Source of the DNA: Pseudomonas sp. RSB 5.4
Lineage (GTDB): Bacteria > Pseudomonadota > Gammaproteobacteria > Pseudomonadales > Pseudomonadaceae
NCBI RefSeq assembly: GCF_037126175.1
Contig: NZ_CP146986.1
Span: 2,880,501-2,944,500, forward strand
Length of the DNA stretch: 64,000 nt
Reading direction: 5' to 3'
The position numbers and the translations under genes are program-made. Below are positions 1-64,000 of the stretch, in pieces; the first letter of the stretch is position 1; every line of letters begins with the position of its first letter. The notes under the pieces are model-generated. The model was not told the origin of the DNA. It saw only the letters and a program-made list of their open reading frames with translations, and did no database searches.

Positions 1-189
1 ATTCACCGTGCCGCTGGTCTTGTTGACCAGGGTCGAGAGAATGCCGATGGTCGTGGATTTGCCAGCGCCGTTAGGGCCGAGCAAGGCGAAAAAATCACCT
101 TCGGCGACGTCCAGATCGATACCACTCAAGGCCTGGAACCCGTTGCCGTAGGTTTTGGTTAGCTGCCGGATGGACAGAGCGGAACTCAT
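1..189 (-). CDS. ABC transporter ATP-binding protein (partial, cut by window edge)
   Basis: Only the first 63 codons lie in the window; the gene runs off the left edge. The start is the ATG at 189. The visible protein has the usual ABC ATPase N-terminus, with an aromatic A-loop region (KTYGNG, residues 12-17) and a perfect Walker A motif (GPNGAGKST, residues 38-46). The sequence resembles the DrrA/CcmA-type exporter ATPases that pair with an ABC-2 permease, but the signature motif and the partner gene are outside the window, so the substrate cannot be stated. Confidence 0.9.
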   Translation of the reverse strand, partial: MSSALSIRQLTKTYGNGFQALSGIDLDVAEGDFFALLGPNGAGKSTTIGILSTLVNKTSGTVN

Positions 190-322
190 ATCGGATTTAC
201 GCACCAAGAAGGGAAGAAGAGGAAAGATTGGGCCGGGCGGCGGACAAAACAACCACGGCGCGTGAACGCAATGGTGCTTGCCGCCGCCACACAAGTACAG
301 TCAAGTGTGTCGATAGTTATTA

Positions 323-946
323 TCAAGTCAACGCGGTCATGACCGCTTTCTGATACGCCGGACGCTGCTTCAACCGTGCATACCAGGCTTCCAGATGCGG
401 CTGCGAGGCACGCTCGATGGGCATCTCGAACCAGGCATAAATGAAACTGCCCAGCGGAATATCGCCCATGCCGATGTCGCTGCCGGACAGATACGGCTGG
501 TGGGCGAGGGCCTGATCGGCCATGGACAGCAGCGCTGTGCACTCCTTGATCGCCGCGTTGATCGCCGGCCAGTCCTGCTTGTCTGCCGGTGTGCGCAATA
601 CGCCCCAGAACACCGTGCGAAACGGTCCGGCAAAACTGGAGGTGGTCCAGTCCATCCACTTGTCCGCGATGGCCCGGGCCTGCGGGTCAGCCGAGTACCA
701 CGCACTGTCTGGCGCATGTTTGGCCAGCAGATAACGCACGATGGCGTTGGATTCCCACAGCACGAAGCCGTCGTCCTCGATCACCGGTACCCGACCGTTC
801 GGGTTCATCGCCCGATATTCGGGCGTATCAACCACTCCGAAGGCGCCACCGGCATCAATCGCCTCGTAGGCCAGGCCCAGCTCCTCGGCCGCCCACAGTG
901 GTTTCCTGACATTCGATGAGTTTTTCCGTCCCCAGATCTTCAGCAT
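323..946 (-). CDS. Glutathione S-transferase family protein
   Basis: A 207-aa cytosolic protein of normal GST length. The N-terminal thioredoxin-like domain has the RVPVIEDDG...LWESNAIVRYL signature (about residues 50-70), in which the cis-Pro and Glu-Ser pair bind glutathione. The rest is the all-helical C-terminal domain. I start at the ATG at 946 (MLKIWGRKNSSNV), because the open frame upstream reads into non-homologous sequence. Ser10/Ser11 in the SSNV segment are candidate catalytic residues. GSTs of this bacterial type conjugate or reduce electrophiles; the actual substrate is not evident. It stands alone between an ABC gene and a transglutaminase-like gene, all on the minus strand. Confidence 0.88.
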   Translation of the reverse strand: MLKIWGRKNSSNVRKPLWAAEELGLAYEAIDAGGAFGVVDTPEYRAMNPNGRVPVIEDDGFVLWESNAIVRYLLAKHAPDSAWYSADPQARAIADKWMDWTTSSFAGPFRTVFWGVLRTPADKQDWPAINAAIKECTALLSMADQALAHQPYLSGSDIGMGDIPLGSFIYAWFEMPIERASQPHLEAWYARLKQRPAYQKAVMTALT

Positions 947-989
947 GACCGCCTCTTTTCCAATGCGTGGGCGAGCAGCATACGCCGGA

Positions 990-1649
990 TCAGGCACGGC
1001 TCAAATCACTCTGCAGATCGCCCAGCACCGTCGCCCGGTGTTCGCCGAACAGATGCGGGTAGCACTTTTCCAGGTGTTCGAAAAAGAATCGCTCCGGCAC
1101 ATCGGCGAACTGGCCGTGATCGACCAGATATTCCATCAGCAGCGCGCCGTCACGGTTGTACGGGTGGAAAACGCTGTCGTTGATCCCGTCGAATTCCAGC
1201 GGCGCAACGTTGAACAATTCGCAGAGCTTCTGGTTGAAGGCCGGTGTGGCTTTGACCCAGCGCTCGTTGAGAAACAGTTCGGTGTAGCCGTGCATGGCGA
1301 ACACATCACTGCGCAACAGCTCCAGCAAACGCGGGGTCGACAGGTGACTCCTGACGTCGGCCAGACCAATGCGCGCGGGAATGCCGCAATGCCGCGCACA
1401 CCCGGCGAGCAATGTGGCCTTGGGCACGCAATAACTTTCCCCGGCCCCCAGCGCGTAACTGCCGCACAAGGTCTGCGGGTCGAGGCTGAAGGTGTACGGG
1501 TTGTAGCGCACCGCTTCACGCACGGCGTAATAGAGACTGATCGCCTGCGCGAGCGGGTCGCGGCTGGCACCCCGGTGCTGTTCGGCGAACTCCACCACCG
1601 CCGGGTGGTCACTATCGATGAAGCGGCCGGGACTCAGATACTCGCGCAT
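990..1649 (-). CDS. Transglutaminase-like domain protein
   Basis: A 219-aa protein of the bacterial transglutaminase-like superfamily (papain-like Cys-His-Asp fold). The catalytic Cys is in GAGESYCVPKATLLAGCARHCGIPARIG, and the His in the later FAMHGYTELFLNERWVKATPAFN segment; these motifs are characteristic of the family. I choose the ATG at 1649 (MREYLSPGRFID); the frame is open upstream, but that stretch looks unrelated and overlaps the probable promoter. Members act as peptidases or amidases, and no specific substrate is known for this subgroup. No signal peptide is visible, so it is probably cytosolic. Confidence 0.85.
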   Translation of the reverse strand: MREYLSPGRFIDSDHPAVVEFAEQHRGASRDPLAQAISLYYAVREAVRYNPYTFSLDPQTLCGSYALGAGESYCVPKATLLAGCARHCGIPARIGLADVRSHLSTPRLLELLRSDVFAMHGYTELFLNERWVKATPAFNQKLCELFNVAPLEFDGINDSVFHPYNRDGALLMEYLVDHGQFADVPERFFFEHLEKCYPHLFGEHRATVLGDLQSDLSRA

Positions 1650-1897
1650 GACGATGTTCTCCTGGGTGAGCCCCGAGTCTAGCGACAGCTCAAGCACAGA
1701 GATAACGACGTTTCGGCCAAACATGGACGCAAAGACGCGGGAACGGCGAACGATTTCCCACGGATGTTGCCCACCGAACCTACGAAAACCATCCGGGGTT
1801 TCCCACAAGTTCAATCACCATGTTCTGACCAACCCGTTTTACAGATGCCGTCTAAGCTCTGGAGGGTCGGTTTGCCCTGGTTCACGGAGGATTACAT

Positions 1898-4345
1898 ATG
1901 CTGTTGTTGTGGATACTGGTTCTGATCGTCGGTGTGGCGTACCTCGCCCACCGTCGCATCGCCCCCCTGCCCGCGTTGGGTATCGTCGCCATTTACCTGC
2001 TGGCGATGGGCATTTTCAGCCATGCCCCGGGCTGGTTGCTGCTGGTGTTGTGGATCGTGCTTGCTGTGGTGGCCGTGCCGTTGCTACTGCCTGACCTGCG
2101 CCGCAAACACTTCACCGCGCCGCTGTTCAACTGGTTCCAGAAAACCCTGCCGCCGATGTCGCAGACCGAGCGCGACGCGATCGATGCCGGTACCGTCTGG
2201 TGGGACGGTGAACTGTTCAGCGGACGTCCGGACTGGGACAAACTGCTGTCCTATCCGAAAGCGCAACTGAGCGAAGAGGAACAAGCCTTCATCGACGGCC
2301 CGACCGAAGAACTCTGCGCAATGGTCACTGACTGGCAGATCGGCCAGTCGATGGATCTGCCACCCGAAGCCTGGAGCCACATCAAGGAGCACGGTTTCTT
2401 CGCCCTGATCATTCCCAAGGAGTTCGGCGGCAAGGGTTTTTCCGCCTACGCCCACTCGCAAGTGGCGATGAAACTCGCGACCCGCAGCGGCGACCTCGCC
2501 TCCACCGTAATGGTGCCCAACTCCCTCGGCCCGGCCGAACTGCTGCTGCACTACGGCACCGATGAGCAACGCAATCACTACCTGCCGCGGCTGGCGCGTG
2601 GCGACGACATTCCGTGCTTCGCCCTCACCGGCCCGCTGGCCGGTTCCGATGCTGGCGCCATGCCGGACACCGGGATCATCTGCAAAGGTGAATGGGAAGG
2701 CCAGGAAGTCATCGGTCTGCGCCTGAACTGGGAAAAACGCTACATCACCCTCGGCCCGGTCGCGACCCTGCTCGGTCTGGCCTTCAAGGCCTACGACCCG
2801 GAGCATCTGCTGGGCGACAAGGAAGACCTCGGTATCAGCCTGGCGCTGATCCCTACCGATACCGCCGGCGTGCAAATCGGTCGTCGTCACCTGCCACTGG
2901 GTGCCGCTTTCATGAACGGCCCGAACTCGGGCAAAGACGTGTTCATTCCACTGGACTTCCTCATCGGAGGCCAGGAAATGCTCGGCAAGGGCTGGATGAT
3001 GCTGATGAACTGCCTGTCCGTCGGGCGTTCGATTTCGCTCCCGGCAGTCGGCACTGGCGCGGCCAAGTTCACCAGCCTGGTAACCGGTCAGTACGCGCAG
3101 ATTCGTGAACAGTTCAACGTCCCGCTGTCAGCCTTCGAAGGCATTCAGGAAGCGATGGCGCGCATCGGCGGCAACGCCTGGATGATGGACGCGGCGCGCA
3201 TGCTGACTGCCAACGCGGTGGATCTGGGGGAGAAACCATCGGTGCTGTCGGCGATCCTCAAGTACCACCTGACCGAACGCGGCCGCGAGTGCATCACCCA
3301 CGCCATGGATGTGCACGGCGGCAAGGCGATCATCATGGGGCCGAAAAATTACCTCGGCCGTAGCTGGAACGGCGCGCCGATCTTCATCACCGTGGAAGGC
3401 GCGAACATCCTCTCGCGCAACTTGATGATCTTCGGTCAGGGCGCGATCCGCTGCCATCCGTTCGTCCTCAAGGAAATGGCCCTCGCCGGCCGTGAAGACA
3501 AAGACCAGGCACTGAAAGAGTTCGATGGCCTGCTGCTCAAGCACATCGGATTTGCGGTGGGTAACGCGGCCAGCACCCTGGTGCTGAACCTGGGCTTCGG
3601 CCACTTCGAACATGCGCCTGGGGACAGGATCAGCCAAGGTTATTTCCGCGCACTCAACCGTCAGGCCGCAGCATTTGCCATGCTCGCCGACTTCAGCATG
3701 ATGTTGCTGGGCGGCGAACTGAAACGTCGCGAACGCCTGTCCGCGCGTCTGGGCGATGTATTGAGCAACCTGTATCTGGCCTCCGCCGCGCTCAAGCGTT
3801 ATCACGACCTGGACTCCCCGGCGCATATGGAGCCGTTGTTCCGTTGGGCCATGGAAGAAAGCCTCGGTCAGTCGGAACGAGCGCTGGATGAACTGCTGAG
3901 CAACTTCCCGAACAAAGTGTTCGGCTATCTGTTGCGAGTAATCGTGTTCCCGTTCGGTCGTCGCCACAAAGGCCCTTCGGACAAACTGGGTGCCGAAGTG
4001 GCAGCTGTGATCGGTCGCGCCAAAGGCGATCCGACCCTCGAAGAACTGCTCGCCGGCTGCTATCGCCCACAGTCTGCCGACGATGCCGTCGGTGCTCTGC
4101 AACACGCCAGCGATCTGCTGACTGCCGCGCAACCGCTGCACAAGAAACTGCACACGGCGCTGAAAAGCGGTCAGGTCAAACCGGTGGCTGGCGAACACGC
4201 CATCGACGCTGCACTGGAGGCCGGGGTGTTGCAAGCGGCGGAAGCGCAGACCCTGCGCGATGCCGAAGCGGCACGGCGCAAGGTGATCGACGTCGATGAT
4301 TTCGACAAGGAAGAGCTGAAGCTGGCTGAGGGTAAAGTCCGCTGA
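1898..4345 (+). CDS. fadE: Acyl-CoA dehydrogenase FadE
   Basis: An 815-aa protein, the length of the enterobacterial/pseudomonad FadE class rather than the roughly 380-aa classical enzymes. Residues 1-70 hold three hydrophobic segments (membrane anchor). The middle part is the acyl-CoA dehydrogenase N-terminal, middle and C-terminal domains, with ALTGPLAGSDAGAMPD (about 245-260) as the flavin/substrate-binding signature and HAMDVHGGKAIIMGP in the C-domain. The end is the FadE-specific DUF1974 extension. It catalyses the first, FAD-linked oxidation step of beta-oxidation. The start ATG has a strong GGAGG site (TTCACGGAGG) just upstream. A good terminator follows. Confidence 0.95.
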   Translation: MLLLWILVLIVGVAYLAHRRIAPLPALGIVAIYLLAMGIFSHAPGWLLLVLWIVLAVVAVPLLLPDLRRKHFTAPLFNWFQKTLPPMSQTERDAIDAGTVWWDGELFSGRPDWDKLLSYPKAQLSEEEQAFIDGPTEELCAMVTDWQIGQSMDLPPEAWSHIKEHGFFALIIPKEFGGKGFSAYAHSQVAMKLATRSGDLASTVMVPNSLGPAELLLHYGTDEQRNHYLPRLARGDDIPCFALTGPLAGSDAGAMPDTGIICKGEWEGQEVIGLRLNWEKRYITLGPVATLLGLAFKAYDPEHLLGDKEDLGISLALIPTDTAGVQIGRRHLPLGAAFMNGPNSGKDVFIPLDFLIGGQEMLGKGWMMLMNCLSVGRSISLPAVGTGAAKFTSLVTGQYAQIREQFNVPLSAFEGIQEAMARIGGNAWMMDAARMLTANAVDLGEKPSVLSAILKYHLTERGRECITHAMDVHGGKAIIMGPKNYLGRSWNGAPIFITVEGANILSRNLMIFGQGAIRCHPFVLKEMALAGREDKDQALKEFDGLLLKHIGFAVGNAASTLVLNLGFGHFEHAPGDRISQGYFRALNRQAAAFAMLADFSMMLLGGELKRRERLSARLGDVLSNLYLASAALKRYHDLDSPAHMEPLFRWAMEESLGQSERALDELLSNFPNKVFGYLLRVIVFPFGRRHKGPSDKLGAEVAAVIGRAKGDPTLEELLAGCYRPQSADDAVGALQHASDLLTAAQPLHKKLHTALKSGQVKPVAGEHAIDAALEAGVLQAAEAQTLRDAEAARRKVIDVDDFDKEELKLAEGKVR

Positions 4346-4375
4346 TGCTGACGACCGTGTAGCTGTTTATTTATG

Positions 4376-4415
4376 AAAAACGGGCGCGAGAGCTTTATAC
4401 TCCCGCGCCCGTTTT
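4376..4415 (+). terminator. Rho-independent terminator of fadE
   Basis: A GC-rich inverted repeat (CGGGCGCG ... CGCGCCCG) is preceded by an A-run and followed by TTTT. It sits 30 bp after the fadE stop and immediately before the ribosome-binding site of the next gene, so that gene probably gets part of its transcription by read-through or has its promoter inside this short gap. Confidence 0.8.
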
Positions 4416-4434
4416 GCTCTTGAGGACTTATCTC

Positions 4435-4842
4435 GTGTCCAACGTCGTTGCCGATCATCTGGTTTTGCTCGACCATCTGCGCAGTATCCTGGTCGCCGTA
4501 GGTGAGGCCGAACAGGTTCCCGAAGAAAGCCATGCCTTGTTCCTGGAGCGCTTCGACGAACTGCTGGCGTCCCTGCCGATCGACCCGATCGAAAGCCAGT
4601 ACCTGGGCCAGGACATCCTGACCCAAGTGATTACCCGTTATCCGCAAATTGCCCACCTGATTCCACGGGATCTGCTGTGGTTCTTCGCCGGCGACTGCCT
4701 GCACTACCTGTCAGATGAAGAAATCGATCTGTATCAGGCACTGGAAGAACGTCGCTACGAAGCCGAACAGAACGACGAACCGTTCGACTGGAATCAGGAA
4801 AAGCAGCTGATGGCGATGTCTGCACAAGACAGCAAGCACTAA
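4435..4842 (+). CDS. Conserved hypothetical protein downstream of fadE
   Basis: A 135-aa acidic soluble protein with no membrane segment or signal peptide. The start is a GTG at 4435 (MSNVVADHLVLLDHL) with GAGG 9-12 bases upstream; the frame is open further back but would run through the fadE terminator hairpin. The central segment RDLLWFFAGDCLHYLSDEEIDLYQALEERR is helical and strongly amphipathic. I recall a similar gene beside fadE in other pseudomonads, which suggests a conserved pairing, but I know no function. Confidence 0.8.
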   Translation: MSNVVADHLVLLDHLRSILVAVGEAEQVPEESHALFLERFDELLASLPIDPIESQYLGQDILTQVITRYPQIAHLIPRDLLWFFAGDCLHYLSDEEIDLYQALEERRYEAEQNDEPFDWNQEKQLMAMSAQDSKH

Positions 4843-4852
4843 GCTTCCAAAG

Positions 4853-4927
4853 AGCAAAAGATCGCAGCCTGCGGCAGCTCCTACACAATCCATGTAGGAG
4901 CTGCCGCAGGCTGCGATCTTTTGCTTT
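4853..4927. repeat. Long inverted repeat between convergent genes (bidirectional terminator / repeat)
   Basis: Two arms of about 34 bases (AGCAAAAGATCGCAGCCTGC... and its complement) are separated by a 7-base loop (CAATCCA), flanked by A- and T-runs. It lies exactly between the convergent stops of the fadE-neighbour gene (4842) and the LysR gene (4927). The GATCGCAGCC...CAGCTCCTACA core recurs at 12350-12378 before the folded repeat element, so this is a dispersed repeat that also works as a terminator for both strands. Confidence 0.75.
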
Positions 4928-5934
4928 TAAAGCAGCCCCTCGCTCTCCGGTAATTCATACGCCATCGCCAGATTATTCGGCGCCCCCGCCTTCCCCGGCT
5001 TGCTCAACGTCGGCTCCTTCTCCAGGCACTCCACCAGATAATCGATGAATACCCGCAGCTTCGGCGGCAGGTAACGCGTCGGCGAATGCAGCAACCACAG
5101 CCCACCGTGATACGAAGCCAGGAACGTCCATTCCGGCAGCACCTGCACAATCAACTTCTGCTCCAAGGCATAGCGCGCGGTGAAGTACGGCAGGCTGCCG
5201 ATACCGATGTGCTGCAACACTGCTCCCAGCCGCACGCCGGTGTGGTTGGCGGCATAGCGGCCACGCACGCCGACGGTTACCGCTTTACTGCCCTTCTTGA
5301 ATTTCCAGCGTGCATCGCTCGGGGTTTCCCCCAGATAGATGCAACTGTGATCAAGCAGGTCATGCGGGTGGGTCGGGGTGCCGTGTTCGGCCAGGTATTG
5401 CGGGGTGGCGCAGAGCAAATGGTCGATGGTCAGCAACTGCCGCCCGACCAGCCCGGCCGGTGGTCGATCAGTGATGCGAATCGCCAGATCGACATGATCG
5501 TCAATCAAATCAACCTGCCGGTCTTCCAACAGCAACTCGACATCGACCTTGGGATAACGCCGCAGAAACTCGGGCATGTGCGGATGAATCACGAAACGCC
5601 CGACCGCTTTCGGCACACTGACCCGCACCAGCCCTTCCGCCTCGTGGGTGAACTGCCCGCTGATCTCCATCACCGATTTCGCGGCGCTGACCATCTCCTG
5701 ACAGCGCTTGAACACTTCCTCGCCACCGTCACTCAAGCGCAATTTGCGGGTGGTGCGCTGCAACAAACGCGTGGCCAAGGCCTTCTCCAGCCGAGAAATG
5801 CTGCGGCTGATCGCGGACGGCGACGAACCGAGTTGGCGGGCAGCCTCGGAGAAGCTGCCGGTCTCCACGACCTTGACGAAAATCGCCATTTCACCGAGCA
5901 GTGGCAGCGGTAGATTGATGCTCACAGCGCACAA
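4927..5934 (-). CDS. LysR-family transcriptional regulator
   Basis: A 335-aa LysR regulator. The N-terminal winged helix-turn-helix (about residues 13-72) contains the diagnostic VVETGSFSEAARQLGSSPSAISRSISRLE segment. The LysR substrate-binding domain follows (about 95-300, VRVSVPKAVGRFVIHPHMPEFLRRYPKVDVEL). It belongs to the CrgA/AaeR-like subgroup by overall pattern. It is transcribed away from the alaX operon with only 81 bp between the two starts, so it is the natural candidate regulator of alaX, the oxygenase and the LysE exporter. The inducer is unknown. Confidence 0.92.
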   Translation of the reverse strand: MCAVSINLPLPLLGEMAIFVKVVETGSFSEAARQLGSSPSAISRSISRLEKALATRLLQRTTRKLRLSDGGEEVFKRCQEMVSAAKSVMEISGQFTHEAEGLVRVSVPKAVGRFVIHPHMPEFLRRYPKVDVELLLEDRQVDLIDDHVDLAIRITDRPPAGLVGRQLLTIDHLLCATPQYLAEHGTPTHPHDLLDHSCIYLGETPSDARWKFKKGSKAVTVGVRGRYAANHTGVRLGAVLQHIGIGSLPYFTARYALEQKLIVQVLPEWTFLASYHGGLWLLHSPTRYLPPKLRVFIDYLVECLEKEPTLSKPGKAGAPNNLAMAYELPESEGLL

Positions 5935-5955
5935 GTCCTTTGATGTTTGAACGGA

Positions 5956-5984
5956 TTATCACGTTATTGCACGATTCATATAAT
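5956..5984 (+). promoter_or_regulatory. Sigma-70 promoter of the alaX operon
   Basis: TTATCA at 5956-5961 and a consensus TATAAT at 5979-5984 are separated by 17 bases, 32 bases before the alaX ATG. The region also separates it from the divergent LysR gene, so an operator for that regulator should overlap this promoter. Confidence 0.65.
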
Positions 5985-6015
5985 AAAAATAGAAACTTTA
6001 ATAAGGGCATGGAAT

Positions 6016-6642
6016 ATGACGCTTCGCCTCTTTTTCCATAGTGATGACCTCAAGGCTAATGTGGAAGTCCTCGACTGCACGCCCCACGAGAACGAATTTG
6101 CCGTGGTGCTGCGCGCCACCCTGTTTCACCCGCAAGGCGGTGGTCAGCCTTGTGATACCGGCATGATCGGCGAAAGCCAGGTGCTGCGCGTGGTGCAGGA
6201 GCCCGACCGGATCGTGCATTACGTCGATCGTCCGGTGAAACTGGGCATGACCTGTATTCACGTCGATGAACAACGTCGCCGCTACAACACCCGCATGCAT
6301 TCTGCCGGGCATTTGATCGGGCATTTCGTCCAGGCCATGGGCTGGACACCGGTCAAGGCACACCACTGGCCAGACGAAGGCCGGGTGCAGTTCAAGCCGG
6401 GCGACGCAGCTCAGGAAGTCGACGCGCCAACCGTTCAATACGGAATAAGTCAGTGGATCGAACACGATCTGCCACGCCTGACCTCGCTGCGCGAGGGCGC
6501 GCGGGAAATCGGTTTTGGCGAACTGCCAGCCTACGGCTGCGGTGGCACCCATGTACGCAGCCTGAAGGATTTGGGCACAGTCACGATCGCCTCCCTTTCG
6601 CAGAAGAAAGGCACGTTATCCGTCCACTACAGCGTGGATTAA
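6016..6642 (+). CDS. AlaX-type alanyl-tRNA editing protein
   Basis: A 208-aa stand-alone homologue of the AlaRS editing (second additional) domain. It shows FHPQGGGQPCDTG (residues 38-49), the conserved MHSAGHLIGH with zinc ligands His95 and His99, and CGGTH with Cys175 and His179. These are the four zinc ligands of the family. AlaX proteins hydrolyse mischarged tRNA, typically Ser- or Gly-tRNAAla, in trans. I start at the ATG at 6016; the frame is open upstream but would cover the promoter. It is the first gene of an operon with an Fe(II)/2OG oxygenase and a LysE exporter, an unusual partnership for a proofreading factor. Confidence 0.9.
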   Translation: MTLRLFFHSDDLKANVEVLDCTPHENEFAVVLRATLFHPQGGGQPCDTGMIGESQVLRVVQEPDRIVHYVDRPVKLGMTCIHVDEQRRRYNTRMHSAGHLIGHFVQAMGWTPVKAHHWPDEGRVQFKPGDAAQEVDAPTVQYGISQWIEHDLPRLTSLREGAREIGFGELPAYGCGGTHVRSLKDLGTVTIASLSQKKGTLSVHYSVD

Positions 6643-6681
6643 GCATCTCGGGCGTTGCTCCACGCAGCGTCCGACGCCGGG

Positions 6682-6702
6682 GGAACCGCAATCGCCGGTT
6701 CC
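6682..6702 (+). other. Small hairpin between alaX and the oxygenase gene
   Basis: GGAACCG and CGGTTCC form a 7-bp stem with a 7-base loop in the 75-bp gap. There is no T-run, so it is not a terminator. It ends 15 bases before the first ATG of the oxygenase gene and could affect its translation or stabilise the transcript. Confidence 0.4.
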
Positions 6703-6717
6703 GTTGACTATCGATAG

Positions 6718-7503
6718 ATGGACCTAAAAACAATGATGCTAGACGTCGAGCGTCTCGATGAGACGTGCATAAAAAAACTGGCCAACGAAGAAGTCCTCGC
6801 CATCCGCGTCAAAGGCTTTTTGCCTGAGCCGCTGGCGATCCAGATTGGCGACAAGATTCTGGCTCCGGGCTTCGAGGGCTACATCAACGCGCCGAGCATC
6901 GGCCGGATCGGCATGGCATTTTACGAGGCGGAAAACCAGCCGTTGCTGATCGAGGACTACTTCGAACGCGCCGCCAGTAACATCGCCGAACTGCGCGAGC
7001 GTTGTGCGCCCTACTCCTCGCCGGTCGACACCCTGCGCTGCATGCTCGATGAGTCATGGCCGGCCGGTGCCCATCTGGAAAACCTCTACGGCCGCAAGAT
7101 GTACGTCGGCCTGTCACGGGTGGTCAAACCCGGCGTGTGCTTTCTTGCCCATCACGACATTTTCGCCAAAGACGCCCCGGACAGCTTTCAGGCCCGCAGC
7201 CTGGAGGCGCAGTTCGCCTGCAACGTCTACCTGAACATGCCGACCGAAGGCGGCGCGCTGCAGATGTGGGACGACGACATCACCCCGGATCAGTTCGACG
7301 AGATGCGCGGTGACAGTTACGGCATCGACCCGGCGCTGCTCGGCCCACCGACCCTTGAAGTGCGGCCGCAACCGGGAGACTTCATCATGTTCAATTCGCG
7401 CTGCATGCACTCGGTCACCCCGGGCGTGGCGGATCCGCGACTGAGCCTTTCGTTCTTTGTCGGCTATCGCGGCAATGCTTCACCCCTGACCTTCTGGAGC
7501 TGA
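6718..7503 (+). CDS. Fe(II)/2-oxoglutarate-dependent oxygenase
   Basis: A 261-aa protein with the double-stranded beta-helix iron site. The HxD motif is His145-His146-Asp147 (LAHHDIF), the distal His is His231 in SRCMHSVTPG, and Arg241 (DPRLSLSFF) should bind 2-oxoglutarate. The Asp is present, so it should act as a hydroxylase-type enzyme rather than a radical halogenase, where this position is Ala or Gly. The start is uncertain: the ATG at 6718 has no clear Shine-Dalgarno, and ATGs at 6733 and 6736 give MMLDVERLDE. The TGA is followed after one base by the LysE start, so the two are translated together. Its likely substrate is a free amino acid or related compound, inferred only from context. 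Confidence 0.85.
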   Translation: MDLKTMMLDVERLDETCIKKLANEEVLAIRVKGFLPEPLAIQIGDKILAPGFEGYINAPSIGRIGMAFYEAENQPLLIEDYFERAASNIAELRERCAPYSSPVDTLRCMLDESWPAGAHLENLYGRKMYVGLSRVVKPGVCFLAHHDIFAKDAPDSFQARSLEAQFACNVYLNMPTEGGALQMWDDDITPDQFDEMRGDSYGIDPALLGPPTLEVRPQPGDFIMFNSRCMHSVTPGVADPRLSLSFFVGYRGNASPLTFWS

Positions 7504-7504
7504 G

Positions 7505-8143
7505 ATGTTATCGAACTACCTGGGCGAGTTTCTGGCGCTGGCCACCATTCACTTTCTGGCCGTGGTCGCTCCCGGCCCGGACTTCGCTGTCACCATCCGC
7601 CAGAGCGTACGCTTCGGCCGACTGGTGGGGATCTGCACCGCACTGGGGATCGGCGCCGGTATTTCCGTGCACGTTCTCTACACGTTGCTCGGCGTTGGCG
7701 CTCTGATGCACACCACACCGTGGTTGCTGACGGTGGCCAAGGTGATCGGTGGGGCGTACATCTTTTACCTCGGCATCAGCCTGATTCGCAGTAAACCGAA
7801 AACCACGCTTGAGGGCGAGAAAAGCACGGACGAACCACTGGTTGCGCAATCGCTGTTCAAGGCGTTCAGCACCGGTTTTCTGACCAATGCCACCAATCCC
7901 AAGGCCACGCTGTTTTTCCTGGCGATCTTCACCACCATCATCAGCGCCAGCACCCCGCTGGAAATCCAGGCGCTGTACGGGGTGTGGATGTGCTTCGTGA
8001 ATGCGCTGTGGTTTGTGATCGTCGCGCTGTTTTTTTCCAGCAGCCGGGTGCGAACCCTGTTCATGCGCATGGGCCATTGGTTCGAACGCAGCATGGGCGT
8101 GATCCTGATTCTGTTCGCCGGCAGGCTGGTGCTGTCGATGTAA
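7505..8143 (+). CDS. LysE/RhtB-family amino-acid exporter
   Basis: A 212-aa inner-membrane protein with about six hydrophobic segments. It has the family signature AVVAPGPDFAVTIRQSVRFGR near residues 18-38 and the conserved FLTNATNPKATLFFLAIF segment in the middle. LysE/RhtB proteins export amino acids and analogues by proton antiport. The start lies one base after the oxygenase stop, indicating coupling; the operon is alaX-oxygenase-exporter. A strong terminator follows. Together this suggests making, tolerating and exporting a modified or toxic amino acid. Confidence 0.9.
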   Translation: MLSNYLGEFLALATIHFLAVVAPGPDFAVTIRQSVRFGRLVGICTALGIGAGISVHVLYTLLGVGALMHTTPWLLTVAKVIGGAYIFYLGISLIRSKPKTTLEGEKSTDEPLVAQSLFKAFSTGFLTNATNPKATLFFLAIFTTIISASTPLEIQALYGVWMCFVNALWFVIVALFFSSSRVRTLFMRMGHWFERSMGVILILFAGRLVLSM

Positions 8144-8160
8144 AAGCCGCGTTCAAAGCA

Positions 8161-8199
8161 AAGGCCCGATCGGTTGAACGCCGATCGGGCCTTTTTCGT
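8161..8199 (+). terminator. Terminator of the alaX-oxygenase-lysE operon
   Basis: The stem AGGCCCGATCGG / CCGATCGGGCCT has a short TTGAACG loop and ends in TTTTT. It begins 18 bp after the exporter stop codon. Confidence 0.9.
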
Positions 8200-8343
8200 T
8201 TGTGCGCCGCTTTTGCATTTCTGTGCGACGGATCCCACTTCAGGGGCTCCCCTTCAACACCTTCGCGGTGTTAGTTTGGAAAAGATTTGTTTCATCTTTC
8301 AAACACTTCCCACTCAACTGCCTGCAAAGGAATGCCCCTCGCA

Positions 8344-10083
8344 ATGCATTTTCCCCTCAAGCGTCTGGCTGCTGCCAGCCTGGTTCTGGCCAGTCTCTCG
8401 TCGTTCACCCTGCCTGCTCAGGCCAACATCACCCCTGAGCAAAGCGCTGCGATCCTCAAGACCTTCAGCGATACGACGGTCAGCGATTTTCGTCAGTTTC
8501 TCGGTGCCGTAGCCAAGAGCGATCTGAGCAAGACCGACAACCTCGCCCCGGCGATCAATGGTTTTCTCGACAACAAGACCCTGAGCGCCGAACAGCAGAA
8601 CGAGATCTATCGCCTGCTGGGCATCTACACCCGCGTGAAGTACGGCAAAGCCGCCCTCGAAACCCTGCGCGAGCTGGTGGAAATCCCGACCTTCCAGAAA
8701 GAAGGCGTGGCCCAGCACGACAATCCGGAGTTCATCAAGATCGCCGAAAAGATCAAGAACCTGGCCGAATCGTTCAACCTGAAGTTCCGCAACGTCGACA
8801 ACCGCGTCTATGAAATTTCCCTCGACGGCAGCGGCGACGAAGTTGTGGGCATTCACGCCCATGCCGACGTGGTGCCGGTCACCCCGGAAAACTGGGTACT
8901 GAAAGACGGCACCAAACTCGATCCGTTCAAAGTCACACTGATCGGCGACCGCATGTATGGCCGCGGCACCGAGGACGACAAGAACGGCATCGTCGTCGCG
9001 ATGTACGCGATGAAAGTGATCAAGGAAGAAAAGCTGCCGCTGGCACGCAACTTCAAACTGCTGGTGGACACCACCGAAGAAACCTCCGGCGACGCGATCC
9101 CGTATTACTTCGAACACAACCCGACGCCGAACTACAACATGGCGCTGGACGGCGGCTATCCGGTGGTCATCGCCGAAAAAGGCTACGGCATCGTCATGGC
9201 CAACTTCCCACTGCGCAAGGCTGAAGGCAGTGGCGCAGAAATCATCTCGATGACCGGCGGCCTGGCAACCAACCAGATTCCATCGGTTTCGGTTGCTACC
9301 CTCGTCACCGACAAGCCTGAGCAACTGGCGGCGAGCCTGCAAAAGGCCGGCAACGAGTACGCGAAAAAACACGGCGGCAACTTCGAAGTCGCGGCCAAGG
9401 TTGACGGCAAAGACGTCAAACTGACGATCACCGGCGTGTCCGCGCACTCCTCCGAGCCCGAGTCCGGCGTCAATCCGGTCGCGCGGATGCTCGACTTCAT
9501 CAACAGCCTCGACGGCAAGGTGGCGCTCAAGCACAACCAGATCACCGACGCTGCACGCTATGCGTCCAACAACTGGGGCCTGGATTACCTGGGCAAGAAA
9601 CTCGGCGTGGGTTTCTCCGATTCGTTCATGGGCCCGTTGACCACTTCCCTGACCTATGTGGGCGTGGACGACAAAGCCTTCAAACTGGCGGTCAACCTGC
9701 GCGTGCCGAAGGGTAAATCACCGGAGGTACTGAAGAAGGAAATCGCTGACAAACTCACGGCCTGGAGCAAGAAAACTCACGTCGCCGTGGACTTCACCTA
9801 TTCGATCGCCGAACCGATGTACCGCAATCCGGAAGGCGAATGGGTGAAAGCACTGCTGGCGGTAGCCACTGAAAACCTGGGCATGAAGCACGAGTTCGGT
9901 ACGTCTGCCGGCGCAACGTCGGTGCATGAATTGCCGAACGGCGTGCAATTCGGCCTGGCCCGACCTGAAGTCAAATACACCGGCCATACCGATGGCGAGT
10001 TCAAGACGGTTGACCAGTTCCTGCTGGACCTGCAGATCGTCACGGAAATGATGGGGCGTGTCGGACAACTGCCGAAGCTCTGA
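8344..10083 (+). CDS. Exported M20-family dipeptidase
   Basis: A 579-aa protein starting at the ATG at 8344, which gives a clean signal peptide (MHFPLKRLAAASLVLASLSS...LPAQA, cut near residue 27). The catalytic part is a metallopeptidase M20 fold. The metal and catalytic motifs are GIHAHADVVP, YGRGTEDDKNG and DTTEETSGD; a C-terminal His follows the dimerisation domain (GVSAHSSEPESGVNP lies in it). This layout matches PepV/Sapep-type dipeptidases, except that those are cytosolic while this one appears periplasmic. It should release amino acids from short peptides. It is monocistronic, with a terminator behind. Confidence 0.88.
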   Translation: MHFPLKRLAAASLVLASLSSFTLPAQANITPEQSAAILKTFSDTTVSDFRQFLGAVAKSDLSKTDNLAPAINGFLDNKTLSAEQQNEIYRLLGIYTRVKYGKAALETLRELVEIPTFQKEGVAQHDNPEFIKIAEKIKNLAESFNLKFRNVDNRVYEISLDGSGDEVVGIHAHADVVPVTPENWVLKDGTKLDPFKVTLIGDRMYGRGTEDDKNGIVVAMYAMKVIKEEKLPLARNFKLLVDTTEETSGDAIPYYFEHNPTPNYNMALDGGYPVVIAEKGYGIVMANFPLRKAEGSGAEIISMTGGLATNQIPSVSVATLVTDKPEQLAASLQKAGNEYAKKHGGNFEVAAKVDGKDVKLTITGVSAHSSEPESGVNPVARMLDFINSLDGKVALKHNQITDAARYASNNWGLDYLGKKLGVGFSDSFMGPLTTSLTYVGVDDKAFKLAVNLRVPKGKSPEVLKKEIADKLTAWSKKTHVAVDFTYSIAEPMYRNPEGEWVKALLAVATENLGMKHEFGTSAGATSVHELPNGVQFGLARPEVKYTGHTDGEFKTVDQFLLDLQIVTEMMGRVGQLPKL

Positions 10084-10123
10084 TAAGACACGGGCCCGTG
10101 ATTCAGCGGGCCTGACGTGAAAA

Positions 10124-10151
10124 CAAAAAAGGACCCGAAGGTCCTTTTTTG
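10124..10151 (+). terminator. Terminator of the M20 dipeptidase gene
   Basis: AAAAAAGGACC-CGAA-GGTCCTTTTTT is a short GC stem flanked by A- and T-runs, about 45 bp after the dipeptidase stop. Confidence 0.85.
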
Positions 10152-10175
10152 TTGCGCGACAAATACTGCACAAAC

Positions 10176-10208
10176 AAAAACGCCGATCATCACTGATCGG
10201 CGTTTTTG
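10176..10208 (-). terminator. Terminator of the tRNA-Glu/Gly operon
   Basis: AAAAACGCCGATCA and TGATCGGCGTTTTT face each other across a tiny loop. It lies just past the last tRNA on the minus strand and opposite the dipeptidase terminator, so the two convergent transcripts are separated here. Confidence 0.85.
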
Positions 10209-10214
10209 TGAAAT

Positions 10215-10290
<76 letters not shown>

Positions 10291-10292
10291 AA

Positions 10293-10368
10293 TGGCGTCC
10301 CCTAGGGGACTCGAACCCCTGTTACCGCCGTGAAAGGGCGGTGTCCTAGGCCACTAGACGAAGGGGAC
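10293..10368 (-). tRNA. tRNA-Glu (UUC), copy 1
   Basis: A 76-base cloverleaf beginning GTCCCCTTCGTCTAGTGGCC, with anticodon TTC in the loop CTTTCAC, a GGTTCGAGTCC T-arm and encoded CCA. It is separated from the neighbouring tRNA-Gly by two bases. Confidence 0.97.
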
Positions 10369-10423
10369 AGGCTACAACTTTCACTAATAAAAACGCCGCT
10401 CACTGAGCGGCACTTTTAGAATT

Positions 10424-10499
<76 letters not shown>

Positions 10500-10502
10500 A
10501 AA

Positions 10503-10578
10503 TGGCGTCCCCTAGGGGACTCGAACCCCTGTTACCGCCGTGAAAGGGCGGTGTCCTAGGCCACTAGACGAAGGGGAC
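10503..10578 (-). tRNA. tRNA-Glu (UUC), copy 2
   Basis: Appears identical to tRNA-Glu copy 1 (76 bases, TTC anticodon, encoded CCA), three bases from tRNA-Gly copy 2. Confidence 0.97.
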
Positions 10579-10682
10579 ACGCTACCCGGAACACATGGTG
10601 TGTGTTTCGGTGTCCAGATCCGCATCCGAAGACTTGGTTCTGGTTTCACTCAGCCCCGCCCGAAAGCAGTGCCGTTTAAAAT

Positions 10683-10758
<76 letters not shown>

Positions 10759-10760
10759 AT

Positions 10761-10836
10761 TGGCGTCCCCTAGGGGACTCGAACCCCTGTTACCGCCGTG
10801 AAAGGGCGGTGTCCTAGGCCACTAGACGAAGGGGAC
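10761..10836 (-). tRNA. tRNA-Glu (UUC), copy 3
   Basis: Third copy of the 76-base tRNA-Glu. It is the promoter-proximal gene of the array; transcription enters from the promoter at 10898-10926. Confidence 0.97.
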
Positions 10837-10897
10837 ACGCTACAACATTCACTCCCTGCGGCGTTTCGCTGTGTGCTTTACGCTGCAAGTGGCGCGC

Positions 10898-10926
10898 ATT
10901 CTATGGATGGTTTGAGAGGTAGTCAA
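10898..10926 (-). promoter_or_regulatory. Sigma-70 promoter of the tRNA-Glu/Gly array
   Basis: On the minus strand TTGACT (-35) and TAGAAT (-10) are separated by exactly 17 bases, followed by a GC-rich GCGCGCC discriminator. An A/T-rich stretch (TTTAAATAAATTTATATT) sits just upstream of -35, like an UP element. This is the architecture of stable-RNA promoters, and the GC discriminator suggests stringent (ppGpp) control. Confidence 0.85.
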
Positions 10927-11208
10927 CCCCCGAATATAAATTTATTTAAATCAATGACTTCGACCTGCTTTACGGGAGCATTCGGGGTTTTCCGTCGCCC
11001 GACGATTGACGCCTATATTCCGCCACTCGCCAAGGCGTTATAGTCCACCGCTCAGTGATGGCAATCTGCACTTCCAGCGCCAGCATTCATATAAGCAGTG
11101 CGCAGCCGATACAGATTGAAGCTGCCGATCCAACTCGTCGAGCGGCGCTAGGCGCCTAAATGCCCAGCCACTAAACTCGCACGCGAACCCTATAAAGAGG
11201 TCTTACCG

Positions 11209-11979
11209 GTGACACCACTCATGATCACCCTGCTAGTCGTAGCCGGGATCGCAATTCTGATCGCCATTGGCTACATGAACCATGTGGTGGAAAACAACAA
11301 ACTGGAGAAGGCCCGCACCAAGATCGAACTCAACGATCGCCTGCGCCGCTGCGGCGAACTGACCGAAACTTTCCCCGGCCAGTTCATGACCCCGGCGCTC
11401 AAGCTGTTGCTGACCCGTCTGGAACTGAACGTCTGCCAGCGCCTGCTGAACCTGGAAAAAACCAGCGCCACGACCAAAGCACGAATCACCGAACTGAGCG
11501 CACTGGTGGCCCAGGGCGAGTCGATCCCGGTCAACAACCCACCGGCACCGATCCTGACCGAAGCCAAAGCCAAGGACGTCCGCTTCCTGCTCGAAGCCCT
11601 GCACGGCCAGATCACCCGCGCCGCCCACGACGGCTTCCTGCCACCAAACGAAGCCAAACACTGGATCAAAGAAGTCCGCCACATCCTGGTCCTGCTGCAC
11701 ATCGAATTCTTCAACAACCTCGGCCAACAATCCCTGCAACAAAACCAGCCCGGCCAGGCCCGCCTCGCCTTCGAACGCGGCGTGCAATACCTGCGCAAAC
11801 AGCAAGACCCGCAGATGTACTCGGAACAACTGCAATACCTGGAAAAACTGCTGGCCCGCGCCAACGCCCAGGTCATGGACAAGATTGCTCCAGTCGAAGG
11901 CGAAGTGAACCAGTTGACCGAAGGCCTCAAGGAAGTCGAAGCCGATGCGGACTGGAAAAAGAAAGTGATCTACGACTGA
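11209..11979 (+). CDS. Membrane-anchored conserved hypothetical protein
   Basis: A 256-aa protein with one N-terminal transmembrane segment (MITLLVVAGIAILIAIGYM, about residues 5-23) and a long helical cytosolic part rich in Lys, Glu and Gln (about 28-256) with coiled-coil character. The GTG at 11209 has AAAGAGG ten bases upstream; the ATG at 11221 is an alternative. I recall similar proteins in other pseudomonads, but know no function. The topology of short anchor plus extended helices would suit a scaffold or envelope-linked adaptor, which is a guess. It stands alone, and a terminator follows. Confidence 0.85.
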   Translation: MTPLMITLLVVAGIAILIAIGYMNHVVENNKLEKARTKIELNDRLRRCGELTETFPGQFMTPALKLLLTRLELNVCQRLLNLEKTSATTKARITELSALVAQGESIPVNNPPAPILTEAKAKDVRFLLEALHGQITRAAHDGFLPPNEAKHWIKEVRHILVLLHIEFFNNLGQQSLQQNQPGQARLAFERGVQYLRKQQDPQMYSEQLQYLEKLLARANAQVMDKIAPVEGEVNQLTEGLKEVEADADWKKKVIYD

Positions 11980-11994
11980 TTGTCGAAAGTTGAG

Positions 11995-12023
11995 GAAAAG
12001 CCACCGAGAGGTGGCTTTTTTGT
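11995..12023 (+). terminator. Terminator of the membrane-anchored protein gene
   Basis: AAAAGCCACC-GAGA-GGTGGCTTTTTT begins about 18 bp after the stop codon at 11979. Confidence 0.88.
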
Positions 12024-12060
12024 GAGTGATGGGCTGACTGCCATTGCGAACATTCAGTTA

Positions 12061-12325
12061 GAGATTGGTTGGCAGTCAGGCCACCTTCGCGAGCAAGCCC
12101 GCTCCCACAGTGGGCATGAGTTTATTCAGTTGGAGATTGGTCGGCTGTAGGGCCGCTATCGCCAGCAGGCTGGCTCCCACAGTGGGATTGAGGGAATTCA
12201 GTTGGAGAGTGGTTGGCTGTCAGGCCGTCTTCGCGAGCAAGCCCGCTCCCACAGTGGGATTGGGGGGAGTCAGTTGGAGATTGGTCGGCTGTCAGGCCGC
12301 CATCGCTGGCAAGCCAGCTCCCACA
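12061..12325. repeat. Tandem 72-bp repeat carrying alternating REP variants (about 3.7 copies)
   Basis: A unit marked by GAGATTGGT(T/C)GGC recurs at 12061, 12133, 12205 and 12277, exactly 72 bp apart. Copies 1 and 3 carry the fluorescens-type REP (TTCGCGAGCAAGCCCGCTCC). Copies 2 and 4 carry palindromic variants (GCCAGCAGGCTGGC and GCTGGCAAGCCAGC). The alternation suggests duplication of a 144-bp pair. A similar but shorter array with a period of about 70 bp precedes the second folded element at 22.5 kb. Confidence 0.8.
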
Positions 12326-12348
12326 AGATCAAGATCAAGATCAAGATC
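12325..12348. repeat. Hexanucleotide repeat (AAGATC)4
   Basis: Four perfect tandem copies of AAGATC, followed by a fifth interrupted one (AAAAGATC). It joins the REP array to the REP-like palindrome that precedes the folded element, and could vary in copy number between strains. Confidence 0.85.
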
Positions 12349-12376
12349 AAAAGATCGCAGCCTTCGGCAGCTCCTA

Positions 12377-12702
12377 CACAGGATGAGCGCAAGCTCGGCT
12401 GCAGCTCTTGATCTTGCCGTGCCGGCCCCATCGGCAGGCTGAGTGGAGGGGTTTATCCGGGGGTGGGAGCGCAGCGACGTTTGGCGCAGCCAAACACATC
12501 GAGAGGAGGTGCAGCGAAGCAAACCGGAGGCGATGCCCTCGGATGAATCCCGCAACGAAGGAACCCGAGCCTAAGCGAGGGCCGTACGCCGGGGCCAAGC
12601 CTTTTGCTTACTTTTCGGCGTCTGGAAAAGTGAGCCGCTGTAAGAGCGGAACCATAAGAAGCCGTTACCGCAGCAACGGATATTCACACCCCCCAACCAA
12701 GA
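12377..12702 (+). repeat. Folded dispersed element, copy A (candidate structured RNA or intergenic mobile element)
   Basis: About 325 bp strongly similar to 22663-22934 plus 24366-24416. Visible helices are: a GAGC-GCAA-GCTC tetraloop hairpin (12385-12396); an outer 13-bp helix, 12451-12463 with 12536-12548, containing three G-T pairs; an inner hairpin GTTTGGC-GCA-GCCAAAC (12479-12495); a helix CTTACTTTT/AAAAGTGAG (12607-12634); and CCGCT-GTAAG-AGCGG (12635-12649). Several pairs differ from copy B by compensatory changes, so the fold itself seems conserved. The G-T pairs can only be wobble pairs in RNA made from the plus strand. The minus-strand reading frame across it (RSHPRINPSTQPADG) is probably spurious. 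Confidence 0.75.
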
Positions 12703-12728
12703 ACCTGGTCGGCCCAGAGGCCGCCAAG

Positions 12729-14696
12729 TCAAAGCCGAAAATGCCCAACCATCCCCTTGAGCTCCCCCCCCAACCGCGCCAGCTCAACACTCGAAACCGC
12801 ATTCCCCCGCATCGCAATCGAAGACTGATCCGCACTCGCGCGAATACTCGTCACACTGCGATTGATCTCCTCAGCCACCGAACTCTGCTCCTCCGCCGCC
12901 GCCGCAATCTGCTGATTCATCTGCTGAATCAACGAAACCGCCGCCGCAATACTGCCCAGCGCACTCTCGGTCTGCAGCGCATCACTGACCGCCAGCTTCA
13001 CCAATTCACCACTGCTCTGAATCTGCTGCACCGACGAATGCGCTGCCGAACGCAAAGCACTGACCAGCCGCTCGATCTCCTCGGTCGATTGCTGGGTACG
13101 CCGCGCCAACGCACGAACCTCATCAGCGACCACTGCAAACCCCCTGCCCTGCTCCCCGGCCCGCGCCGCCTCGATCGCAGCGTTGAGCGCCAGCAGATTG
13201 GTCTGCTCGGCCACGCTCTTGATCACATCCAGCACCGTGCCGATGTTCTGAATTTGCGCACTGAGGCTTTCGATGCTCGAACTGGCCGACGTCGCCGAAT
13301 CCGCCAACTGCTCAATCCGCGCCATGCTCTGGCGCACCACTTGCTGCCCGCTCTCGACCTTGCCATCCGCCGTTTGCGCGGCCAGCGCCGCCTCCTCGGC
13401 ATTACGCGCCACGTCATGCACGGTGGCGGTCATCTGATTCATGGCCGTGGCCACCTGCTCGGTCTCTTCCTTCTGGCTGTTGACCTCAAGGTTGGTCTGC
13501 TCGGTCACTGCGGACAGCGATTGCGCTGAACTGGCCAACTGTTCAATTCCCGCCTGCAAACCGCTGACGATCGTGCTCAGCCCGGCGCCCATCTGCTGCA
13601 TCGCCACCATCAGCTGGCCAATTTCATCACGACGGGTGACCTCTACCCTCGCACTCAAATCCCCGGCCGCAATCTGCTGTGCGACCCGCATCACACTGCG
13701 CAACGGCGCGACGATCAACCGGGTAATGACCCACGCGGCAATCAACCCGACCAGCAACGCCAGCGCCGAAGAACCGATGATCAACACCGAGTTCTTCTTC
13801 AGTTCCGCCTGCATCGCGCCATCCTCTGCGCCATACGCCTGATCCACGCGCTCCATCACCTGAGCCGCGCGCTGGTGCAGTTGTTCGTAGACGGTTTTTT
13901 CCTGGGCCAGCAGGCCGGTGTACTCGGCGAGTTTGTCGTTGAAACCGGCGATGTGCCCGGACACTTCATTAAGGACTGTCAGGTAGCCCTCATCCTTGAC
14001 CGTGGTCTTCAACTGCTCGGCCTGAGCCTGGGCCTGAGCGGCCTGCTCGATATTGCCCTTGCCGGCACTGTCGGCATCGCCCTTGCGGCTCTGGTCCAGA
14101 CGAATCCGCGCCTCGTTCATCGCCTGCAGCATCAACCGCGACACCTGGCTGACCTGACTGGCCTGTTCGATGAACTGCGCGCCGTCCTTGCCTTCGGTGT
14201 CCTTCAAGGTATACGCGCCATCATCGGCCAGCCCGGCTTGCAGCACATCGAGATTGTTGGCCACGCTGGACACCGACCAACTGGCCATTTCCAGCGCCAG
14301 ATCCTTGGCCTGGGTCAGCGAGACGAACTCATCGAAAGCCTTGCGATAGGCACCCAATGCCTGCTCGACATCGCCCATCACCGCCACGTTGGCCGGGGAT
14401 TGCGCCTTGAGTTGCGCCGCCTGGGCCAGCAAACCGTCGACACCTTCATGCAAGGCATCGACGGTTTTCGGGTTGCTGTGCAGCGCATAGTCCTGCTCCA
14501 GCAGTCGCACCTTGAGCAACGCGCTGTTGAGTGACGACATCTGCTTCAGCCCATCGAAACGATGACTGATGGTCTGCAGAGACCAAACACCGATGGCAGC
14601 CACCAGCGCAGTCAACAGCAGCACCAGCACGAACCCGATACCCAGTTTCTTCGCCATACCGAGGTTGGCAAAACGTCCTTGCACGGCGGAAATCAT
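12729..14696 (-). CDS. Methyl-accepting chemotaxis protein with HBM-type sensor
   Basis: A 655-aa chemoreceptor. It has a first transmembrane helix at about residues 18-38 ([21 protein letters not shown]), then a roughly 250-aa all-helical periplasmic domain of the helical-bimodular (HBM) type seen in McpS of P. putida. The second transmembrane helix is [27 protein letters not shown] domain and the cytoplasmic signalling domain follow, with the conserved hairpin tip [35 protein letters not shown] receptors known so far sense TCA intermediates or other small metabolites; the ligand here cannot be read from sequence. I start at the ATG at 14696. It has no C-terminal CheR-binding pentapeptide. 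Confidence 0.92.
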
Positions 14697-14804
14697 TGCG
14701 CTTAGTCCCCTGCCAAAGTCTGTTGCCGAAGATTCGCAACGGCCATGGAGCAGCACAAGTCTCTGGCGTCGGAATAATGGCAAAAAGCTACGCACGCGTC
14801 GTTT

Positions 14805-16157
14805 TCAGAACGCTTGAGGTCGATTCACACGAGTGCTGCGAAAAAACTGTCGGGCGCGCGGATCACAGGCATAGGCGACGTTGATTCGCTGCCACTCACC
14901 GACTTCGCCACTCGGACTGAAAGCCCCCGGCGCACACAGGCGCACGCCACTGCACTGCGCCTGACTGTGCAAGCGGGCAAGATCGCTCAGCGGTGCGCGA
15001 GCCCAGATGAACAGCCCGCCGCACGGCTTGCCGAAAACCTCCCAGTCGGCATCTTCCAACGCCTGTAATGCGGCAATCCGATCAGTATTCAGGCGCTGAC
15101 GCTGACGCTGGACCATTTTGCGATACGCCCCATTGGCCAGGAGACTGGCCAGCACCGCCTCGTTGAAGCTCGAGGAGCCCATGCTGCTGATCATCTTGAC
15201 CCGCGCCAGACGCGCAATCAGCGAGGGTTCGGCGTACACGAACCCGACGCGCAGCGAGCTGCTGAGCGTCTTGGAAAAACTGCCGACATAGATCACTCGC
15301 TCATCGAGTGCCGCCAGGCGTGTGCCGTTACCATTGTGCAGGTCGGCGTAGACATCGTCTTCGATCACGCGCACATCGTGGGCGTTGCACAACTGCAGGA
15401 TCTGTTGCGCCACGCCCAGTGTCAGACACGAGCCGGTGGGATTGTGGTGGTGGCTGTTGATGAACATCGCCACCGGCCGGAATTGCCTCAACAGCGTCTC
15501 CAGTGCCTGGGGATCAGGCCCGCTCGGGGTGCGACGCACTTCCAGCAATTGCACGCCATGCAGGCGCAACAGCTCGAACAACGGCGCGTACCCGGGGCTT
15601 TCGACTACGACGCAATCCCCGGACTTGAATAGCGTGCGTACCAGCAGATCGAGCGCGTGGCTGGCACCGGAAGTCGTCAGGACCTGTTCTTCCCGGGCCT
15701 GGACGCCGATCAGCCTGAGGCGCTTGACGATCTGCTCGCGCAGCGCCGGCAGCCCCAGCGGGCTGCTGTAATTGAACAGGCTCGCCATGTCGGTACGGGC
15801 CACCTCACGGATCGCGTAACTCAGGTCATCGGACTCCCGCCAGCTTTGCGGCAAGCCACCTTCGCCGAGCTTCAAACAGTTTTCTGCCGGCCCGCAGTCA
15901 ATTCCGAGCAACCCGCTGCCGTGCGCGGCCACCATGAATCCGGCGCCCTGGCGCGAGGCCAGAATGCCTTGCGCCACCAAGCGCTCGCAGGCCTCCGCCA
16001 CACACGACTGACTGAGCAGATTGGCACGCGCAATCTGCCTGACGGAGGGCAGCCGCGTGCTCGGCGCCACACCACTTCGCGAGATCCACTCGGTCATGCC
16101 ATCAACAATCTGCTGTACGACCGGCACCATTGCCTGTCGGTCAATTCTCAATTCCAT
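14805..16157 (-). CDS. MocR-type regulator (GntR helix-turn-helix plus aminotransferase domain)
   Basis: A 450-aa fusion. Residues 1-75 form the GntR winged helix (LPSVRQIARANLLSQSCVAEACERLVAQGIL), and residues about 105-445 are a fold-type I PLP aminotransferase domain. The PLP lysine is in VGSFSKTLSSSLRVGF, with substrate-carboxylate Arg residues further on. MocR proteins use the PLP domain as a sensor and usually control a vitamin B6 or amino-acid/amine pathway gene next door. Here the neighbours are a chemoreceptor downstream and an SDR upstream on the same strand, so the target is not obvious. I start at the ATG at 16157. Confidence 0.9.
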   Translation of the reverse strand: MELRIDRQAMVPVVQQIVDGMTEWISRSGVAPSTRLPSVRQIARANLLSQSCVAEACERLVAQGILASRQGAGFMVAAHGSGLLGIDCGPAENCLKLGEGGLPQSWRESDDLSYAIREVARTDMASLFNYSSPLGLPALREQIVKRLRLIGVQAREEQVLTTSGASHALDLLVRTLFKSGDCVVVESPGYAPLFELLRLHGVQLLEVRRTPSGPDPQALETLLRQFRPVAMFINSHHHNPTGSCLTLGVAQQILQLCNAHDVRVIEDDVYADLHNGNGTRLAALDERVIYVGSFSKTLSSSLRVGFVYAEPSLIARLARVKMISSMGSSSFNEAVLASLLANGAYRKMVQRQRQRLNTDRIAALQALEDADWEVFGKPCGGLFIWARAPLSDLARLHSQAQCSGVRLCAPGAFSPSGEVGEWQRINVAYACDPRARQFFRSTRVNRPQAF

Positions 16158-16302
16158 GAGCACGCAAACTCCTGTCCGTTTTGCTGGCGGCAGTAAATCA
16201 CAGCCACGTCCTGCAGGCTGTGCGACAACGCCGTCAAAAGCGACCGTTCTAACCGCTTGATACAAATTGTTTAATGGTTTCACGGAACTGACAGGCAACA
16301 AC

Positions 16303-16331
16303 GAGAAAACCCGCACGAAGGCGGGTTTTCC
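16303..16331 (-). terminator. Terminator of the SDR gene
   Basis: GAAAACCCGC-ACGAAG-GCGGGTTTTC forms a stem with an A-run on one side and a T-run on the other, 20 bp past the SDR stop on the minus strand. It may also insulate the MocR promoter. Confidence 0.85.
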
Positions 16332-16350
16332 TGGGACTTGCGACAAGACG

Positions 16351-17112
16351 TCAGAAAGCCGTGACGCCGCCATCCACGGCCAGGGAATGACCGGTGGTGA
16401 ACGCCGCGCCATCACTGCACAGATACAGCACGGCGCTGGCGATTTCCTCGACTTTGCCGATGCGTCCCACCGGGTGCATCGCATTGGCGAACTCGCCTTT
16501 CTTCGGATCGGCCTCGTAGGCGCGGCGGAACATATCGGTGTCGATCACTGCCGGGCATACGGCGTTGACGCGAATTTTCTTCTTCGCATATTCGATCGCC
16601 GCCGATTTGGTCAGGCCGATCACTGCGTGTTTCGACGCCGCATAAATGCTCATCTTCGGCGCCGCACCGAGCCCCGCCACCGACGCGGTGTTGACGATCG
16701 CCCCGCCGCCTTGAGCGAGCAACAACGGCAACTGGTACTTCATGCACAACCACACACCTTTGACGTTGACGCCCATGATCGCGTCGAACTCGTCCATCGA
16801 GCCGTCGGCCAGTTTGCCTTGCTCGATTTCGATCCCGGCATTGTTGAAGGCGTAGTCCAGGCGACCGTAAGTATTGATCACCTCGTCCATCAGATTCTTC
16901 ACTTCGCTTTCGACGGTAACGTTGCAGCGCACGAAGGTCGCTTCGCCACCGGCTGTACGAATCAGCGCCACCGTCCCCTCGCCCCCTGCCGTGTCCAGAT
17001 CGGCCACCACCACTTTCAAGCCTTCGGCGGCGAATGCCTGGGCGGTCGCCCGGCCGATACCGTTGGCCGCTCCGGTGACTACGACCACCTGGCCGGAAAA
17101 CGTCATGCTCAT
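16351..17112 (-). CDS. Short-chain dehydrogenase/reductase
   Basis: A 253-aa classical SDR. It has the cofactor motif TGAANGIG (residues 13-20), NNAG in FNNAGIE, the catalytic Ser in NTASVAG and the YAASK active site (Tyr about 156, Lys about 160). An acidic residue after beta-2 (VADLD) points to NAD(H) preference. I start at the ATG at 17112 (MSMTFSGQVVVV). It oxidises or reduces a hydroxyl/carbonyl substrate that cannot be identified. It is divergent from the MDR reductase gene at 17352, and an inverted repeat in the gap may be a shared operator. Confidence 0.9.
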   Translation of the reverse strand: MSMTFSGQVVVVTGAANGIGRATAQAFAAEGLKVVVADLDTAGGEGTVALIRTAGGEATFVRCNVTVESEVKNLMDEVINTYGRLDYAFNNAGIEIEQGKLADGSMDEFDAIMGVNVKGVWLCMKYQLPLLLAQGGGAIVNTASVAGLGAAPKMSIYAASKHAVIGLTKSAAIEYAKKKIRVNAVCPAVIDTDMFRRAYEADPKKGEFANAMHPVGRIGKVEEIASAVLYLCSDGAAFTTGHSLAVDGGVTAF

Positions 17113-17224
17113 TGTTATGTCCTCGAAGGGAGAGATGCAGGAGGTATTTGCAGAGTCGCAGCATAGCCACCGGGGCGCGCCCCACGTCAGCACTATCAGA
17201 AGGCTGTTTATGCCTTCATCCGTC

Positions 17225-17258
17225 GCAGTGATAAAACCTGTCGGGGGACTATCACTGC
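17225..17258. promoter_or_regulatory. Inverted repeat between the divergent SDR and MDR genes (possible operator)
   Basis: Perfect 9-bp arms GCAGTGATA (17225-17233) and TATCACTGC (17250-17258) are separated by 16 bases. They lie in the 239-bp region between the two divergent starts (17112 and 17352). The spacing puts the arm centres 25 bp apart. No regulator gene is adjacent. Confidence 0.55.
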
Positions 17259-17351
17259 ACTGGATCATTGCGCATTCGCCGCATCAGCCAACCTTGCAGC
17301 ATTGGCGTCGAGGGTCTATCAACAAGGCTTCATCCAGTTCGAGTGCCTGCC

Positions 17352-18356
17352 ATGACCAGCCAGACCAATCGCCAGTTCCTCCTCGCCAAACGCCCGGTGG
17401 GCGCGGCGACCCGTGAGACGTTTACTTATCAGGAAGTCCCGGTCGGCGAGCCGGGCGCAGGCCAGATACTGGTGAAAAACCAATACCTGTCCCTCGACCC
17501 GGCCATGCGCGGCTGGATGAACGAGGGCAAGTCCTACATCCCGCCGGTGGCGATTGGCGAGGTCATGCGCGCCTTGGGCGTAGGCCAGGTCATCGCTTCG
17601 AACAACCCGGGCTTTGCCGTCGGGGACTACGTCAACGGCGCCCTCGGCGTGCAGGATTATTTCCTTGGCGAACCCAGAGGTTTCTACAAAGTCGATCCGA
17701 AACTGGCGCCGCTGCCGGTGTATCTGTCGGCCCTTGGCATGACCGGCATGACCGCCTACTTCGCTTTGCTCGACGTGGGCGCACCGAAAGCCGGTGACAC
17801 CGTGGTGTTGTCCGGGGCTGCCGGCGCGGTGGGCAGCATTGCCGGGCAGATCGCGAAGATCAAAGGTTGCCGGGTCGTCGGTATCGCCGGTGGTGCCGAC
17901 AAGTGCAAATACCTGATCGATGAACTGGGCTTCGACGGCGCCATCGACTACAAACACGAGGACGTACTGGCCGGACTCAAGCGCGAGTGCCCAAAAGGGG
18001 TGGACGTGTACTTCGATAACGTCGGTGGCGACATCCTCGACGCAGTGCTCAGCCGCCTGGCCCCGAAAGCCCGGGTGGTGATCTGCGGCGCCATCAGCCA
18101 ATACAACAACAAGGAAGCGGTCAAAGGCCCGGCCAACTACCTGTCATTGCTGGTCAACCGCGCACGTATGGAAGGCTTTGTGGTGATGGACTACGCCGCA
18201 CAGTACGCCAGCGCCGCACAGGAAATGGCCGGCTGGATGGCCAAGGGGCAGCTCAAGAGCAAGGAAGACATCGTCGAAGGTCTGCAGACCTTTCCGGAGA
18301 CGCTGATGAAGTTGTTCAGTGGGGAGAATTTCGGCAAGTTGGTGCTGAAGGTCTGA
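17352..18356 (+). CDS. NADP-dependent medium-chain reductase (CurA/YncB-like)
   Basis: A 334-aa zinc-independent MDR protein of the leukotriene B4 12-hydroxydehydrogenase / curcumin reductase type. The start MTSQTNRQFLLAKRPVG is typical for this group in pseudomonads. It carries the SLDPAMRGWM motif near residue 50, the Rossmann motif VLSGAAGAVGSIAGQIAK (about 152-170), and FDNVGGDILD. Enzymes of this group reduce the C=C bond of alpha,beta-unsaturated ketones and aldehydes with NADPH. The ATG at 17352 was chosen because the frame upstream covers the divergent promoter region. Confidence 0.9.
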   Translation: MTSQTNRQFLLAKRPVGAATRETFTYQEVPVGEPGAGQILVKNQYLSLDPAMRGWMNEGKSYIPPVAIGEVMRALGVGQVIASNNPGFAVGDYVNGALGVQDYFLGEPRGFYKVDPKLAPLPVYLSALGMTGMTAYFALLDVGAPKAGDTVVLSGAAGAVGSIAGQIAKIKGCRVVGIAGGADKCKYLIDELGFDGAIDYKHEDVLAGLKRECPKGVDVYFDNVGGDILDAVLSRLAPKARVVICGAISQYNNKEAVKGPANYLSLLVNRARMEGFVVMDYAAQYASAAQEMAGWMAKGQLKSKEDIVEGLQTFPETLMKLFSGENFGKLVLKV

Positions 18357-18384
18357 AACTTAACTCGACAACACCCTAAAACCA

Positions 18385-18475
18385 CTGTGGGAGCGGGCTT
18401 GCTCGCGAAGAGGCCGTGTCAGTCGATATCAATTTCGACTGAACCACCGCATTCGCGAGCAAGCCCGCTCCCACA
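18385..18475. repeat. REPIN (inverted REP pair)
   Basis: CTGTGGGAGCGGGCTTGCTC... and its inverted partner ...GAGCAAGCCCGCTCCCACA face each other across a short spacer, between the convergent MDR (stop 18356) and pyrF (stop 18498) genes. Confidence 0.9.
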
Positions 18476-18497
18476 TTGTTGGATCTTGCGTGTTTGA

Positions 18498-19196
18498 TCA
18501 GGCGATTTCGGCCACGACCGAAGCCAGTGCCTTGGCCGGATCCGCCGCCTGGCTGATCGGACGGCCGATCACCAGATAATCGGAACCGGCATCCAGCGCC
18601 TGACGTGGCGTCAGGATACGGCGCTGGTCATCTTGCGCACTGCCCGCCGGACGAATCCCCGGGGTCACCAATTGCAGCGACGGGTGCGCCGACTTCAATG
18701 CGGTGGCTTCCAGCGCCGAGCACACCAGACCGTCCATCCCGGCCTTCTCGGCCAGCGCCGCCAGACGCAGCACTTGCTCCTGCGGTTCGATATCCAGACC
18801 GATACCGGCCAGGTCTTCACGTTCCATGCTGGTCAGCACGGTCACGCCGATCAGCAACGGTTGCGGGCCGCTGCGCTTGTCCAGCTCTTCACGGCAGGCG
18901 GCCATCATGCGCAGGCCACCGGAGCAATGCACGTTGACCATCCACACGCCCATCTCGGCAGCAGCTTTCACGGCCATCGCAGTGGTGTTGGGGATGTCAT
19001 GGAATTTCAGGTCGAGGAACACCTCGAAGCCTTTGTCACGCAAGGTGCCGACGATTTCCGCGGCGCAACTGGTGAACAATTCCTTGCCCACTTTGACCCG
19101 GCACAGTTTCGGGTCCAACTGGTCGGCCAGCTTCAGTGCGGCGTCACGGGTAGGGAAATCCAGGGCGACGATGATAGGAGTCTGGCAGGCGGACAT
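18498..19196 (-). CDS. pyrF: Orotidine 5'-phosphate decarboxylase
   Basis: A 232-aa TIM-barrel enzyme that makes UMP, the last step of de novo pyrimidine synthesis. The catalytic tetrad is visible as Asp62-x-Lys64 and Asp67 in [12 protein letters not shown], and Lys37 lies in VKVGKEL. The C-terminal phosphate-binding loop is VTPGIRP...YLVIGRPI. Length is normal. I start at the ATG at 19196 ([14 protein letters not shown]). It is transcribed alone, divergently from the two-component genes. Confidence 0.96.
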
Positions 19197-19478
19197 GGAT
19201 GGGCTCTCAGGCAAGTCGAAATCGGCGCGCATTGTAGCGGAAGCGGCGGCGGCGCGGCACCCGATGATCGGTAAATCGTCGCCGCTGGCGTGATCAGCTT
19301 AGCCTGCGGCGTTATTGTGTCGAATGCGATACACAACCGACACGCGGCCAACAAGCGTGCGCGCTAGCCTCGCCAGCCGCAACACGTCCTTACATCAGCA
19401 CTTCCCGCTTTACGGCCGGACGCCTATGCTGAAACCACCACCTCGCGCCCATCTTGTGGTTGGCGGGCCTACAGGCAG

Positions 19479-20240
19479 ATGAACAGCCCCATGCACAACA
19501 CCCAAACGACCGTGATTGATGAGCAGAAAGACGACAAGCGCTGGAGCATCCGCGCGCTGATCGTCGACGACGATGTGCCGATTCGCGAGCTGATGATCGA
19601 CTACCTGGCCCGCTTCAACATCCACGCCAGCGGCGTCACCGACGGCGCGGCCATGCGCCAGGCGATGCAGGCCGAGCATTTCGACGTGGTGGTCCTCGAC
19701 CTGATGTTGCCCGGCGAAGACGGCCTGTCGCTGTGCCGCTGGCTGCGCGCCGAATCGGACATCCCGATCCTGATGCTCACCGCCCGCTGCGAACCCACCG
19801 ACCGCATCATCGGCCTCGAACTGGGCGCCGATGACTACATGGCCAAACCGTTCGAACCACGGGAACTGGTGGCGCGGATTCAGACCATCCTGCGCCGGGT
19901 ACGTGACGATCGCACCGAACAGCGGGCCAACATCCGCTTCGACAACTGGCGCCTGAACAGCGTCCTGCGCCAGTTGATCGCCGACGATGGCCTGGTGGTG
20001 CCGTTGTCCAACGCCGAATTCCGCCTGCTCTGGGTCTTCATCGAACGCCCGCGCCGCGTACTCAGCCGCGAACAACTGCTGGACGCCGCCCGTGGCCGTT
20101 CGATCGAAGCGTTCGACCGCAGCATCGATTTGCTGGTGTCGCGCCTGCGGCAAAAACTCGGCGACGACCCGAAAGCCCCACAGTTGATCAAAACCGTGCG
20201 CGGTGAAGGTTACCTGTTCGACGCACGAGACATCGGCTGA
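19479..20240 (+). CDS. OmpR-family response regulator
   Basis: A 253-aa response regulator with an unusually long N-terminal lead of about 24 residues before the receiver (RALIVDDDVPIRELM). Asp74 in VVLDLMLPGEDG is the phosphoacceptor, and the switch Lys is in YMAKPFEPREL. The C-terminal winged helix (about 150-250) ends in TVRGEGYLFD. A later internal start would shorten the lead, but the first ATG is in frame and no better ribosome site is evident. Its TGA overlaps the ATG of the kinase gene by one base, so the pair is co-translated. Confidence 0.9.
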   Translation: MNSPMHNTQTTVIDEQKDDKRWSIRALIVDDDVPIRELMIDYLARFNIHASGVTDGAAMRQAMQAEHFDVVVLDLMLPGEDGLSLCRWLRAESDIPILMLTARCEPTDRIIGLELGADDYMAKPFEPRELVARIQTILRRVRDDRTEQRANIRFDNWRLNSVLRQLIADDGLVVPLSNAEFRLLWVFIERPRRVLSREQLLDAARGRSIEAFDRSIDLLVSRLRQKLGDDPKAPQLIKTVRGEGYLFDARDIG

Positions 20241-21289
20241 TGCGAGGGCGCTTCGACACGCTGTTCGGCCGCCTGTTTGGCATGCTGTTCGTGGCGATCG
20301 TCCTGGCGCACCTGCTGGCCTTTGCCTGGTTTCACCACTACGGCCCACCCCCACCGCCGCCCCCGCCGGAGTTTGCCGAGGGCGTCGACGGCCAACGGCC
20401 ACCGCCGGATCCACGCTTCGCCCATCGCCCGCCGCGTCCGTGGTTCGGCGGGCCGCTGGTGCCGCTGACCTTCCAGTTCATCTCGTTGATGATCGCCGCG
20501 TGGTACGGCGCCAAACTGCTCAGCCGGCCGATCCAGCGCCTGAGCGACGCCGCCGAACGCCTCAGCGAAAACCTCGACAGCCCGCCGCTGGACGAGTCCG
20601 GCCCGCGTGAAGCCCGACAAGCCGCGAACACCTTCAACCTGATGCAACAACGCATTCGCGAACAGGTGCAGCAGCGAGCACGCATGCTCGGCGCCGTCTC
20701 CCACGACCTGCGCACGCCGCTGTCGCGGTTGAAGCTGCGCCTGGAACAGATCGACGACGAAAAACTGCAAGGCCAGATGCGCCAAGACCTCAACGACATG
20801 ATCGGCATGCTCGACGCCACCCTCACCTACCTGCACGAACAGCGCACCAGCGAAGCGTTGCAGTTGATGGACGTGCAGGCGCTGGTCGAATCGCTGTGCG
20901 AAAACGCTCAGGATCAGGGCGCCGACGTTGACGTCAGCGGCCATTGCGCACCGTTGCAGGTGCAGCCGATGGCGCTGCGCTCGTGCATCAACAACCTGAT
21001 GGACAACGCCCTGCGCTATGCGGGGCAGGCGCGCATCGAACTGCAGGATCAACGCGAGCAACTGCTGATCCGCGTGATCGACCACGGCCCGGGCATTGCC
21101 GAGGACAAGCGCGAGGCGGTGTTCGAACCGTTCTATCGCCTGGAAGGCTCGCGCAACCGCAACTCCGGCGGCGTCGGCCTGGGCATGACCATCGCCCGCG
21201 AGGCAGCGCAGCGTTTGGGTGGCCAGTTGAATCTGGAAGAGACCCCGGGTGGCGGCCTGACCGCAATCATCCGCCTGCCGCGCACTTAA
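20240..21289 (+). CDS. Sensor histidine kinase with short proline/histidine-rich periplasmic loop
   Basis: A 349-aa kinase. It has TM1 at about residues 13-31, a periplasmic loop of only about 45 residues (32-76), and TM2 at about 77-94. A HAMP linker follows, then HisKA with His155 in GAVSHDLRTPLSRLK and the ATPase domain (NLMDNALRYA, DHGPGIA, GVGLGMTIA). The loop is striking: it begins FHHYG, has eight consecutive prolines, and carries more His and Pro (PPPDPRFAHRPPRPW). Such a tiny, low-complexity sensor is unlikely to bind a metabolite in a pocket; metal ions, pH or membrane state are better guesses. It is co-translated with the response regulator upstream. Confidence 0.9.
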   Translation: MRGRFDTLFGRLFGMLFVAIVLAHLLAFAWFHHYGPPPPPPPPEFAEGVDGQRPPPDPRFAHRPPRPWFGGPLVPLTFQFISLMIAAWYGAKLLSRPIQRLSDAAERLSENLDSPPLDESGPREARQAANTFNLMQQRIREQVQQRARMLGAVSHDLRTPLSRLKLRLEQIDDEKLQGQMRQDLNDMIGMLDATLTYLHEQRTSEALQLMDVQALVESLCENAQDQGADVDVSGHCAPLQVQPMALRSCINNLMDNALRYAGQARIELQDQREQLLIRVIDHGPGIAEDKREAVFEPFYRLEGSRNRNSGGVGLGMTIAREAAQRLGGQLNLEETPGGGLTAIIRLPRT

Positions 21290-21306
21290 GAAACACACCT
21301 ATCCCC

Positions 21307-21398
21307 CTGTGGGAGCGGGCTTGCTCGCGAAAGCCGTGTGTCAGTCGACTTCTGTGTTGAATGATCGGCCGCCTTCGCGAGCAAGCCCGCTCCCACAG
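21307..21398. repeat. REPIN (inverted REP pair)
   Basis: The inverted pair of the GTGGGAGCGGGCTTGCTCGC type follows the kinase gene by about 18 bp and lies before the EF-hand gene. Confidence 0.9.
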
Positions 21399-21524
21399 GT
21401 TTCAGTGGTGTTCACTCCATCGTGTATACCCATCGGTACAAATCCCAAATACCCAGGACAACTTGCCCCTTGAGTCTGCACAAGCCGGTATGCGGACCGG
21501 TTTGACAGTCCAAGGAGTGAGCCC

Positions 21525-22367
21525 ATGATCGGTAGCGTCAGCAACTACACGAGCTATACCAGCACCAGCAGCAGCGCCCAGAACGCCCGCAGCCAGCAAT
21601 TGCAAAAGGAACTGTTCGCCAAACTCGACAGCAACGGCGACGGCGCGGTGGATCAGGACGAACTGAAAAGTGCCCTGTCGCAGAAATCCGACGATGGCCT
21701 GCTGGTCAACCTGAGCAAGCAATTCGGCGATCTGGACAGCGACGACAGCGGCAGCGCCGAAGAAATGACCGCGATGGCGCCCCCGCCGCCTCCGCAGGAT
21801 CAAGCCCCCAACACCGACCTCGCCGACGCGCTGATCAGCGCCCTCGATACCGATGGCGACGGCGCCATCAGCAGCGACGAACTGAGCACCGGCCTGACCA
21901 GCGCAGGCAGCAGCGCCGACAGCAACCAAATATTCTCGGCCCTGGACAAGAACAAGGACGGCACCGTCAGCCAGGACGAACTCTCCGCCAGCCTGACCCC
22001 ACCACCTCCGCCCCCGCAACAAGTCTCCAGCGACGAACTGTTCAGCCAACTGGATGCCGATGGTGATGGCAACATCAGCGCTACCGAACTGAGCAGTGCC
22101 CTGCAGACCAGCGACAACACCTCGACAACCAGCACCGACACCAGCGCCGTGCTGCTCAAGGTGTTGGATAGCGACAGCAGCGGTGGCGTGAGCAGCGACG
22201 AACTGAAAGCCGCGCTACAAGCAGGTCGGGAACGCCCGCCCGAAGAGCAGACCGCCAGCACCCAGACCACCAGCGAAGCGCTGAACCGGATGATTGCCAA
22301 CTTGAGCAAACAATACTCGCTCGACAATGCCGCGCCGGTGGGCAAATACCTGAATGTGGCGACCTGA
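21525..22367 (+). CDS. EF-hand protein with six predicted calcium loops and proline-rich linkers
   Basis: A 280-aa, very acidic, Ser/Thr/Asp-rich protein. Six EF-hand-like loops start near residues 35 (DSNGDGAVDQDE), 71 (degenerate, DSDDSGSAEE), 108 (DTDGDGAISSDE), 141 (DKNKDGTVSQDE), 177 (DADGDGNISATE) and 215 (DSDSSGGVSSDE). Two linkers are poly-proline (about 86-90 and 159-164). There is no classical signal peptide or membrane segment; the Ser/Thr/Tyr-rich N-terminus (SVSNYTSYTSTSSS) could be a secretion signal. Similar proteins occur in pseudomonads and xanthomonads, where some are effectors. It probably binds calcium; its location and role are unknown. It has its own GGAGTG ribosome site. 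Confidence 0.85.
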   Translation: MIGSVSNYTSYTSTSSSAQNARSQQLQKELFAKLDSNGDGAVDQDELKSALSQKSDDGLLVNLSKQFGDLDSDDSGSAEEMTAMAPPPPPQDQAPNTDLADALISALDTDGDGAISSDELSTGLTSAGSSADSNQIFSALDKNKDGTVSQDELSASLTPPPPPPQQVSSDELFSQLDADGDGNISATELSSALQTSDNTSTTSTDTSAVLLKVLDSDSSGGVSSDELKAALQAGRERPPEEQTASTQTTSEALNRMIANLSKQYSLDNAAPVGKYLNVAT

Positions 22368-22458
22368 GATGATGTCGTGATGGGTGATCGTTTCCATGCA
22401 GCGGTGTGGGAACGGTCATTTGGGTGTGGCCGTGAGAGGCTGGTTACCTGATATGCCT

Positions 22459-22626
22459 CTTCGCGAGCAGGCTCACTCCTACAATTGGATCGAGTCCAGG
22501 CAGTTAGAGGTTGGTTGGCTGTAAGGCCGCCATCGCTGGCAAGCCAACTCCCACAAGGATTGAGGCCATTCAGTTGCAGATTGGTCGGCTGTCAGGCCGC
22601 CATCGCCAGCAGGCTGGCTCCTACAA
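22459..22626. repeat. REP-like tandem array before folded element B
   Basis: One degenerate REP (TTCGCGAGCAGGCTCACTCC) is followed by two units marked by TTGGT(T/C)GGCTGT at 22511 and 22581, about 70 bp apart. They carry the GCTGGCAAGCCAAC and GCCAGCAGGCTGGC variants. It is the same family as the 72-bp array at 12061-12325, and in both places it directly precedes a folded element. Confidence 0.75.
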
Positions 22627-22934
22627 AAAAGCAAAAGCCGACCACATGCTTTTCACCACTCAACAGGATGAGCGCAAGCTCGGCTGCAGCTCTTGATCTT
22701 GATCCACAGGCCCCGTCGGCAGGCTGAGTGGACGGATTCATCCGGGGGTGGGAGCGCAGCGACCGTTCGACGAAGTCGAACACATCGAGAGGAGGTGCAG
22801 CGAAGCAAACCGGAGGCGATGCCCCCGGATGAATCACGTAGCGAAGGAACCCGAGCCACAGCGAGGGCCGAACGTCGGGGCAAGCGTTTTGGGTTACTTT
22901 TTAGGCGTTTGTAAAAAGTGACTCGCCGTAAGGG

Positions 22935-24356
22935 CCATCCCTTTCAAGGTCTTAGGTAAAATCCCCTGAAATTTCAGTCAGGGATCCCCCGAAGATGTGG
23001 ACCGATGTTCTAGCTCGATTCGAAAAAAAAGCACCTGCCAGCGTCATGGCCAAGTTGGCGCTGGAGCAGGCTATTGCTCCTGAGTGGGTCGATCAGGTCT
23101 TCGAAGAACATCGGCAACGGCAGTATTCTCGTGAACTACTGTTCTCGACCATCATCAAGCTGATGTCCCTTGTTTCATTGGGTTTGAAGCCATCCCTGCA
23201 CGCCGCCGCTCGGCAACTGGAAGATCTTCCTGTCAGCTTGGCAGCCCTCTACGACAAGATCAGTCGTACCGAACCTGCTCTGTTGCGCGCGCTGGTCACA
23301 GGCTGTGCACAACGCCTGACCCCAACCATCAAAGAGCTGGGTTGCACCACGATGCTGCCGGGCTGGCAGGTTCGGGTGGTGGACGGCAACCACTTGGCAT
23401 CCACTGAGAAACGTCTGGGCGCTCTACGCCACGAGCGGGGTGCCGCTCGTCCTGGCTTTTCGGTGGTTGTCTACGACCCCGATCTCGATCAGGTCATCGA
23501 CCTTCAGGCATGTGAGGATGCCTACGCAAGCGAGCGTATTTGTGTGCTGCCTCTATTGGCTGATGCCGAGCCGGGCCAGGTGTGGCTGGCTGATCGACTC
23601 TACTGCACGCTCCCGGTTATGGAAGCTTGTGAGCAGGTCCAGACATCCTTTGTCATTCGTCAGCAAGCCAAGCACCCACGCCTGATTCAAGAGGGTGAGT
23701 GGCAAGAGCCCGTAGCTGTGGAAACAGGCACTGTGCGCGAGCAGATCATCCACGTCAGAGGCGGTTACCAATGGCGGCGCGTGGAACTGACGCTTCATTC
23801 GCCAACAGACTCGGGTGACAGCAGCTTGATGTTCTGGAGCAATCTACCTGAGAGCATCAGTGCACAGCAGATCGCAGAACTCTATCGCCGCCGCTGGAGT
23901 ATTGAGGGCATGTTCCAGCGACTGGAAGCGATCCTGGAAAGTGAAATCGAAACCCTTGGCAGCCCAAAGGCTGCCTTGCTCGGGTTCGCTACTGCGGTAT
24001 TGGCATACAACGTCCTGGCCGTACTCAAACGAAGTGTCGAACAAGCCCATCGCGACACCCAGCCTGAAGGCTGGGAAGCCTCGACCTACCACTTGGCGGT
24101 CCAGGTCAGGAGTGGTTATGAGGGAATGCAGATTGCGCTGCCCTCGGAGTACCTTCCCGTTATCCCTGCGGAAAAACTGGCTCAGCGCTTGTTGGAACTA
24201 GCCAGAAACATCCAGCCAAAACAAGTTGCGAAAAGCCCCCGAGGCCCCAAGGTGCCCAAGCCCAAAACGTGGGTCCAAGGCACAGCGGTGCATGCTCATG
24301 TTTCAACGGACAGGGTAATCAAGGCCGCCAAAACGAAAAGACCTTGAAAGGGATGG
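22935..24356 (+). mobile_element. Complete IS4-like insertion sequence, 1422 bp
   Basis: Perfect 19-bp terminal inverted repeats (CCATCCCTTTCAAGGTCTT at the left, its complement at the right) enclose one transposase gene. A perfect 9-bp target duplication, CCGTAAGGG, lies at 22926-22934 and 24357-24365. Intact ends, identical duplications and an open reading frame imply a recent insertion. The duplicated bases are the loop and inner stem of the last hairpin of folded element B, so the IS landed in a palindromic structure. I assign the IS4 superfamily from the transposase; I cannot name the element. Confidence 0.95.
22995..24347 (+). CDS. IS4-family transposase
   Basis: A 450-aa DDE transposase with an N-terminal IS4-type DNA-binding region (about residues 8-110). 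The catalytic triad reads Asp130 (VRVVDGNHL), Asp200 (VWLADRLYC) and Glu304 in YRRRWSIEGMFQRLE, the Y-x2-R-x3-E signature of IS4 enzymes. The usual Lys six residues further on is not conserved (Glu instead). The frame is intact. The TGA stop lies inside the right terminal inverted repeat, so coding sequence runs to the very end of the element. Confidence 0.93.
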   Translation: MWTDVLARFEKKAPASVMAKLALEQAIAPEWVDQVFEEHRQRQYSRELLFSTIIKLMSLVSLGLKPSLHAAARQLEDLPVSLAALYDKISRTEPALLRALVTGCAQRLTPTIKELGCTTMLPGWQVRVVDGNHLASTEKRLGALRHERGAARPGFSVVVYDPDLDQVIDLQACEDAYASERICVLPLLADAEPGQVWLADRLYCTLPVMEACEQVQTSFVIRQQAKHPRLIQEGEWQEPVAVETGTVREQIIHVRGGYQWRRVELTLHSPTDSGDSSLMFWSNLPESISAQQIAELYRRRWSIEGMFQRLEAILESEIETLGSPKAALLGFATAVLAYNVLAVLKRSVEQAHRDTQPEGWEASTYHLAVQVRSGYEGMQIALPSEYLPVIPAEKLAQRLLELARNIQPKQVAKSPRGPKVPKPKTWVQGTAVHAHVSTDRVIKAAKTKRP

Positions 24357-24430
24357 CCGTAAGGGCGAAACCGCCAGCCGCCACACCCAAACCAACGGAT
24401 ATGCCCACAACCCCAAAAAAGCCAAGGCGC

Positions 24431-25471
24431 CTAAACCCGAGCCTGACTCTTACTCCAATCCGTCAACAAACTATAAGCCACCGCCAACAACGTAGGCCCA
24501 ATAAACAACCCGATAAACCCAAAAGCAATCAACCCGCCAAACACCCCAAGCAACACAATCACCAACGGCAGATTCCCACCGCGGCTGATCAGATAAGGCT
24601 TCAACACGTTATCCACGCCACTGATGATGAACGTCCCCCAGATCCCGAGAAACACCGCCATCCCATACTCACCCTTCCACGCCAGCCAGGCTGTGGCCGG
24701 AATCCACACCAAGGGTGGCCCCATCGGAATCAGACTCAACAGAAAGGTCACGATCCCCAGCACCAGAGCCCCCGGAACCCCGGCAATCAGAAACCCGATC
24801 AACGCCAGAATCGCCTGCGCCGCCGCCGTACCGATCACCCCGTTGACCACCCGCTGCACCGTACCGGCCACCAACTCGATGTAATACCCCGCCCGCTCAC
24901 CGATCAGCCGCTGCAGCAGGCTGTGAACGAACGCCGCCAATCGCGGCCCGTCGCGATAGAAAAAGAACACGAAGACAATGCTCAGGGTCAGCTCAAGGAT
25001 GCCGCCACCGATCTGTGCACTGCGCGCCAGCAACCAGTTACCCACCTGCCCCAGGTAGGGCTTGATCGATACCATCAGCGCCGCGCCCTGCTCATCAATG
25101 CTGTTCCAGAGGCCCACCAGACGTTCGCCCACCAACGGGATAGTCCCGAGCCAGACCGGCGCCTCAGGCAGACCGTCGACCTGCACGTCCTTGATGAAGA
25201 CCGTGGCGTCGCGTACGTGATCGGCCAGGTTGAACCCCAGCCACACCAGCGGCGCCGCCACCAGCAACATCCAGCCCAGAGTCAGAATGGCTGCGGCCAG
25301 CGATTCGCGGCCATTGAGCCAACGGGTCAACAGGCGCATCAGCGGCCAACTGGCAAAGGCCAGCACCGCACCCCAGAACAGCGCCGACCAGAACGGCGCC
25401 ATCACCCACAGGCTGGCACCGAACAGCACCAGCAGGAGGATTTGCACCAACAGCCGATCGTTATTGAGCAT
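24431..25471 (-). CDS. AI-2E family transporter (YdiK-like)
   Basis: A 346-aa inner-membrane protein with about eight hydrophobic segments, in the arrangement typical of the AI-2E/UPF0118 family. The N-terminal pair (LLVQILLLVLFGASLWVMAPFWSALFWGAVLAF) is followed by a soluble central stretch. The C-terminal helices contain the conserved LSLIPMGPPLVWIPATAWL and GVFGGLIAFGFIGLFIGP. Family members have been linked to autoinducer-2 export or ion antiport, but many are uncharacterised. I start at the ATG at 25471 (MLNNDRLLVQ). It is the last gene of a minus-strand series and its end lies close to repeat B. Confidence 0.9.
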   Translation of the reverse strand: MLNNDRLLVQILLLVLFGASLWVMAPFWSALFWGAVLAFASWPLMRLLTRWLNGRESLAAAILTLGWMLLVAAPLVWLGFNLADHVRDATVFIKDVQVDGLPEAPVWLGTIPLVGERLVGLWNSIDEQGAALMVSIKPYLGQVGNWLLARSAQIGGGILELTLSIVFVFFFYRDGPRLAAFVHSLLQRLIGERAGYYIELVAGTVQRVVNGVIGTAAAQAILALIGFLIAGVPGALVLGIVTFLLSLIPMGPPLVWIPATAWLAWKGEYGMAVFLGIWGTFIISGVDNVLKPYLISRGGNLPLVIVLLGVFGGLIAFGFIGLFIGPTLLAVAYSLLTDWSKSQARV

Positions 25472-25540
25472 GTAAAGTCTCGAAGAATTCAGTTCGTCAA
25501 AGAGTAGGCGAACACGCCACGCGCGCACGCCCGGTGCAGC

Positions 25541-26359
25541 TTATCGCAACAGATCGATGCGCAGGCCAGAGCCGTCGGCGCTCCCCGCCTCCATCCGCGC
25601 CGCGCGCACACCCTGGCCGATCAGCGCCTGCCGCCAGACCTCGGCCTTGGGTCCGGCAATCGTCACGCGCTGGGTGGTGTCGAGGTTCAAGCCACGGGAA
25701 ATCAGCCGTAGCCAGGTGTCATCCGGATCGCCAACCAGTTTGGGAAAGTCCAGTTCGCCGGTGCTTTTGAGCTGTCGCAGCAACGTGGCCGACGTCGGCA
25801 GCAACTCGCCCAACGGTGCGCCCGCTTCAAACTGTTCGACATGCAGGTAGGCTTTGCGATTGCCGCGGGTGATGCTGTAGAGCGCCACCAGGGTGTTGTC
25901 CTTCGGCGCGGCCAGACGCAACAGCAGATAGGCCTGTTGCTCATCGGCGCCGTACAGCTTGGAATTGCCGAACACTTCATTGGCCCACAGGCTGCTTTCG
26001 CCGCAGTCGCGGGCCTGACACCAGAACAACAACTCGGCGTCCTGCTTTTGCAGGGCTTCGCGAGCGGCGGTGAAGGCTTCGGTGGCGGAATGCTCCGGGG
26101 GTAACTCATAGGTGACCGAGGTGGTCTGGCCACGCGCCGTGACCTGGCCGTCAAAACGCAACTGGCCGCTGATCTTGCGGATCGAGCCCAGCGGATAGAT
26201 CCGTTCAAGCTCCACGGGAGGGCGATAGTCGACGATCTGCGCATCGGCCAGACGCGGCACGATCTGCAGATCCTGGCTGCCGGGCACGTCGGCGGCGAAC
26301 GAAACGGAACTGAAGCAGCACAGCGCCAACAGACTGAGTGACCGCATAGTCAGGCTCAT
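25541..26359 (-). CDS. DUF4892-domain exported protein
   Basis: A 272-aa protein with a signal peptide (MSLTMRSLSLLALCCFSSVSFA). The body matches the DUF4892 pattern I know from pseudomonads: an N-terminal QIVDYRPPVELERIYPLGSIRKISGQLRF and a Cys pair in LLFWCQARDCGESSLWANEVFGN that could form a disulfide. The start is the ATG at 26359 or at 26347. The function is unknown; the predicted location is periplasm or outer membrane. Some DUF4892 proteins have a C-terminal OmpA-like part, which is absent here. It lies between the hydrolase and AI-2E genes. Confidence 0.83.
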   Translation of the reverse strand: MSLTMRSLSLLALCCFSSVSFAADVPGSQDLQIVPRLADAQIVDYRPPVELERIYPLGSIRKISGQLRFDGQVTARGQTTSVTYELPPEHSATEAFTAAREALQKQDAELLFWCQARDCGESSLWANEVFGNSKLYGADEQQAYLLLRLAAPKDNTLVALYSITRGNRKAYLHVEQFEAGAPLGELLPTSATLLRQLKSTGELDFPKLVGDPDDTWLRLISRGLNLDTTQRVTIAGPKAEVWRQALIGQGVRAARMEAGSADGSGLRIDLLR

Positions 26360-26462
26360 CGGATCGGCATGGCTTGGCGGGTCGGGTTCGCAGCGGTATA
26401 GAAATCCATCGTGGTTGTCTCCCATTTCAACCCGCCCAGCCTCGACAGTTGCCCGGTGCAAG

Positions 26463-27317
26463 TCAAGGAATGGCGAAGAAGCGATTGAAACAGTCTGCGA
26501 CAAGGTCGGCACCGGACTCATCGTTCAGGTGCAAATGGTGCCCGCCCGCCAGCTGTTCCTGGCTAAAGGGTAGACGCTCCAGCAACTCCGGATGTTTGGC
26601 CAGCATGCCGTCGGCGGCGACCACCAGTTGCGCCGGGCAGGTGATGCGCTGGACGAAGGCCATTGCCTGCTCCTGAGTCAGGCGCAGCGGTGATGGCAGG
26701 GTCAGGCGATTGTCGGTGCGCCAGGTATAACCGCCGGGCACCGGCATCAGGCCGCGCTGTGCCAACAGTTCGGCGGCTTCGCGGCTGACCGCCACCAGCC
26801 CCTTCATCCGCGCTTCGATGGCACGATCGAGGGTGTTGTAGACCGGCTTGCGCTTCTCGCGCAGATCCAGCTGCGCTTGCAGGGCCATGCCCATGCGTTC
26901 GGCGGCATTTTCGCCTTTGTCCGTAGGAGGAATCACCCCGTCGATCAACGCCAGGTGAGTGATGCGCTCCGGCAACGAACCGGCCAGCACCAGCGAAACG
27001 ATCGCGCCCATCGAATGCCCAAGCAGGCCGAAGCGTTTCCAGCCCAGTTGCTCGGCGACCTGCAACACGTCGTGCGCGTAATCCCACAGCGCATAACCGG
27101 CGCCATTCGGTCGATGCCCGGAATGCCCGTGCCCGGCCATGTCCAGCGCGATGATGCGCAGGCCTTTGAGCTTGGGGGCCAGGCGCGCGAAGCTGTTGGC
27201 GTTGTCGAGCCAGCCATGCAGGGCAATCACCGGCAGACCGTCCTCGGGACCGAACAAGTGCGCCGCCAGTTCGATATGCGGCAGGCTCAGGCGCACTTCT
27301 TCGAAGGTCGGGTTCAT
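26463..27317 (-). CDS. Alpha/beta hydrolase (second of an overlapping pair)
   Basis: A 284-aa alpha/beta hydrolase. The oxyanion-side motif is ALHGWLDNANSF, the nucleophile elbow is GHSMGA (Ser about 103), and the C-terminal catalytic His lies in AGGHHLHLN. The ATG at 27317 overlaps the TGA of the upstream hydrolase gene by four bases (ATGA), so the genes are translationally coupled. Substrate unknown; esterase or thioesterase-like chemistry is likely given the acyl-CoA synthetase and thioesterase genes upstream. Confidence 0.9.
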   Translation of the reverse strand: MNPTFEEVRLSLPHIELAAHLFGPEDGLPVIALHGWLDNANSFARLAPKLKGLRIIALDMAGHGHSGHRPNGAGYALWDYAHDVLQVAEQLGWKRFGLLGHSMGAIVSLVLAGSLPERITHLALIDGVIPPTDKGENAAERMGMALQAQLDLREKRKPVYNTLDRAIEARMKGLVAVSREAAELLAQRGLMPVPGGYTWRTDNRLTLPSPLRLTQEQAMAFVQRITCPAQLVVAADGMLAKHPELLERLPFSQEQLAGGHHLHLNDESGADLVADCFNRFFAIP

Positions 27318-28120
27318 GCGCAATCCTTCTGTTGGCGGCGCTCCCAGCGCGTAAACAGCTCTTTGAGCAGGCGCGCCGTGTCTTGCGGACGCTCGAGCGG
27401 GAACATGTGCCCGCCGGGCATGCTCAGCGCTTCACCCTGCGGCAGGCGCCCGACGAATCGGGTGTGATGACGCATGACCACGCGGCTCTTGTGGCCACGC
27501 ACCACGGCCAGCGGCACCTGCAATTGGCGCGTGCGGCCCGGACTGGTGTGCGGCACGCCGCGATAGATACTGATTTCGGTGGCGGGGTCGAAGCGCAGAC
27601 GCAGCTTGTCGCCGACCGCATGCAGCCCGTGTTGCAGGTAGGCATCGAAACATTCCGGGTCGAAACCGCGAAACAGCGTCTTGCCGGCAAAATAGCTGCG
27701 CGCACTGTCGAGGTCGGCGAATTCTTCGCGCCGGCCCAACGTACGTCCGGCCGGGGTCAGTCTGTCGATGAAGCCGAAACGCTTGGCAGCGCGGATCACC
27801 CACTGATCGGTGCGGGTCAGTACCGGCGAGTCGAGCATGACCACACCGCGATACAACTCAGGGCAGCGCAACGCCGCGTGCAGGTGCAACACGCCACCAA
27901 ACGAATGGCCGACGCCCCACACCGGTTGATCTTGCTGCTGTAAATGGTGGATCAGTTCGTCGACCAGGTTGTACCAGTTGTCGTCCGCCGGGAAACGCGG
28001 GTCATGGGCATGCTGTTCCAGATGCGCGACCCGATACTCGGGCGCCAGCGCCGCGAACAACTTGCCATAGGTGCCCGAGGGAAACCCGTTGGCGTGGGCG
28101 AAAAAGATCGGTTGCGACAT
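27314..28120 (-). CDS. Alpha/beta hydrolase (first of an overlapping pair)
   Basis: A 268-aa alpha/beta hydrolase starting at the ATG at 28120 (MSQPIFFAHANGFPSGTYGKLF). The nucleophile elbow is GVGHSFGGVLHLHAA, and the catalytic His is in SMPGGHMFPLERPQ. The FAHANGFP start is typical of a pseudomonad hydrolase group found near acyl-CoA genes. It overlaps the following hydrolase gene by four bases. The two proteins share only the fold, so they are not a recent duplication. Confidence 0.9.
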   Translation of the reverse strand: MSQPIFFAHANGFPSGTYGKLFAALAPEYRVAHLEQHAHDPRFPADDNWYNLVDELIHHLQQQDQPVWGVGHSFGGVLHLHAALRCPELYRGVVMLDSPVLTRTDQWVIRAAKRFGFIDRLTPAGRTLGRREEFADLDSARSYFAGKTLFRGFDPECFDAYLQHGLHAVGDKLRLRFDPATEISIYRGVPHTSPGRTRQLQVPLAVVRGHKSRVVMRHHTRFVGRLPQGEALSMPGGHMFPLERPQDTARLLKELFTRWERRQQKDCA

Positions 28121-28239
28121 GCCGGTAAATCCATGAGCGGAAAACATGCCGCTGATTGTCCGCAAGACCGCGCCCCGCAGCAATGACCGTAACTGCCAGG
28201 AATGATGACAGTCCGGTCATGGCGATGGCGCATCTGACC

Positions 28240-28683
28240 TCAGCGTGCCGGCGGTTGCTCACCCAATGGCACCACCGCCATGGTCAAACGCGACACACAA
28301 CTGGCCTTGCCTTCATCGCTGGTCAGGCGGATGTCCCAGACATGTGTGGTGCGGCCGATGTGAATCGGTTTGGCCACTGCGCTCACCCGCCCGCTGCGCA
28401 AACCGCGCAAATGGTTGGCGTTGATCTCCAGCCCCACGCAGTAGAACTTGCTGGCATCGATGCACAGGTAGCTGGCCATCGAACCGACGGTTTCCGCCAG
28501 CACCACCGAGGCACCGCCATGCAGCAGACCGTAGGGTTGGTGGGTGCGGTGGTCGATGACCATGCTCGCCGTCAGCGATTCTTCGTCGAAGGACTCGAAA
28601 CGGATATCCAGCACTTCGCCGATGGTGTTTTTCTGGATTGCGTTCAACTGCTCGATGTTCGGAGTGGTGCGCCACAAGGTCAT
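28240..28683 (-). CDS. Hotdog-fold acyl-CoA thioesterase (PaaI/YdiI type)
   Basis: A 147-aa single hotdog-domain protein. The signature QPYGLLHGGASVVLAETVGSMAS (about 48-70) holds the Gly-Gly turn and the catalytic Glu of the PaaI/MenI/YdiI group. These hydrolyse aromatic or short acyl-CoA thioesters as tetramers in the cytosol. I start at the ATG at 28683. It is 31 bp downstream of the acyl-CoA synthetase-like gene, so ligase and thioesterase are probably co-expressed; a thioesterase beside a ligase often recovers CoA. Confidence 0.9.
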   Translation of the reverse strand: MTLWRTTPNIEQLNAIQKNTIGEVLDIRFESFDEESLTASMVIDHRTHQPYGLLHGGASVVLAETVGSMASYLCIDASKFYCVGLEINANHLRGLRSGRVSAVAKPIHIGRTTHVWDIRLTSDEGKASCVSRLTMAVVPLGEQPPAR

Positions 28684-28714
28684 CGCAGGCTTCCTTTGTT
28701 GTTTTGATCGTCGG

Positions 28715-30370
28715 TCAATCCTGCCACAGCACCGCCTCGCTGCGCGCGCTCCATTCTTCGAACCGTGCACCATAGGTGTCTTCGATGACATTGCGCTTGA
28801 TCTTCAACGTCGGTGTAAGAAAGCCGTTCTCCACCGCCCAGCTGTCTTTGACCACCACCAGCCGCCGCAGACGCTCGTGCTTGTCGAGCCCGGCGTTGAC
28901 CTCTTCCAGCAGCTTTTCCAGACTCGAATGCAGACTGCCCCGCGCTTCCTCCTGATTGACCACCGACAGTACACACAAGCCCAGCGGCGCACTCAGACCA
29001 TCGCCAACCACGCAGACCTGTTCGATCCGCGAATGCACCGCCAGCCGGTTTTCAATCGGCGCCGGGGCCACATATTTGCCTTTGCTGGTCTTGAAGATTT
29101 CCTTGAGCCGGCCGGTCAGGCGCAAGCGCCCCTCGGCATCCTGCTCGCCCTTGTCGCCGGTACGCAGGAAGCCGTCCTCGGTCAGGGTCTCGGCAGTTTT
29201 CTGCGGCTCCTTGAAATAGCCGAGCATGTTTGCCTGACTGCGCACCTGCACTTCACCGGACTCGTCGATCCGCACCTCGACCTCCGGGCACGGCTTGCCG
29301 ATCCAACCCTGTTTGTACTGGCCCGGAAGGCAGATGTGCGAGTAGCCACAACTCTCGGTCATGCCGTAGACCTCCAGCACATCGAGGCCGAGTTTCTGAT
29401 ACCAGTCGAGCAGGGTCTGCGGCACCGGTGCCGCGCCGGACAGGGCAACGCGCAAGGCATCAAGGCCCAGGCCGGCCAGCACCTTGTGCCCGACCCTCTT
29501 GCCAATGAATGGCAGGCCGAGCAGGAAATCCAGGCGCTTGGCGGGGATCTTGCCGTACACGCCCATCTGGAATTTGGTCCAGATGCGCGGCACGCCGAAC
29601 ATCGCGGTAGGTCGTGCACGCTTGAGGTCGGTGATAAAGGTGTCGAGACTTTCGGCAAAGAACACCGTTTGCCCGGTGTAGATCGAGGCCAGCTCAACGA
29701 ACATTCGTTCGGCGACATGGCACAGCGGCAGGTACGACAGCAGCCGGTCTTGCTCGTTAAGCCCGAACAGTTGGGTGCCGCGAGTCGTGGCGAACCCCAG
29801 ATTGGCAAAACTGTGCATCACACCTTTGGGCAACCCGGTGGTGCCGGAGGTGTAGATGATGGTTGCCAGTTGCTCCGCCGCAGGACACGGATCATCCTGG
29901 ATCGGCGAGCTTTTTTGCAGGTCATCCCAACTGAAAGCGAACTCGCCGGGCGGATGCAGCGGCAGACTGATGGTTGGCAAATCAGCCGGTACACCGGCCG
30001 ACATGCCCGGCCAGTCATCAAGTTTGCCGATGAACGCCAGCACACTTTCCGAATGCGTCAGGACCTGATTCACCGAGTCTGCCGTGAGGTTGGGATACAG
30101 CGGCACCGAGACGTGCCCGGCCATCCAGATCGCCAGATCGGCGATGATCCAGTGCGCGCAGTTTTTCGAGATCAGCGCAATGTGGCTGCCTTGCGGCAAT
30201 TCCCGCGCGCGCAGCCAGTGCGCGGCGCAACGGGCCTGATGACCGACGTCGGCCCAGGTCAGGGTCTCGACCTGCCCGCCACCGATGGGCTGCACCAGAA
30301 AACGCTGGCGCGGGTGCCGGGCCTCACGCTCGTAAAACACGTCCAGCGGCAAACGGAATGCGGCAGACAT
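28715..30370 (-). CDS. AMP-binding acyl-CoA synthetase-like enzyme
   Basis: A 551-aa adenylate-forming enzyme. The P-loop is TIIYTSGTTGLPKGV, followed by YGMTESCGY (A5), the hinge RTGDKGEQDAEGRLRLTGRLKEIFKTSKGKYVAP with the ligase Lys, and the C-terminal domain. The composition is closest to long-chain/bubblegum-type acyl-CoA synthetases. It probably activates a fatty acid to its CoA ester through an acyl-AMP intermediate. I start at the ATG at 30370, with AGGAG ten bases upstream. A perfect 22-bp palindrome 41-62 bases upstream is probably an operator. It is the first gene of the thioesterase/hydrolase operon. Confidence 0.9.
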   Translation of the reverse strand: MSAAFRLPLDVFYEREARHPRQRFLVQPIGGGQVETLTWADVGHQARCAAHWLRARELPQGSHIALISKNCAHWIIADLAIWMAGHVSVPLYPNLTADSVNQVLTHSESVLAFIGKLDDWPGMSAGVPADLPTISLPLHPPGEFAFSWDDLQKSSPIQDDPCPAAEQLATIIYTSGTTGLPKGVMHSFANLGFATTRGTQLFGLNEQDRLLSYLPLCHVAERMFVELASIYTGQTVFFAESLDTFITDLKRARPTAMFGVPRIWTKFQMGVYGKIPAKRLDFLLGLPFIGKRVGHKVLAGLGLDALRVALSGAAPVPQTLLDWYQKLGLDVLEVYGMTESCGYSHICLPGQYKQGWIGKPCPEVEVRIDESGEVQVRSQANMLGYFKEPQKTAETLTEDGFLRTGDKGEQDAEGRLRLTGRLKEIFKTSKGKYVAPAPIENRLAVHSRIEQVCVVGDGLSAPLGLCVLSVVNQEEARGSLHSSLEKLLEEVNAGLDKHERLRRLVVVKDSWAVENGFLTPTLKIKRNVIEDTYGARFEEWSARSEAVLWQD

Positions 30371-30410
30371 GCGACTCGCTCCTGTTTTTTTGGTCTGGAG
30401 CAAGCGTAGT

Positions 30411-30432
30411 CAACCAAGCAAGTGCTTGGTTG
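30411..30432. promoter_or_regulatory. Perfect 22-bp palindrome before the acyl-CoA synthetase gene (likely operator)
   Basis: Arms CAACCAAGCA (30411-30420) and TGCTTGGTTG (30423-30432) are exact reverse complements around an AG centre. On the minus strand a TTGACT-like -35 overlaps the promoter-proximal edge. The size and symmetry fit a TetR-family operator of the kind that controls fatty-acid degradation genes. No TetR gene is in the window, so the repressor would act from elsewhere. Confidence 0.7.
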
Positions 30433-30471
30433 GAAAATTCCAACAAATAATTTCAGCAGAAAATGAGGGCC

Positions 30472-30561
30472 CTGTGGGAGCGGGCTTGCTCGCGAATGCG
30501 GTCTATCAGTGACATTTACAGTGACTGACACAGCGCATTCGCGAGCAAGCCCGCTCCCACA
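30472..30561. repeat. REPIN (inverted REP pair)
   Basis: An inverted pair of GTGGGAGCGGGCTTGCTCGC-type REPs, between the palindromic operator region and the end of sixA. Confidence 0.9.
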
Positions 30562-30572
30562 AGGAATCAGCG

Positions 30573-31025
30573 TCAGGGGTGCTTGAGGCTGTTGAGGGTC
30601 ATCGAGCCGATCAGCAGTTCAGGGCTTTCCAGCTCAGCCAGACCAGCAGTGCCGACCTTCTCCGGCGGATACCCGGCGCCATGCTGCAGATAGCTCAGCA
30701 GATTGCCCACCAACGGGTTGTGACTGACCAGCAGCACATCACTCACCGACACCAGTTGATCGGCCACCTTGTCCGGATCGTTCTCCGGCGTCAGCCAGCC
30801 GACCGTGCGAATCTCCGGCTCGAAACCCAGGGCTTCGCGGACAATCTGTGCGGTCTGTTGCGCACGCAGGTAAGGACTGGCGTAGATCGCCGTGAGCGGC
30901 TGACCAATCAGCCGGGCCGCACTCTTCAAGGCTTCTTGACGACCGTGCTCGGTCAGTTCCCGTTCGGAGTCAGGGCACGAGCCATAAGGCACCGCTTCAC
31001 CGTGACGCAACACCCAGAGTTTCAT
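30573..31025 (-). CDS. sixA: Phosphohistidine phosphatase SixA
   Basis: A 150-aa histidine phosphatase-fold protein. The catalytic RHG motif is at residues 7-9 (VLRHGEA, His8), a second Arg is in ASPYLRAQQTA, and the second catalytic His is in LLVSHNPLVGN. SixA removes phosphate from phosphohistidine, for example on HPt or phosphotransferase (PTS) domains. It overlaps the DUF4389 gene upstream by four bases (ATGA) and lies in the gpsA-DUF4389-sixA operon. Confidence 0.92.
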   Translation of the reverse strand: MKLWVLRHGEAVPYGSCPDSERELTEHGRQEALKSAARLIGQPLTAIYASPYLRAQQTAQIVREALGFEPEIRTVGWLTPENDPDKVADQLVSVSDVLLVSHNPLVGNLLSYLQHGAGYPPEKVGTAGLAELESPELLIGSMTLNSLKHP

Positions 31026-31369
31026 AGCTTGGGTTCCTCATCACGGGCCGGGTGCGGCGCTGGCGGCACGGCGTGCGGTGCTTCGCCTTCAGGAGTACGC
31101 GGGGTTGGCCAGTCGGCGAACGGCCAGGGTTTCTGGTCGCTGTGAAAGCTGCCGAAACGGCCGATCTGCGCCAAAAACTGACTCAGGCTGTCGCCGAAAT
31201 TCATCAGGCCGGCGCTCGGCGCGCCATAAATCAAACGATAGATCAGCTGCACCAGCACCACGGCCCCGAGGATGAACTGCGCCACTTGCCAGACCAGCAC
31301 ATAGACGATCATCCACAGCACCCGCAGGAGGATGGATTCGTACTTGGCTTCGGTTTTCGGATCGTTCAT
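31022..31369 (-). CDS. DUF4389 membrane protein
   Basis: A 115-aa protein with a conserved hydrophobic N-terminal half (LLRVLWMIVYVLVWQVAQFILGAVVLVQLIYRL, about residues 14-46, likely two membrane passes), a short soluble part and a Pro-rich acidic tail. This is the DUF4389 pattern. No function is known. It lies 18 bp after gpsA and overlaps sixA by four bases, so all three are one operon. Confidence 0.88.
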   Translation of the reverse strand: MNDPKTEAKYESILLRVLWMIVYVLVWQVAQFILGAVVLVQLIYRLIYGAPSAGLMNFGDSLSQFLAQIGRFGSFHSDQKPWPFADWPTPRTPEGEAPHAVPPAPHPARDEEPKL

Positions 31370-31387
31370 GGCTCGCTTCCTGTTGAA

Positions 31388-32413
31388 TCAGTTGAAACCG
31401 CTGGTGGAAATAAAGTCGACGTCGGTTTTCGGCTCGGCCCGCATCAGTAGACCGATCACCTGCTCCAGCGTGCGTCCCTCAAACAGGATCGCATGCAGAC
31501 CGGCGACCAGCGGCATATACACGCCCACCTCTTGGGACTTGGCCTTGAGCACCTTCAGGGTGTTCACGCCTTCGGCCACTTCGCCCAGGCGCGACACCGC
31601 CTCATCGAGGCTCAAGCCCTGACCGAGGGCAAACCCGACCTGGTAGTTGCGGCTCTTCGGCGACGAGCAGGTCACGATCAAATCCCCTACCCCGGCCAGA
31701 CCGAGGAAGGTCATCGGGTTGGCGCCCTGGTTCACCGCGAACCGGGTCATCTCGGCCAGTGCGCGGGTGATCAGCATGCTCTTGGTGTTCTCGCCCATCT
31801 CCAGCGCCACCGCCATGCCGGCGATGATTGCGTAGACGTTTTTCAGTGCGCCGCCCAGCTCGACGCCGAATCGGTCAGCACTGGCGTAAACGCGGAAGGT
31901 GCGACCGTGCAGCGCCGCCTGCACCTGTTTGCACAAATCTTCGTCCTCGCTGGCGACCACGGTGGCGGTCAGCGCATGCTCGGCGATCTCCCGCGCCAGG
32001 TTCGGCCCGGACAGCACGCCAATGCGCGCCTGCGGGGCGATTTCTTCGAGGATCTGGCTCATCAGTTTGAAGGTGTGGGCTTCGATGCCCTTGGTCAGGC
32101 TGACCAGCATCTTGCCGCTCAGGCGCTCGGCGTGGGCGGCCAGCACCGTGCGCAATGCGCTCGAGGGCAGTGCGACGAAGCACAGCTCGCAGGCGTCGAG
32201 GGTTTCCTGCAGATCAGTGACGGCCGTCACCCCCGGAAGAATCTTGATGCCCTTGAGGTAACGCGGATTCTCGCGGTTGACCCGGATGGCCTCGGCCTGC
32301 TCGGGGTCACGCATCCACTGCCGGACTTGATGGCCGTTTTCGGCCAAGAGATTAGCCACGGCGGTACCAAAACTTCCGCCTCCCAGGACCGCAATCGGGC
32401 GCTGTTCAGTCAT
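31388..32413 (-). CDS. gpsA: Glycerol-3-phosphate dehydrogenase [NAD(P)+]
   Basis: A 341-aa cytosolic enzyme that reduces dihydroxyacetone phosphate to sn-glycerol 3-phosphate for phospholipid synthesis. The Rossmann motif [15 protein letters not shown] is at residues 8-22. LVSLTKGIE, the catalytic Lys region [14 protein letters not shown] and [21 protein letters not shown] are all family signatures. I start at the ATG at 32413. It is first in the gpsA-DUF4389-sixA operon and divergent from the TonB receptor gene; its closeness to fabAB also suits membrane-lipid supply. Confidence 0.95.
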
Positions 32414-32522
32414 ATGCAATCCGTTAATCCATACCAGTGGCGATGCCGGCATTATACGGGGCGACCGAAGCGCGGCCAGCCCCTGCGTCAATTACCGGCA
32501 CTTGTAGGAAGAAGACCAATAA

Positions 32523-32572
32523 AACCGAGGAAAATGCCCGCATCGTGACTGGAAAAGTCACTGTCCTCGGTT
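32523..32572 (+). other. Nested inverted repeats in the TonB receptor leader
   Basis: AACCGAGGA (32523-32531) pairs with TCCTCGGTT (32564-32572). Inside it is the hairpin GTGACT-GGAAA-AGTCAC (32545-32561). It ends 37 bases before the GTG start of the receptor gene and has no T-run, so it is not a simple terminator. It could be an operator or an RNA structure. I looked for a cobalamin B12 box and did not find one. Confidence 0.5.
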
Positions 32573-32609
32573 AACATGCGCGCCAATTCTTTGTGATCAA
32601 GGCTGTGTT

Positions 32610-34733
32610 GTGTCTTTTGCCTCTGCCCCCTCGCGTTCGTCGCTGCTGCTGGCGCTGCTGTTCAGCCCGGTGTTGCAGGCGGACGACCTGTTTGTCGACA
32701 GCGAAACGCTGCCGCAGGTGCTGACGGCCACGCGCCTGAAACAGACGCCGGCGGAAGTGCCGGGGAGCATGACCGTCATCGACAGTGAGCTGATCAGTGC
32801 CAGTGGCGCGCGGGACATCAGCGAGTTGCTGCGGCTGGTGCCGGGGATGATGGTCGGCAACATCAGCGGCAATCAGGCGGCGGTCAACTATCACGGGACC
32901 AACGCCAGCGAAGCGCGACGCATGCAGGTGCTGATCGATGGCCGCTCGGTGTACCGCGCAGGCCTGGCCACGGTGGACTGGAGCGACATTCCGGTGGCCA
33001 TGGAAGACATCGAACGCATCGAGGTTTTCCGTGGGCCGAACACCGTCAGCTACGGCGCCAATGCGCTGATGGCGGTGGTCAACATCATCACCCGCAACCC
33101 GGCGGACAGCCACGGCACGCGCCTGAAGGTCACCCGAGGCCAGCGCGGCATCAACGACTTCTATGCCAGCCAGGGCACGGGGTGGAATGGCGGCGACCTG
33201 CGTTTGTCGCTGTCCGGCCAGGAAGACGATGGCTTCGACAGCGACCGTACCGGCGCCGATTACCGTGACAGCCGCCGCTTGAACCGCTTCAGCCTCGCCG
33301 TCAGCCAGACCCTGAGCGACAACCAGAGCCTTGACTGGCAGGTCAACGCGAAGGACGGCAGCAATCAGCGGCCCTACACCTACCGCCCGGTGTTCTCGGG
33401 GATTACCGCTGCCGGGAACAATTCCGACGTGGTCGCCAAGGATTACGCCGGCTCGGTGCGCTGGAATCTCGACATCAATCCCGAACACAGCCTTTATATA
33501 CAAGGTTCGGCCCAGCACTGGGATCGCCAGCAGGTGTGGCGCGCCTGTGATGCCGAAGTGTCGTTCAGCCCGCAGCTGACGCAGCTGTGGCAACTCAACC
33601 CGAACTACACCGAACGCCTGGCGCGCAACATCACCCGTTTCACTGGCCCCGGCCCGGAAACCGGAACGCCACAGGAAATGGCCCTGGCCAATCAGGTGCT
33701 CGACCAATGGCGCAACGGTGCCAGCCAGACCCTGTGTGGCGACATCGATCAAAGCGCCCGCGAGTCGCGCTACGATCTGGAATTGCAGGACACCCTCAGC
33801 CTGTCCGACAGCCTGCGACTGGTCAGCGGCATGAACTATCGTTACGACCGGGCCGATTCCGAAACCTACTTCAACGGCACACTGGACGACACCACCTGGC
33901 GCGCGTTCGGCCAACTGGAATGGCGCGCTAGTGAACACTGGCTGTTGCAGGGCGGCGCCATGTTCGAAAACACCCAACTGATCGGCAGTTCGCTGACGCC
34001 CAGATTTGCGGTCAACTATCTGATCAACCCGCGCCATGGTCTGCGCGCGGTGTACTCGGAGGCGATCCGTTCGCCAGACATGTTCGAGAACAACGTCAAC
34101 TGGAGCTATCAGGTGAGCAACCTGCGGCCCTCGGCCTACGGTCAGTCCTCGGCGCGCTACTTCGTCAAGACCCGTGGCCCGGGCGATCTCGATCAGGAAC
34201 ACATGCGCTCGCGCGAACTGGGCTACAACGGCTATTTCGCCGAGCTGGGGCTGGCCGTGGACGTGAAGCTGTTCTACGACGAAATCACCGGGATGATCAG
34301 CGAGCCACTGCGCAACAACCAATACATCGCCAGCAACGCCAACAGCTCACGCTTTCGCGGCACCGAAACCCAGCTCGACTGGCGCCTGAGCATGATCGAC
34401 CGCCTGCGCTTCACCTACGCCTTCGTCGACGCCGAAGCGAGCAATCCGCTGGATCAGCAATTCACCTCGCGCAACAGCGGTTCTGCCGGCTGGCTGCGCG
34501 ATTGGGGCCACGGCTGGAACAGCGCCCTCTTCTATTACGGCGACAACGCGCTCAATGGCTACCGCTTCGAACGGGTCGACACGCGCATCGCCAAACGCCT
34601 CCCGCTGGGCAAGGCGCAACTGCAACTGGCCGGCGTGCTGCAACAACGGCTCGACAACGAACCGACCACTTTCGTCGACAACAATTACGACGAACGCCGG
34701 GTGCTGTACTTCAGCGCCGAGCTGGAGTTCTAG
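32610..34733 (+). CDS. TonB-dependent outer-membrane receptor
   Basis: A 707-aa receptor with a GTG start and a signal peptide ending near LLFSPVLQA (residue 24). The plug domain (about 38-155) includes PEVPGSM-type and IERIEVFRGPNTVSYGANALMAVVNIITR motifs. A roughly 550-residue beta-barrel follows, ending in the outer-membrane Phe (SAELEF). It has the general BtuB/CirA-like layout without an N-terminal signalling extension, so it is not a classical sigma/anti-sigma transducer. It is followed after one base by a periplasmic binding protein and then a hybrid kinase. The cargo is unknown. Confidence 0.9.
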   Translation: MSFASAPSRSSLLLALLFSPVLQADDLFVDSETLPQVLTATRLKQTPAEVPGSMTVIDSELISASGARDISELLRLVPGMMVGNISGNQAAVNYHGTNASEARRMQVLIDGRSVYRAGLATVDWSDIPVAMEDIERIEVFRGPNTVSYGANALMAVVNIITRNPADSHGTRLKVTRGQRGINDFYASQGTGWNGGDLRLSLSGQEDDGFDSDRTGADYRDSRRLNRFSLAVSQTLSDNQSLDWQVNAKDGSNQRPYTYRPVFSGITAAGNNSDVVAKDYAGSVRWNLDINPEHSLYIQGSAQHWDRQQVWRACDAEVSFSPQLTQLWQLNPNYTERLARNITRFTGPGPETGTPQEMALANQVLDQWRNGASQTLCGDIDQSARESRYDLELQDTLSLSDSLRLVSGMNYRYDRADSETYFNGTLDDTTWRAFGQLEWRASEHWLLQGGAMFENTQLIGSSLTPRFAVNYLINPRHGLRAVYSEAIRSPDMFENNVNWSYQVSNLRPSAYGQSSARYFVKTRGPGDLDQEHMRSRELGYNGYFAELGLAVDVKLFYDEITGMISEPLRNNQYIASNANSSRFRGTETQLDWRLSMIDRLRFTYAFVDAEASNPLDQQFTSRNSGSAGWLRDWGHGWNSALFYYGDNALNGYRFERVDTRIAKRLPLGKAQLQLAGVLQQRLDNEPTTFVDNNYDERRVLYFSAELEF

Positions 34734-34734
34734 G

Positions 34735-35667
34735 GTGCGCTTCGGCACGGCAAACAAGACACCAACCCTGGGTCACTGGCTGGCCGGTGCGTGTCTGTTT
34801 TTGACCGCGTGGCTGCACGGCATGGCGGTGCAGGCCGCCGACATTCTGTTGACCGGCGCCGAAGAAAGTCCCGGTGTGCAGGCCTTCGTCCAGGCGTTGA
34901 GCGAGCTGCGCCCCACCGACAACGTACGTTTCCAGCCACTGGCCAGCCTGCCGGCACCGGGCAAGTTGCCGGCCAATCTGCGGATGATTCTGCTCGACCC
35001 GCCCAGCCTCGACTGGCGTCTGAAAGAGTCTCAGGGGCCGGCGACGCTGGTGTTGCGCATCAGTCGTCTGCAAGCGCGGCAACGCCTGGGTAGCGCACAA
35101 CCGCCGCACTTGAGTCTGCTCTGGAGCGATCCACCGCTGGGGCGGCAATTGCAACTGATTCGGCGGATTCTGCCGCAGGTGCGGCGGGTCGGCGTGCTGT
35201 TCGACCAGCACAGCGAATTCCTGCTCAAGGAACTGCATCAGGCTGCGGCGCCGCTGAATCTGCAAATCGTCAGCCAGCGTTGGGACAACACCCAGGACAG
35301 TCGCCCGTTGCAAAGCGTGTTGAGAAACAGTGACGTGTTGCTGGGCCTCGACGATCCCGATCTGTACAACCCGAAAACCGCGAAAAACCTGCTGCTCAGC
35401 AGCTACTCCCGGCAAGTGGCGCTGATCGGGCCGAACGCGGCGTTCGTGCGTGCCGGCAGCCTCGCCAGCACTTACAGCGATCAGCCCGACTGGCTGGCGA
35501 TCCTTGACCGGTTGCTCGATCGCCCCCCGGCGACGTGGCCGCGCTCGCTCTACCCCGATCGTTTCAAAGTCTCAAGTAATGTGCAGGTCGCTCGTTCCCT
35601 CGGTATCGAGCCAATCGATGAAGCGTCTGTTGCCCGCCAGTTGGCTGAAGGAGAAAGCCACCCATGA
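34735..35667 (+). CDS. Periplasmic substrate-binding-like protein without a transporter
   Basis: A 310-aa protein starting at the GTG at 34735, one base after the receptor stop. The N-terminus carries a signal sequence (LAGACLFLTAWLHGMAVQA, cut near residue 37). The remainder resembles ABC_sub_bind/TrpX-type binding proteins in two-lobed layout (RRVGVLFDQHSEFLLKEL; VALIGPNAAFVRAGSLASTYSDQ). There is no ABC permease or ATPase gene nearby. Its TGA overlaps the kinase ATG by four bases. I infer that it presents a ligand to the kinase rather than to a transporter. Confidence 0.82.
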   Translation: MRFGTANKTPTLGHWLAGACLFLTAWLHGMAVQAADILLTGAEESPGVQAFVQALSELRPTDNVRFQPLASLPAPGKLPANLRMILLDPPSLDWRLKESQGPATLVLRISRLQARQRLGSAQPPHLSLLWSDPPLGRQLQLIRRILPQVRRVGVLFDQHSEFLLKELHQAAAPLNLQIVSQRWDNTQDSRPLQSVLRNSDVLLGLDDPDLYNPKTAKNLLLSSYSRQVALIGPNAAFVRAGSLASTYSDQPDWLAILDRLLDRPPATWPRSLYPDRFKVSSNVQVARSLGIEPIDEASVARQLAEGESHP

Positions 35668-37568
35668 ATCTGCGTCGCCGCTGGGACATCAACACCCGCA
35701 CGCAATTGATCAGCCTCGGCCCGGCCCTGCTGCTCACGCTGCTGCTGATCAGTTTCTTTACCTTCGTGCGGATTCAGGATTTGCGTCAGGAGCTCAATCA
35801 CACCGGGCAACTGATCGCCAATCAACTGGCGCCCGCCACCGAGTACGGGGTGATTTCCGGCAACAACGAAGTGCTGGAAAGCCTGCTCAAGGCAACTCTC
35901 GCAACACCGAACGTACGCTTTCTGGAAGTGCAGGACAGCGCCAACCGGATTCTGGCCTACGTTGAACAAGCCGCCGACGCGCACAACCGACCGCATCAGG
36001 TCGAGGTGTTCCAGGCCCCGGTGCGCCTGCAACGGATCGCCCTCAACAGCGATTTTTTCCACGACGCCAAAGCCAGCAACAACGTGACCAGCGAGGATTA
36101 CCTGGGCCGGGTGATCGTCGGTCTGTCCAACGATGCCTTCAGTCAGCGCCAACAGGAAATTCTGCTCAAGGCCGGGATTCTGGCGTTGTTCGCCCTGCTC
36201 TTCACCTTTGTTCTGGCGCGGCGTCTGGCCGGCAGTCTGTCGGCGCCGATCCGCGATATCGGCAACGCGGTCAAGGCGATTCAGCAAGGCGATTACAAGA
36301 CCCCGCTGCCGATCGTCGATGACACCGAGTTGGGCGCCCTGTCGCAGCACATCAACAACCTCGCCCAGGCACTGGAGCAGGCCAGCCGCGAACAGCATCA
36401 GGCGATGGCGCAACTGATCCAGACCCGTGAAGAAGCGGAAAAGGCCAACAACGCCAAATCCGATTTTCTGGCGATGATGAGCCATGAACTGCGCACACCG
36501 ATGAACGGCGTGCTGGGCATGTTGCAGTTGCTGGAAACCACCGACATGACCGAGGAGCAGATCGAGTACGCGGCGCTCGCTTCCGAGTCCACCGAACACC
36601 TGCTGAAAGTCATCAACGACATTCTCGACTTCTCGCGGATCGAACGCTCGGAGCTGGAGCTTGAGCACATTCCGTTCAACCTCGCCGACCTGATCGGTGC
36701 TTGCGCCCAGTCGTTCCAGCACAGCGCGGTGCAACGTGGCCTCGCCCTGAACCTGCAGATTCCCGAGGACATGCGCGACTTGCAGGTGCAGGGCGACCCG
36801 ACGCGGATCCGGCAGATTCTGGTCAATCTGGTGGGCAACGCCTTGAAGTTCACCGAGCGTGGCCGGGTCAGCATCGAGGCACAGTGGCAGTCGCTGGATC
36901 ACGAGTTGCTGTGGTTCACCTGTTCGGTGCGCGACAGCGGCATCGGCATTTCGTCTGAGAGTCTGGAATTGATGTTCAACGCCTTCCAGCAGGCCGACAG
37001 TTCGATTTCCCGGCGCTATGGCGGCACCGGTCTCGGTTTGCCGATCGCCCGCACCCTGGCCGAACGCATGGGCGGCACGTTGCGGGCGCAGAGCGAAGAA
37101 GGCCTGGGTTCGGTGTTCACCCTGGAAATCCCGCTGGCGCTATATAAGCAGACGCTGCCCACACTGGCGGCGCCGCGCGCGGCCAATGGTAACGGGCATG
37201 GCGAGGGGCGCAATGTGTTGCTGGTGGAGGACAATCCGGTCAACCAGACCGTCATCGAAGCGATGCTGCGCAGCCTGGGCTTTACCGTCAGCGTCGCCAC
37301 CGATGGCGCGCAAGCGGTGCGCAGTGCTGAAGGCAATGATTTCGAAGTGATTCTGATGGATTGCCGGCTGCCGATCATCGACGGCTACGAGGCGACCCGG
37401 CAGATCCGCCAACTGCCCGGACGCCGCGAGGTGCCGATCATCGCGCTGACCGCCAATGCGTTGCAGGGCGACCGCGAAACCTGCCTTTCGGCGGGCATGA
37501 ACGATTACCTGGCGAAGCCGTTCAAACGCAATGACCTACAACAGATTCTGCAGCGCTGGGTGCAGTAG
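35664..37568 (+). CDS. Hybrid sensor histidine kinase, GacS-like sensor, no Hpt domain
   Basis: A 634-aa protein. TM1 is at about 13-34, the periplasmic domain at about 35-165, TM2 at about 170-186 and HAMP at about 187-240. HisKA has His274 in MMSHELRTPMNGVLGM, followed by HATPase (NLVGNALKFTERG, RDSGIGI, GTGLGLPIA) and a receiver with Asp566 in ILMDCRLPIIDG. Unlike GacS it ends there, so its phosphate must go to a free Hpt protein. The sensor resembles that of GacS in this window (QLIANQLAPATEYGVISGN versus EMIAEQLAPLVAPAMGHGN). Its place beside fabA matches PA1611 of P. aeruginosa, a kinase reported to interact with RetS. Confidence 0.88.
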   Translation: MNLRRRWDINTRTQLISLGPALLLTLLLISFFTFVRIQDLRQELNHTGQLIANQLAPATEYGVISGNNEVLESLLKATLATPNVRFLEVQDSANRILAYVEQAADAHNRPHQVEVFQAPVRLQRIALNSDFFHDAKASNNVTSEDYLGRVIVGLSNDAFSQRQQEILLKAGILALFALLFTFVLARRLAGSLSAPIRDIGNAVKAIQQGDYKTPLPIVDDTELGALSQHINNLAQALEQASREQHQAMAQLIQTREEAEKANNAKSDFLAMMSHELRTPMNGVLGMLQLLETTDMTEEQIEYAALASESTEHLLKVINDILDFSRIERSELELEHIPFNLADLIGACAQSFQHSAVQRGLALNLQIPEDMRDLQVQGDPTRIRQILVNLVGNALKFTERGRVSIEAQWQSLDHELLWFTCSVRDSGIGISSESLELMFNAFQQADSSISRRYGGTGLGLPIARTLAERMGGTLRAQSEEGLGSVFTLEIPLALYKQTLPTLAAPRAANGNGHGEGRNVLLVEDNPVNQTVIEAMLRSLGFTVSVATDGAQAVRSAEGNDFEVILMDCRLPIIDGYEATRQIRQLPGRREVPIIALTANALQGDRETCLSAGMNDYLAKPFKRNDLQQILQRWVQ

Positions 37569-37637
37569 TGACGGTTTTTCGACCATCTGCGACTGGCGTG
37601 AAAAGCGAAAGTGCGGCAGTCTTAGGCACCCGAACGA

Positions 37638-37681
37638 GCCTCAAAAGAGGCTTGAATAAAAATTTCAGTGCACAAGTGTAC
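37638..37681 (+). promoter_or_regulatory. Small hairpin and partial palindrome upstream of fabA
   Basis: GCCTC-AAAA-GAGGC (37638-37651) is a short stem after the kinase gene, followed by A/T-rich bases (a weak terminator at best). GTGCAC-AA-GTGTAC (37668-37681) is an imperfect palindrome about 135 bp before the fabA ATG. In P. aeruginosa fabAB is controlled by the TetR-type repressor DesT; whether this site is its counterpart is only a suggestion. Confidence 0.35.
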
Positions 37682-37815
37682 ATTCATGTCCTTGGTGCTG
37701 TGACTTTCACCACAACGCAATAGTCTATGAGTAGGCTGCCGGTACGAGGCATGAACGCGTCGATCGGCCGGGAAGATTTGCCCCACCTGCCGCATGGGAT
37801 TATTGAGGAGCTCGC

Positions 37816-38331
37816 ATGACCAAACAAAACGCCTTTACTCGGGAAGACCTGCTGCGCTGCAGTCGCGGTGAGCTGTTCGGCCCAGGTAACGCGCAACTGC
37901 CCGCCCCGAACATGCTGATGGTGGATCGCATCACCCTGATCAGCGAAGAAGGCGGCAAGTACGGCAAAGGTGAATTGGTCGCCGAGCTGGATATCAACCC
38001 TGACCTGTGGTTCTTCGCGTGCCACTTCGAGGGCGATCCGGTGATGCCGGGCTGCCTGGGTCTGGACGCCATGTGGCAACTGGTCGGCTTCTTCCTCGGC
38101 TGGCAAGGCCTGCCGGGCCGTGGTCGTGCGCTGGGTTCGGGCGAAGTGAAATTCTTCGGCCAGGTCCTGCCGACCGCCAAGAAAGTCACCTACAACATCC
38201 ATATCAAACGCGTCCTCAAGGGCAAGCTGAACCTGGCCATCGCCGATGGTTCGGTGACTGTCGACGGTCGCGAAATCTACACCGCCGAAGGCCTTCGCGT
38301 CGGCGTTTTCACCTCCACTGACAACTTCTAA
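37816..38331 (+). CDS. fabA: 3-hydroxydecanoyl-ACP dehydratase/isomerase
   Basis: A 171-aa hotdog enzyme, the same length as the E. coli protein. The catalytic His70 ([14 protein letters not shown]) and Asp84 (LGLDAMWQL) fall at the classical positions. FabA dehydrates 3-hydroxydecanoyl-ACP and isomerises trans-2 to cis-3-decenoyl-ACP, the branch point for anaerobic unsaturated fatty-acid synthesis. It is followed after 11 bp by fabB, the standard operon. Confidence 0.97.
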
Positions 38332-38342
38332 GGGTTATTCGC

Positions 38343-39563
38343 ATGCGCCGCGTCGTTATCACTGGTCTGGGCATTGTTTCGTGCCTGGGCAATGACAAAG
38401 AGACCGTCTCCGCTAACCTGCGTGCAAGCCGCCCTGGCATCCGGTTCAACCCGGAATATGCTGAAATGGGTCTGCGTAGCCAGGTTTCCGGCTCCATCGA
38501 CCTCAACCTTGAAGAACTGATCGATCGCAAGATCTATCGTTTCGTCGGCCACGCAGCGGCTTACGCCTACCTGGCCATGAAAGACGCCATTGCTGACTCC
38601 GGCCTGACCGAAGAGCAAGTGTCCAACCCGCGTACCGGCCTGATCGCCGGCTCCGGCGGCGCGTCGACCCTGAACCAGATGGAAGCGCTGGACATCCTGC
38701 GCGAGAAAGGCGTGAAGCGCGTCGGCCCATACCGTGTAACGCGGACCATGAGCAGCACCGTTTCCGCGTGCCTGGCCACACCGTTCAAGATCAAGGGCCT
38801 GAACTACTCCATCGCCTCTGCCTGCGCCACCAGTGCTCACTGCATCGGTACCGCCATGGAACAGATCCAGATGGGCAAGCAGGACATCGTCTTCGCCGGT
38901 GGCGGTGAAGAAGAGCACTGGAGCCAGTCGTTCCTGTTCGACGCGATGGGCGCCCTGTCCAGCAAGCGCAACGACACCCCGGAACAAGCTTCCCGCGCCT
39001 ACGACGCCGACCGTGACGGTTTCGTCATCGCTGGCGGTGGCGGCATGGTTGTGGTTGAAGAGCTGGAACACGCGCTGGCCCGTGGCGCCAAGATCTACGC
39101 CGAAATCGTTGGCTACGGCGCAACGTCCGACGGCTACGACATGGTTGCCCCAAGTGGTGAAGGCGCGATCCGCTGCATGCAGATGGCAATGTCCACCGTC
39201 GACACCCCGATCGACTACCTGAACACCCACGGCACCTCGACTCCGGTCGGCGACGTCGCGGAAATGAAAGGTGTGCGTGAAGTGTTCGGCGACAAGGCGC
39301 CAGCGATCAGCTCGACCAAGAGCCTGTCCGGTCACTCCCTGGGCGCCGCCGGCGTTCACGAAGCGATCTACTGCATGCTGATGATGGAAGGCAACTTCAT
39401 CGCCGGTTCCGCCAACATCGACGAGCTGGACCCTGAAGTGGCCGATCTGCCGGTGCTGACCAAGACCCGCGAGAACGCCACCATCAACACCGTGATGAGC
39501 AACAGCTTCGGCTTCGGCGGCACCAACGCCACGCTGGTGCTGAAGCGCTGGGAAGGCAAGTAA
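38343..39563 (+). CDS. fabB: Beta-ketoacyl-ACP synthase I
   Basis: A 406-aa thiolase-fold condensing enzyme. The active-site Cys161 is in [14 protein letters not shown], with His296 ([11 protein letters not shown]) and His331 ([10 protein letters not shown]) completing the Cys-His-His triad of KAS I/II. It elongates acyl chains with malonyl-ACP and is needed for the cis-3-decenoyl-ACP made by FabA. Normal length, operon with fabA, strong terminator after. Confidence 0.97.
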
Positions 39564-39587
39564 TTCCCCGCTGCTGAGCTCCACATG

Positions 39588-39620
39588 AAAACGCCCCGAC
39601 TGGTTCGGGGCGTTTTTTTT
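39588..39620 (+). terminator. Terminator of fabAB
   Basis: AAAACGCCCCGA-CTGGT-TCGGGGCGTTTTTTTT begins 25 bp after fabB. Confidence 0.93.
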
Positions 39621-39655
39621 GGCCGGTTTGAAACCAGCAGCCACAGCGCAAAACC

Positions 39656-39746
39656 CTGTGGGAGCGGGCTTGCTCGCGAAAGCGTCGTGTCAGTCGACAT
39701 CAGTCTGTCTGACATACCGCCTTCGCGAGCAAGCCCGCTCCCACAG
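39656..39746. repeat. REPIN (inverted REP pair)
   Basis: Inverted GTGGGAGCGGGCTTGCTCGC-type pair. It fills part of the 392-bp gap between fabB and the small gene at 39956. Confidence 0.9.
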
Positions 39747-39874
39747 AGGATGTCAGTGCGCCTGAAAATGAAACTTCTGTCATGCAACTTCCCGCCCTGC
39801 GACCGAATGTCGCGGATTACGCGGGCTGCAGCACTGTTGCAAAAACCGCAACAACACCTTGCACAAATCAAGCG

Positions 39875-39904
39875 TTTACTTAGCAAGCTAACAAATCATA
39901 TAAA
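39875..39904 (+). promoter_or_regulatory. Promoter of the 62-aa protein gene
   Basis: TTTACT and TATAAA are separated by 18 bases, in an A/T-rich stretch about 50 bases before the ATG at 39956. This is clearly lower in GC than the surroundings. Confidence 0.6.
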
Positions 39905-39955
39905 AGAGCCCTGCACACGCCTTGCTGCAGATAACTTGAGATTTGGAGCTAGCAG

Positions 39956-40144
39956 ATGACTGTAAAAGTAACTGAACGCGACGATTCACACATGTCCCAT
40001 GAAGGCGTAGCCGCCGGTGTACGGATCTGGGATGTGCATCAACAAGACTTGCTGGTCGGCATGTTCCACAACGAGATTGACGCCCACAACTACAAGGCCG
40101 AACTCGAACTGCAAGAACAGCAACGGGATCTGAAATCCGCTTAG
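39956..40144 (+). CDS. Small conserved-looking hypothetical protein (62 aa)
   Basis: It has its own promoter and a TTGGAGC ribosome site 8-12 bases before the ATG, so I accept it as a gene. The protein (MTVKVTERDDSHMSHEGVAAGVRIWDV...) is acidic, with a compact N-terminal half and a helical C-terminus rich in Glu and Gln (YKAELELQEQQRDLKSA). There is no signal peptide, membrane segment or metal motif. Function unknown; a monocistronic small cytosolic protein, perhaps made under a particular condition. Confidence 0.75.
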   Translation: MTVKVTERDDSHMSHEGVAAGVRIWDVHQQDLLVGMFHNEIDAHNYKAELELQEQQRDLKSA

Positions 40145-40157
40145 GCGAATATTGAAC

Positions 40158-40265
40158 CTGTGGCGAGGGAGCTTGCTCCCGCTGGGGCGCGAAGCGGCCC
40201 TGTTCTTCAACTCAAGAGCAGGGGCCTGCTACGCAGTCCAGCGGGAGCAAGCTCCCTCGCCACAG
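40158..40265. repeat. Second-family inverted repeat (TGTGGCGAGGGAGCTTGCTCCC type)
   Basis: CTGTGGCGAGGGAGCTTGCT at the left and AGCAAGCTCCCTCGCCACAG at the right, with a partly paired middle (GGGGCGCGAAGCGGCCC...). It lies between the convergent 62-aa gene and the DUF2058 gene. The same element recurs at 58326 and 61351. Confidence 0.85.
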
Positions 40266-40290
40266 TTTGTTTTGTTACAGCTTTATCGAT

Positions 40291-40833
40291 TTACCACATC
40301 AGATCATCAGGGATCTGGTAGGCCGCGTACGGATCATCCTCGGCTGCGACCTCTTCGGTCTGCACGTTGAGCTGCACAATGCGCTGCGGATCACGTTCCT
40401 GGATCTTCAGGGCCGCTTCACGGGGGATCACTTCGTAGCCACCGGCATGGTGCACGATCGCCAGCGAACCGTTGCTGAGCTTGTTGCGCATCAGCGTGTT
40501 GACGCAGATGCGCTTGACCTTCTTGTCGTCAACGAAGTTGTAGTAGTCCTCGGTGTTGAGCTTCGGCAGACGCGTCACTTCGATCAACTGCTTGACCTGC
40601 GCGGCACGGGCCTTGGCCTCGGCCTTCTCCTGCTGCTGACGGTTCAGCTCCTGGTCGCGCTTGACCTTCTCGGCCATGGCTTCCTGAGCGGCGCGCTGCT
40701 GCGAATCATCCAGCTCGGCCTGCCCCTTGTGGGCCAGGCGCTGTTGCTTCTGCTTGTCTTTGCTGACCTGCTTGGCCTGCTTTTGGTTGACCAGGCCTGC
40801 TTTGAGCAACTGGTCGCGAAGGGAAAGGCTCAT
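40291..40833 (-). CDS. DUF2058 protein (YaiL-like)
   Basis: A 180-aa basic cytosolic protein. The first half is a long charged helix with the hallmark SLRDQLLKAGLVNQKQAKQ start and many Lys/Gln/Ala. The second half holds the conserved YYNFVDDKKVKRICV and LAIVHHAGGYEVIP segments. This is the DUF2058/YaiL family, sometimes called nucleoprotein/polynucleotide-associated, without a proven function. It lies 26 bp after mazG on the same strand and is probably co-transcribed. Confidence 0.9.
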   Translation of the reverse strand: MSLSLRDQLLKAGLVNQKQAKQVSKDKQKQQRLAHKGQAELDDSQQRAAQEAMAEKVKRDQELNRQQQEKAEAKARAAQVKQLIEVTRLPKLNTEDYYNFVDDKKVKRICVNTLMRNKLSNGSLAIVHHAGGYEVIPREAALKIQERDPQRIVQLNVQTEEVAAEDDPYAAYQIPDDLMW

Positions 40834-40859
40834 TAATGCTTACTCACTTGGGCAACGGC

Positions 40860-41693
40860 TCAGCCGCAGCTGGGCACATTCTTTTCCTGGCGTTTGGCTT
40901 CACCCCACAGGGCGTCCAACTCTTCGAGGGTGCAATCTTCCATGGGACGACGGGTGTCGCGCAATGCCTGTTCGATAAATCGGAAACGTCGTTCGAACTT
41001 GGCGTTGGCACCGCGCAGCGCGGTTTCCGGATCGACCTTGAGATGCCGGGCCAGATTGACCACGGAAAACAGCAGGTCGCCGATCTCGTCAGCCACCGCT
41101 TTGGGATCGTTTTCGGACATGGCTTCGAGCACTTCGTCGAGCTCTTCGCGCACCTTGTCCAGCACCGGCAGTGCATCCGGCCAGTCGAAGCCGACCTGCC
41201 CGGCACGCTTTTGCAACTTGGCCGAACGCGACAGTGCCGGCAACGCGGCAGGCACGTCATCGAGCAGTGACAGCTGCTCGGGCACGGCGGATTTCTCCGC
41301 GCGTTCTTCGGCCTTGATCTCCTCCCAGCGCTGCTTGACCTGTTCTTCATTCAGCCGTGGCACATCCAGCGGCGCGTACAGATCGCCGGTGGGAAACACG
41401 TGCGGATGACGGCGGATCAGCTTGCGAGTGATGCTGTCGATCACTCCGGCAAATTCGAAGCGCCCTTCTTCCTTGGCCAACTGGCTGTAATAGACCACCT
41501 GGAACAGAAGATCACCCAGCTCGCCCTGCAAGTGATCGAAGTCGCCGCGTTCAATGGCGTCAGCCACTTCATAGGCTTCTTCGAGGGTATGCGGGACGAT
41601 GGTCGCGTAGGTTTGCTTGATGTCCCACGGGCAACCGTACTGCGGGTCGCGCAGGCGATTCATCAGGTGGAGCAGGTCTTCAAGTGAATACAT
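40860..41693 (-). CDS. mazG: Nucleoside triphosphate pyrophosphohydrolase MazG
   Basis: A 277-aa two-domain MazG. The N-terminal domain has LEEAYEVADAI and LQGELGDLLFQVVYYSQLAKEE (the EExxE and ExxD metal ligands), and the C-terminal domain repeats the pattern (REELDEVLEAM; DEIGDLLFSVVNLARHLKVDPE). It hydrolyses NTPs and dNTPs to the monophosphate and pyrophosphate, and in E. coli it affects ppGpp levels. Standing directly after relA on the same strand fits that link. A REPIN separates the two genes. Confidence 0.95.
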   Translation of the reverse strand: MYSLEDLLHLMNRLRDPQYGCPWDIKQTYATIVPHTLEEAYEVADAIERGDFDHLQGELGDLLFQVVYYSQLAKEEGRFEFAGVIDSITRKLIRRHPHVFPTGDLYAPLDVPRLNEEQVKQRWEEIKAEERAEKSAVPEQLSLLDDVPAALPALSRSAKLQKRAGQVGFDWPDALPVLDKVREELDEVLEAMSENDPKAVADEIGDLLFSVVNLARHLKVDPETALRGANAKFERRFRFIEQALRDTRRPMEDCTLEELDALWGEAKRQEKNVPSCG

Positions 41694-41718
41694 CTGTCAT
41701 GCCTCTACACAAAACCAA

Positions 41719-41809
41719 TGTGGGAGCGGGCTTGCTCGCGAATGCGGTGTGTCATTCAGCGTAAATATCGACTGACACGCCCTCTTCGCGAGCAAGCCCG
41801 CTCCCACAT
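41719..41809. repeat. REPIN between relA and mazG
   Basis: Inverted GTGGGAGCGGGCTTGCTCGC-type pair in the 132-bp gap inside the relA-mazG series. As a stable stem-loop in the transcript it could lower read-through or protect the relA message. Confidence 0.9.
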
Positions 41810-41825
41810 TCGAACGAAGCCATCT

Positions 41826-44069
41826 TCACGGAGTACGGTTACGCCGCGTCTCGATGATGTTCGGCAACTGCGAAATCCGCCCCAGCAAGCGCCCCAGCGC
41901 ATCCAGCCCGGGAATCTCGATGGTCAGCGACATCAGCGCGGTGTTGTCTTCCTTGTTCGAGCGGGTGTTGACCGCCAGCACGTTGATCCGCTCGTTGAGC
42001 AGCACCTGCGAGACGTCCCGCAGCAGACCGGAACGGTCGTAGGCGCGGATGACGATGTCCACCGGATAGGTGAGCACCGGCACCGGGCCCCAACTGACCT
42101 GGATGATCCGCTCCGGCTCGCGCCCGGCCAGTTGCAGCACCGAGGCACAGTCCTGGCGGTGAATGCTCACGCCGCGGCCCTGGGTGATGTAGCCGACGAT
42201 CGCGTCGCCCGGCAGCGGCTGGCAGCAGCCAGCCATTTGCGTCATCAGGTTGCCGACGCCCTGGATCTGGATATCGCCGCGCTTGCCCGGCTTGTAGCCG
42301 GTGGCCTTGCGCGGGATTAGCTCCAGCTGTTCGTTGCCGCGTTCCGGCTCGACCAGTTGCTGCGCCAGGTTGACCAGTTGCGCCAGACGCAGGTCGCCGG
42401 CACCGAGGGCGGCGAACATGTCTTCGGCGGTTTTCATGTTGGCCTTTTCGGCCAGCTTGTCGAAATCCACCGCCGGCAGACCGAGGCGATTGAGTTCGCG
42501 CTCGATCAGGGTTTTACCGGCCGCAACGTTCTGGTCACGCGCCTGCAACTTGAACCAGTGAACGATCTTCGCCCGCGCCCGCGAGGTGGTGACGTAGCCC
42601 AGGTTCGGGTTCAGCCAGTCGCGGCTCGGCGTACCGTGCTTGCTGGTGATGATCTCGACCTGCTCACCGGTCTGCAGGCTGTAGTTGAGCGGCACGATAC
42701 GGCCGTTGATCTTCGCGCCACGGCAGTTGTGACCGATTTCGGTGTGCACGCGGTAGGCGAAGTCCAGCGGCGTCGCGCCTTTCGGCAAATCGATGGCGTG
42801 GCCGTCGGGGGTGAAGATGTACACCCGATCCGGTTCGATATCGACCCGCAGCTGTTCGGCCAGGCCACCGATATCGCCCAGCTCTTCGTGCCACTCGAGC
42901 ACCTGCCGCAGCCAGGAGATTTTCTCTTCGTAGTGGTTGGAACCGGACTTGACGTCAGTGCCCTTGTAGCGCCAGTGTGCGCAGACGCCGAGCTCGGCCT
43001 CTTCGTGCATCGAGTGCGTACGGATCTGCACTTCGAGAACCTTGCCTTCCGGACCGATTACCGCCGTGTGCAGCGAGCGGTAGCCGTTCTCTTTCGGGTT
43101 GGCGATGTAGTCGTCGAACTCTTTCGGGATATGCCGCCACAGGGTGTGGACGATGCCGAGCGCGGTGTAGCAGTCGCGCATTTCCGGCACCAGCACGCGC
43201 ACGGCGCGCACGTCGTAGATCTGGCTGAATTCCAGACCCTTGCGCTGCATTTTGCGCCAGATCGAATAGATGTGTTTGGCCCGGCCGCTGATGTCGGCGT
43301 CGACGCCGGTGGCCTGCAATTCGTCCTTGAGCTGGGTCATCACATCGCTGATGAACCGCTCACGGTCCAGCCGCCGCTCGTGGAGCAGCTTGGCGATCTG
43401 TTTGTATTGATCGGGTTCCAGGTAACGGAAGGACAGGTCCTCCAGCTCCCACTTGATATGACCGATGCCGAGCCGATGCGCGAGCGGCGCATAGATGTCG
43501 AAAACTTCCCGGGCGACGCGGTTACGCTTTTCGTCGTCGGCGGTTTTCACCGCACGAATGGCGCAGGTACGTTCGGCCAGTTTGATCAGCGCGACGCGAA
43601 CGTCGTCGACCATTGCCACCAGCATCTTGCGCAGGTTTTCCACCTGGCCCTGAGTGCCCATCACCATCGACTGGCGCGGGCTGAGGCTGGCACTGATTGC
43701 CGCCATGCGCTGCACACCGTCGATCAGTTTGGCCACCACGGGACCGAAGCGCTGGCTGACCGCCGCGAGTTCGATCTGGCCTTCGCGGACGCCGCGATAC
43801 AGCACCGCCGCGACCAGCGAGTCCTGGTCGAGCTTGAGGTCGGCGAGGATCTCGGCGATCTCAAGTCCCGTACTGAAACTGCCGCTGCCCTCGGCCCACA
43901 GATTCTTCGCGGCGTTGGACTGCTGTTCGGCCTCGCGAGCGAACTCGCAGGCTTCCTTCAAGGCTTCGCGATCCAGCGCCATGTCGACACTGACCGCGTG
44001 ATCGAGCCAAGCCTCGAGATTGATACTGCCGTCAGTGTTGATCGGCTGGTGTGCTCTCACCTGTACCAT
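41826..44069 (-). CDS. relA: (p)ppGpp synthetase RelA
   Basis: A 747-aa long RelA/SpoT-family enzyme. The N-terminal HD-type domain is degenerate: AAVLYRGVREG replaces the HD-x-x-ED of SpoT, so hydrolase activity should be absent. The synthetase domain (about 240-360) has the conserved GYRSLHTAVIGPEGKVLEVQIRT. TGS (VYIFTPDGHAIDLPKGATPLDFAY), helical, zinc-finger-like (CCQPLPGD) and ACT domains follow. RelA makes ppGpp on ribosomes stalled by uncharged tRNA. It is 102 bp downstream of rlmD, in a series from cysM to DUF2058. Confidence 0.96.
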   Translation of the reverse strand: MVQVRAHQPINTDGSINLEAWLDHAVSVDMALDREALKEACEFAREAEQQSNAAKNLWAEGSGSFSTGLEIAEILADLKLDQDSLVAAVLYRGVREGQIELAAVSQRFGPVVAKLIDGVQRMAAISASLSPRQSMVMGTQGQVENLRKMLVAMVDDVRVALIKLAERTCAIRAVKTADDEKRNRVAREVFDIYAPLAHRLGIGHIKWELEDLSFRYLEPDQYKQIAKLLHERRLDRERFISDVMTQLKDELQATGVDADISGRAKHIYSIWRKMQRKGLEFSQIYDVRAVRVLVPEMRDCYTALGIVHTLWRHIPKEFDDYIANPKENGYRSLHTAVIGPEGKVLEVQIRTHSMHEEAELGVCAHWRYKGTDVKSGSNHYEEKISWLRQVLEWHEELGDIGGLAEQLRVDIEPDRVYIFTPDGHAIDLPKGATPLDFAYRVHTEIGHNCRGAKINGRIVPLNYSLQTGEQVEIITSKHGTPSRDWLNPNLGYVTTSRARAKIVHWFKLQARDQNVAAGKTLIERELNRLGLPAVDFDKLAEKANMKTAEDMFAALGAGDLRLAQLVNLAQQLVEPERGNEQLELIPRKATGYKPGKRGDIQIQGVGNLMTQMAGCCQPLPGDAIVGYITQGRGVSIHRQDCASVLQLAGREPERIIQVSWGPVPVLTYPVDIVIRAYDRSGLLRDVSQVLLNERINVLAVNTRSNKEDNTALMSLTIEIPGLDALGRLLGRISQLPNIIETRRNRTP

Positions 44070-44170
44070 GCTGCTTTACCTTCCCTACGACGCAGATTCA
44101 ATGCGTCAAATCGCTGACCCCCAATGCCCGGATGCGCTCGCGGGGCTAAAGCGAGCGCCGCCCGGACAGG

Positions 44171-45547
44171 TCAGACGGATTCAGACGAGCCATCCTGGCT
44201 CGCTTCAAATAACGCCATGGCCTCGACATGCGCCGTCTGAGGAAACATATCGAGAATCCCGGCACGTTTTAACCGGTAGCCCTGCTTGATCAATTCGACC
44301 GTATCGCGCGCCAGAGTTGCAGGGTTGCACGACACATACACCAACCGTTTGGCACCCAGGGTCGCGAGCTTGCGCACCACCTCGAAAGCACCGTCACGCG
44401 GTGGGTCCAAGAGTACCGCAGAAAAGCCGTTTCCGATCCACTGAGCATCGGTCAAAGGCTGGGATAAATCGGCTTGAAAAAACTTTGTGTTATGCAAATT
44501 GTTACTAGCGGCGTTCGCAGCGGCACGGTCGACCATGGTCTGCACGCCCTCCACCGCCACCACTTCACGCACGCTTTTGGCCAGTGGCAAGGCGAAGTTG
44601 CCCAGACCGCAGAACAGGTCGAGCACGCGCTCGTCACCGGTCGGCTTCAGCCAGTCCAGCGCCTGCGCGACCATCGCCTCATTGACCCCGGCGTTGACCT
44701 GGATGAAATCCCCCGGCCGCCAGGCCAGATCCAGATCCCACTGCTCCAGGCGATAGCCCAGCGACTGCGTGGCATCCACCGGTTGTGGCTCGCCTTCGCC
44801 ATGCAACCACAGTTGCGCTGCATGGAACTGGCAGAAATCCTTGAGGATCGTCAGGTCGGCTTCGGACAGTGGCGCCATGTGTCGCAGCAACACCGCCAGC
44901 GATGAACCGCTGAACAACTCGACATGCCCCAACGCCTGCGGTTTGCTCAAACGACGGAGCATCTCCGGCAAACGGGTCATGATCGGTTGCAAGGGCTGTA
45001 CCAGCACCGGGCATTCGTTGATGGCGACGATGTCCTGGCTGCCGGCGGCGCGGAAACCCACTTCGAGCTTCTTCGCCTTCATGTCCCAACGTACGGCGAT
45101 CCGCGCGCGGCGGCGATAGCCGAACTCCGGGCCGGTCAACGGCGCCGCCCATTCTTCAGGCTCGACCCCGGCGACCTTCGACAGCTGCTCGGCGAGCATG
45201 CGCTGTTTCAGGGCAAGCTGTTCGGCGTGGGGCAAGTGTTGAACACTGCAACCGCCGCAGCGACCGGCATGCTGACACGCTGCCGGGCGACGCAACTCAC
45301 TGGCCTTGAACACCCGTTCGGTGCGCGCTTCGACCACTTTGCCGTGGGTGCCGAGCACCCGCGCCTCGACTTCTTCACCGGCGAGGGCGCCGAGGACGAA
45401 CCAGGTGCGGCCTTCGAAAAACGCGATGCCGCGACCGTCATTGGCCAGGCGCTCGATATTCAAGCGCTGTTTTTTGCCGGTCGGGATTTGCGCGGCCTTG
45501 CTGCCGCCGGTGGGCTGGAAGCGCAGGCCTCTCTCGTGCTTGGCCAT
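44171..45547 (-). CDS. rlmD: 23S rRNA (uracil-1939-C5)-methyltransferase
   Basis: A 458-aa enzyme with an N-terminal TRAM domain, a 4Fe-4S cluster motif ([15 protein letters not shown], plus a later Cys) and an AdoMet methyltransferase domain ([16 protein letters not shown]). The nucleophilic Cys is in [12 protein letters not shown]. It methylates U1939 of 23S rRNA. Its ATG overlaps the cysM stop by one base (TGATG), so the two are coupled. Confidence 0.95.
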
Positions 45548-46449
45548 CAGTTGGGCGCGTCGAAAATGCCGGTCGACAGATAACGGTCGCCACGGTCGCA
45601 GATGATCGCGACGATCACCGCGTTTTCAACTTCCTTGGACAGGCGCAGCATCGCTGCCACCGCACCGCCCGAGGACACGCCACAAAAGATGCCTTCCTCG
45701 CGGGCCAGACGCCGGGTGACGTCCTCGGCTTCGCTTTGCGCCATGTCGACAATGCGGTCGACGCGGTCGGCCTGATAGATCTTCGGCAGGTATTCCTGCG
45801 GCCAGCGGCGGATGCCCGGAATGGCCGAGCCTTCCATCGGTTGCAGGCCAATGATCTGCACGCTGTCGCTCTGCTCTTTCAAGTAGCGCGACACGCCCAT
45901 GATGGTGCCGGTGGTGCCCATCGAACTGACGAAATGGGTGATGGTGCCCTGGGTCTGACGCCAGATTTCCGGGCCAGTGGTGGTGTAGTGCGCCTCGGGA
46001 TTATCGCCGTTGGCGAACTGATCGAGCACCTTGCCACGGCCTTCGGCTTCCATCCGCTGGGCGAGATCACGAGCGCCTTCCATGCCCTCTTCCTGACTGA
46101 CCAGAATCAGCTCGGCACCGTAAGCGGTCATCGCCGCCTTGCGCTCGGCGCTGGAGTTGTCCGGCATGATCAGGATCATCTTGTAACCCTTGATCGCGGC
46201 GGCCATGGCCAGCGCAATCCCGGTGTTGCCCGAGGTCGCTTCGATCAGCGTGTCGCCGGCGTGAATCTGCCCGCGCAGTTCGGCACGGGTGATCATCGAC
46301 AGCGCCGGACGGTCCTTGACCGAACCCGCCGGGTTGTTCCCTTCGAGCTTGAGCAACAGGGTGTTGCTGGTGGCACCGGGCAGGCGCTGCAAACGCACCA
46401 GCGGAGTGTTGCCGACGCAATCGGCGATGGTTGGGTACTGCAGGGTCAT
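45547..46449 (-). CDS. cysM: Cysteine synthase B
   Basis: A 300-aa fold-type II PLP enzyme. The PLP Lys45 is in [14 protein letters not shown], the substrate loop is TSGNTG, and the phosphate-binding glycines are [11 protein letters not shown]. It makes cysteine from O-acetylserine and sulfide or thiosulfate. I start at the ATG at 46449; the upstream frame lacks similarity. CysM ahead of rlmD-relA matches the order I recall for P. aeruginosa PA0932-PA0934. Confidence 0.95.
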
Positions 46450-46608
46450 GGCGTATTCGCAATCCAGACGTGCGGGGGCGCCTATCATACCGGCAAACGT
46501 TCGCAGGCCATATCACGCAAAGTATGGTGCTTATGGTTTCTGGGAATAAGCAGATGAATGTCGCACCGGTGGTGCGACTTTTGAGTTCAGCGGTGAATCG
46601 AAGGGCCC

Positions 46609-46706
46609 CTTCGCGAGCAAGCCCGCTCCCACAGGAGGGTGACGGTGTTGGTTATACAGTTTGCGGACGACACACATCCACTGTGGGAGCGGGCTTGCTC
46701 GCGAAG
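46609..46706. repeat. Outward-facing REP pair
   Basis: Here the pair is in the reverse order (TTCGCGAGCAAGCCCGCTCC first, then CTGTGGGAGCGGGCTTGCTC), the opposite arrangement from most REPINs in the window. The second REP overlaps the last codons of the kinase gene at 46652-48076, so the C-terminus of that kinase (ADAFASKPAPTVD) is REP-encoded. Confidence 0.85.
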
Positions 46707-48076
46707 GCGTCAGCCGTCACGCCGCCTCCATCGGCAATCAGCCGAAAATTCAAGCGCAACCCTGCCCCACCATTCTCCGCCCACAACATCCCACCCTGCC
46801 TTTGCACCGCATTCCTCGCAATGCTCAACCCCAGCCCAAACCCGCCATCCCCCGGGCGCGAGCCGTCGAGGCGGGTGAACGGCGAGAAGATCCGTTCCAG
46901 ATCCGCTTCAGCCACACCGCCGCCTTGATCTTCCAGCCACAGATGCCAGTAATCGCCGTCACGCCGTCCATCGAGGCACACGATGCCGCCCTCAGGCGAA
47001 TGACGAATGGCGTTGCGCAGAATGTTCTCCAGCGCCTGCGCCAAACTATTGAGATTACCGCGCACCCAGCACGACGACGGCACCGCGCACTGCAATTGCA
47101 GGCTCGGCCAGCCGCTTTCATAACAGGCGTTGTCGGTGAGCATTTCCCACAGCGCCTGAATCTGGATCGCCTCGTCCGGCAGCGGTGCACGCTCGGTGTC
47201 GAGCCAGGCCAGTTGCAGGGTGTCCTCGACCAGCCGTTGCATGCCATCGACTTCACGGCCGATGCGCTCGCGCAGTTGCCGCAGATCCTGTTCGCTTTCA
47301 CTGGCCACCCGCAATCGACTCAGCGGCGTACGCAGCTCATGGGACAGATCGCGCAGCAGCTGCTGTTGCAAGGCAACGGTGGACTGCAGGCGCTCGGACA
47401 TCGAGTCGAAGGCCCGCGCCAACTCGCCGAGTTCGTCCGGGCGCTCGGTAATGCCGCTCGACAGGCGCACATTCAATTGATCGGCGCGCCAGGCATTGGC
47501 CTGTTCGCGCAGGTTGTTCAGCGGCACCACCAGCAAGCGATACAGGCCGACGCACAGCAGCAAGGTGAACAGCCCCGGAATCACCCCGTTGGTGATCACC
47601 CTCCAGAACACCCGGTATTTACCCGGCAGAAAACGCTCGGGCAACTCGATCACCAGACTGCCGGCAGATGGATCCTGGGGAAACGGCACCCGCAGCCACG
47701 GCCGGCCTTGCTTGTGGATCGGCCAGTCGAGCCCGCGCAAAAAGGTCAGGTGCTGGATTTCTTGTTCACTCAGCGGATCGCTGCTCAACGACTGCAGATT
47801 GCGGTCTATCACTCCGACCCAACCCGCCTCGCGCAGCTCCATGCTCTGCAACCAGTTATCGATCCCGTCTCGCTCACCGCGCTGCCACGCCCGTTCGACT
47901 TCAGCGGCATAACGGCTCAGCGTGCCGCGCGCCTCGTCGGAGAGAAACTGGTTGCGCTCCTCCATGTAGCGGCCCCAGGACCAGCTCAGCCAGATCATCA
48001 GCAGACAGAACGCCACCAGCAGGCACGCCAGTTTCCAGAACAGCGAATGCCGGCCCGGCAGGTCAGAGATTTTCAT
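46652..48076 (-). CDS. Sensor histidine kinase (PirS-like position)
   Basis: A 474-aa kinase starting at the ATG at 48076 (or 48085). TM1 is at about 12-34, the periplasmic domain at about 35-160 and TM2 at about 162-182. HAMP follows, then HisKA with His246 (LLRDLSHELRTPLSRLR) and the ATPase domain (NALRHSPEGG-like NAIRHSPEGG, EDQGGGV, GLGLSIA). It overlaps the response regulator by 14 bp. In P. aeruginosa the pair between cysM and gacS is PirR-PirS with the enterobactin receptor gene pirA next to it; pirA is absent here. The last roughly 15 residues come from a REP sequence. Confidence 0.88.
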   Translation of the reverse strand: MKISDLPGRHSLFWKLACLLVAFCLLMIWLSWSWGRYMEERNQFLSDEARGTLSRYAAEVERAWQRGERDGIDNWLQSMELREAGWVGVIDRNLQSLSSDPLSEQEIQHLTFLRGLDWPIHKQGRPWLRVPFPQDPSAGSLVIELPERFLPGKYRVFWRVITNGVIPGLFTLLLCVGLYRLLVVPLNNLREQANAWRADQLNVRLSSGITERPDELGELARAFDSMSERLQSTVALQQQLLRDLSHELRTPLSRLRVASESEQDLRQLRERIGREVDGMQRLVEDTLQLAWLDTERAPLPDEAIQIQALWEMLTDNACYESGWPSLQLQCAVPSSCWVRGNLNSLAQALENILRNAIRHSPEGGIVCLDGRRDGDYWHLWLEDQGGGVAEADLERIFSPFTRLDGSRPGDGGFGLGLSIARNAVQRQGGMLWAENGGAGLRLNFRLIADGGGVTADAFASKPAPTVDVCRPQTV

Positions 48077-48785
48077 CAGGCGCACTCAGCACGTAGCCCT
48101 TGCCCCACACCGTGCGCACTTCACGCTCGAGGTAACCGATGGCCTTGAGTTTGCGGCGGATCTGGCTGATGTGCATGTCGAGGCTGCGGTCGTGGGCCGC
48201 GTAACCGCGTTGCAGAACGTGCTGATAAAGGAAGGCCTTGCTCAGCACTTCTTCGTCGTTGCGATTGAGGGTTTCCAGCAGGCGGTATTCGCTGCGGGTC
48301 AGGCCGGCGGCTTGCGCGTTATAGAAAACCTCGCACTGTTCATCGTCAAAGCGCAGCGTGCCACTGGCCACCGACGGAGTAACTGCCGCCGGGCGCCGAT
48401 CAAGGGCCACCCGCCGCAGAATCGCCTCGATGCGCACGTGCAGCTCGGCCATGCTGAACGGCTTTGGCAGATAATCATCGGCCCCCAGGCGAAAGCCACT
48501 GATGCGATCGGCCTCGGCACCCAGGGCAGACATCAGCAGCACCGGCGTCGAATGGCTCTGACGCAATTGGGTCAGCACATTCAGGCCATCGAGCCCCGGC
48601 AACAGTATGTCCATCAGCACCACATCGAACGGCTGGCGACGCGCGATGTTCAGCCCTTCCTGACCGTTCTGGCACCAGGTCACCTTAAAGCCGCTGCGCC
48701 CCAGATGTTCGTGAACATAGGCGCCCAGAACCGGGTCGTCCTCGATGGCAAGAATGCGTGGGAAATCGTTGGAGGCAAGCGTCAT
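48063..48785 (-). CDS. OmpR-family response regulator (PirR-like position)
   Basis: A 240-aa regulator. The receiver has acidic residues in ILAIEDDPVLG, the phosphoacceptor Asp59 in VVLMDILLPGLDG and the Lys in YLPKPFSMAEL. The winged-helix domain (about 140-236) ends with VRTVWGKGYVLSA. I start at the ATG at 48785, because the frame upstream overlaps the gacS promoter region. It is the first gene of the pair and divergent from gacS. By position it corresponds to PA0929 (pirR), but the signal is not established here. Confidence 0.9.
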   Translation of the reverse strand: MTLASNDFPRILAIEDDPVLGAYVHEHLGRSGFKVTWCQNGQEGLNIARRQPFDVVLMDILLPGLDGLNVLTQLRQSHSTPVLLMSALGAEADRISGFRLGADDYLPKPFSMAELHVRIEAILRRVALDRRPAAVTPSVASGTLRFDDEQCEVFYNAQAAGLTRSEYRLLETLNRNDEEVLSKAFLYQHVLQRGYAAHDRSLDMHISQIRRKLKAIGYLEREVRTVWGKGYVLSAPDENL

Positions 48786-49002
48786 GAGTATCTGCAAATA
48801 ATTCTCAGTTGGCCGATTATTCAAGATTGCCCGCCATCGGGCAACCCAAGGTTGACCTGGCGGACAAACGCGCCATGCGCCGTCGACCGATGACGACATC
48901 ATTTTTCCGGAGATTGCCTGCCTGCAAATCGCTACACTGCGCCAATGTCGCGTGCCGGATGCACGTAAGAGTCAACAGTTCAGCGGGATGCAGGAGATGG
49001 GT

Positions 49003-51756
<2,754 letters not shown>

Positions 51757-51839
51757 TCCACGGCAATGCCGGCAGCGGCAATCGCCGTTAAAGTGGTGGC
51801 CGTCAACGCTGACTCGCCACCCCGTTCCAGGAGGAATTG

Positions 51840-52829
51840 ATGCGCACGATCGTCTTCAGCAGCCAGACCTATGACCGCGGCAGTTTCCTCGCCGTCGATT
51901 GCCCGGCCGGAATAGAACTGCACTTTCAGCCGGCCCGGCTCAGTCTTGACACCGCCGCCCTGGCCGAACAGCACGAGGTGGTCTGCGCCTTCATCAATGA
52001 CGATCTCAGCGCGCCGGTGCTGGAGCGGCTGGCGGCCGGCGGCACGCGGCTGATCGCGCTGCGCTCGGCGGGCTACAACCATGTCGATCTGGTCGCGGCG
52101 AAACGCCTCGGGCTGTCCGTGGTGCGGGTTCCAGCCTACTCGCCGCATGCGGTGGCCGAACATGCGGTGGCGTTGATTCTGGCGCTCAACCGGCGCCTGC
52201 ACCGTGCCTACAACCGCACCCGCGAAGGCGATTTCACGCTGCACGGCCTGACCGGTTTCGATCTGGTGGGCAAGACCGTCGGCATCGTCGGCACCGGGCA
52301 GATCGGCGCGACCTTCGCGAAAATCATGCACGGCTTCGGTTGTGAATTGCTGGCGTACGACCCGTATCCAAACCCCGAGGTTGTGGCCTTGGGCGCACGT
52401 TATCTGAGCCTGCCGGAATTGCTCGCGCAGTCGCGGATCATCAGCCTGCACTGCCCGCTCAACGCGCAGAGCAAACACTTGATCAACCGTGAGTCACTGG
52501 CACATCTGCAACCGGGGGCGATGCTGATCAACACCGGACGCGGCGGTCTGGTGGACACACCCGCGCTGATCGACGCCTTGAAGGACGGCCAGTTGGGCTA
52601 TCTGGGCCTGGATGTGTATGAGGAAGAGGCGCAGCTGTTTTTCGAGGATCGCAGCGACTTGCCGTTGCAGGATGATGTGCTGGCGCGGCTGCTGACCTTC
52701 CCGAATGTGATCATCACCGCGCATCAGGCGTTTCTGACCCACGAGGCGCTGGGCGCGATTGCCGCGACCACCCTGCACAACATCGCGACCTGGGCTGCAG
52801 GCGCGCCGCAAAACCAGGTCGAAGGCTGA
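51840..52829 (+). CDS. ldhA: D-lactate dehydrogenase (fermentative)
   Basis: A 329-aa D-isomer 2-hydroxyacid dehydrogenase. It has the NAD-binding motif VGIVGTGQIGATFAKIM (about 145-161), the catalytic Arg in INTGRGGLVDTPAL, the Glu in LDVYEEE and the His in ITAHQAFLTHEAL. It reduces pyruvate to D-lactate. The ATG at 51840 has AGGAGG seven to twelve bases before it; the in-frame TTG at 51837 is not preferred. It follows gacS by 83 bp, the order known from P. aeruginosa (PA0928-PA0927). Confidence 0.93.
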   Translation: MRTIVFSSQTYDRGSFLAVDCPAGIELHFQPARLSLDTAALAEQHEVVCAFINDDLSAPVLERLAAGGTRLIALRSAGYNHVDLVAAKRLGLSVVRVPAYSPHAVAEHAVALILALNRRLHRAYNRTREGDFTLHGLTGFDLVGKTVGIVGTGQIGATFAKIMHGFGCELLAYDPYPNPEVVALGARYLSLPELLAQSRIISLHCPLNAQSKHLINRESLAHLQPGAMLINTGRGGLVDTPALIDALKDGQLGYLGLDVYEEEAQLFFEDRSDLPLQDDVLARLLTFPNVIITAHQAFLTHEALGAIAATTLHNIATWAAGAPQNQVEG

Positions 52830-52840
52830 GGATTACCGGC

Positions 52841-53293
52841 TTATTTCGGCGACAGCGACGAGGCCAGGATCAGCAGGGCCAGCCAGCCAAAACCGAAAAA
52901 ACGCTGCTTCATCGAATGACCGTTACGCAGCAGGAACCAGACAAAGACCATCGGCAACAGAAACACCATGATCTTCAACCAGCCTTCCACCGGACGCGAA
53001 CCGTCGGCGTTGGGCTGAAGTTGAGGGATCGGCTCGGGCTGCCGACGACGGCGACCGACTGCTGCCGGTGTCACTTTCGGCGCGGGCTCCGGGGCTGGCG
53101 GCGGGACGAAGGCTTCAGGCACCGACTTGTTGCGCGGCAGACTGCCAAATGAAATCGTCGTCGCGGCAGCGGCGACCGTCGGCTGCTGCGGATTGTGCCC
53201 GTGTTGCTGCGCCATCGGAGCACCACAATGAATGCACGCCTTGACTTCAGAGCTGATGCTCCGCTTGCATTCATAACATTCGATCAGCGCCAT
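52841..53293 (-). CDS. Zinc-ribbon membrane protein
   Basis: A 150-aa protein with an N-terminal zinc ribbon (IECYECKRSISSEVKACIHCGAPM: two CxxC pairs at about residues 5-22), a Pro/Ala-rich linker, and two C-terminal hydrophobic segments (WLKIMVFLLPMVFVWFLL and FFGFGWLALLILASSL). The start is the ATG at 53293. It is convergent with ldhA and leaves only 11 bp between stops. Function unknown; zinc-ribbon membrane proteins of this size are common orphan genes. Confidence 0.82.
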   Translation of the reverse strand: MALIECYECKRSISSEVKACIHCGAPMAQQHGHNPQQPTVAAAATTISFGSLPRNKSVPEAFVPPPAPEPAPKVTPAAVGRRRRQPEPIPQLQPNADGSRPVEGWLKIMVFLLPMVFVWFLLRNGHSMKQRFFGFGWLALLILASSLSPK

Positions 53294-53426
53294 GTTCCGT
53301 TCCCTCAGATTGAAGGGCGGCAGTTTGCCATGAGCGCCGAGCAATTTGAACCGGATCGAAGGTCACACACGTACGCCATCCTGCAATCCAGCCCGTGCTA
53401 GCATGTCGCGCAGATTTGGAGGACCC

Positions 53427-53861
53427 ATGGTCGAACACGATTTCCGCTACACCCTGATGAACCCGCAACACACCCTCACCGAATGCCGCGCCCTCGTACC
53501 GGGCCGCTATCAGGTCACCGGCAACGGTGGCTCGATCCGTAACGGTGACGTTCTGTTGGTCACCCTCAAAGGCAGCAAGGCCTTGTCCATGCGCCTGACC
53601 GTCGACTCCGTGCGCCACCTGATCAATCCGCCGGGCCAATGGACCGCGATGACCACGGGCCCGGTATTCGGCGAACTGGCGATCCACACCTGGCAGGTCA
53701 ACTGCGACAGCTGCGCCAAAGAGCTGAGCTTCGAGTTCGCGGTGGATGCCAAGCTGGGCAAGACTGCCGAGAAACCGGCCGCCACGGCGCGCATCGCCGA
53801 GCTGGGCTGGAAAGCCGTCGGCGACAAACACCTGTGCCCGAAATGCCAGGAGCCTGCGTGA
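53427..53861 (+). CDS. Conserved hypothetical protein with two CxxC motifs
   Basis: A 144-aa soluble protein with a TTTGGAGGACCC ribosome site and ATG at 53427. CDSC (about residues 93-96) and CPKC (about 138-141, near the C-terminus) could bind zinc or a similar metal. The N-terminal half reads as beta-rich (TLTECRALVPGRYQVTGNGGSIRNGDVLLVTLKG). I recall close relatives in pseudomonads but no function. Its TGA shares a base with the ATG of the following lipoprotein gene (TGATG), so a cytosolic and an envelope protein are coupled. Confidence 0.8.
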   Translation: MVEHDFRYTLMNPQHTLTECRALVPGRYQVTGNGGSIRNGDVLLVTLKGSKALSMRLTVDSVRHLINPPGQWTAMTTGPVFGELAIHTWQVNCDSCAKELSFEFAVDAKLGKTAEKPAATARIAELGWKAVGDKHLCPKCQEPA

Positions 53862-54265
53862 TGAAACGCCTTGCCCTGCCCCTGTTGGTCGGTGCCGGTC
53901 TGGTGGGCTGCGCCGCAGAGCCAGTGCAGTTGCAACAGAACCGCAGCTACATTCTGGAGTGGATCGGCGAGCGGCCATTGATGGATTACAGCCACCTGAC
54001 CGTGACCCTCGGTGACGATGGCCGCGCGTATGGCAACGGCGGCTGCAACCACTGGTTCGCACCGTACACCCTCGAGGGTGACAAGCTGAGCTTCGGCCCG
54101 ATCGGCAAGACCCGCAAACTCTGCGCCCCGGCGCTGATGGAGCAGGAACAACGCTTCCTGCAGGCGCTGCAAGGCGTCGAACGCTGGGACATCTCGCCGA
54201 TCGAGCAGATGCGCTTCTGGCCGGCGGAAGGCAAGCCGCTGCGCTGGTGGCTGGAAGAGGGTTAA
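53861..54265 (+). CDS. META-domain lipoprotein (HslJ-like)
   Basis: A 134-aa lipoprotein. The signal peptide ends in the lipobox LVGC (Cys17), so the mature N-terminus is lipidated. The META/HslJ pattern follows: LEWIGERPLMDYSHLTVTLGDDGRAYGNGGCNHWFAPYTLEG (the GxxGCN core near residues 58-63) and KTRKLCAPALMEQEQRFL. Two Cys residues outside the lipobox (about 62 and 88) are the conserved family pair. META proteins are envelope proteins linked to stress or motility in other bacteria; the role here is unknown. Confidence 0.85.
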   Translation: MKRLALPLLVGAGLVGCAAEPVQLQQNRSYILEWIGERPLMDYSHLTVTLGDDGRAYGNGGCNHWFAPYTLEGDKLSFGPIGKTRKLCAPALMEQEQRFLQALQGVERWDISPIEQMRFWPAEGKPLRWWLEEG

Positions 54266-54278
54266 CCCTCAAGAACGC

Positions 54279-54462
54279 CAAACCCTCACCCTAACCCTCT
54301 CCCAAAGGGAGAGGGAACTGATTGGGGGGTTCTGAAAGTGTGCGCCGACTTGAAGGATCTTCGCTGAATCCATAATCGACACGATCTTCCAGGTCGATGG
54401 AAGCGCCAGACACCTCGGTCAGCTCCCTCTCCTTCTGGGAGAGGGCTGGGGTGAGGGTTGCT
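54279..54462. repeat. Spaced inverted repeat of CCCTCACCCTAACCCTCTCCC type
   Basis: The left arm (54279-54320; AACCCTCACCCTAACCCTCTCCC then GGGAGAGGG) and right arm (54421-54462; CTCCCTCTCC then GGGAGAGGGCTGGGGTGAGGGTT) are inverted over about 100 bp, and each arm is itself a hairpin. It lies between the convergent META and TlpA genes and probably ends both transcripts. It is a different family from the REPs. Confidence 0.75.
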
Positions 54463-54475
54463 CTTTAGAGGCAGC

Positions 54476-54943
54476 TCACTTTGTCGCCTGCAACGCCTGC
54501 AGCTTGGCCATCACCCCCGCCGCCGTCTGCTCGCCCATCAACTGCTCACGCACCTTGCCCTTGTTGTCGATGATGTAGGTCACCGGCAAGGCCTCACTGC
54601 GCGGCAGGTCGAACAGGTCCGCCGGATCCTGCGCCAGTACGGTGAACTTGATGCCCAGCTTCTCGCTGGCGCTCTTCAGGTCTTCACCCTGCACGTTGTC
54701 GAAGTTGACCCCGAACACCCCAATATTCTTGCTCTTGAGTTCGTCAGCCAAATGATTGAGTTCAGGAATTTCCGTGCGGCACGGGCCACACCATTCGGCC
54801 CAGTAATTGATAACTACCCATTGTTTATCCAGACGCTCGGACGCCACCTTCTGACCATTCTGGTCAATGCCGTAATCGTTGCCGCAGCCCCCCAGCATCA
54901 ACGCCCCGATTATCGTCAATGCCGCTGCCAATCGCCGTGTCAT
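54476..54943 (-). CDS. TlpA-type thioredoxin lipoprotein
   Basis: A 155-aa lipoprotein. The signal peptide ends in LGGC (Cys about 20) and is followed by a thioredoxin fold with the active site WCGPC (YWAEWCGPCRTEIPEL) and the cis-Pro in ALPVTYIID. TlpA/ResA proteins reduce disulfides in the periplasm, for example in cytochrome c maturation. I start at the ATG at 54943. It is divergent from arsC with about 110 bp between. Confidence 0.9.
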   Translation of the reverse strand: MTRRLAAALTIIGALMLGGCGNDYGIDQNGQKVASERLDKQWVVINYWAEWCGPCRTEIPELNHLADELKSKNIGVFGVNFDNVQGEDLKSASEKLGIKFTVLAQDPADLFDLPRSEALPVTYIIDNKGKVREQLMGEQTAAGVMAKLQALQATK

Positions 54944-55057
54944 GTCGTGTTCCCTGGTCAAAAATTGGATGCGCCTGCGACCCATCGCCTCTGAAGGTTC
55001 TGGATTGCGCGCTGCACAGTTAGAATAGCCGCCACTTTACGCCAGAAGCGACCCGCC

Positions 55058-56004
<947 letters not shown>

Positions 56005-56006
56005 GG

Positions 56007-56432
56007 GTGGCGAAGAAGGCGAAAATCCTGCCCTCGGTGGAGTGGCTCGAACCCCGCGTCAAGGCGATGCGGGCCCTCAGCCTGCTGTGCTTCTTCGGCC
56101 TCGCCGGGCTGCTCGCCGCTTACTACCTGGTATTCGCCGACCTGCATGGCGCCCGACCATGGGTGATTCTGCTGGTCGAGCTGATCCCGTGGCTGATCCT
56201 CGCGCCGGGGATGCTGATGGGCAACGCGCGTGCGCACTCGTGGATGTGTTTTGTGGTGAATCTGTATTTCATCAAGGGCGCATTGGCAGCGTATGACCCG
56301 AACCGGCAGCTGTTCGGGGTGCTGGAGATGGCCGCGAGCCTGGCGCTGTTCTGCTCGGCGCTGCTGTATGTGCGGTGGCGGTATCAGTTGAATCGCAAGC
56401 TGGCTGGCGAGGGCGAGATTTCCGTCGCCTGA
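56007..56432 (+). CDS. DUF2069 membrane protein
   Basis: A 141-aa protein starting at the GTG at 56007, two bases after the wrbA stop, with GGAGG upstream inside wrbA. It has four hydrophobic segments (ALSLLCFFGLAGLLAAYYLVF; WVILLVELIPWLILAPGMLM; HSWMCFVVNLYFIKGALAAY; LFGVLEMAASLALFCSALLYVRW) and the family's NARAHSWMCFVVNLYFI core. This is the DUF2069 pattern, an inner-membrane protein of unknown function found next to wrbA in many gammaproteobacteria. Confidence 0.88.
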   Translation: MAKKAKILPSVEWLEPRVKAMRALSLLCFFGLAGLLAAYYLVFADLHGARPWVILLVELIPWLILAPGMLMGNARAHSWMCFVVNLYFIKGALAAYDPNRQLFGVLEMAASLALFCSALLYVRWRYQLNRKLAGEGEISVA

Positions 56433-56440
56433 GCTGACGC

Positions 56441-56530
56441 CTTCGCGAGCAAGCCCGCTCCCACAGTTTTTGTGTCGATCACAATATTGTGTTTCAACAA
56501 GGATCCTGTGGGAGCGGGCTTGCTCGCGAA
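56441..56530. repeat. Outward-facing REP pair
   Basis: TTCGCGAGCAAGCCCGCTCC precedes GTGGGAGCGGGCTTGCTCGC, as at 46609. It lies between the convergent DUF2069 gene and the glycosylase-like gene. Confidence 0.85.
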
Positions 56531-56545
56531 TGGGGCGACGCGTTA

Positions 56546-57220
56546 TTAATGATTGACGGTGTAAGCCAGCATCATCGAAATCTGGCTCATCGGCCGCCCG
56601 CCACTCTGTTCATGCCACTGGTTGAACGCGTTCTGCACAATCGCCAGATCGCGCAGACTGGTCGGCACCTTGTCGACGATCTTCTGCGCATTCAGTGCCG
56701 CGACCACGTCATAGCTCGGCACAAAGGTGTCCTTGCCAACCATGCGCAAGAAGCGTGGCGCCGACAGCCCGCCCAACTGATGGCCGTGCTTTTTCAGGTA
56801 GGTCCACAGACCGACGATATCGGTCACCGGCCAGTCGGCGATCAGTGCGCCGAAACTGCCCTTCTCCTTCTCCACATCGAGAATGAACTGCGCATTGCGC
56901 GGCACGCTCTTGAGCTTGCCCAGGTGGCGGATGATTCGCGCGTCCTGCATCAGGCGTTCGAGGTGCTCGGCGCTCATCAGCACGACTTTTTCCGGATCGA
57001 ACTTGAAAAACACTTCTTCGAAAGCCGGCCACTTGGCGTCCACCAGGCTGTGCTTGAGCCCGGCACGGAATACCCGCAGGGCCATGGTCGAGAGGTAACG
57101 ATCGTCGCTGATCTTGCGCAATTGCGCGGGAGTCTTGGGAACGGGCAGATGGGCTTCCAGTTCAGCCGCCGAACCGAAGCGGTTCAGACAGTATTCGTGC
57201 AGCCACTTGTAATCGCGCAT
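56546..57220 (-). CDS. DNA-3-methyladenine glycosylase I-like protein
   Basis: A 224-aa protein with the layout of the Tag-like helix-hairpin-helix glycosylases (ISDDRYLSTMALRVFRAGLKHSLVDAKWPAFEEVFFKFDPEKV; IRHLGKLKSVPRNAQFIL; GGLSAPRFLRMVGKDTFVPSYDVVAAL). The N-terminal zinc-binding Cys/His set of E. coli Tag is not clearly present, so alkylated-adenine activity is likely but not certain. It would remove damaged bases to start base-excision repair. I start at the ATG at 57220. Confidence 0.82.
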   Translation of the reverse strand: MRDYKWLHEYCLNRFGSAAELEAHLPVPKTPAQLRKISDDRYLSTMALRVFRAGLKHSLVDAKWPAFEEVFFKFDPEKVVLMSAEHLERLMQDARIIRHLGKLKSVPRNAQFILDVEKEKGSFGALIADWPVTDIVGLWTYLKKHGHQLGGLSAPRFLRMVGKDTFVPSYDVVAALNAQKIVDKVPTSLRDLAIVQNAFNQWHEQSGGRPMSQISMMLAYTVNH

Positions 57221-57251
57221 GCCCTCTCCTATTGAATGAAACGAAGAAACC

Positions 57252-57392
57252 CATGTGGGAGCGGGCCCTGTGGTGAGGGGATTTAGCGAAACGTCGCACC
57301 GCCCCGATGGGCTGCGCAGCAGCCCCAGCTTTTCTGGGGGCGCTTCGCGCCCCATCGGGGATAAATCCCCTCACCACAGGGCTCGCTCCCAC
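57252..57392. repeat. Large composite inverted repeat
   Basis: GTGGGAGCGGGCCCTGTGGTGAGGGGATTTA at the left and its near-complement TAAATCCCCTCACCACAGGGCTCGCTCCCAC at the right enclose a second hairpin (GCCCCGATGGG... ...CCCATCGGGG). It combines a REP-like end with an AGGGGATTT-type repeat, between the glycosylase-like and ttcA genes (both minus strand). It would form a very stable structure in the transcript. Confidence 0.8.
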
Positions 57393-57403
57393 CTGGAATG
57401 GGT

Positions 57404-58228
57404 TTACAGGTTGACGACGTTGACGAAGCGCGAAGCCGCCGTTTCGTCGATCTTCAGGCTGGTGAAGTCGAACAGGTTGCGGTCGGCCAGTTGCGACGGC
57501 ACCACGTTCTGCAGACTGCGGAAGATGCTTTCAGTTCGGCCCGGAGTCTTGCGCTCCCAGTCCTGAAGCATTTCCTTGACCACCTGACGCTGCAGGTTTT
57601 CCTGCGAACCGCAGAGGTTGCACGGGATGATCGGGAATTCCTTGAAGTCCGAGTAAGCCTGGATGTCTTTCTCGTTGCAGTAGGCCAGCGGACGGATCAC
57701 CACGTTACGGCCGTCGTCGGCACGCAGCTTCGGCGGCATCGCCTTGAGGGTGCCGTTGAAGAACATGTTGAGGAAGAACGTCTCGACGATGTCATCGCGA
57801 TGGTGACCGAGGGCCATTTTGGTCGCGCCGATTTCGTCGGCGAAGGTGTACAGCGTGCCACGACGCAGGCGCGAGCACAGCGAGCAGGTGGTCTTGCCTT
57901 CCGGCACCAGCTCCTTGACCACCGAGTAGGTGTCCTTCTCGACGATGTGGTACTCGACGCCCAGCTCTTTCAGATAGGCCGGCAGCACATGCTCGGGAAA
58001 GCCCGGCTGCTTCTGATCCATGTTCACCGCGACGATCTCGAACTTGATCGGTGCAACCTTCTGCAGGTGCATCAGCACGTCGAGCATGGTGTAGCTGTCC
58101 TTGCCCCCGGACAGGCAGACCATGACCTTGTCGCCGTCTTCGATCATGTTGAAATCGGCGACCGCTTCGCCGGCCAGGCGGCGCAGGCGCTTTTGCAGTT
58201 TGTTCTGGTTGACCGTAAGAGTGCCCAT
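57404..58228 (-). CDS. ttcA: tRNA 2-thiocytidine biosynthesis protein TtcA
   Basis: A 274-aa PP-loop enzyme. It has [13 protein letters not shown] (PP-loop, about residues 40-52) and two CxxC motifs ([10 protein letters not shown] and [12 protein letters not shown]) that hold the Fe-S cluster. It thiolates cytidine 32 of certain tRNAs. The length is normal and the start ATG at 58228 gives the usual [18 protein letters not shown]. Confidence 0.95.
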
Positions 58229-58325
58229 GACGCGAAATCCGTGAGGTGTGACGAAAGGCGGGCATTTTACGCAAAAAACCCGCTGGGGGCGAAGGGCCGT
58301 GGGTCTGTCGCTTTCAACCGATCCC

Positions 58326-58460
58326 CTGTGGCGAGGGAGCTTGCTCCCGCTGGGGTGCGAAGCGCCCCCAAAACCTGCAGCCGCTATTTTCCTGACGCAC
58401 CGAACCGCAAGGATTGGCGACTGCTACGCAGCCGAGCGGGAGCAAGCTCCCTCGCCACAG
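58326..58460. repeat. Second-family inverted repeat (TGTGGCGAGGGAGCTTGCTCCC type)
   Basis: Same family as 40158 and 61351, between the divergent ttcA and Yip1 genes. With the adjacent promoter region it accounts for most of the 445-bp gap. Confidence 0.85.
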
Positions 58461-58563
58461 AGGTGATCCGGCCTTAAACGTGCAAGACCCTGCCGCGATT
58501 AGGCCCCCTGTTTACAGCGCGATTTGCTCTAAGCCCCTATCACCTGTGCGGTTAAGTCCTTTC

Positions 58564-58584
58564 TATACTGCGACATAAGGTCGC
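58564..58584 (+). promoter_or_regulatory. Probable -10 box and leader hairpin of the Yip1 gene
   Basis: TATACT (58564-58569) resembles a -10 element, although no convincing -35 is seen. A hairpin GCGAC-ATAAG-GTCGC follows directly (58570-58584), and GGCC-ACCTT-GGCC comes about 25 bases later. The gap of about 90 bases to the ATG suggests a structured leader. Tentative. Confidence 0.35.
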
Positions 58585-58673
58585 ACACATCTGAAGACCT
58601 GTATTTGCTCGGCCACCTTGGCCCGTAGGCGCTCCGCTGGGGGGCGATGGCAATAACAAGAGGAGTGACTGGC

Positions 58674-59276
58674 ATGATCCATCACGTAGTGGGACTTTTT
58701 ACCCACCCCGATCAGGAATGGAAGGAAATCCGTGGCGACCAAGAGGAAAGCATCAGCCACATGTACCTGACGCACACGCTGATTCTGGCGGCGATTCCGG
58801 CCGTTTCGGCGTTTATCGGCACTACTCAGGTCGGCTGGGTGATCGGCAGCCGCGCGCCGGTGATGCTCACCGTCGAAAGCGCAATCTGGATGACGGTGAT
58901 GTCGTACCTGGCGATGCTTGGCGGCGTCGCGGTGATGGGCGCGTTCGTGCACTGGATGGCCCGCACCTATGACGCCAATCCGAGCCTGGCCCGTTGCGTG
59001 GCCTTCGCCACCTACACCGCGACACCGTTGTTCGTCGGCGGGCTGGCGGCGCTGTATCCGCATATGTGGCTGGGGATGATCGTCGGCACGGCGGCCATCT
59101 GCTACACGGTTTATCTGCTGTATGTAGGGTTGCCGACGTTCATGAACATTCCGTCGGACGAAGGCTTCCTGTTTTCCAGCTCGGTGCTGGCGGTGGGTCT
59201 GGTGGTACTGGTGGCCATCATGGCGTTCACCGTGATTGTCTGGGGCCTCGGCGTGGGGCCGGTGTATACCAACTGA
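58674..59276 (+). CDS. Yip1-domain membrane protein
   Basis: A 200-aa inner-membrane protein with five or six hydrophobic segments after a conserved soluble N-terminus (MIHHVVGLFTHPDQEWKEIRGDQ). AGAPVMLTVESAIWM and SLARCVAFATYTATPLFVGGLAALYP match the Yip1/DUF1282 (YohC-like) pattern. The start is the ATG at 58674 with AGGAG 11 bases upstream. Bacterial function is unknown. A terminator follows. Confidence 0.87.
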   Translation: MIHHVVGLFTHPDQEWKEIRGDQEESISHMYLTHTLILAAIPAVSAFIGTTQVGWVIGSRAPVMLTVESAIWMTVMSYLAMLGGVAVMGAFVHWMARTYDANPSLARCVAFATYTATPLFVGGLAALYPHMWLGMIVGTAAICYTVYLLYVGLPTFMNIPSDEGFLFSSSVLAVGLVVLVAIMAFTVIVWGLGVGPVYTN

Positions 59277-59314
59277 GATGCTTCACCCCCGAGAACAACA
59301 AGATCTGCCAATAC

Positions 59315-59340
59315 AGGCCGCCGCAAGGCGGCCTTCTCGT
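59315..59340 (+). terminator. Terminator-like hairpin after the Yip1 gene
   Basis: AGGCCGCC-GCAA-GGCGGCCT is a perfect 8-bp stem with a GCAA tetraloop, followed by TCTCGTTT, a weak T-tract. It lies 38 bp after the stop. Confidence 0.7.
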
Positions 59341-59424
59341 TTGGCGGATGACCATTCGGCAGGTCAGCGATTCGCAAGTCCGGGACGTTGCGGCATACTC
59401 GACGCCTCTGGAGATCCATCAAGC

Positions 59425-59919
59425 ATGCCCGAGCAACTCAATACCCGCGTCGAAGACTGTTACCAACTCGCTGAAGCCTTTTTCAAACGTCATTTCCAAC
59501 GCCCCGTCGTCAGCCTCAAGCTGCGCGGGCAAAAAGCCGGTGTCGCGCATCTGCACGAGAACCTGCTGCGCTTCAACCCGCAGCTGTACCGGGAAAACAC
59601 CGAACACTTCCTCAAGCAGACCGTGGCCCACGAAGTCGCGCACCTGATCGCCCATCAGCTGTTCGGCGACCGCATCCAGCCGCATGGCGAGGAGTGGCAA
59701 CTGATCATGCGCGGGGTTTACGAACTGCCGCCTGATCGCTGCCACACTTACGCAATCAAACGCCGCAGCGTGACCCGCTATATCTACAAATGCCCGTGCG
59801 CCGACAGTGATTTTCCGTTTTCGGCGCAGCGCCATAGTCTGGTACGGCAGGGGCGACGGTATTTGTGCCGGCGCTGTCGCAACACCTTGGTGTTCAGTGG
59901 TGAGATGCGGGTGGAATAG
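59425..59919 (+). CDS. sprT: SprT-family zinc metalloprotease-like protein
   Basis: A 164-aa protein. The catalytic zinc motif is HEVAHLIAH (His69, His73), with a further ligand His87 in QPHGEEW. The C-terminal zinc ribbon (YKCPCADSDF...YLCRRCRNTLVFSG) is that of SprT/Spartan-like proteins, which in eukaryotes cleave DNA-protein crosslinks. The bacterial role is little studied. The ATG at 59425 was chosen because upstream frame sequence covers the previous gene's terminator. Confidence 0.9.
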   Translation: MPEQLNTRVEDCYQLAEAFFKRHFQRPVVSLKLRGQKAGVAHLHENLLRFNPQLYRENTEHFLKQTVAHEVAHLIAHQLFGDRIQPHGEEWQLIMRGVYELPPDRCHTYAIKRRSVTRYIYKCPCADSDFPFSAQRHSLVRQGRRYLCRRCRNTLVFSGEMRVE

Positions 59920-59946
59920 TCGGTTTTTGTATTGCCCCGACTGGCC

Positions 59947-60018
59947 CCTTCGCGAGCAGGCTCGCTCCCACAGGGGGAACGCATTTCAAAATGTGGGAGC
60001 GGGCTTGCTCGCGAAGAG
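59947..60018. repeat. REP pair (outward-facing, one degenerate)
   Basis: TTCGCGAGCAGGCTCGCTCCC and GTGGGAGCGGGCTTGCTCGC lie close together between the convergent sprT and CoA-transferase genes. Confidence 0.85.
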
Positions 60019-60031
60019 GGCGGCACAGACG

Positions 60032-61213
60032 CTAAAGAATCACCTTGGCACGCCGCAACTCGGCAATCCGCTCAGCATCAAACCCCAACTCCCCCAACAC
60101 CTGCTCCGTATGCTGCCCCACCCCCGCACCAACATGTCGCGGCGCCGGCAGCGCCTCGGAGAACTTCAGCGGACAGGCAATCTGCGCCTGCGTCGTACCG
60201 TCCCCCCGCGGCACCTGGGTCACCAATTCACGCGCCTGCAACTGCGGATGCTGCACCGCCTCGCTCAGGTTCAATACCGGCTCGACACAGGCATCAACTC
60301 CGGCAAACAACTCGCACAGCTCGGCAAAGTCGTGTTTCTCGAATTCAACTTTCAGCGCGTCCTTCAATAACCGCTGCTGCTCGGGTTTCGGCGACAAGCC
60401 CTGCGCCGCCAGCTCCGGCCGGCCCAACGTCTGACACATTTGCTGCATGAACGCAGGTTCCAGACTGCCCACTGACAGCCAGCGCCCGTCGCGCGAGCGA
60501 TAGTAGTCATAGAAGCTGCCGCCATTGAGCATCTGCTCTTCCCAATGCGGTTCCTCGCCACAGGCCAGATACCCGGCACCGGCCATGGCGTTCAGGCTGA
60601 AGGCGCAATCGGTCATGCTCACGTCCAGGTGCGTGCCCTGCCCTGTCTGCTGCCGGGCGATAACCGCCGCCAGCAGGCCGATCACGCCATGCAGCGACCC
60701 GCCAGCCACATCCGCCACCTGCATGCCCAGTGGCAACGGCCCGCTGTCGGCGCGGCCGGTGTAGCTGGCAAGCCCGGCCAGCGCCAGATAGTTGATGTCA
60801 TGCCCGGCGCGGTCCTTGTACGGGCCGGTCTGGCCATAGCCGGTGATCGACACGTAAATCAGCTTCGGGTTGATCGCCTTCAGCGCCTCGTAACCCAAGC
60901 CCAGACGCTCCATCACACCGGGACGAAACTGCTCGAGGACGATGTCGTATTCAGTCAGCAACTGCCGGACCACCTCTAGCGCTTCAGGCTGCTTGAGGTC
61001 CAGCGCCAGACTGCGCTTGTTGCGGTTCAGGTAAGCGTGGCTGGCCGACATGCCCTGATCGTGCGGCGGCAGCACCCGCAGGAGATCCATGCGCGTCGGT
61101 GACTCAATGCGCAGCACCTCGGCGCCCATGTCCGCCAGCAACAGCGAGGCGAACGGCCCCGGCAGCAGGGTCGAGAAATCCAGAATTTTCAGTGAGGCCA
61201 GCGGCGCAGACAT
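60032..61213 (-). CDS. CaiB/BaiF (family III) CoA-transferase
   Basis: A 393-aa family III CoA-transferase or racemase. The N-terminal LKILDFSTLLPGPFASLLLADMGAEVLRIESP is highly typical. The catalytic Asp is expected in MQVADVAGGSLHGVIGLLAA (about 170), and the C-terminal EQVLGELGFDAERIAELR is typical too. The lack of an obvious carnitine or bile-acid context and the alpha-methylacyl-CoA racemase-like composition mean it could be either a racemase or a transferase. I start at the ATG at 61213. Confidence 0.9.
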   Translation of the reverse strand: MSAPLASLKILDFSTLLPGPFASLLLADMGAEVLRIESPTRMDLLRVLPPHDQGMSASHAYLNRNKRSLALDLKQPEALEVVRQLLTEYDIVLEQFRPGVMERLGLGYEALKAINPKLIYVSITGYGQTGPYKDRAGHDINYLALAGLASYTGRADSGPLPLGMQVADVAGGSLHGVIGLLAAVIARQQTGQGTHLDVSMTDCAFSLNAMAGAGYLACGEEPHWEEQMLNGGSFYDYYRSRDGRWLSVGSLEPAFMQQMCQTLGRPELAAQGLSPKPEQQRLLKDALKVEFEKHDFAELCELFAGVDACVEPVLNLSEAVQHPQLQARELVTQVPRGDGTTQAQIACPLKFSEALPAPRHVGAGVGQHTEQVLGELGFDAERIAELRRAKVIL

Positions 61214-61315
61214 GGGCGATCTCCTTGGGCGATACACCCAGCCTAGGCAGCGCTGCCGAGCACGGCAATCACCGGATGCATCAGCGGCAGTGACCGTAAT
61301 GCTCAAATCGCCGGC

Positions 61316-61342
61316 AATAAAAAACCTGCCGAGGCAGGTTCT
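61316..61342 (-). terminator. Terminator of dctA
   Basis: On the minus strand AACCTGCC-TC-GGCAGGTT is followed by TTTTATT. It lies about 130 bp after the dctA stop, beyond an intervening repeat, and before the CoA-transferase gene. Confidence 0.8.
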
Positions 61343-61350
61343 TCAGTGCC

Positions 61351-61451
61351 TGTGTGGCGAGGGAGCTTGCTCCCGCTGGGGCGCGAAGCGGCCCCGCTCT
61401 TCAAAGAGGGGCCTGCTGCGCAGTCCGGCGGGAGCAAGCTCCCTCGCCACA
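61351..61451. repeat. Second-family inverted repeat (TGTGGCGAGGGAGCTTGCTCCC type)
   Basis: Third copy in the window. It sits between the dctA stop and its terminator, so it is present in the dctA 3' untranslated region. Confidence 0.85.
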
Positions 61452-61470
61452 AGGTAGTACCAAATTGCAG

Positions 61471-62805
61471 TTACTTGACGTTGCTCGGAGCCACGCCTTC
61501 AGCCACACCCAGGTCATCTTCCGGACGAGTATCAACGATACCGCGACCGCCCGAGGCCAGCTCGGATTGCAGTACGTCGGTGTCCAGCTCTTTGACCCAC
61601 TTGGCGACGACGATGGTTGCCACGGCGTTGCCGACCAGGTTGGTCAGGGCGCGGGCTTCGGACATGAAACGGTCGATACCCAGAATCAGCGCCAGACCGG
61701 CCACCGGCAGGTGACCGACCGCCGACAGGGTGGCTGCCAGCACGATGAAGCCCGAACCGGTCACACCGGCCGCGCCTTTGGAGGACAGCAGCAACACCAC
61801 CAGCAGGGTGATCTGGTGCGTGATGTCCATGTGCGTGTCGGTGGCCTGAGCAATGAACACCGCGGCCATGGTCAGGTAGATCGCGGTACCGTCGAGGTTG
61901 AACGAGTAACCGGTCGGGATCACCAGACCCACTACCGATTTCTTCGCCCCCAGACGCTCCATCTTGATCAGCATGCGTGGCAGTACCGATTCCGAAGACG
62001 AGGTACCGAGTACGATCAGCAGCTCCTCACGGATGTAGCGAATCATCTTCAGCACGCTGAAGCCGTGCATGCGGGCGATGGCACCCAGCACGATCAGGAT
62101 GAACAGCACGCAAGTGATGTAGAAGCAGGCCATCAGTTGACCCAGCTGCACCAGCGAGCCGACACCGTAGGCACCGATGGTGAATGCCATCGCACCGAAG
62201 GCACCGATTGGCGCGAGCTTCATGATCATGTTGATGATGTTGAACATCACGTGGGCGAAGCGATCGATGAAGTCGAGGATCGGACGGCCGTAGTCACCCA
62301 GGCGATGCAGGGCGAAACCGAAGATCACCGAGAACATCAGCACTTGCAGGATGTCACCGGTGGCGAACGCGCCGACGATGGTGGTCGGGATCACGTTGAG
62401 CAGGAAGCCGACAACGCTCTGATCAGCACCTTGAGCCACGTAGGTGGCCACTTTCGAAGCGTCCAGCGTGCTGACGTCGATGTGCATGCCGTTGCCCGGC
62501 TGCACGATGTTGACCACGATCAGGCCGACCAGCAGCGCGATGGTCGAAACGATTTCGAAGTACAGGAGTGCGTAACCACCGGTCTTGCCGACCGATTTCA
62601 TGCTTTGCATGCCGGCGATGCCGCTGACCACGGTGCAGAAGATGATCGGGGCAATGATCATCTTGATCAGTTTGATGAACCCGTCACCCAGCGGCTTTAC
62701 CGCGACACCGAACTGCGGGTAGTAGTGACCGAGTGCAATACCGATGATGATTGCGACGATCACCTGGAAATACAGGGATTTGTACAGTGGCTGACGAGTC
62801 GTCAT
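61471..62805 (-). CDS. dctA: C4-dicarboxylate transporter DctA
   Basis: A 444-aa DAACS-family symporter. It starts with [23 protein letters not shown] and has several membrane helices. The diagnostic motifs are [17 protein letters not shown] (serine-rich hairpin), [23 protein letters not shown] and [20 protein letters not shown]. It imports succinate, fumarate and malate with protons or sodium. I start at the ATG at 62805. A perfect sigma-54 promoter 145 bases upstream fits the DctB/DctD control known for dctA in pseudomonads; those genes are not in the window. Confidence 0.96.
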
Positions 62806-62949
62806 TGCAAGTTTCCTCAAGCGTCCTGCGGGCAACATCCATCTGTTGAGCGCAAAACCTGAATTGCGAACCCTCCTGCACTGGAGGGATTTGTTGTGTC
62901 GAGCGGCGCTTCTCCGGCGGGATAGACGCACACTTCTGTCGCTCTTATC

Positions 62950-62964
62950 GCAAACGCCGTGCCA
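62950..62964 (-). promoter_or_regulatory. Sigma-54 (RpoN) promoter of dctA
   Basis: On the minus strand TGGCAC-GGCGT-TTGC matches the -24/-12 consensus TGGCAC-N5-TTGC exactly. It lies about 145 bases before the dctA ATG. An activator such as DctD would bind further upstream (towards 63000). Confidence 0.85.
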
Positions 62965-63042
62965 CATTGGTGCAATTCGCTACAAGCCTTTTGATATCAG
63001 GGAGTGCAGGGTAATTTTTGTCACTGCCCGGTGACGTAAGTG

Positions 63043-63099
63043 TGGCGGATTTCCGCCAACTCGTCGGCTCTCGTCCTACAATTTGGCGGAAATCCGCCT
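63043..63099. promoter_or_regulatory. Two copies of a TGGCGGA-N2-TCCGCCA operator
   Basis: The first copy is perfect (TGGCGGA-TT-TCCGCCA, 63043-63058). The second (TGGCGGA-AA-TCCGCCT, 63084-63099) differs in the last base. They are 41 bp apart, close to four helical turns, so both face the same side of DNA. They lie 58-114 bases before the AraC gene and 79-149 bases upstream of the dctA sigma-54 promoter. Confidence 0.75.
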
Positions 63100-63156
63100 T
63101 GTTGCCATGCGCATGCCCCGGCTACCATCCGGCGCCAGAGGAAGGATCTGCCGCTT

Positions 63157-64000
63157 ATGCGCGAACGCACCATCGCCAGCCATTTCGCCCGTGCCGCCCT
63201 CGGTGGCGCACGCCGTTCGGGCTTCGACTATTCGCTACTGCTGCAGCGACTGGGCATCAGTCCCGAGTTGCTGGATGAGCCGCGGGCGCGAATTGCACCG
63301 GAGCAATTCACCCAACTGATCCAGAGCCTGTGGCTGGCGCTGGATGATGAGTACCTGGGCTTCGGCAACGTACCGAGCAAACCCGGCAGCTTCGCGATGA
63401 TGTGCCACGCCCTGATCCACTGCCGCAACCTGGAGAAGGCACTGCAACGCGGTTTATTGTTTTATAGCCTATTCCCGGGGGCCCCGCGCCTGGACCTGAG
63501 CCGCGAAGACGAATGGGTGCGCCTGAGCCTCGATGATTCGCAGCTATGGGACCCGGATCACTTTCTCAGCGAGAGCCTGCTGGTGATCTGGCATCGCCTC
63601 GGCAGTTGGCTGATCGGCCAGCGGATTCGTCTGGAGCAGGCCACTTTCAGTTATCCGAAACCGGCGCATGGTGCCGAGTACGACCTGCTGTTCCCCTGCC
63701 CGCTGGTGTTTGCCGAAGGCCGAAGCAGCCTGCTGTTTCACAGCCGCTACCTGCACATGCCGTTGTTGCAGGACGAACGCACCCTCAAGCACTTCCTTGA
63801 ACGCTCCCCCGCCGACCTGCTGTCACGCCCGGACGACGGCGACAGTCTCAGCAGCCGCCTGCGCCGCTTGCTCAGTCGCGACAGCGCGCACTGGCCGGAT
63901 CTGGAAGCGGTGGCCGCGCACCTGCACATCAGCCCGCAAACCCTGCGTCGGCATTTGCGTGAGGAAGGCACCAGTTTTCAGGAATTGAAGGATCAGTTGC
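63157..64000 (+). CDS. AraC-family regulator (partial, cut by window edge)
   Basis: At least 281 residues from the ATG at 63157 (MRERTIASHFARAALGGARRSGFDYSLLL), open to the window end. The N-terminal part is the arabinose-binding-like AraC_N domain of the OruR/GbdR-neighbour type (PEQFTQLIQSLWLALDDEYLGFGNVPSKPGSFAMMCHALI). The DNA-binding domain begins at WPDLEAVAAHLHISPQTLRRHLREEGTSFQELKDQL, and the rest is outside. These regulators usually sit beside the catabolic operon they control, here to the right of the window. Two operator-like palindromes precede it. Confidence 0.9.
   Translation, partial: MRERTIASHFARAALGGARRSGFDYSLLLQRLGISPELLDEPRARIAPEQFTQLIQSLWLALDDEYLGFGNVPSKPGSFAMMCHALIHCRNLEKALQRGLLFYSLFPGAPRLDLSREDEWVRLSLDDSQLWDPDHFLSESLLVIWHRLGSWLIGQRIRLEQATFSYPKPAHGAEYDLLFPCPLVFAEGRSSLLFHSRYLHMPLLQDERTLKHFLERSPADLLSRPDDGDSLSSRLRRLLSRDSAHWPDLEAVAAHLHISPQTLRRHLREEGTSFQELKDQL

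Follow-up and report, generated by a model that had tools for sequence, protein, structure and literature searches.

The genomes of Pseudomonas fluorescens harbour several repeat families, of which the account of Silby et al. (2009; PMC2718517) describes R200 (320 bp, 47 copies in SBW25), R26 (352 bp, 20 copies in Pf0-1) and R178 (101 bp, containing an 11-bp inverted repeat), and it places P. fluorescens repeats in a tail-to-tail gene context. REPs, REPINs and BIMEs are short palindromic intergenic repeats, and REPs are described as targets of insertion sequences as well (ISPpu9). For the elements derived from IS200/IS605, lagging-strand insertion is described in PMC6006769. Among structured RNAs, TwoAYGGAY (Rfam RF01731) is presented in PMC2864571 as "probably" an RNA and probably not cis-regulatory; PMC4333381 proposes binding of CsrA and a possible role as a CsrA sponge.

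The window analysed here, a stretch of 64,000 nucleotides from Pseudomonas sp. RSB 5.4, contains two copies (A and B, Table 1) of an element with a full length of approximately 340 bp, extending from CCACTCA to GGATATNCACCC. The terminal CCACTCA is present in copy B (22656-22662) and missing from copy A. Repeats which by eye we presume to be REPs precede both copies, those of copy B at 22500-22650; they are neighbours of the element and not an invariable part of it. Hairpin H2 contains tandem G-A pairs in most copies of the P subtype and C-G pairs in the Q subtype and in some P copies. In size and copy number the element fits R200, R178 and R26, whereas no covarying fold, polarity or pairing is reported for these families in the sections of PMC2718517 considered here; that the element is one of the P. 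fluorescens R-family repeats is plausible from a comparison of published size and copy number only. REPs, REPINs and BIMEs often lie adjacent to the element, which in contrast is much larger, has a covarying fold of several helices and is directional. Unlike REPs and REPINs, it also occurs in genomes without a match to a Y1 transposase.

Table 1 Features of copies A and B in the window, with coordinates read from the sequence
Feature	Position	Strand	Description
REP-like repeats	12065-12378	.	Directly 5' of copy A
Copy A	12379-12694	+	P subtype; 5' end truncated against the REP-like cluster
H1, 5' arm	12448-12463	+	Outer helix of copy A; partner 12536-12551
H2	12466-12478	+	Hairpin of copy A; apex GCGCAGC
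H3	12479-12495	+	Hairpin GTTTGGC-GCA-GCCAAAC; inner hairpin of the sequence-only reading
H4	12497-12535	+	Hairpin; inner apex GCGAAGC
H1, 3' arm	12536-12551	+	Outer helix of copy A
H5	12560-12583	+	Hairpin; tandem G-A pairs
H6	12607-12634	+	Hairpin CTTACTTTT/AAAAGTGAG; conserved U-G wobble; 5' half of the domain of model R1
H7	12635-12649	+	Hairpin CCGCT-GTAAG-AGCGG; insertion-sequence target in other copies
3' end with H8	12662-12694	+	Hairpin H8 CCGTT...AACGG and ATATTCACACCC
Copy B, 5' part	22656-22934	+	From the terminal CCACTCA to the insertion-sequence junction
Insertion sequence	22935-24355	+	1,421 bp with ends CCATCCCTTTCAAGG...; inserted into the loop of H7 in copy B; separate from the element
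Transposase	22995-24347	+	450 aa; Pfam DDE_Tnp_1; encoded by the insertion sequence of copy B
Copy B, 3' remainder	24366-24409	+	Beyond the insertion sequence and its duplication

Searching the genome of the window at the DNA level with copy B recovered at least 29 copies (40 of 43 candidates were scored), and R1, a covariance model built on the 3' domain, gave the same count (150 of 1,439 scored). They comprise 23 copies of the P subtype and six of the Q subtype. The elements are intergenic and stand alone (P) or form inverted P-Q pairs: each Q copy adjoins a P copy in inverted orientation with the 5' ends facing each other, and REP-like repeats lie between the arms in all four own-genome pairs printed. 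The sequence-only reading had described similar sequences as common in Pseudomonas, and model R1 indeed matched 108 of the 119 genomes sampled from the genus at E ≤ 1e-4, with up to at least 45 matches per genome; the other 11 gave no match at this threshold. One gene adjoining the element shares up to 98% protein identity with named Pseudomonas records. A layout with the 3' ends facing each other, the reverse of the usual one, was seen in all six pairs of genome G104 and in 11 of the 20 pairs of genome G117, with starts approximately 190-270 bp apart (L100-L105 for both genomes).

Two copies alone are weak evidence for a fold. The paired changes that the sequence-only reading had listed are present: GTTTGGC/GCCAAAC of copy A is GTTCGAC/GTCGAAC in copy B, CCGCT/AGCGG is TCGCC/GGCGA, the pair at the foot of the TTACTTTT hairpin is C-G in one copy and G-C in the other, and the outer helix is perfectly paired in B and contains G-T wobbles in A. 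Among relatives, the 3' domain was evaluated in alignment A2, which contains 40 of 53 distinct sequences after exclusion of four insertion-split rows, two divergent rows with a long hairpin and seven near-duplicates. Its 15 pairs were standard in 99.5% of cells, compared with 85.0% in shuffled alignments and 37-57% after the partner columns had been slid by 1-3 positions, and nine of them had changed on both sides. The 39 pairs of the core (alignment A3, 57 of the 62 sequences kept from 152) were standard in 97.5% of cells (shuffles 90.4%, slid partners 32-41%); here 14 pairs had changed on both sides, with 147 such cells against 41 in the shuffles. For the 3' domain and the core alike, none of 500 shuffles reached the observed percentage of pairing, the counts of double changes or the covariation score, and the observed further pair types were reached by 82 and two of the 500 shuffles, respectively. 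Because the counted structures were derived from the same sequences, they have an advantage over the slid versions. With helices that hold at this level across relatives, the proposed conserved fold under selection is upheld.

The folding strand was assessed on 137 of 282 matches, namely those that were distinct, nearly full-length and without N. Named helices were used for these counts since consensus folding of the full alignment failed through dropped inserts (plus strand 29 pairs, energy -24.5; minus strand 8 pairs, -3.7). Without the tandem G-A pairs, the named helices of the 137 rows held 8,141 Watson-Crick, 382 G-U and 205 A-C cells. The terminal helix H8 accounts for 108 A-C and 10 G-U cells of these totals; it is poorly kept, with only 57% Watson-Crick pairs, and may be unreal. 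Outside H8, 372 G-U cells stand against 97 A-C cells, and this wobble excess therefore identifies the plus strand as the folded strand, in line with what had been concluded from the wobbles of copy A. Frequent wobbles speak for a fold of RNA rather than of single-stranded DNA, and in the 3' domain a U-G pair is conserved in 32 of 40 sequences. The folding energy was not unusual relative to shuffles (z -0.52 as RNA and -0.32 as DNA), and in the P copies it differed little between strands, being lower for the top strand in 15 of 19 copies as RNA and in 13 of 19 as DNA. A C-GNA-G apex was found in H2 of 115, H3 of 117 and H4 of 115 of the 137 rows; the apex of H4 reads GCGAAGC in 107 rows, and the loop of hairpin Hb is GUUA, GCAA or GUCA in 90. 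PMC4686876 gives as the rule for extra-stable DNA mini-hairpins a loop of GNA or GNNA closed by two or more G-C pairs; the apex loops of the element fit it, three hairpins having C-GNA-G and a fourth GNNA.

A protein-coding gene was rejected as an explanation, since stops occur in every plus frame of all 19 copies inspected. None of these copies was open in any plus frame, the three minus frames were open in two, four and three copies, and copy lengths vary out of frame. The remark that such sequences are mis-annotated as small proteins is consistent with this absence of a kept frame. A simple scan around copy A revealed no promoter-like site; on the minus strand it gave three terminator-like sites, where shuffles gave 0.8.

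In comparisons with Rfam, neither copy matched a family at the gathering cut-off, and copy A had no match up to E=5. The earlier statement that no named RNA family applies is accurate for the window to this extent; it does not extend to divergent members from the genus with the same 3' domain, which matched RF01731 with 61.6 and 52.7 bits (L008) and 43.3 bits (L019) at a cut-off of 43, other divergent members scoring below it. The own genome yielded no TwoAYGGAY match under strict filters (9 of 147 candidates scored). In a class-wide sample TwoAYGGAY was detected at E ≤ 1e-3 in 17 of 274 genomes, 13 of them over the cut-off; five genomes had at least nine matches, some arranged as -+ pairs approximately 225-280 bp apart. 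The R1 domain was present in five of 12 TwoAYGGAY loci outside the genus at E ≤ 1e-3 and in seven at E ≤ 0.1. Both types share an outer helix around hairpins and a conserved 3' flank like CCGGAGNGANGGNAC in alignment A1, whereas their hairpin stems align poorly there, so that homology hairpin by hairpin is uncertain. The commonest apex loops of the window type are GNA, in contrast to the two AYGGAY terminal loops of TwoAYGGAY; CATGGATG-type loops occur in divergent members such as L008. Among the commonest loops, counted in H2, H3, H4, H5, H7 and Hb, the ANGGA motifs of CsrA/RsmA do not appear, and a GGA is present inside the internal loop of H4 (AGAGGAGG). The Rfam entry is limited to the core, which it lists as an RNA without an assigned role. 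Our comparison suggests that this RNA may be the core of a multicopy repeat that is often paired, and a search for its RNA targets alone may be misdirected.

Around the gene adjoining copy A, 80 of 392 loci found were kept. A match of at least 100 bits, always in the same orientation, was present in 26 of them and a weak remnant in four (three plus, one minus); 50 were without a match, and for three of them the contig stops close to the gene. At a second site, represented by the 30 best of 96 genomes with the own genome included, 22 of the 29 other loci contained a match (E ≤ 0.01), single or paired, and seven contained none. Orthologous sites are thus filled in some genomes and empty in others, and the comparison of filled with empty loci at both sites resolved neither a target duplication nor a clean empty junction. 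Copy A has its closest relative in the orthologue L191 (98.1%). Of 23 orthologous copies, 15 resemble the nearest listed copy from outside the site at least as closely as their nearest counterpart inside it; one of these is L191, which lies nearest to the copy in the window at that site, and setting it aside leaves 14 of 22 with an equally close or closer copy elsewhere. For an exchange of sequence among copies, as in concerted evolution, the picture is mixed.

The insertion sequence that splits copy B is flanked by the 10-bp duplication GCCGTAAGGG (22925-22934 and 24356-24365). It was present in eight of 199 genomes sampled, no more than two places per genome being scored. Fifteen distinct insertions were readable, L273 among them being partial; in 14 of the 15, one flank or both fall in H7, and the insertion outside the element (L301) lies within a similar short palindrome. 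Identical 10-bp duplications, reading GCYGTAAGRG, its complement or near variants, accompany 11 of the 15. The insertion sequence is hence nearly specific for H7 of the element. Its duplications tolerate the covariation of H7 itself. By eye, other apparent insertion sequences are located in or beside the element at differing sites (L287; L179-L181 in G049; L182 in G062; L183 in G010), as if the element were a safe landing spot for unrelated insertion sequences.

In the own genome, dnaA is located at 4588183, and the GC skew, sampled in 20 stretches of 20 kb, flips sign near dnaA and between 1.3 and 1.5 Mb; as both agree, the replichores of this genome are set. All 17 of its lone copies are oriented against the replication fork. 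Judged by dnaA, with the terminus taken opposite and several genome sizes rounded, lone copies run against the fork in G000 (17/17), G019 (17/18), G005 (11/11), G010 (8/9), G059 (6/7), G062 (12/13), G097 (12/12), G113 (7/7) and G074 (10/10), together 100 of 104 in a group of nine genomes that was formed after the counts had been seen. Over all 17 genomes examined the count is 110 of 144: G042 (1/15) and G104 (2/12) depart from the rule, G003 (2/5), G012 (2/3), G018 (0/1), G077 (0/1) and G091 (3/3) together contribute seven of 13, and G117 has pairs only. Paired copies were left out of these counts, as were five weak matches in G019; one place in G059 that matched on both strands was counted as a pair, five lone copies of G074 lie within 50 kb, and the genomes are not independent, since copies in related genomes are partly inherited. 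The exception in G019 is a Q arm beside a P arm, and those in G010, G062 and G059 stay exceptions by local skew. In G530, the only genome tested outside Pseudomonas, two of three clear lone copies run against the fork by local skew, which is too few. The polarity is near-absolute in several genomes including that of the window and lineage-dependent beyond these. Gene direction was rejected as its cause, since convergent genes flank 12 of the 23 own-genome P copies, a count that becomes 11 of 19 once the four copies with the insertion sequence as their downstream call are set aside; the underlying ORF calls are crude and derive from codon-position GC.

Two genomes deserve separate treatment. 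The GC skew of G042, a single-contig genome, is a mosaic of signs. Its lone copies, 14 of 15 of which are wrongly oriented by dnaA, agree with the local skew in all 15 cases (two with a skew near zero), and of its two pairs tested in the same way one obeys the rule and one disagrees. The orientation in G042 has moved with the DNA, which favours an insertion bias over present-day selection. This chromosome (L119-L138) is either heavily inverted or mis-assembled. In G104 the polarity is reversed, 10 of 12 lone copies running with the fork both by dnaA and by KOPS-like counts, and eight of 12 by local GC skew.

We tentatively read copies A and B as members of one chromosomal, non-autonomous mobile repeat that is inserted strand-specifically during replication, an interpretation held with slightly less than even confidence. 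The folded plus strand, as RNA or single-stranded DNA, would be recognised by a trans-acting enzyme, and the element would spread or would have spread in the past by insertion coupled to the replication fork, which would put the minus strand on the lagging-strand template. Its orientation would then be a fossil of the strand used at insertion, and the copies would be long-lived, exchange sequence and serve as landing sites for insertion sequences. Strand-specific mobility would explain the polarity, the pairs, the empty sites and the pattern in G042. The palindromic mobility that the sequence-only reading had offered as an alternative to a folded RNA fits the polarity, the inverted pairs and the filled and empty sites better, but no mobilising enzyme was found. 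The wide pairs in G049, G062 and G010 were considered as a possible autonomous relative and rejected, since their ORFs by eye resemble ordinary transposases. Replication-coupled, strand-biased insertion like that of IS200/IS605 would produce such an orientation pattern, whereas the folding strand of our element lies on the leading-strand template and no IS605-like ends were identified. IS608 uses the opposite strand. For a mobile element, the near absence from plasmid and phage records is odd: at the sensitivity used, one partial match was obtained in 72,556 plasmid records, of which the Pseudomonas share is uncounted, and none in 50,697 phage records.

The same scarcity would be natural for a selected element of chromosome polarity, such as a site for fork restart, segregation or strand marking, or for hairpins tolerated only on the leading-strand template, in which the fold works as single-stranded DNA. 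The polarity in most genomes examined, the wide distribution within the genus and the apex loops that obey the rule for DNA mini-hairpins agree with a function of this kind. We nonetheless consider it somewhat unlikely: in all six own-genome pairs the Q arms have the same fold in opposite orientation, the polarity of G104 is reversed, 11 of the 119 genomes are without a match, and G042 keeps intact copies that are now wrongly oriented, a weaker point if that genome is mis-assembled. A structured RNA, whether a plus-strand transcript or a 3'-UTR element and perhaps bound by CsrA/RsmA as proposed for TwoAYGGAY, would account for the covariation with its many plus-strand wobbles and conserved U-G pair, for the tandem G-A pairs, and for the divergent members that match the CsrA binder proposed in PMC4333381. 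This explanation is unlikely, as it does not predict a replichore orientation independent of neighbouring genes; the scan around copy A found no promoter-like site, and with GNA as the commonest apex loops, CsrA binding via those loops is not the common function.

Mobilisation by a RAYT (Y1) transposase, as for REPs and REPINs, appears very improbable. The element is palindromic, intergenic and multicopy, REP-like repeats lie by eye within 90 bases 5' of the own-genome P copies, the own genome has four Y1 transposase matches, and for the REP arrays of SBW25 Bertels and Rainey (2011; PMC3116915) report a forward direction near 2 Mb and a reverse one near 4 Mb. However, 18 of the 119 genus genomes had no Y1 match at E ≤ 1e-5, and 16 of these carry the element, one of them with at least 45 matches, a count to be read with the provision that weak RAYTs could be missed. 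A simple REP/RAYT element was rejected on these genomes. Lone copies at one site (e.g. L280) are without an adjoining REP by eye, and the ends of the element are unlike those of a REP, which carry a GTAG tag.

Extending the reading as a strand-specific mobile repeat, TwoAYGGAY and the element might form one widespread gammaproteobacterial family of fork-oriented, paired and directional repeats that would write themselves into one strand at the fork by means of a folded single strand and an unrecognised enzyme, their orientation recording past replication direction even after rearrangement. This broader proposal is possible, if doubtful. The open-licence literature, covered mostly at the level of listings, yielded no paper describing the polarity of the element or a link to TwoAYGGAY; newly seen here are the fork polarity, the paired subtypes, the TwoAYGGAY link and the hairpin-targeting insertion sequence. 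Taken with the replication orientation, the preserved fold suggests that the element either spreads in an unusual manner or has an unusual role on the chromosome. An anonymous repeat thereby becomes a testable system with a selected fold, a near-absolute polarity in many of the genomes examined and no known enzyme, and the way the element is oriented may reveal former inversions of the chromosome without recourse to base composition.

Two further observations concern the surroundings of copy A. Just past its 3' end, the short palindrome CTGGTCGGCCCAGAGGCCGCCA occupies 12705-12726; similar palindromes follow seven other own-genome copies, one each, and such a palindrome persists at the element-free site L202. 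Between 10215 and 10836, a tRNA-Gly/tRNA-Glu pair is present in three tandem copies on the minus strand.
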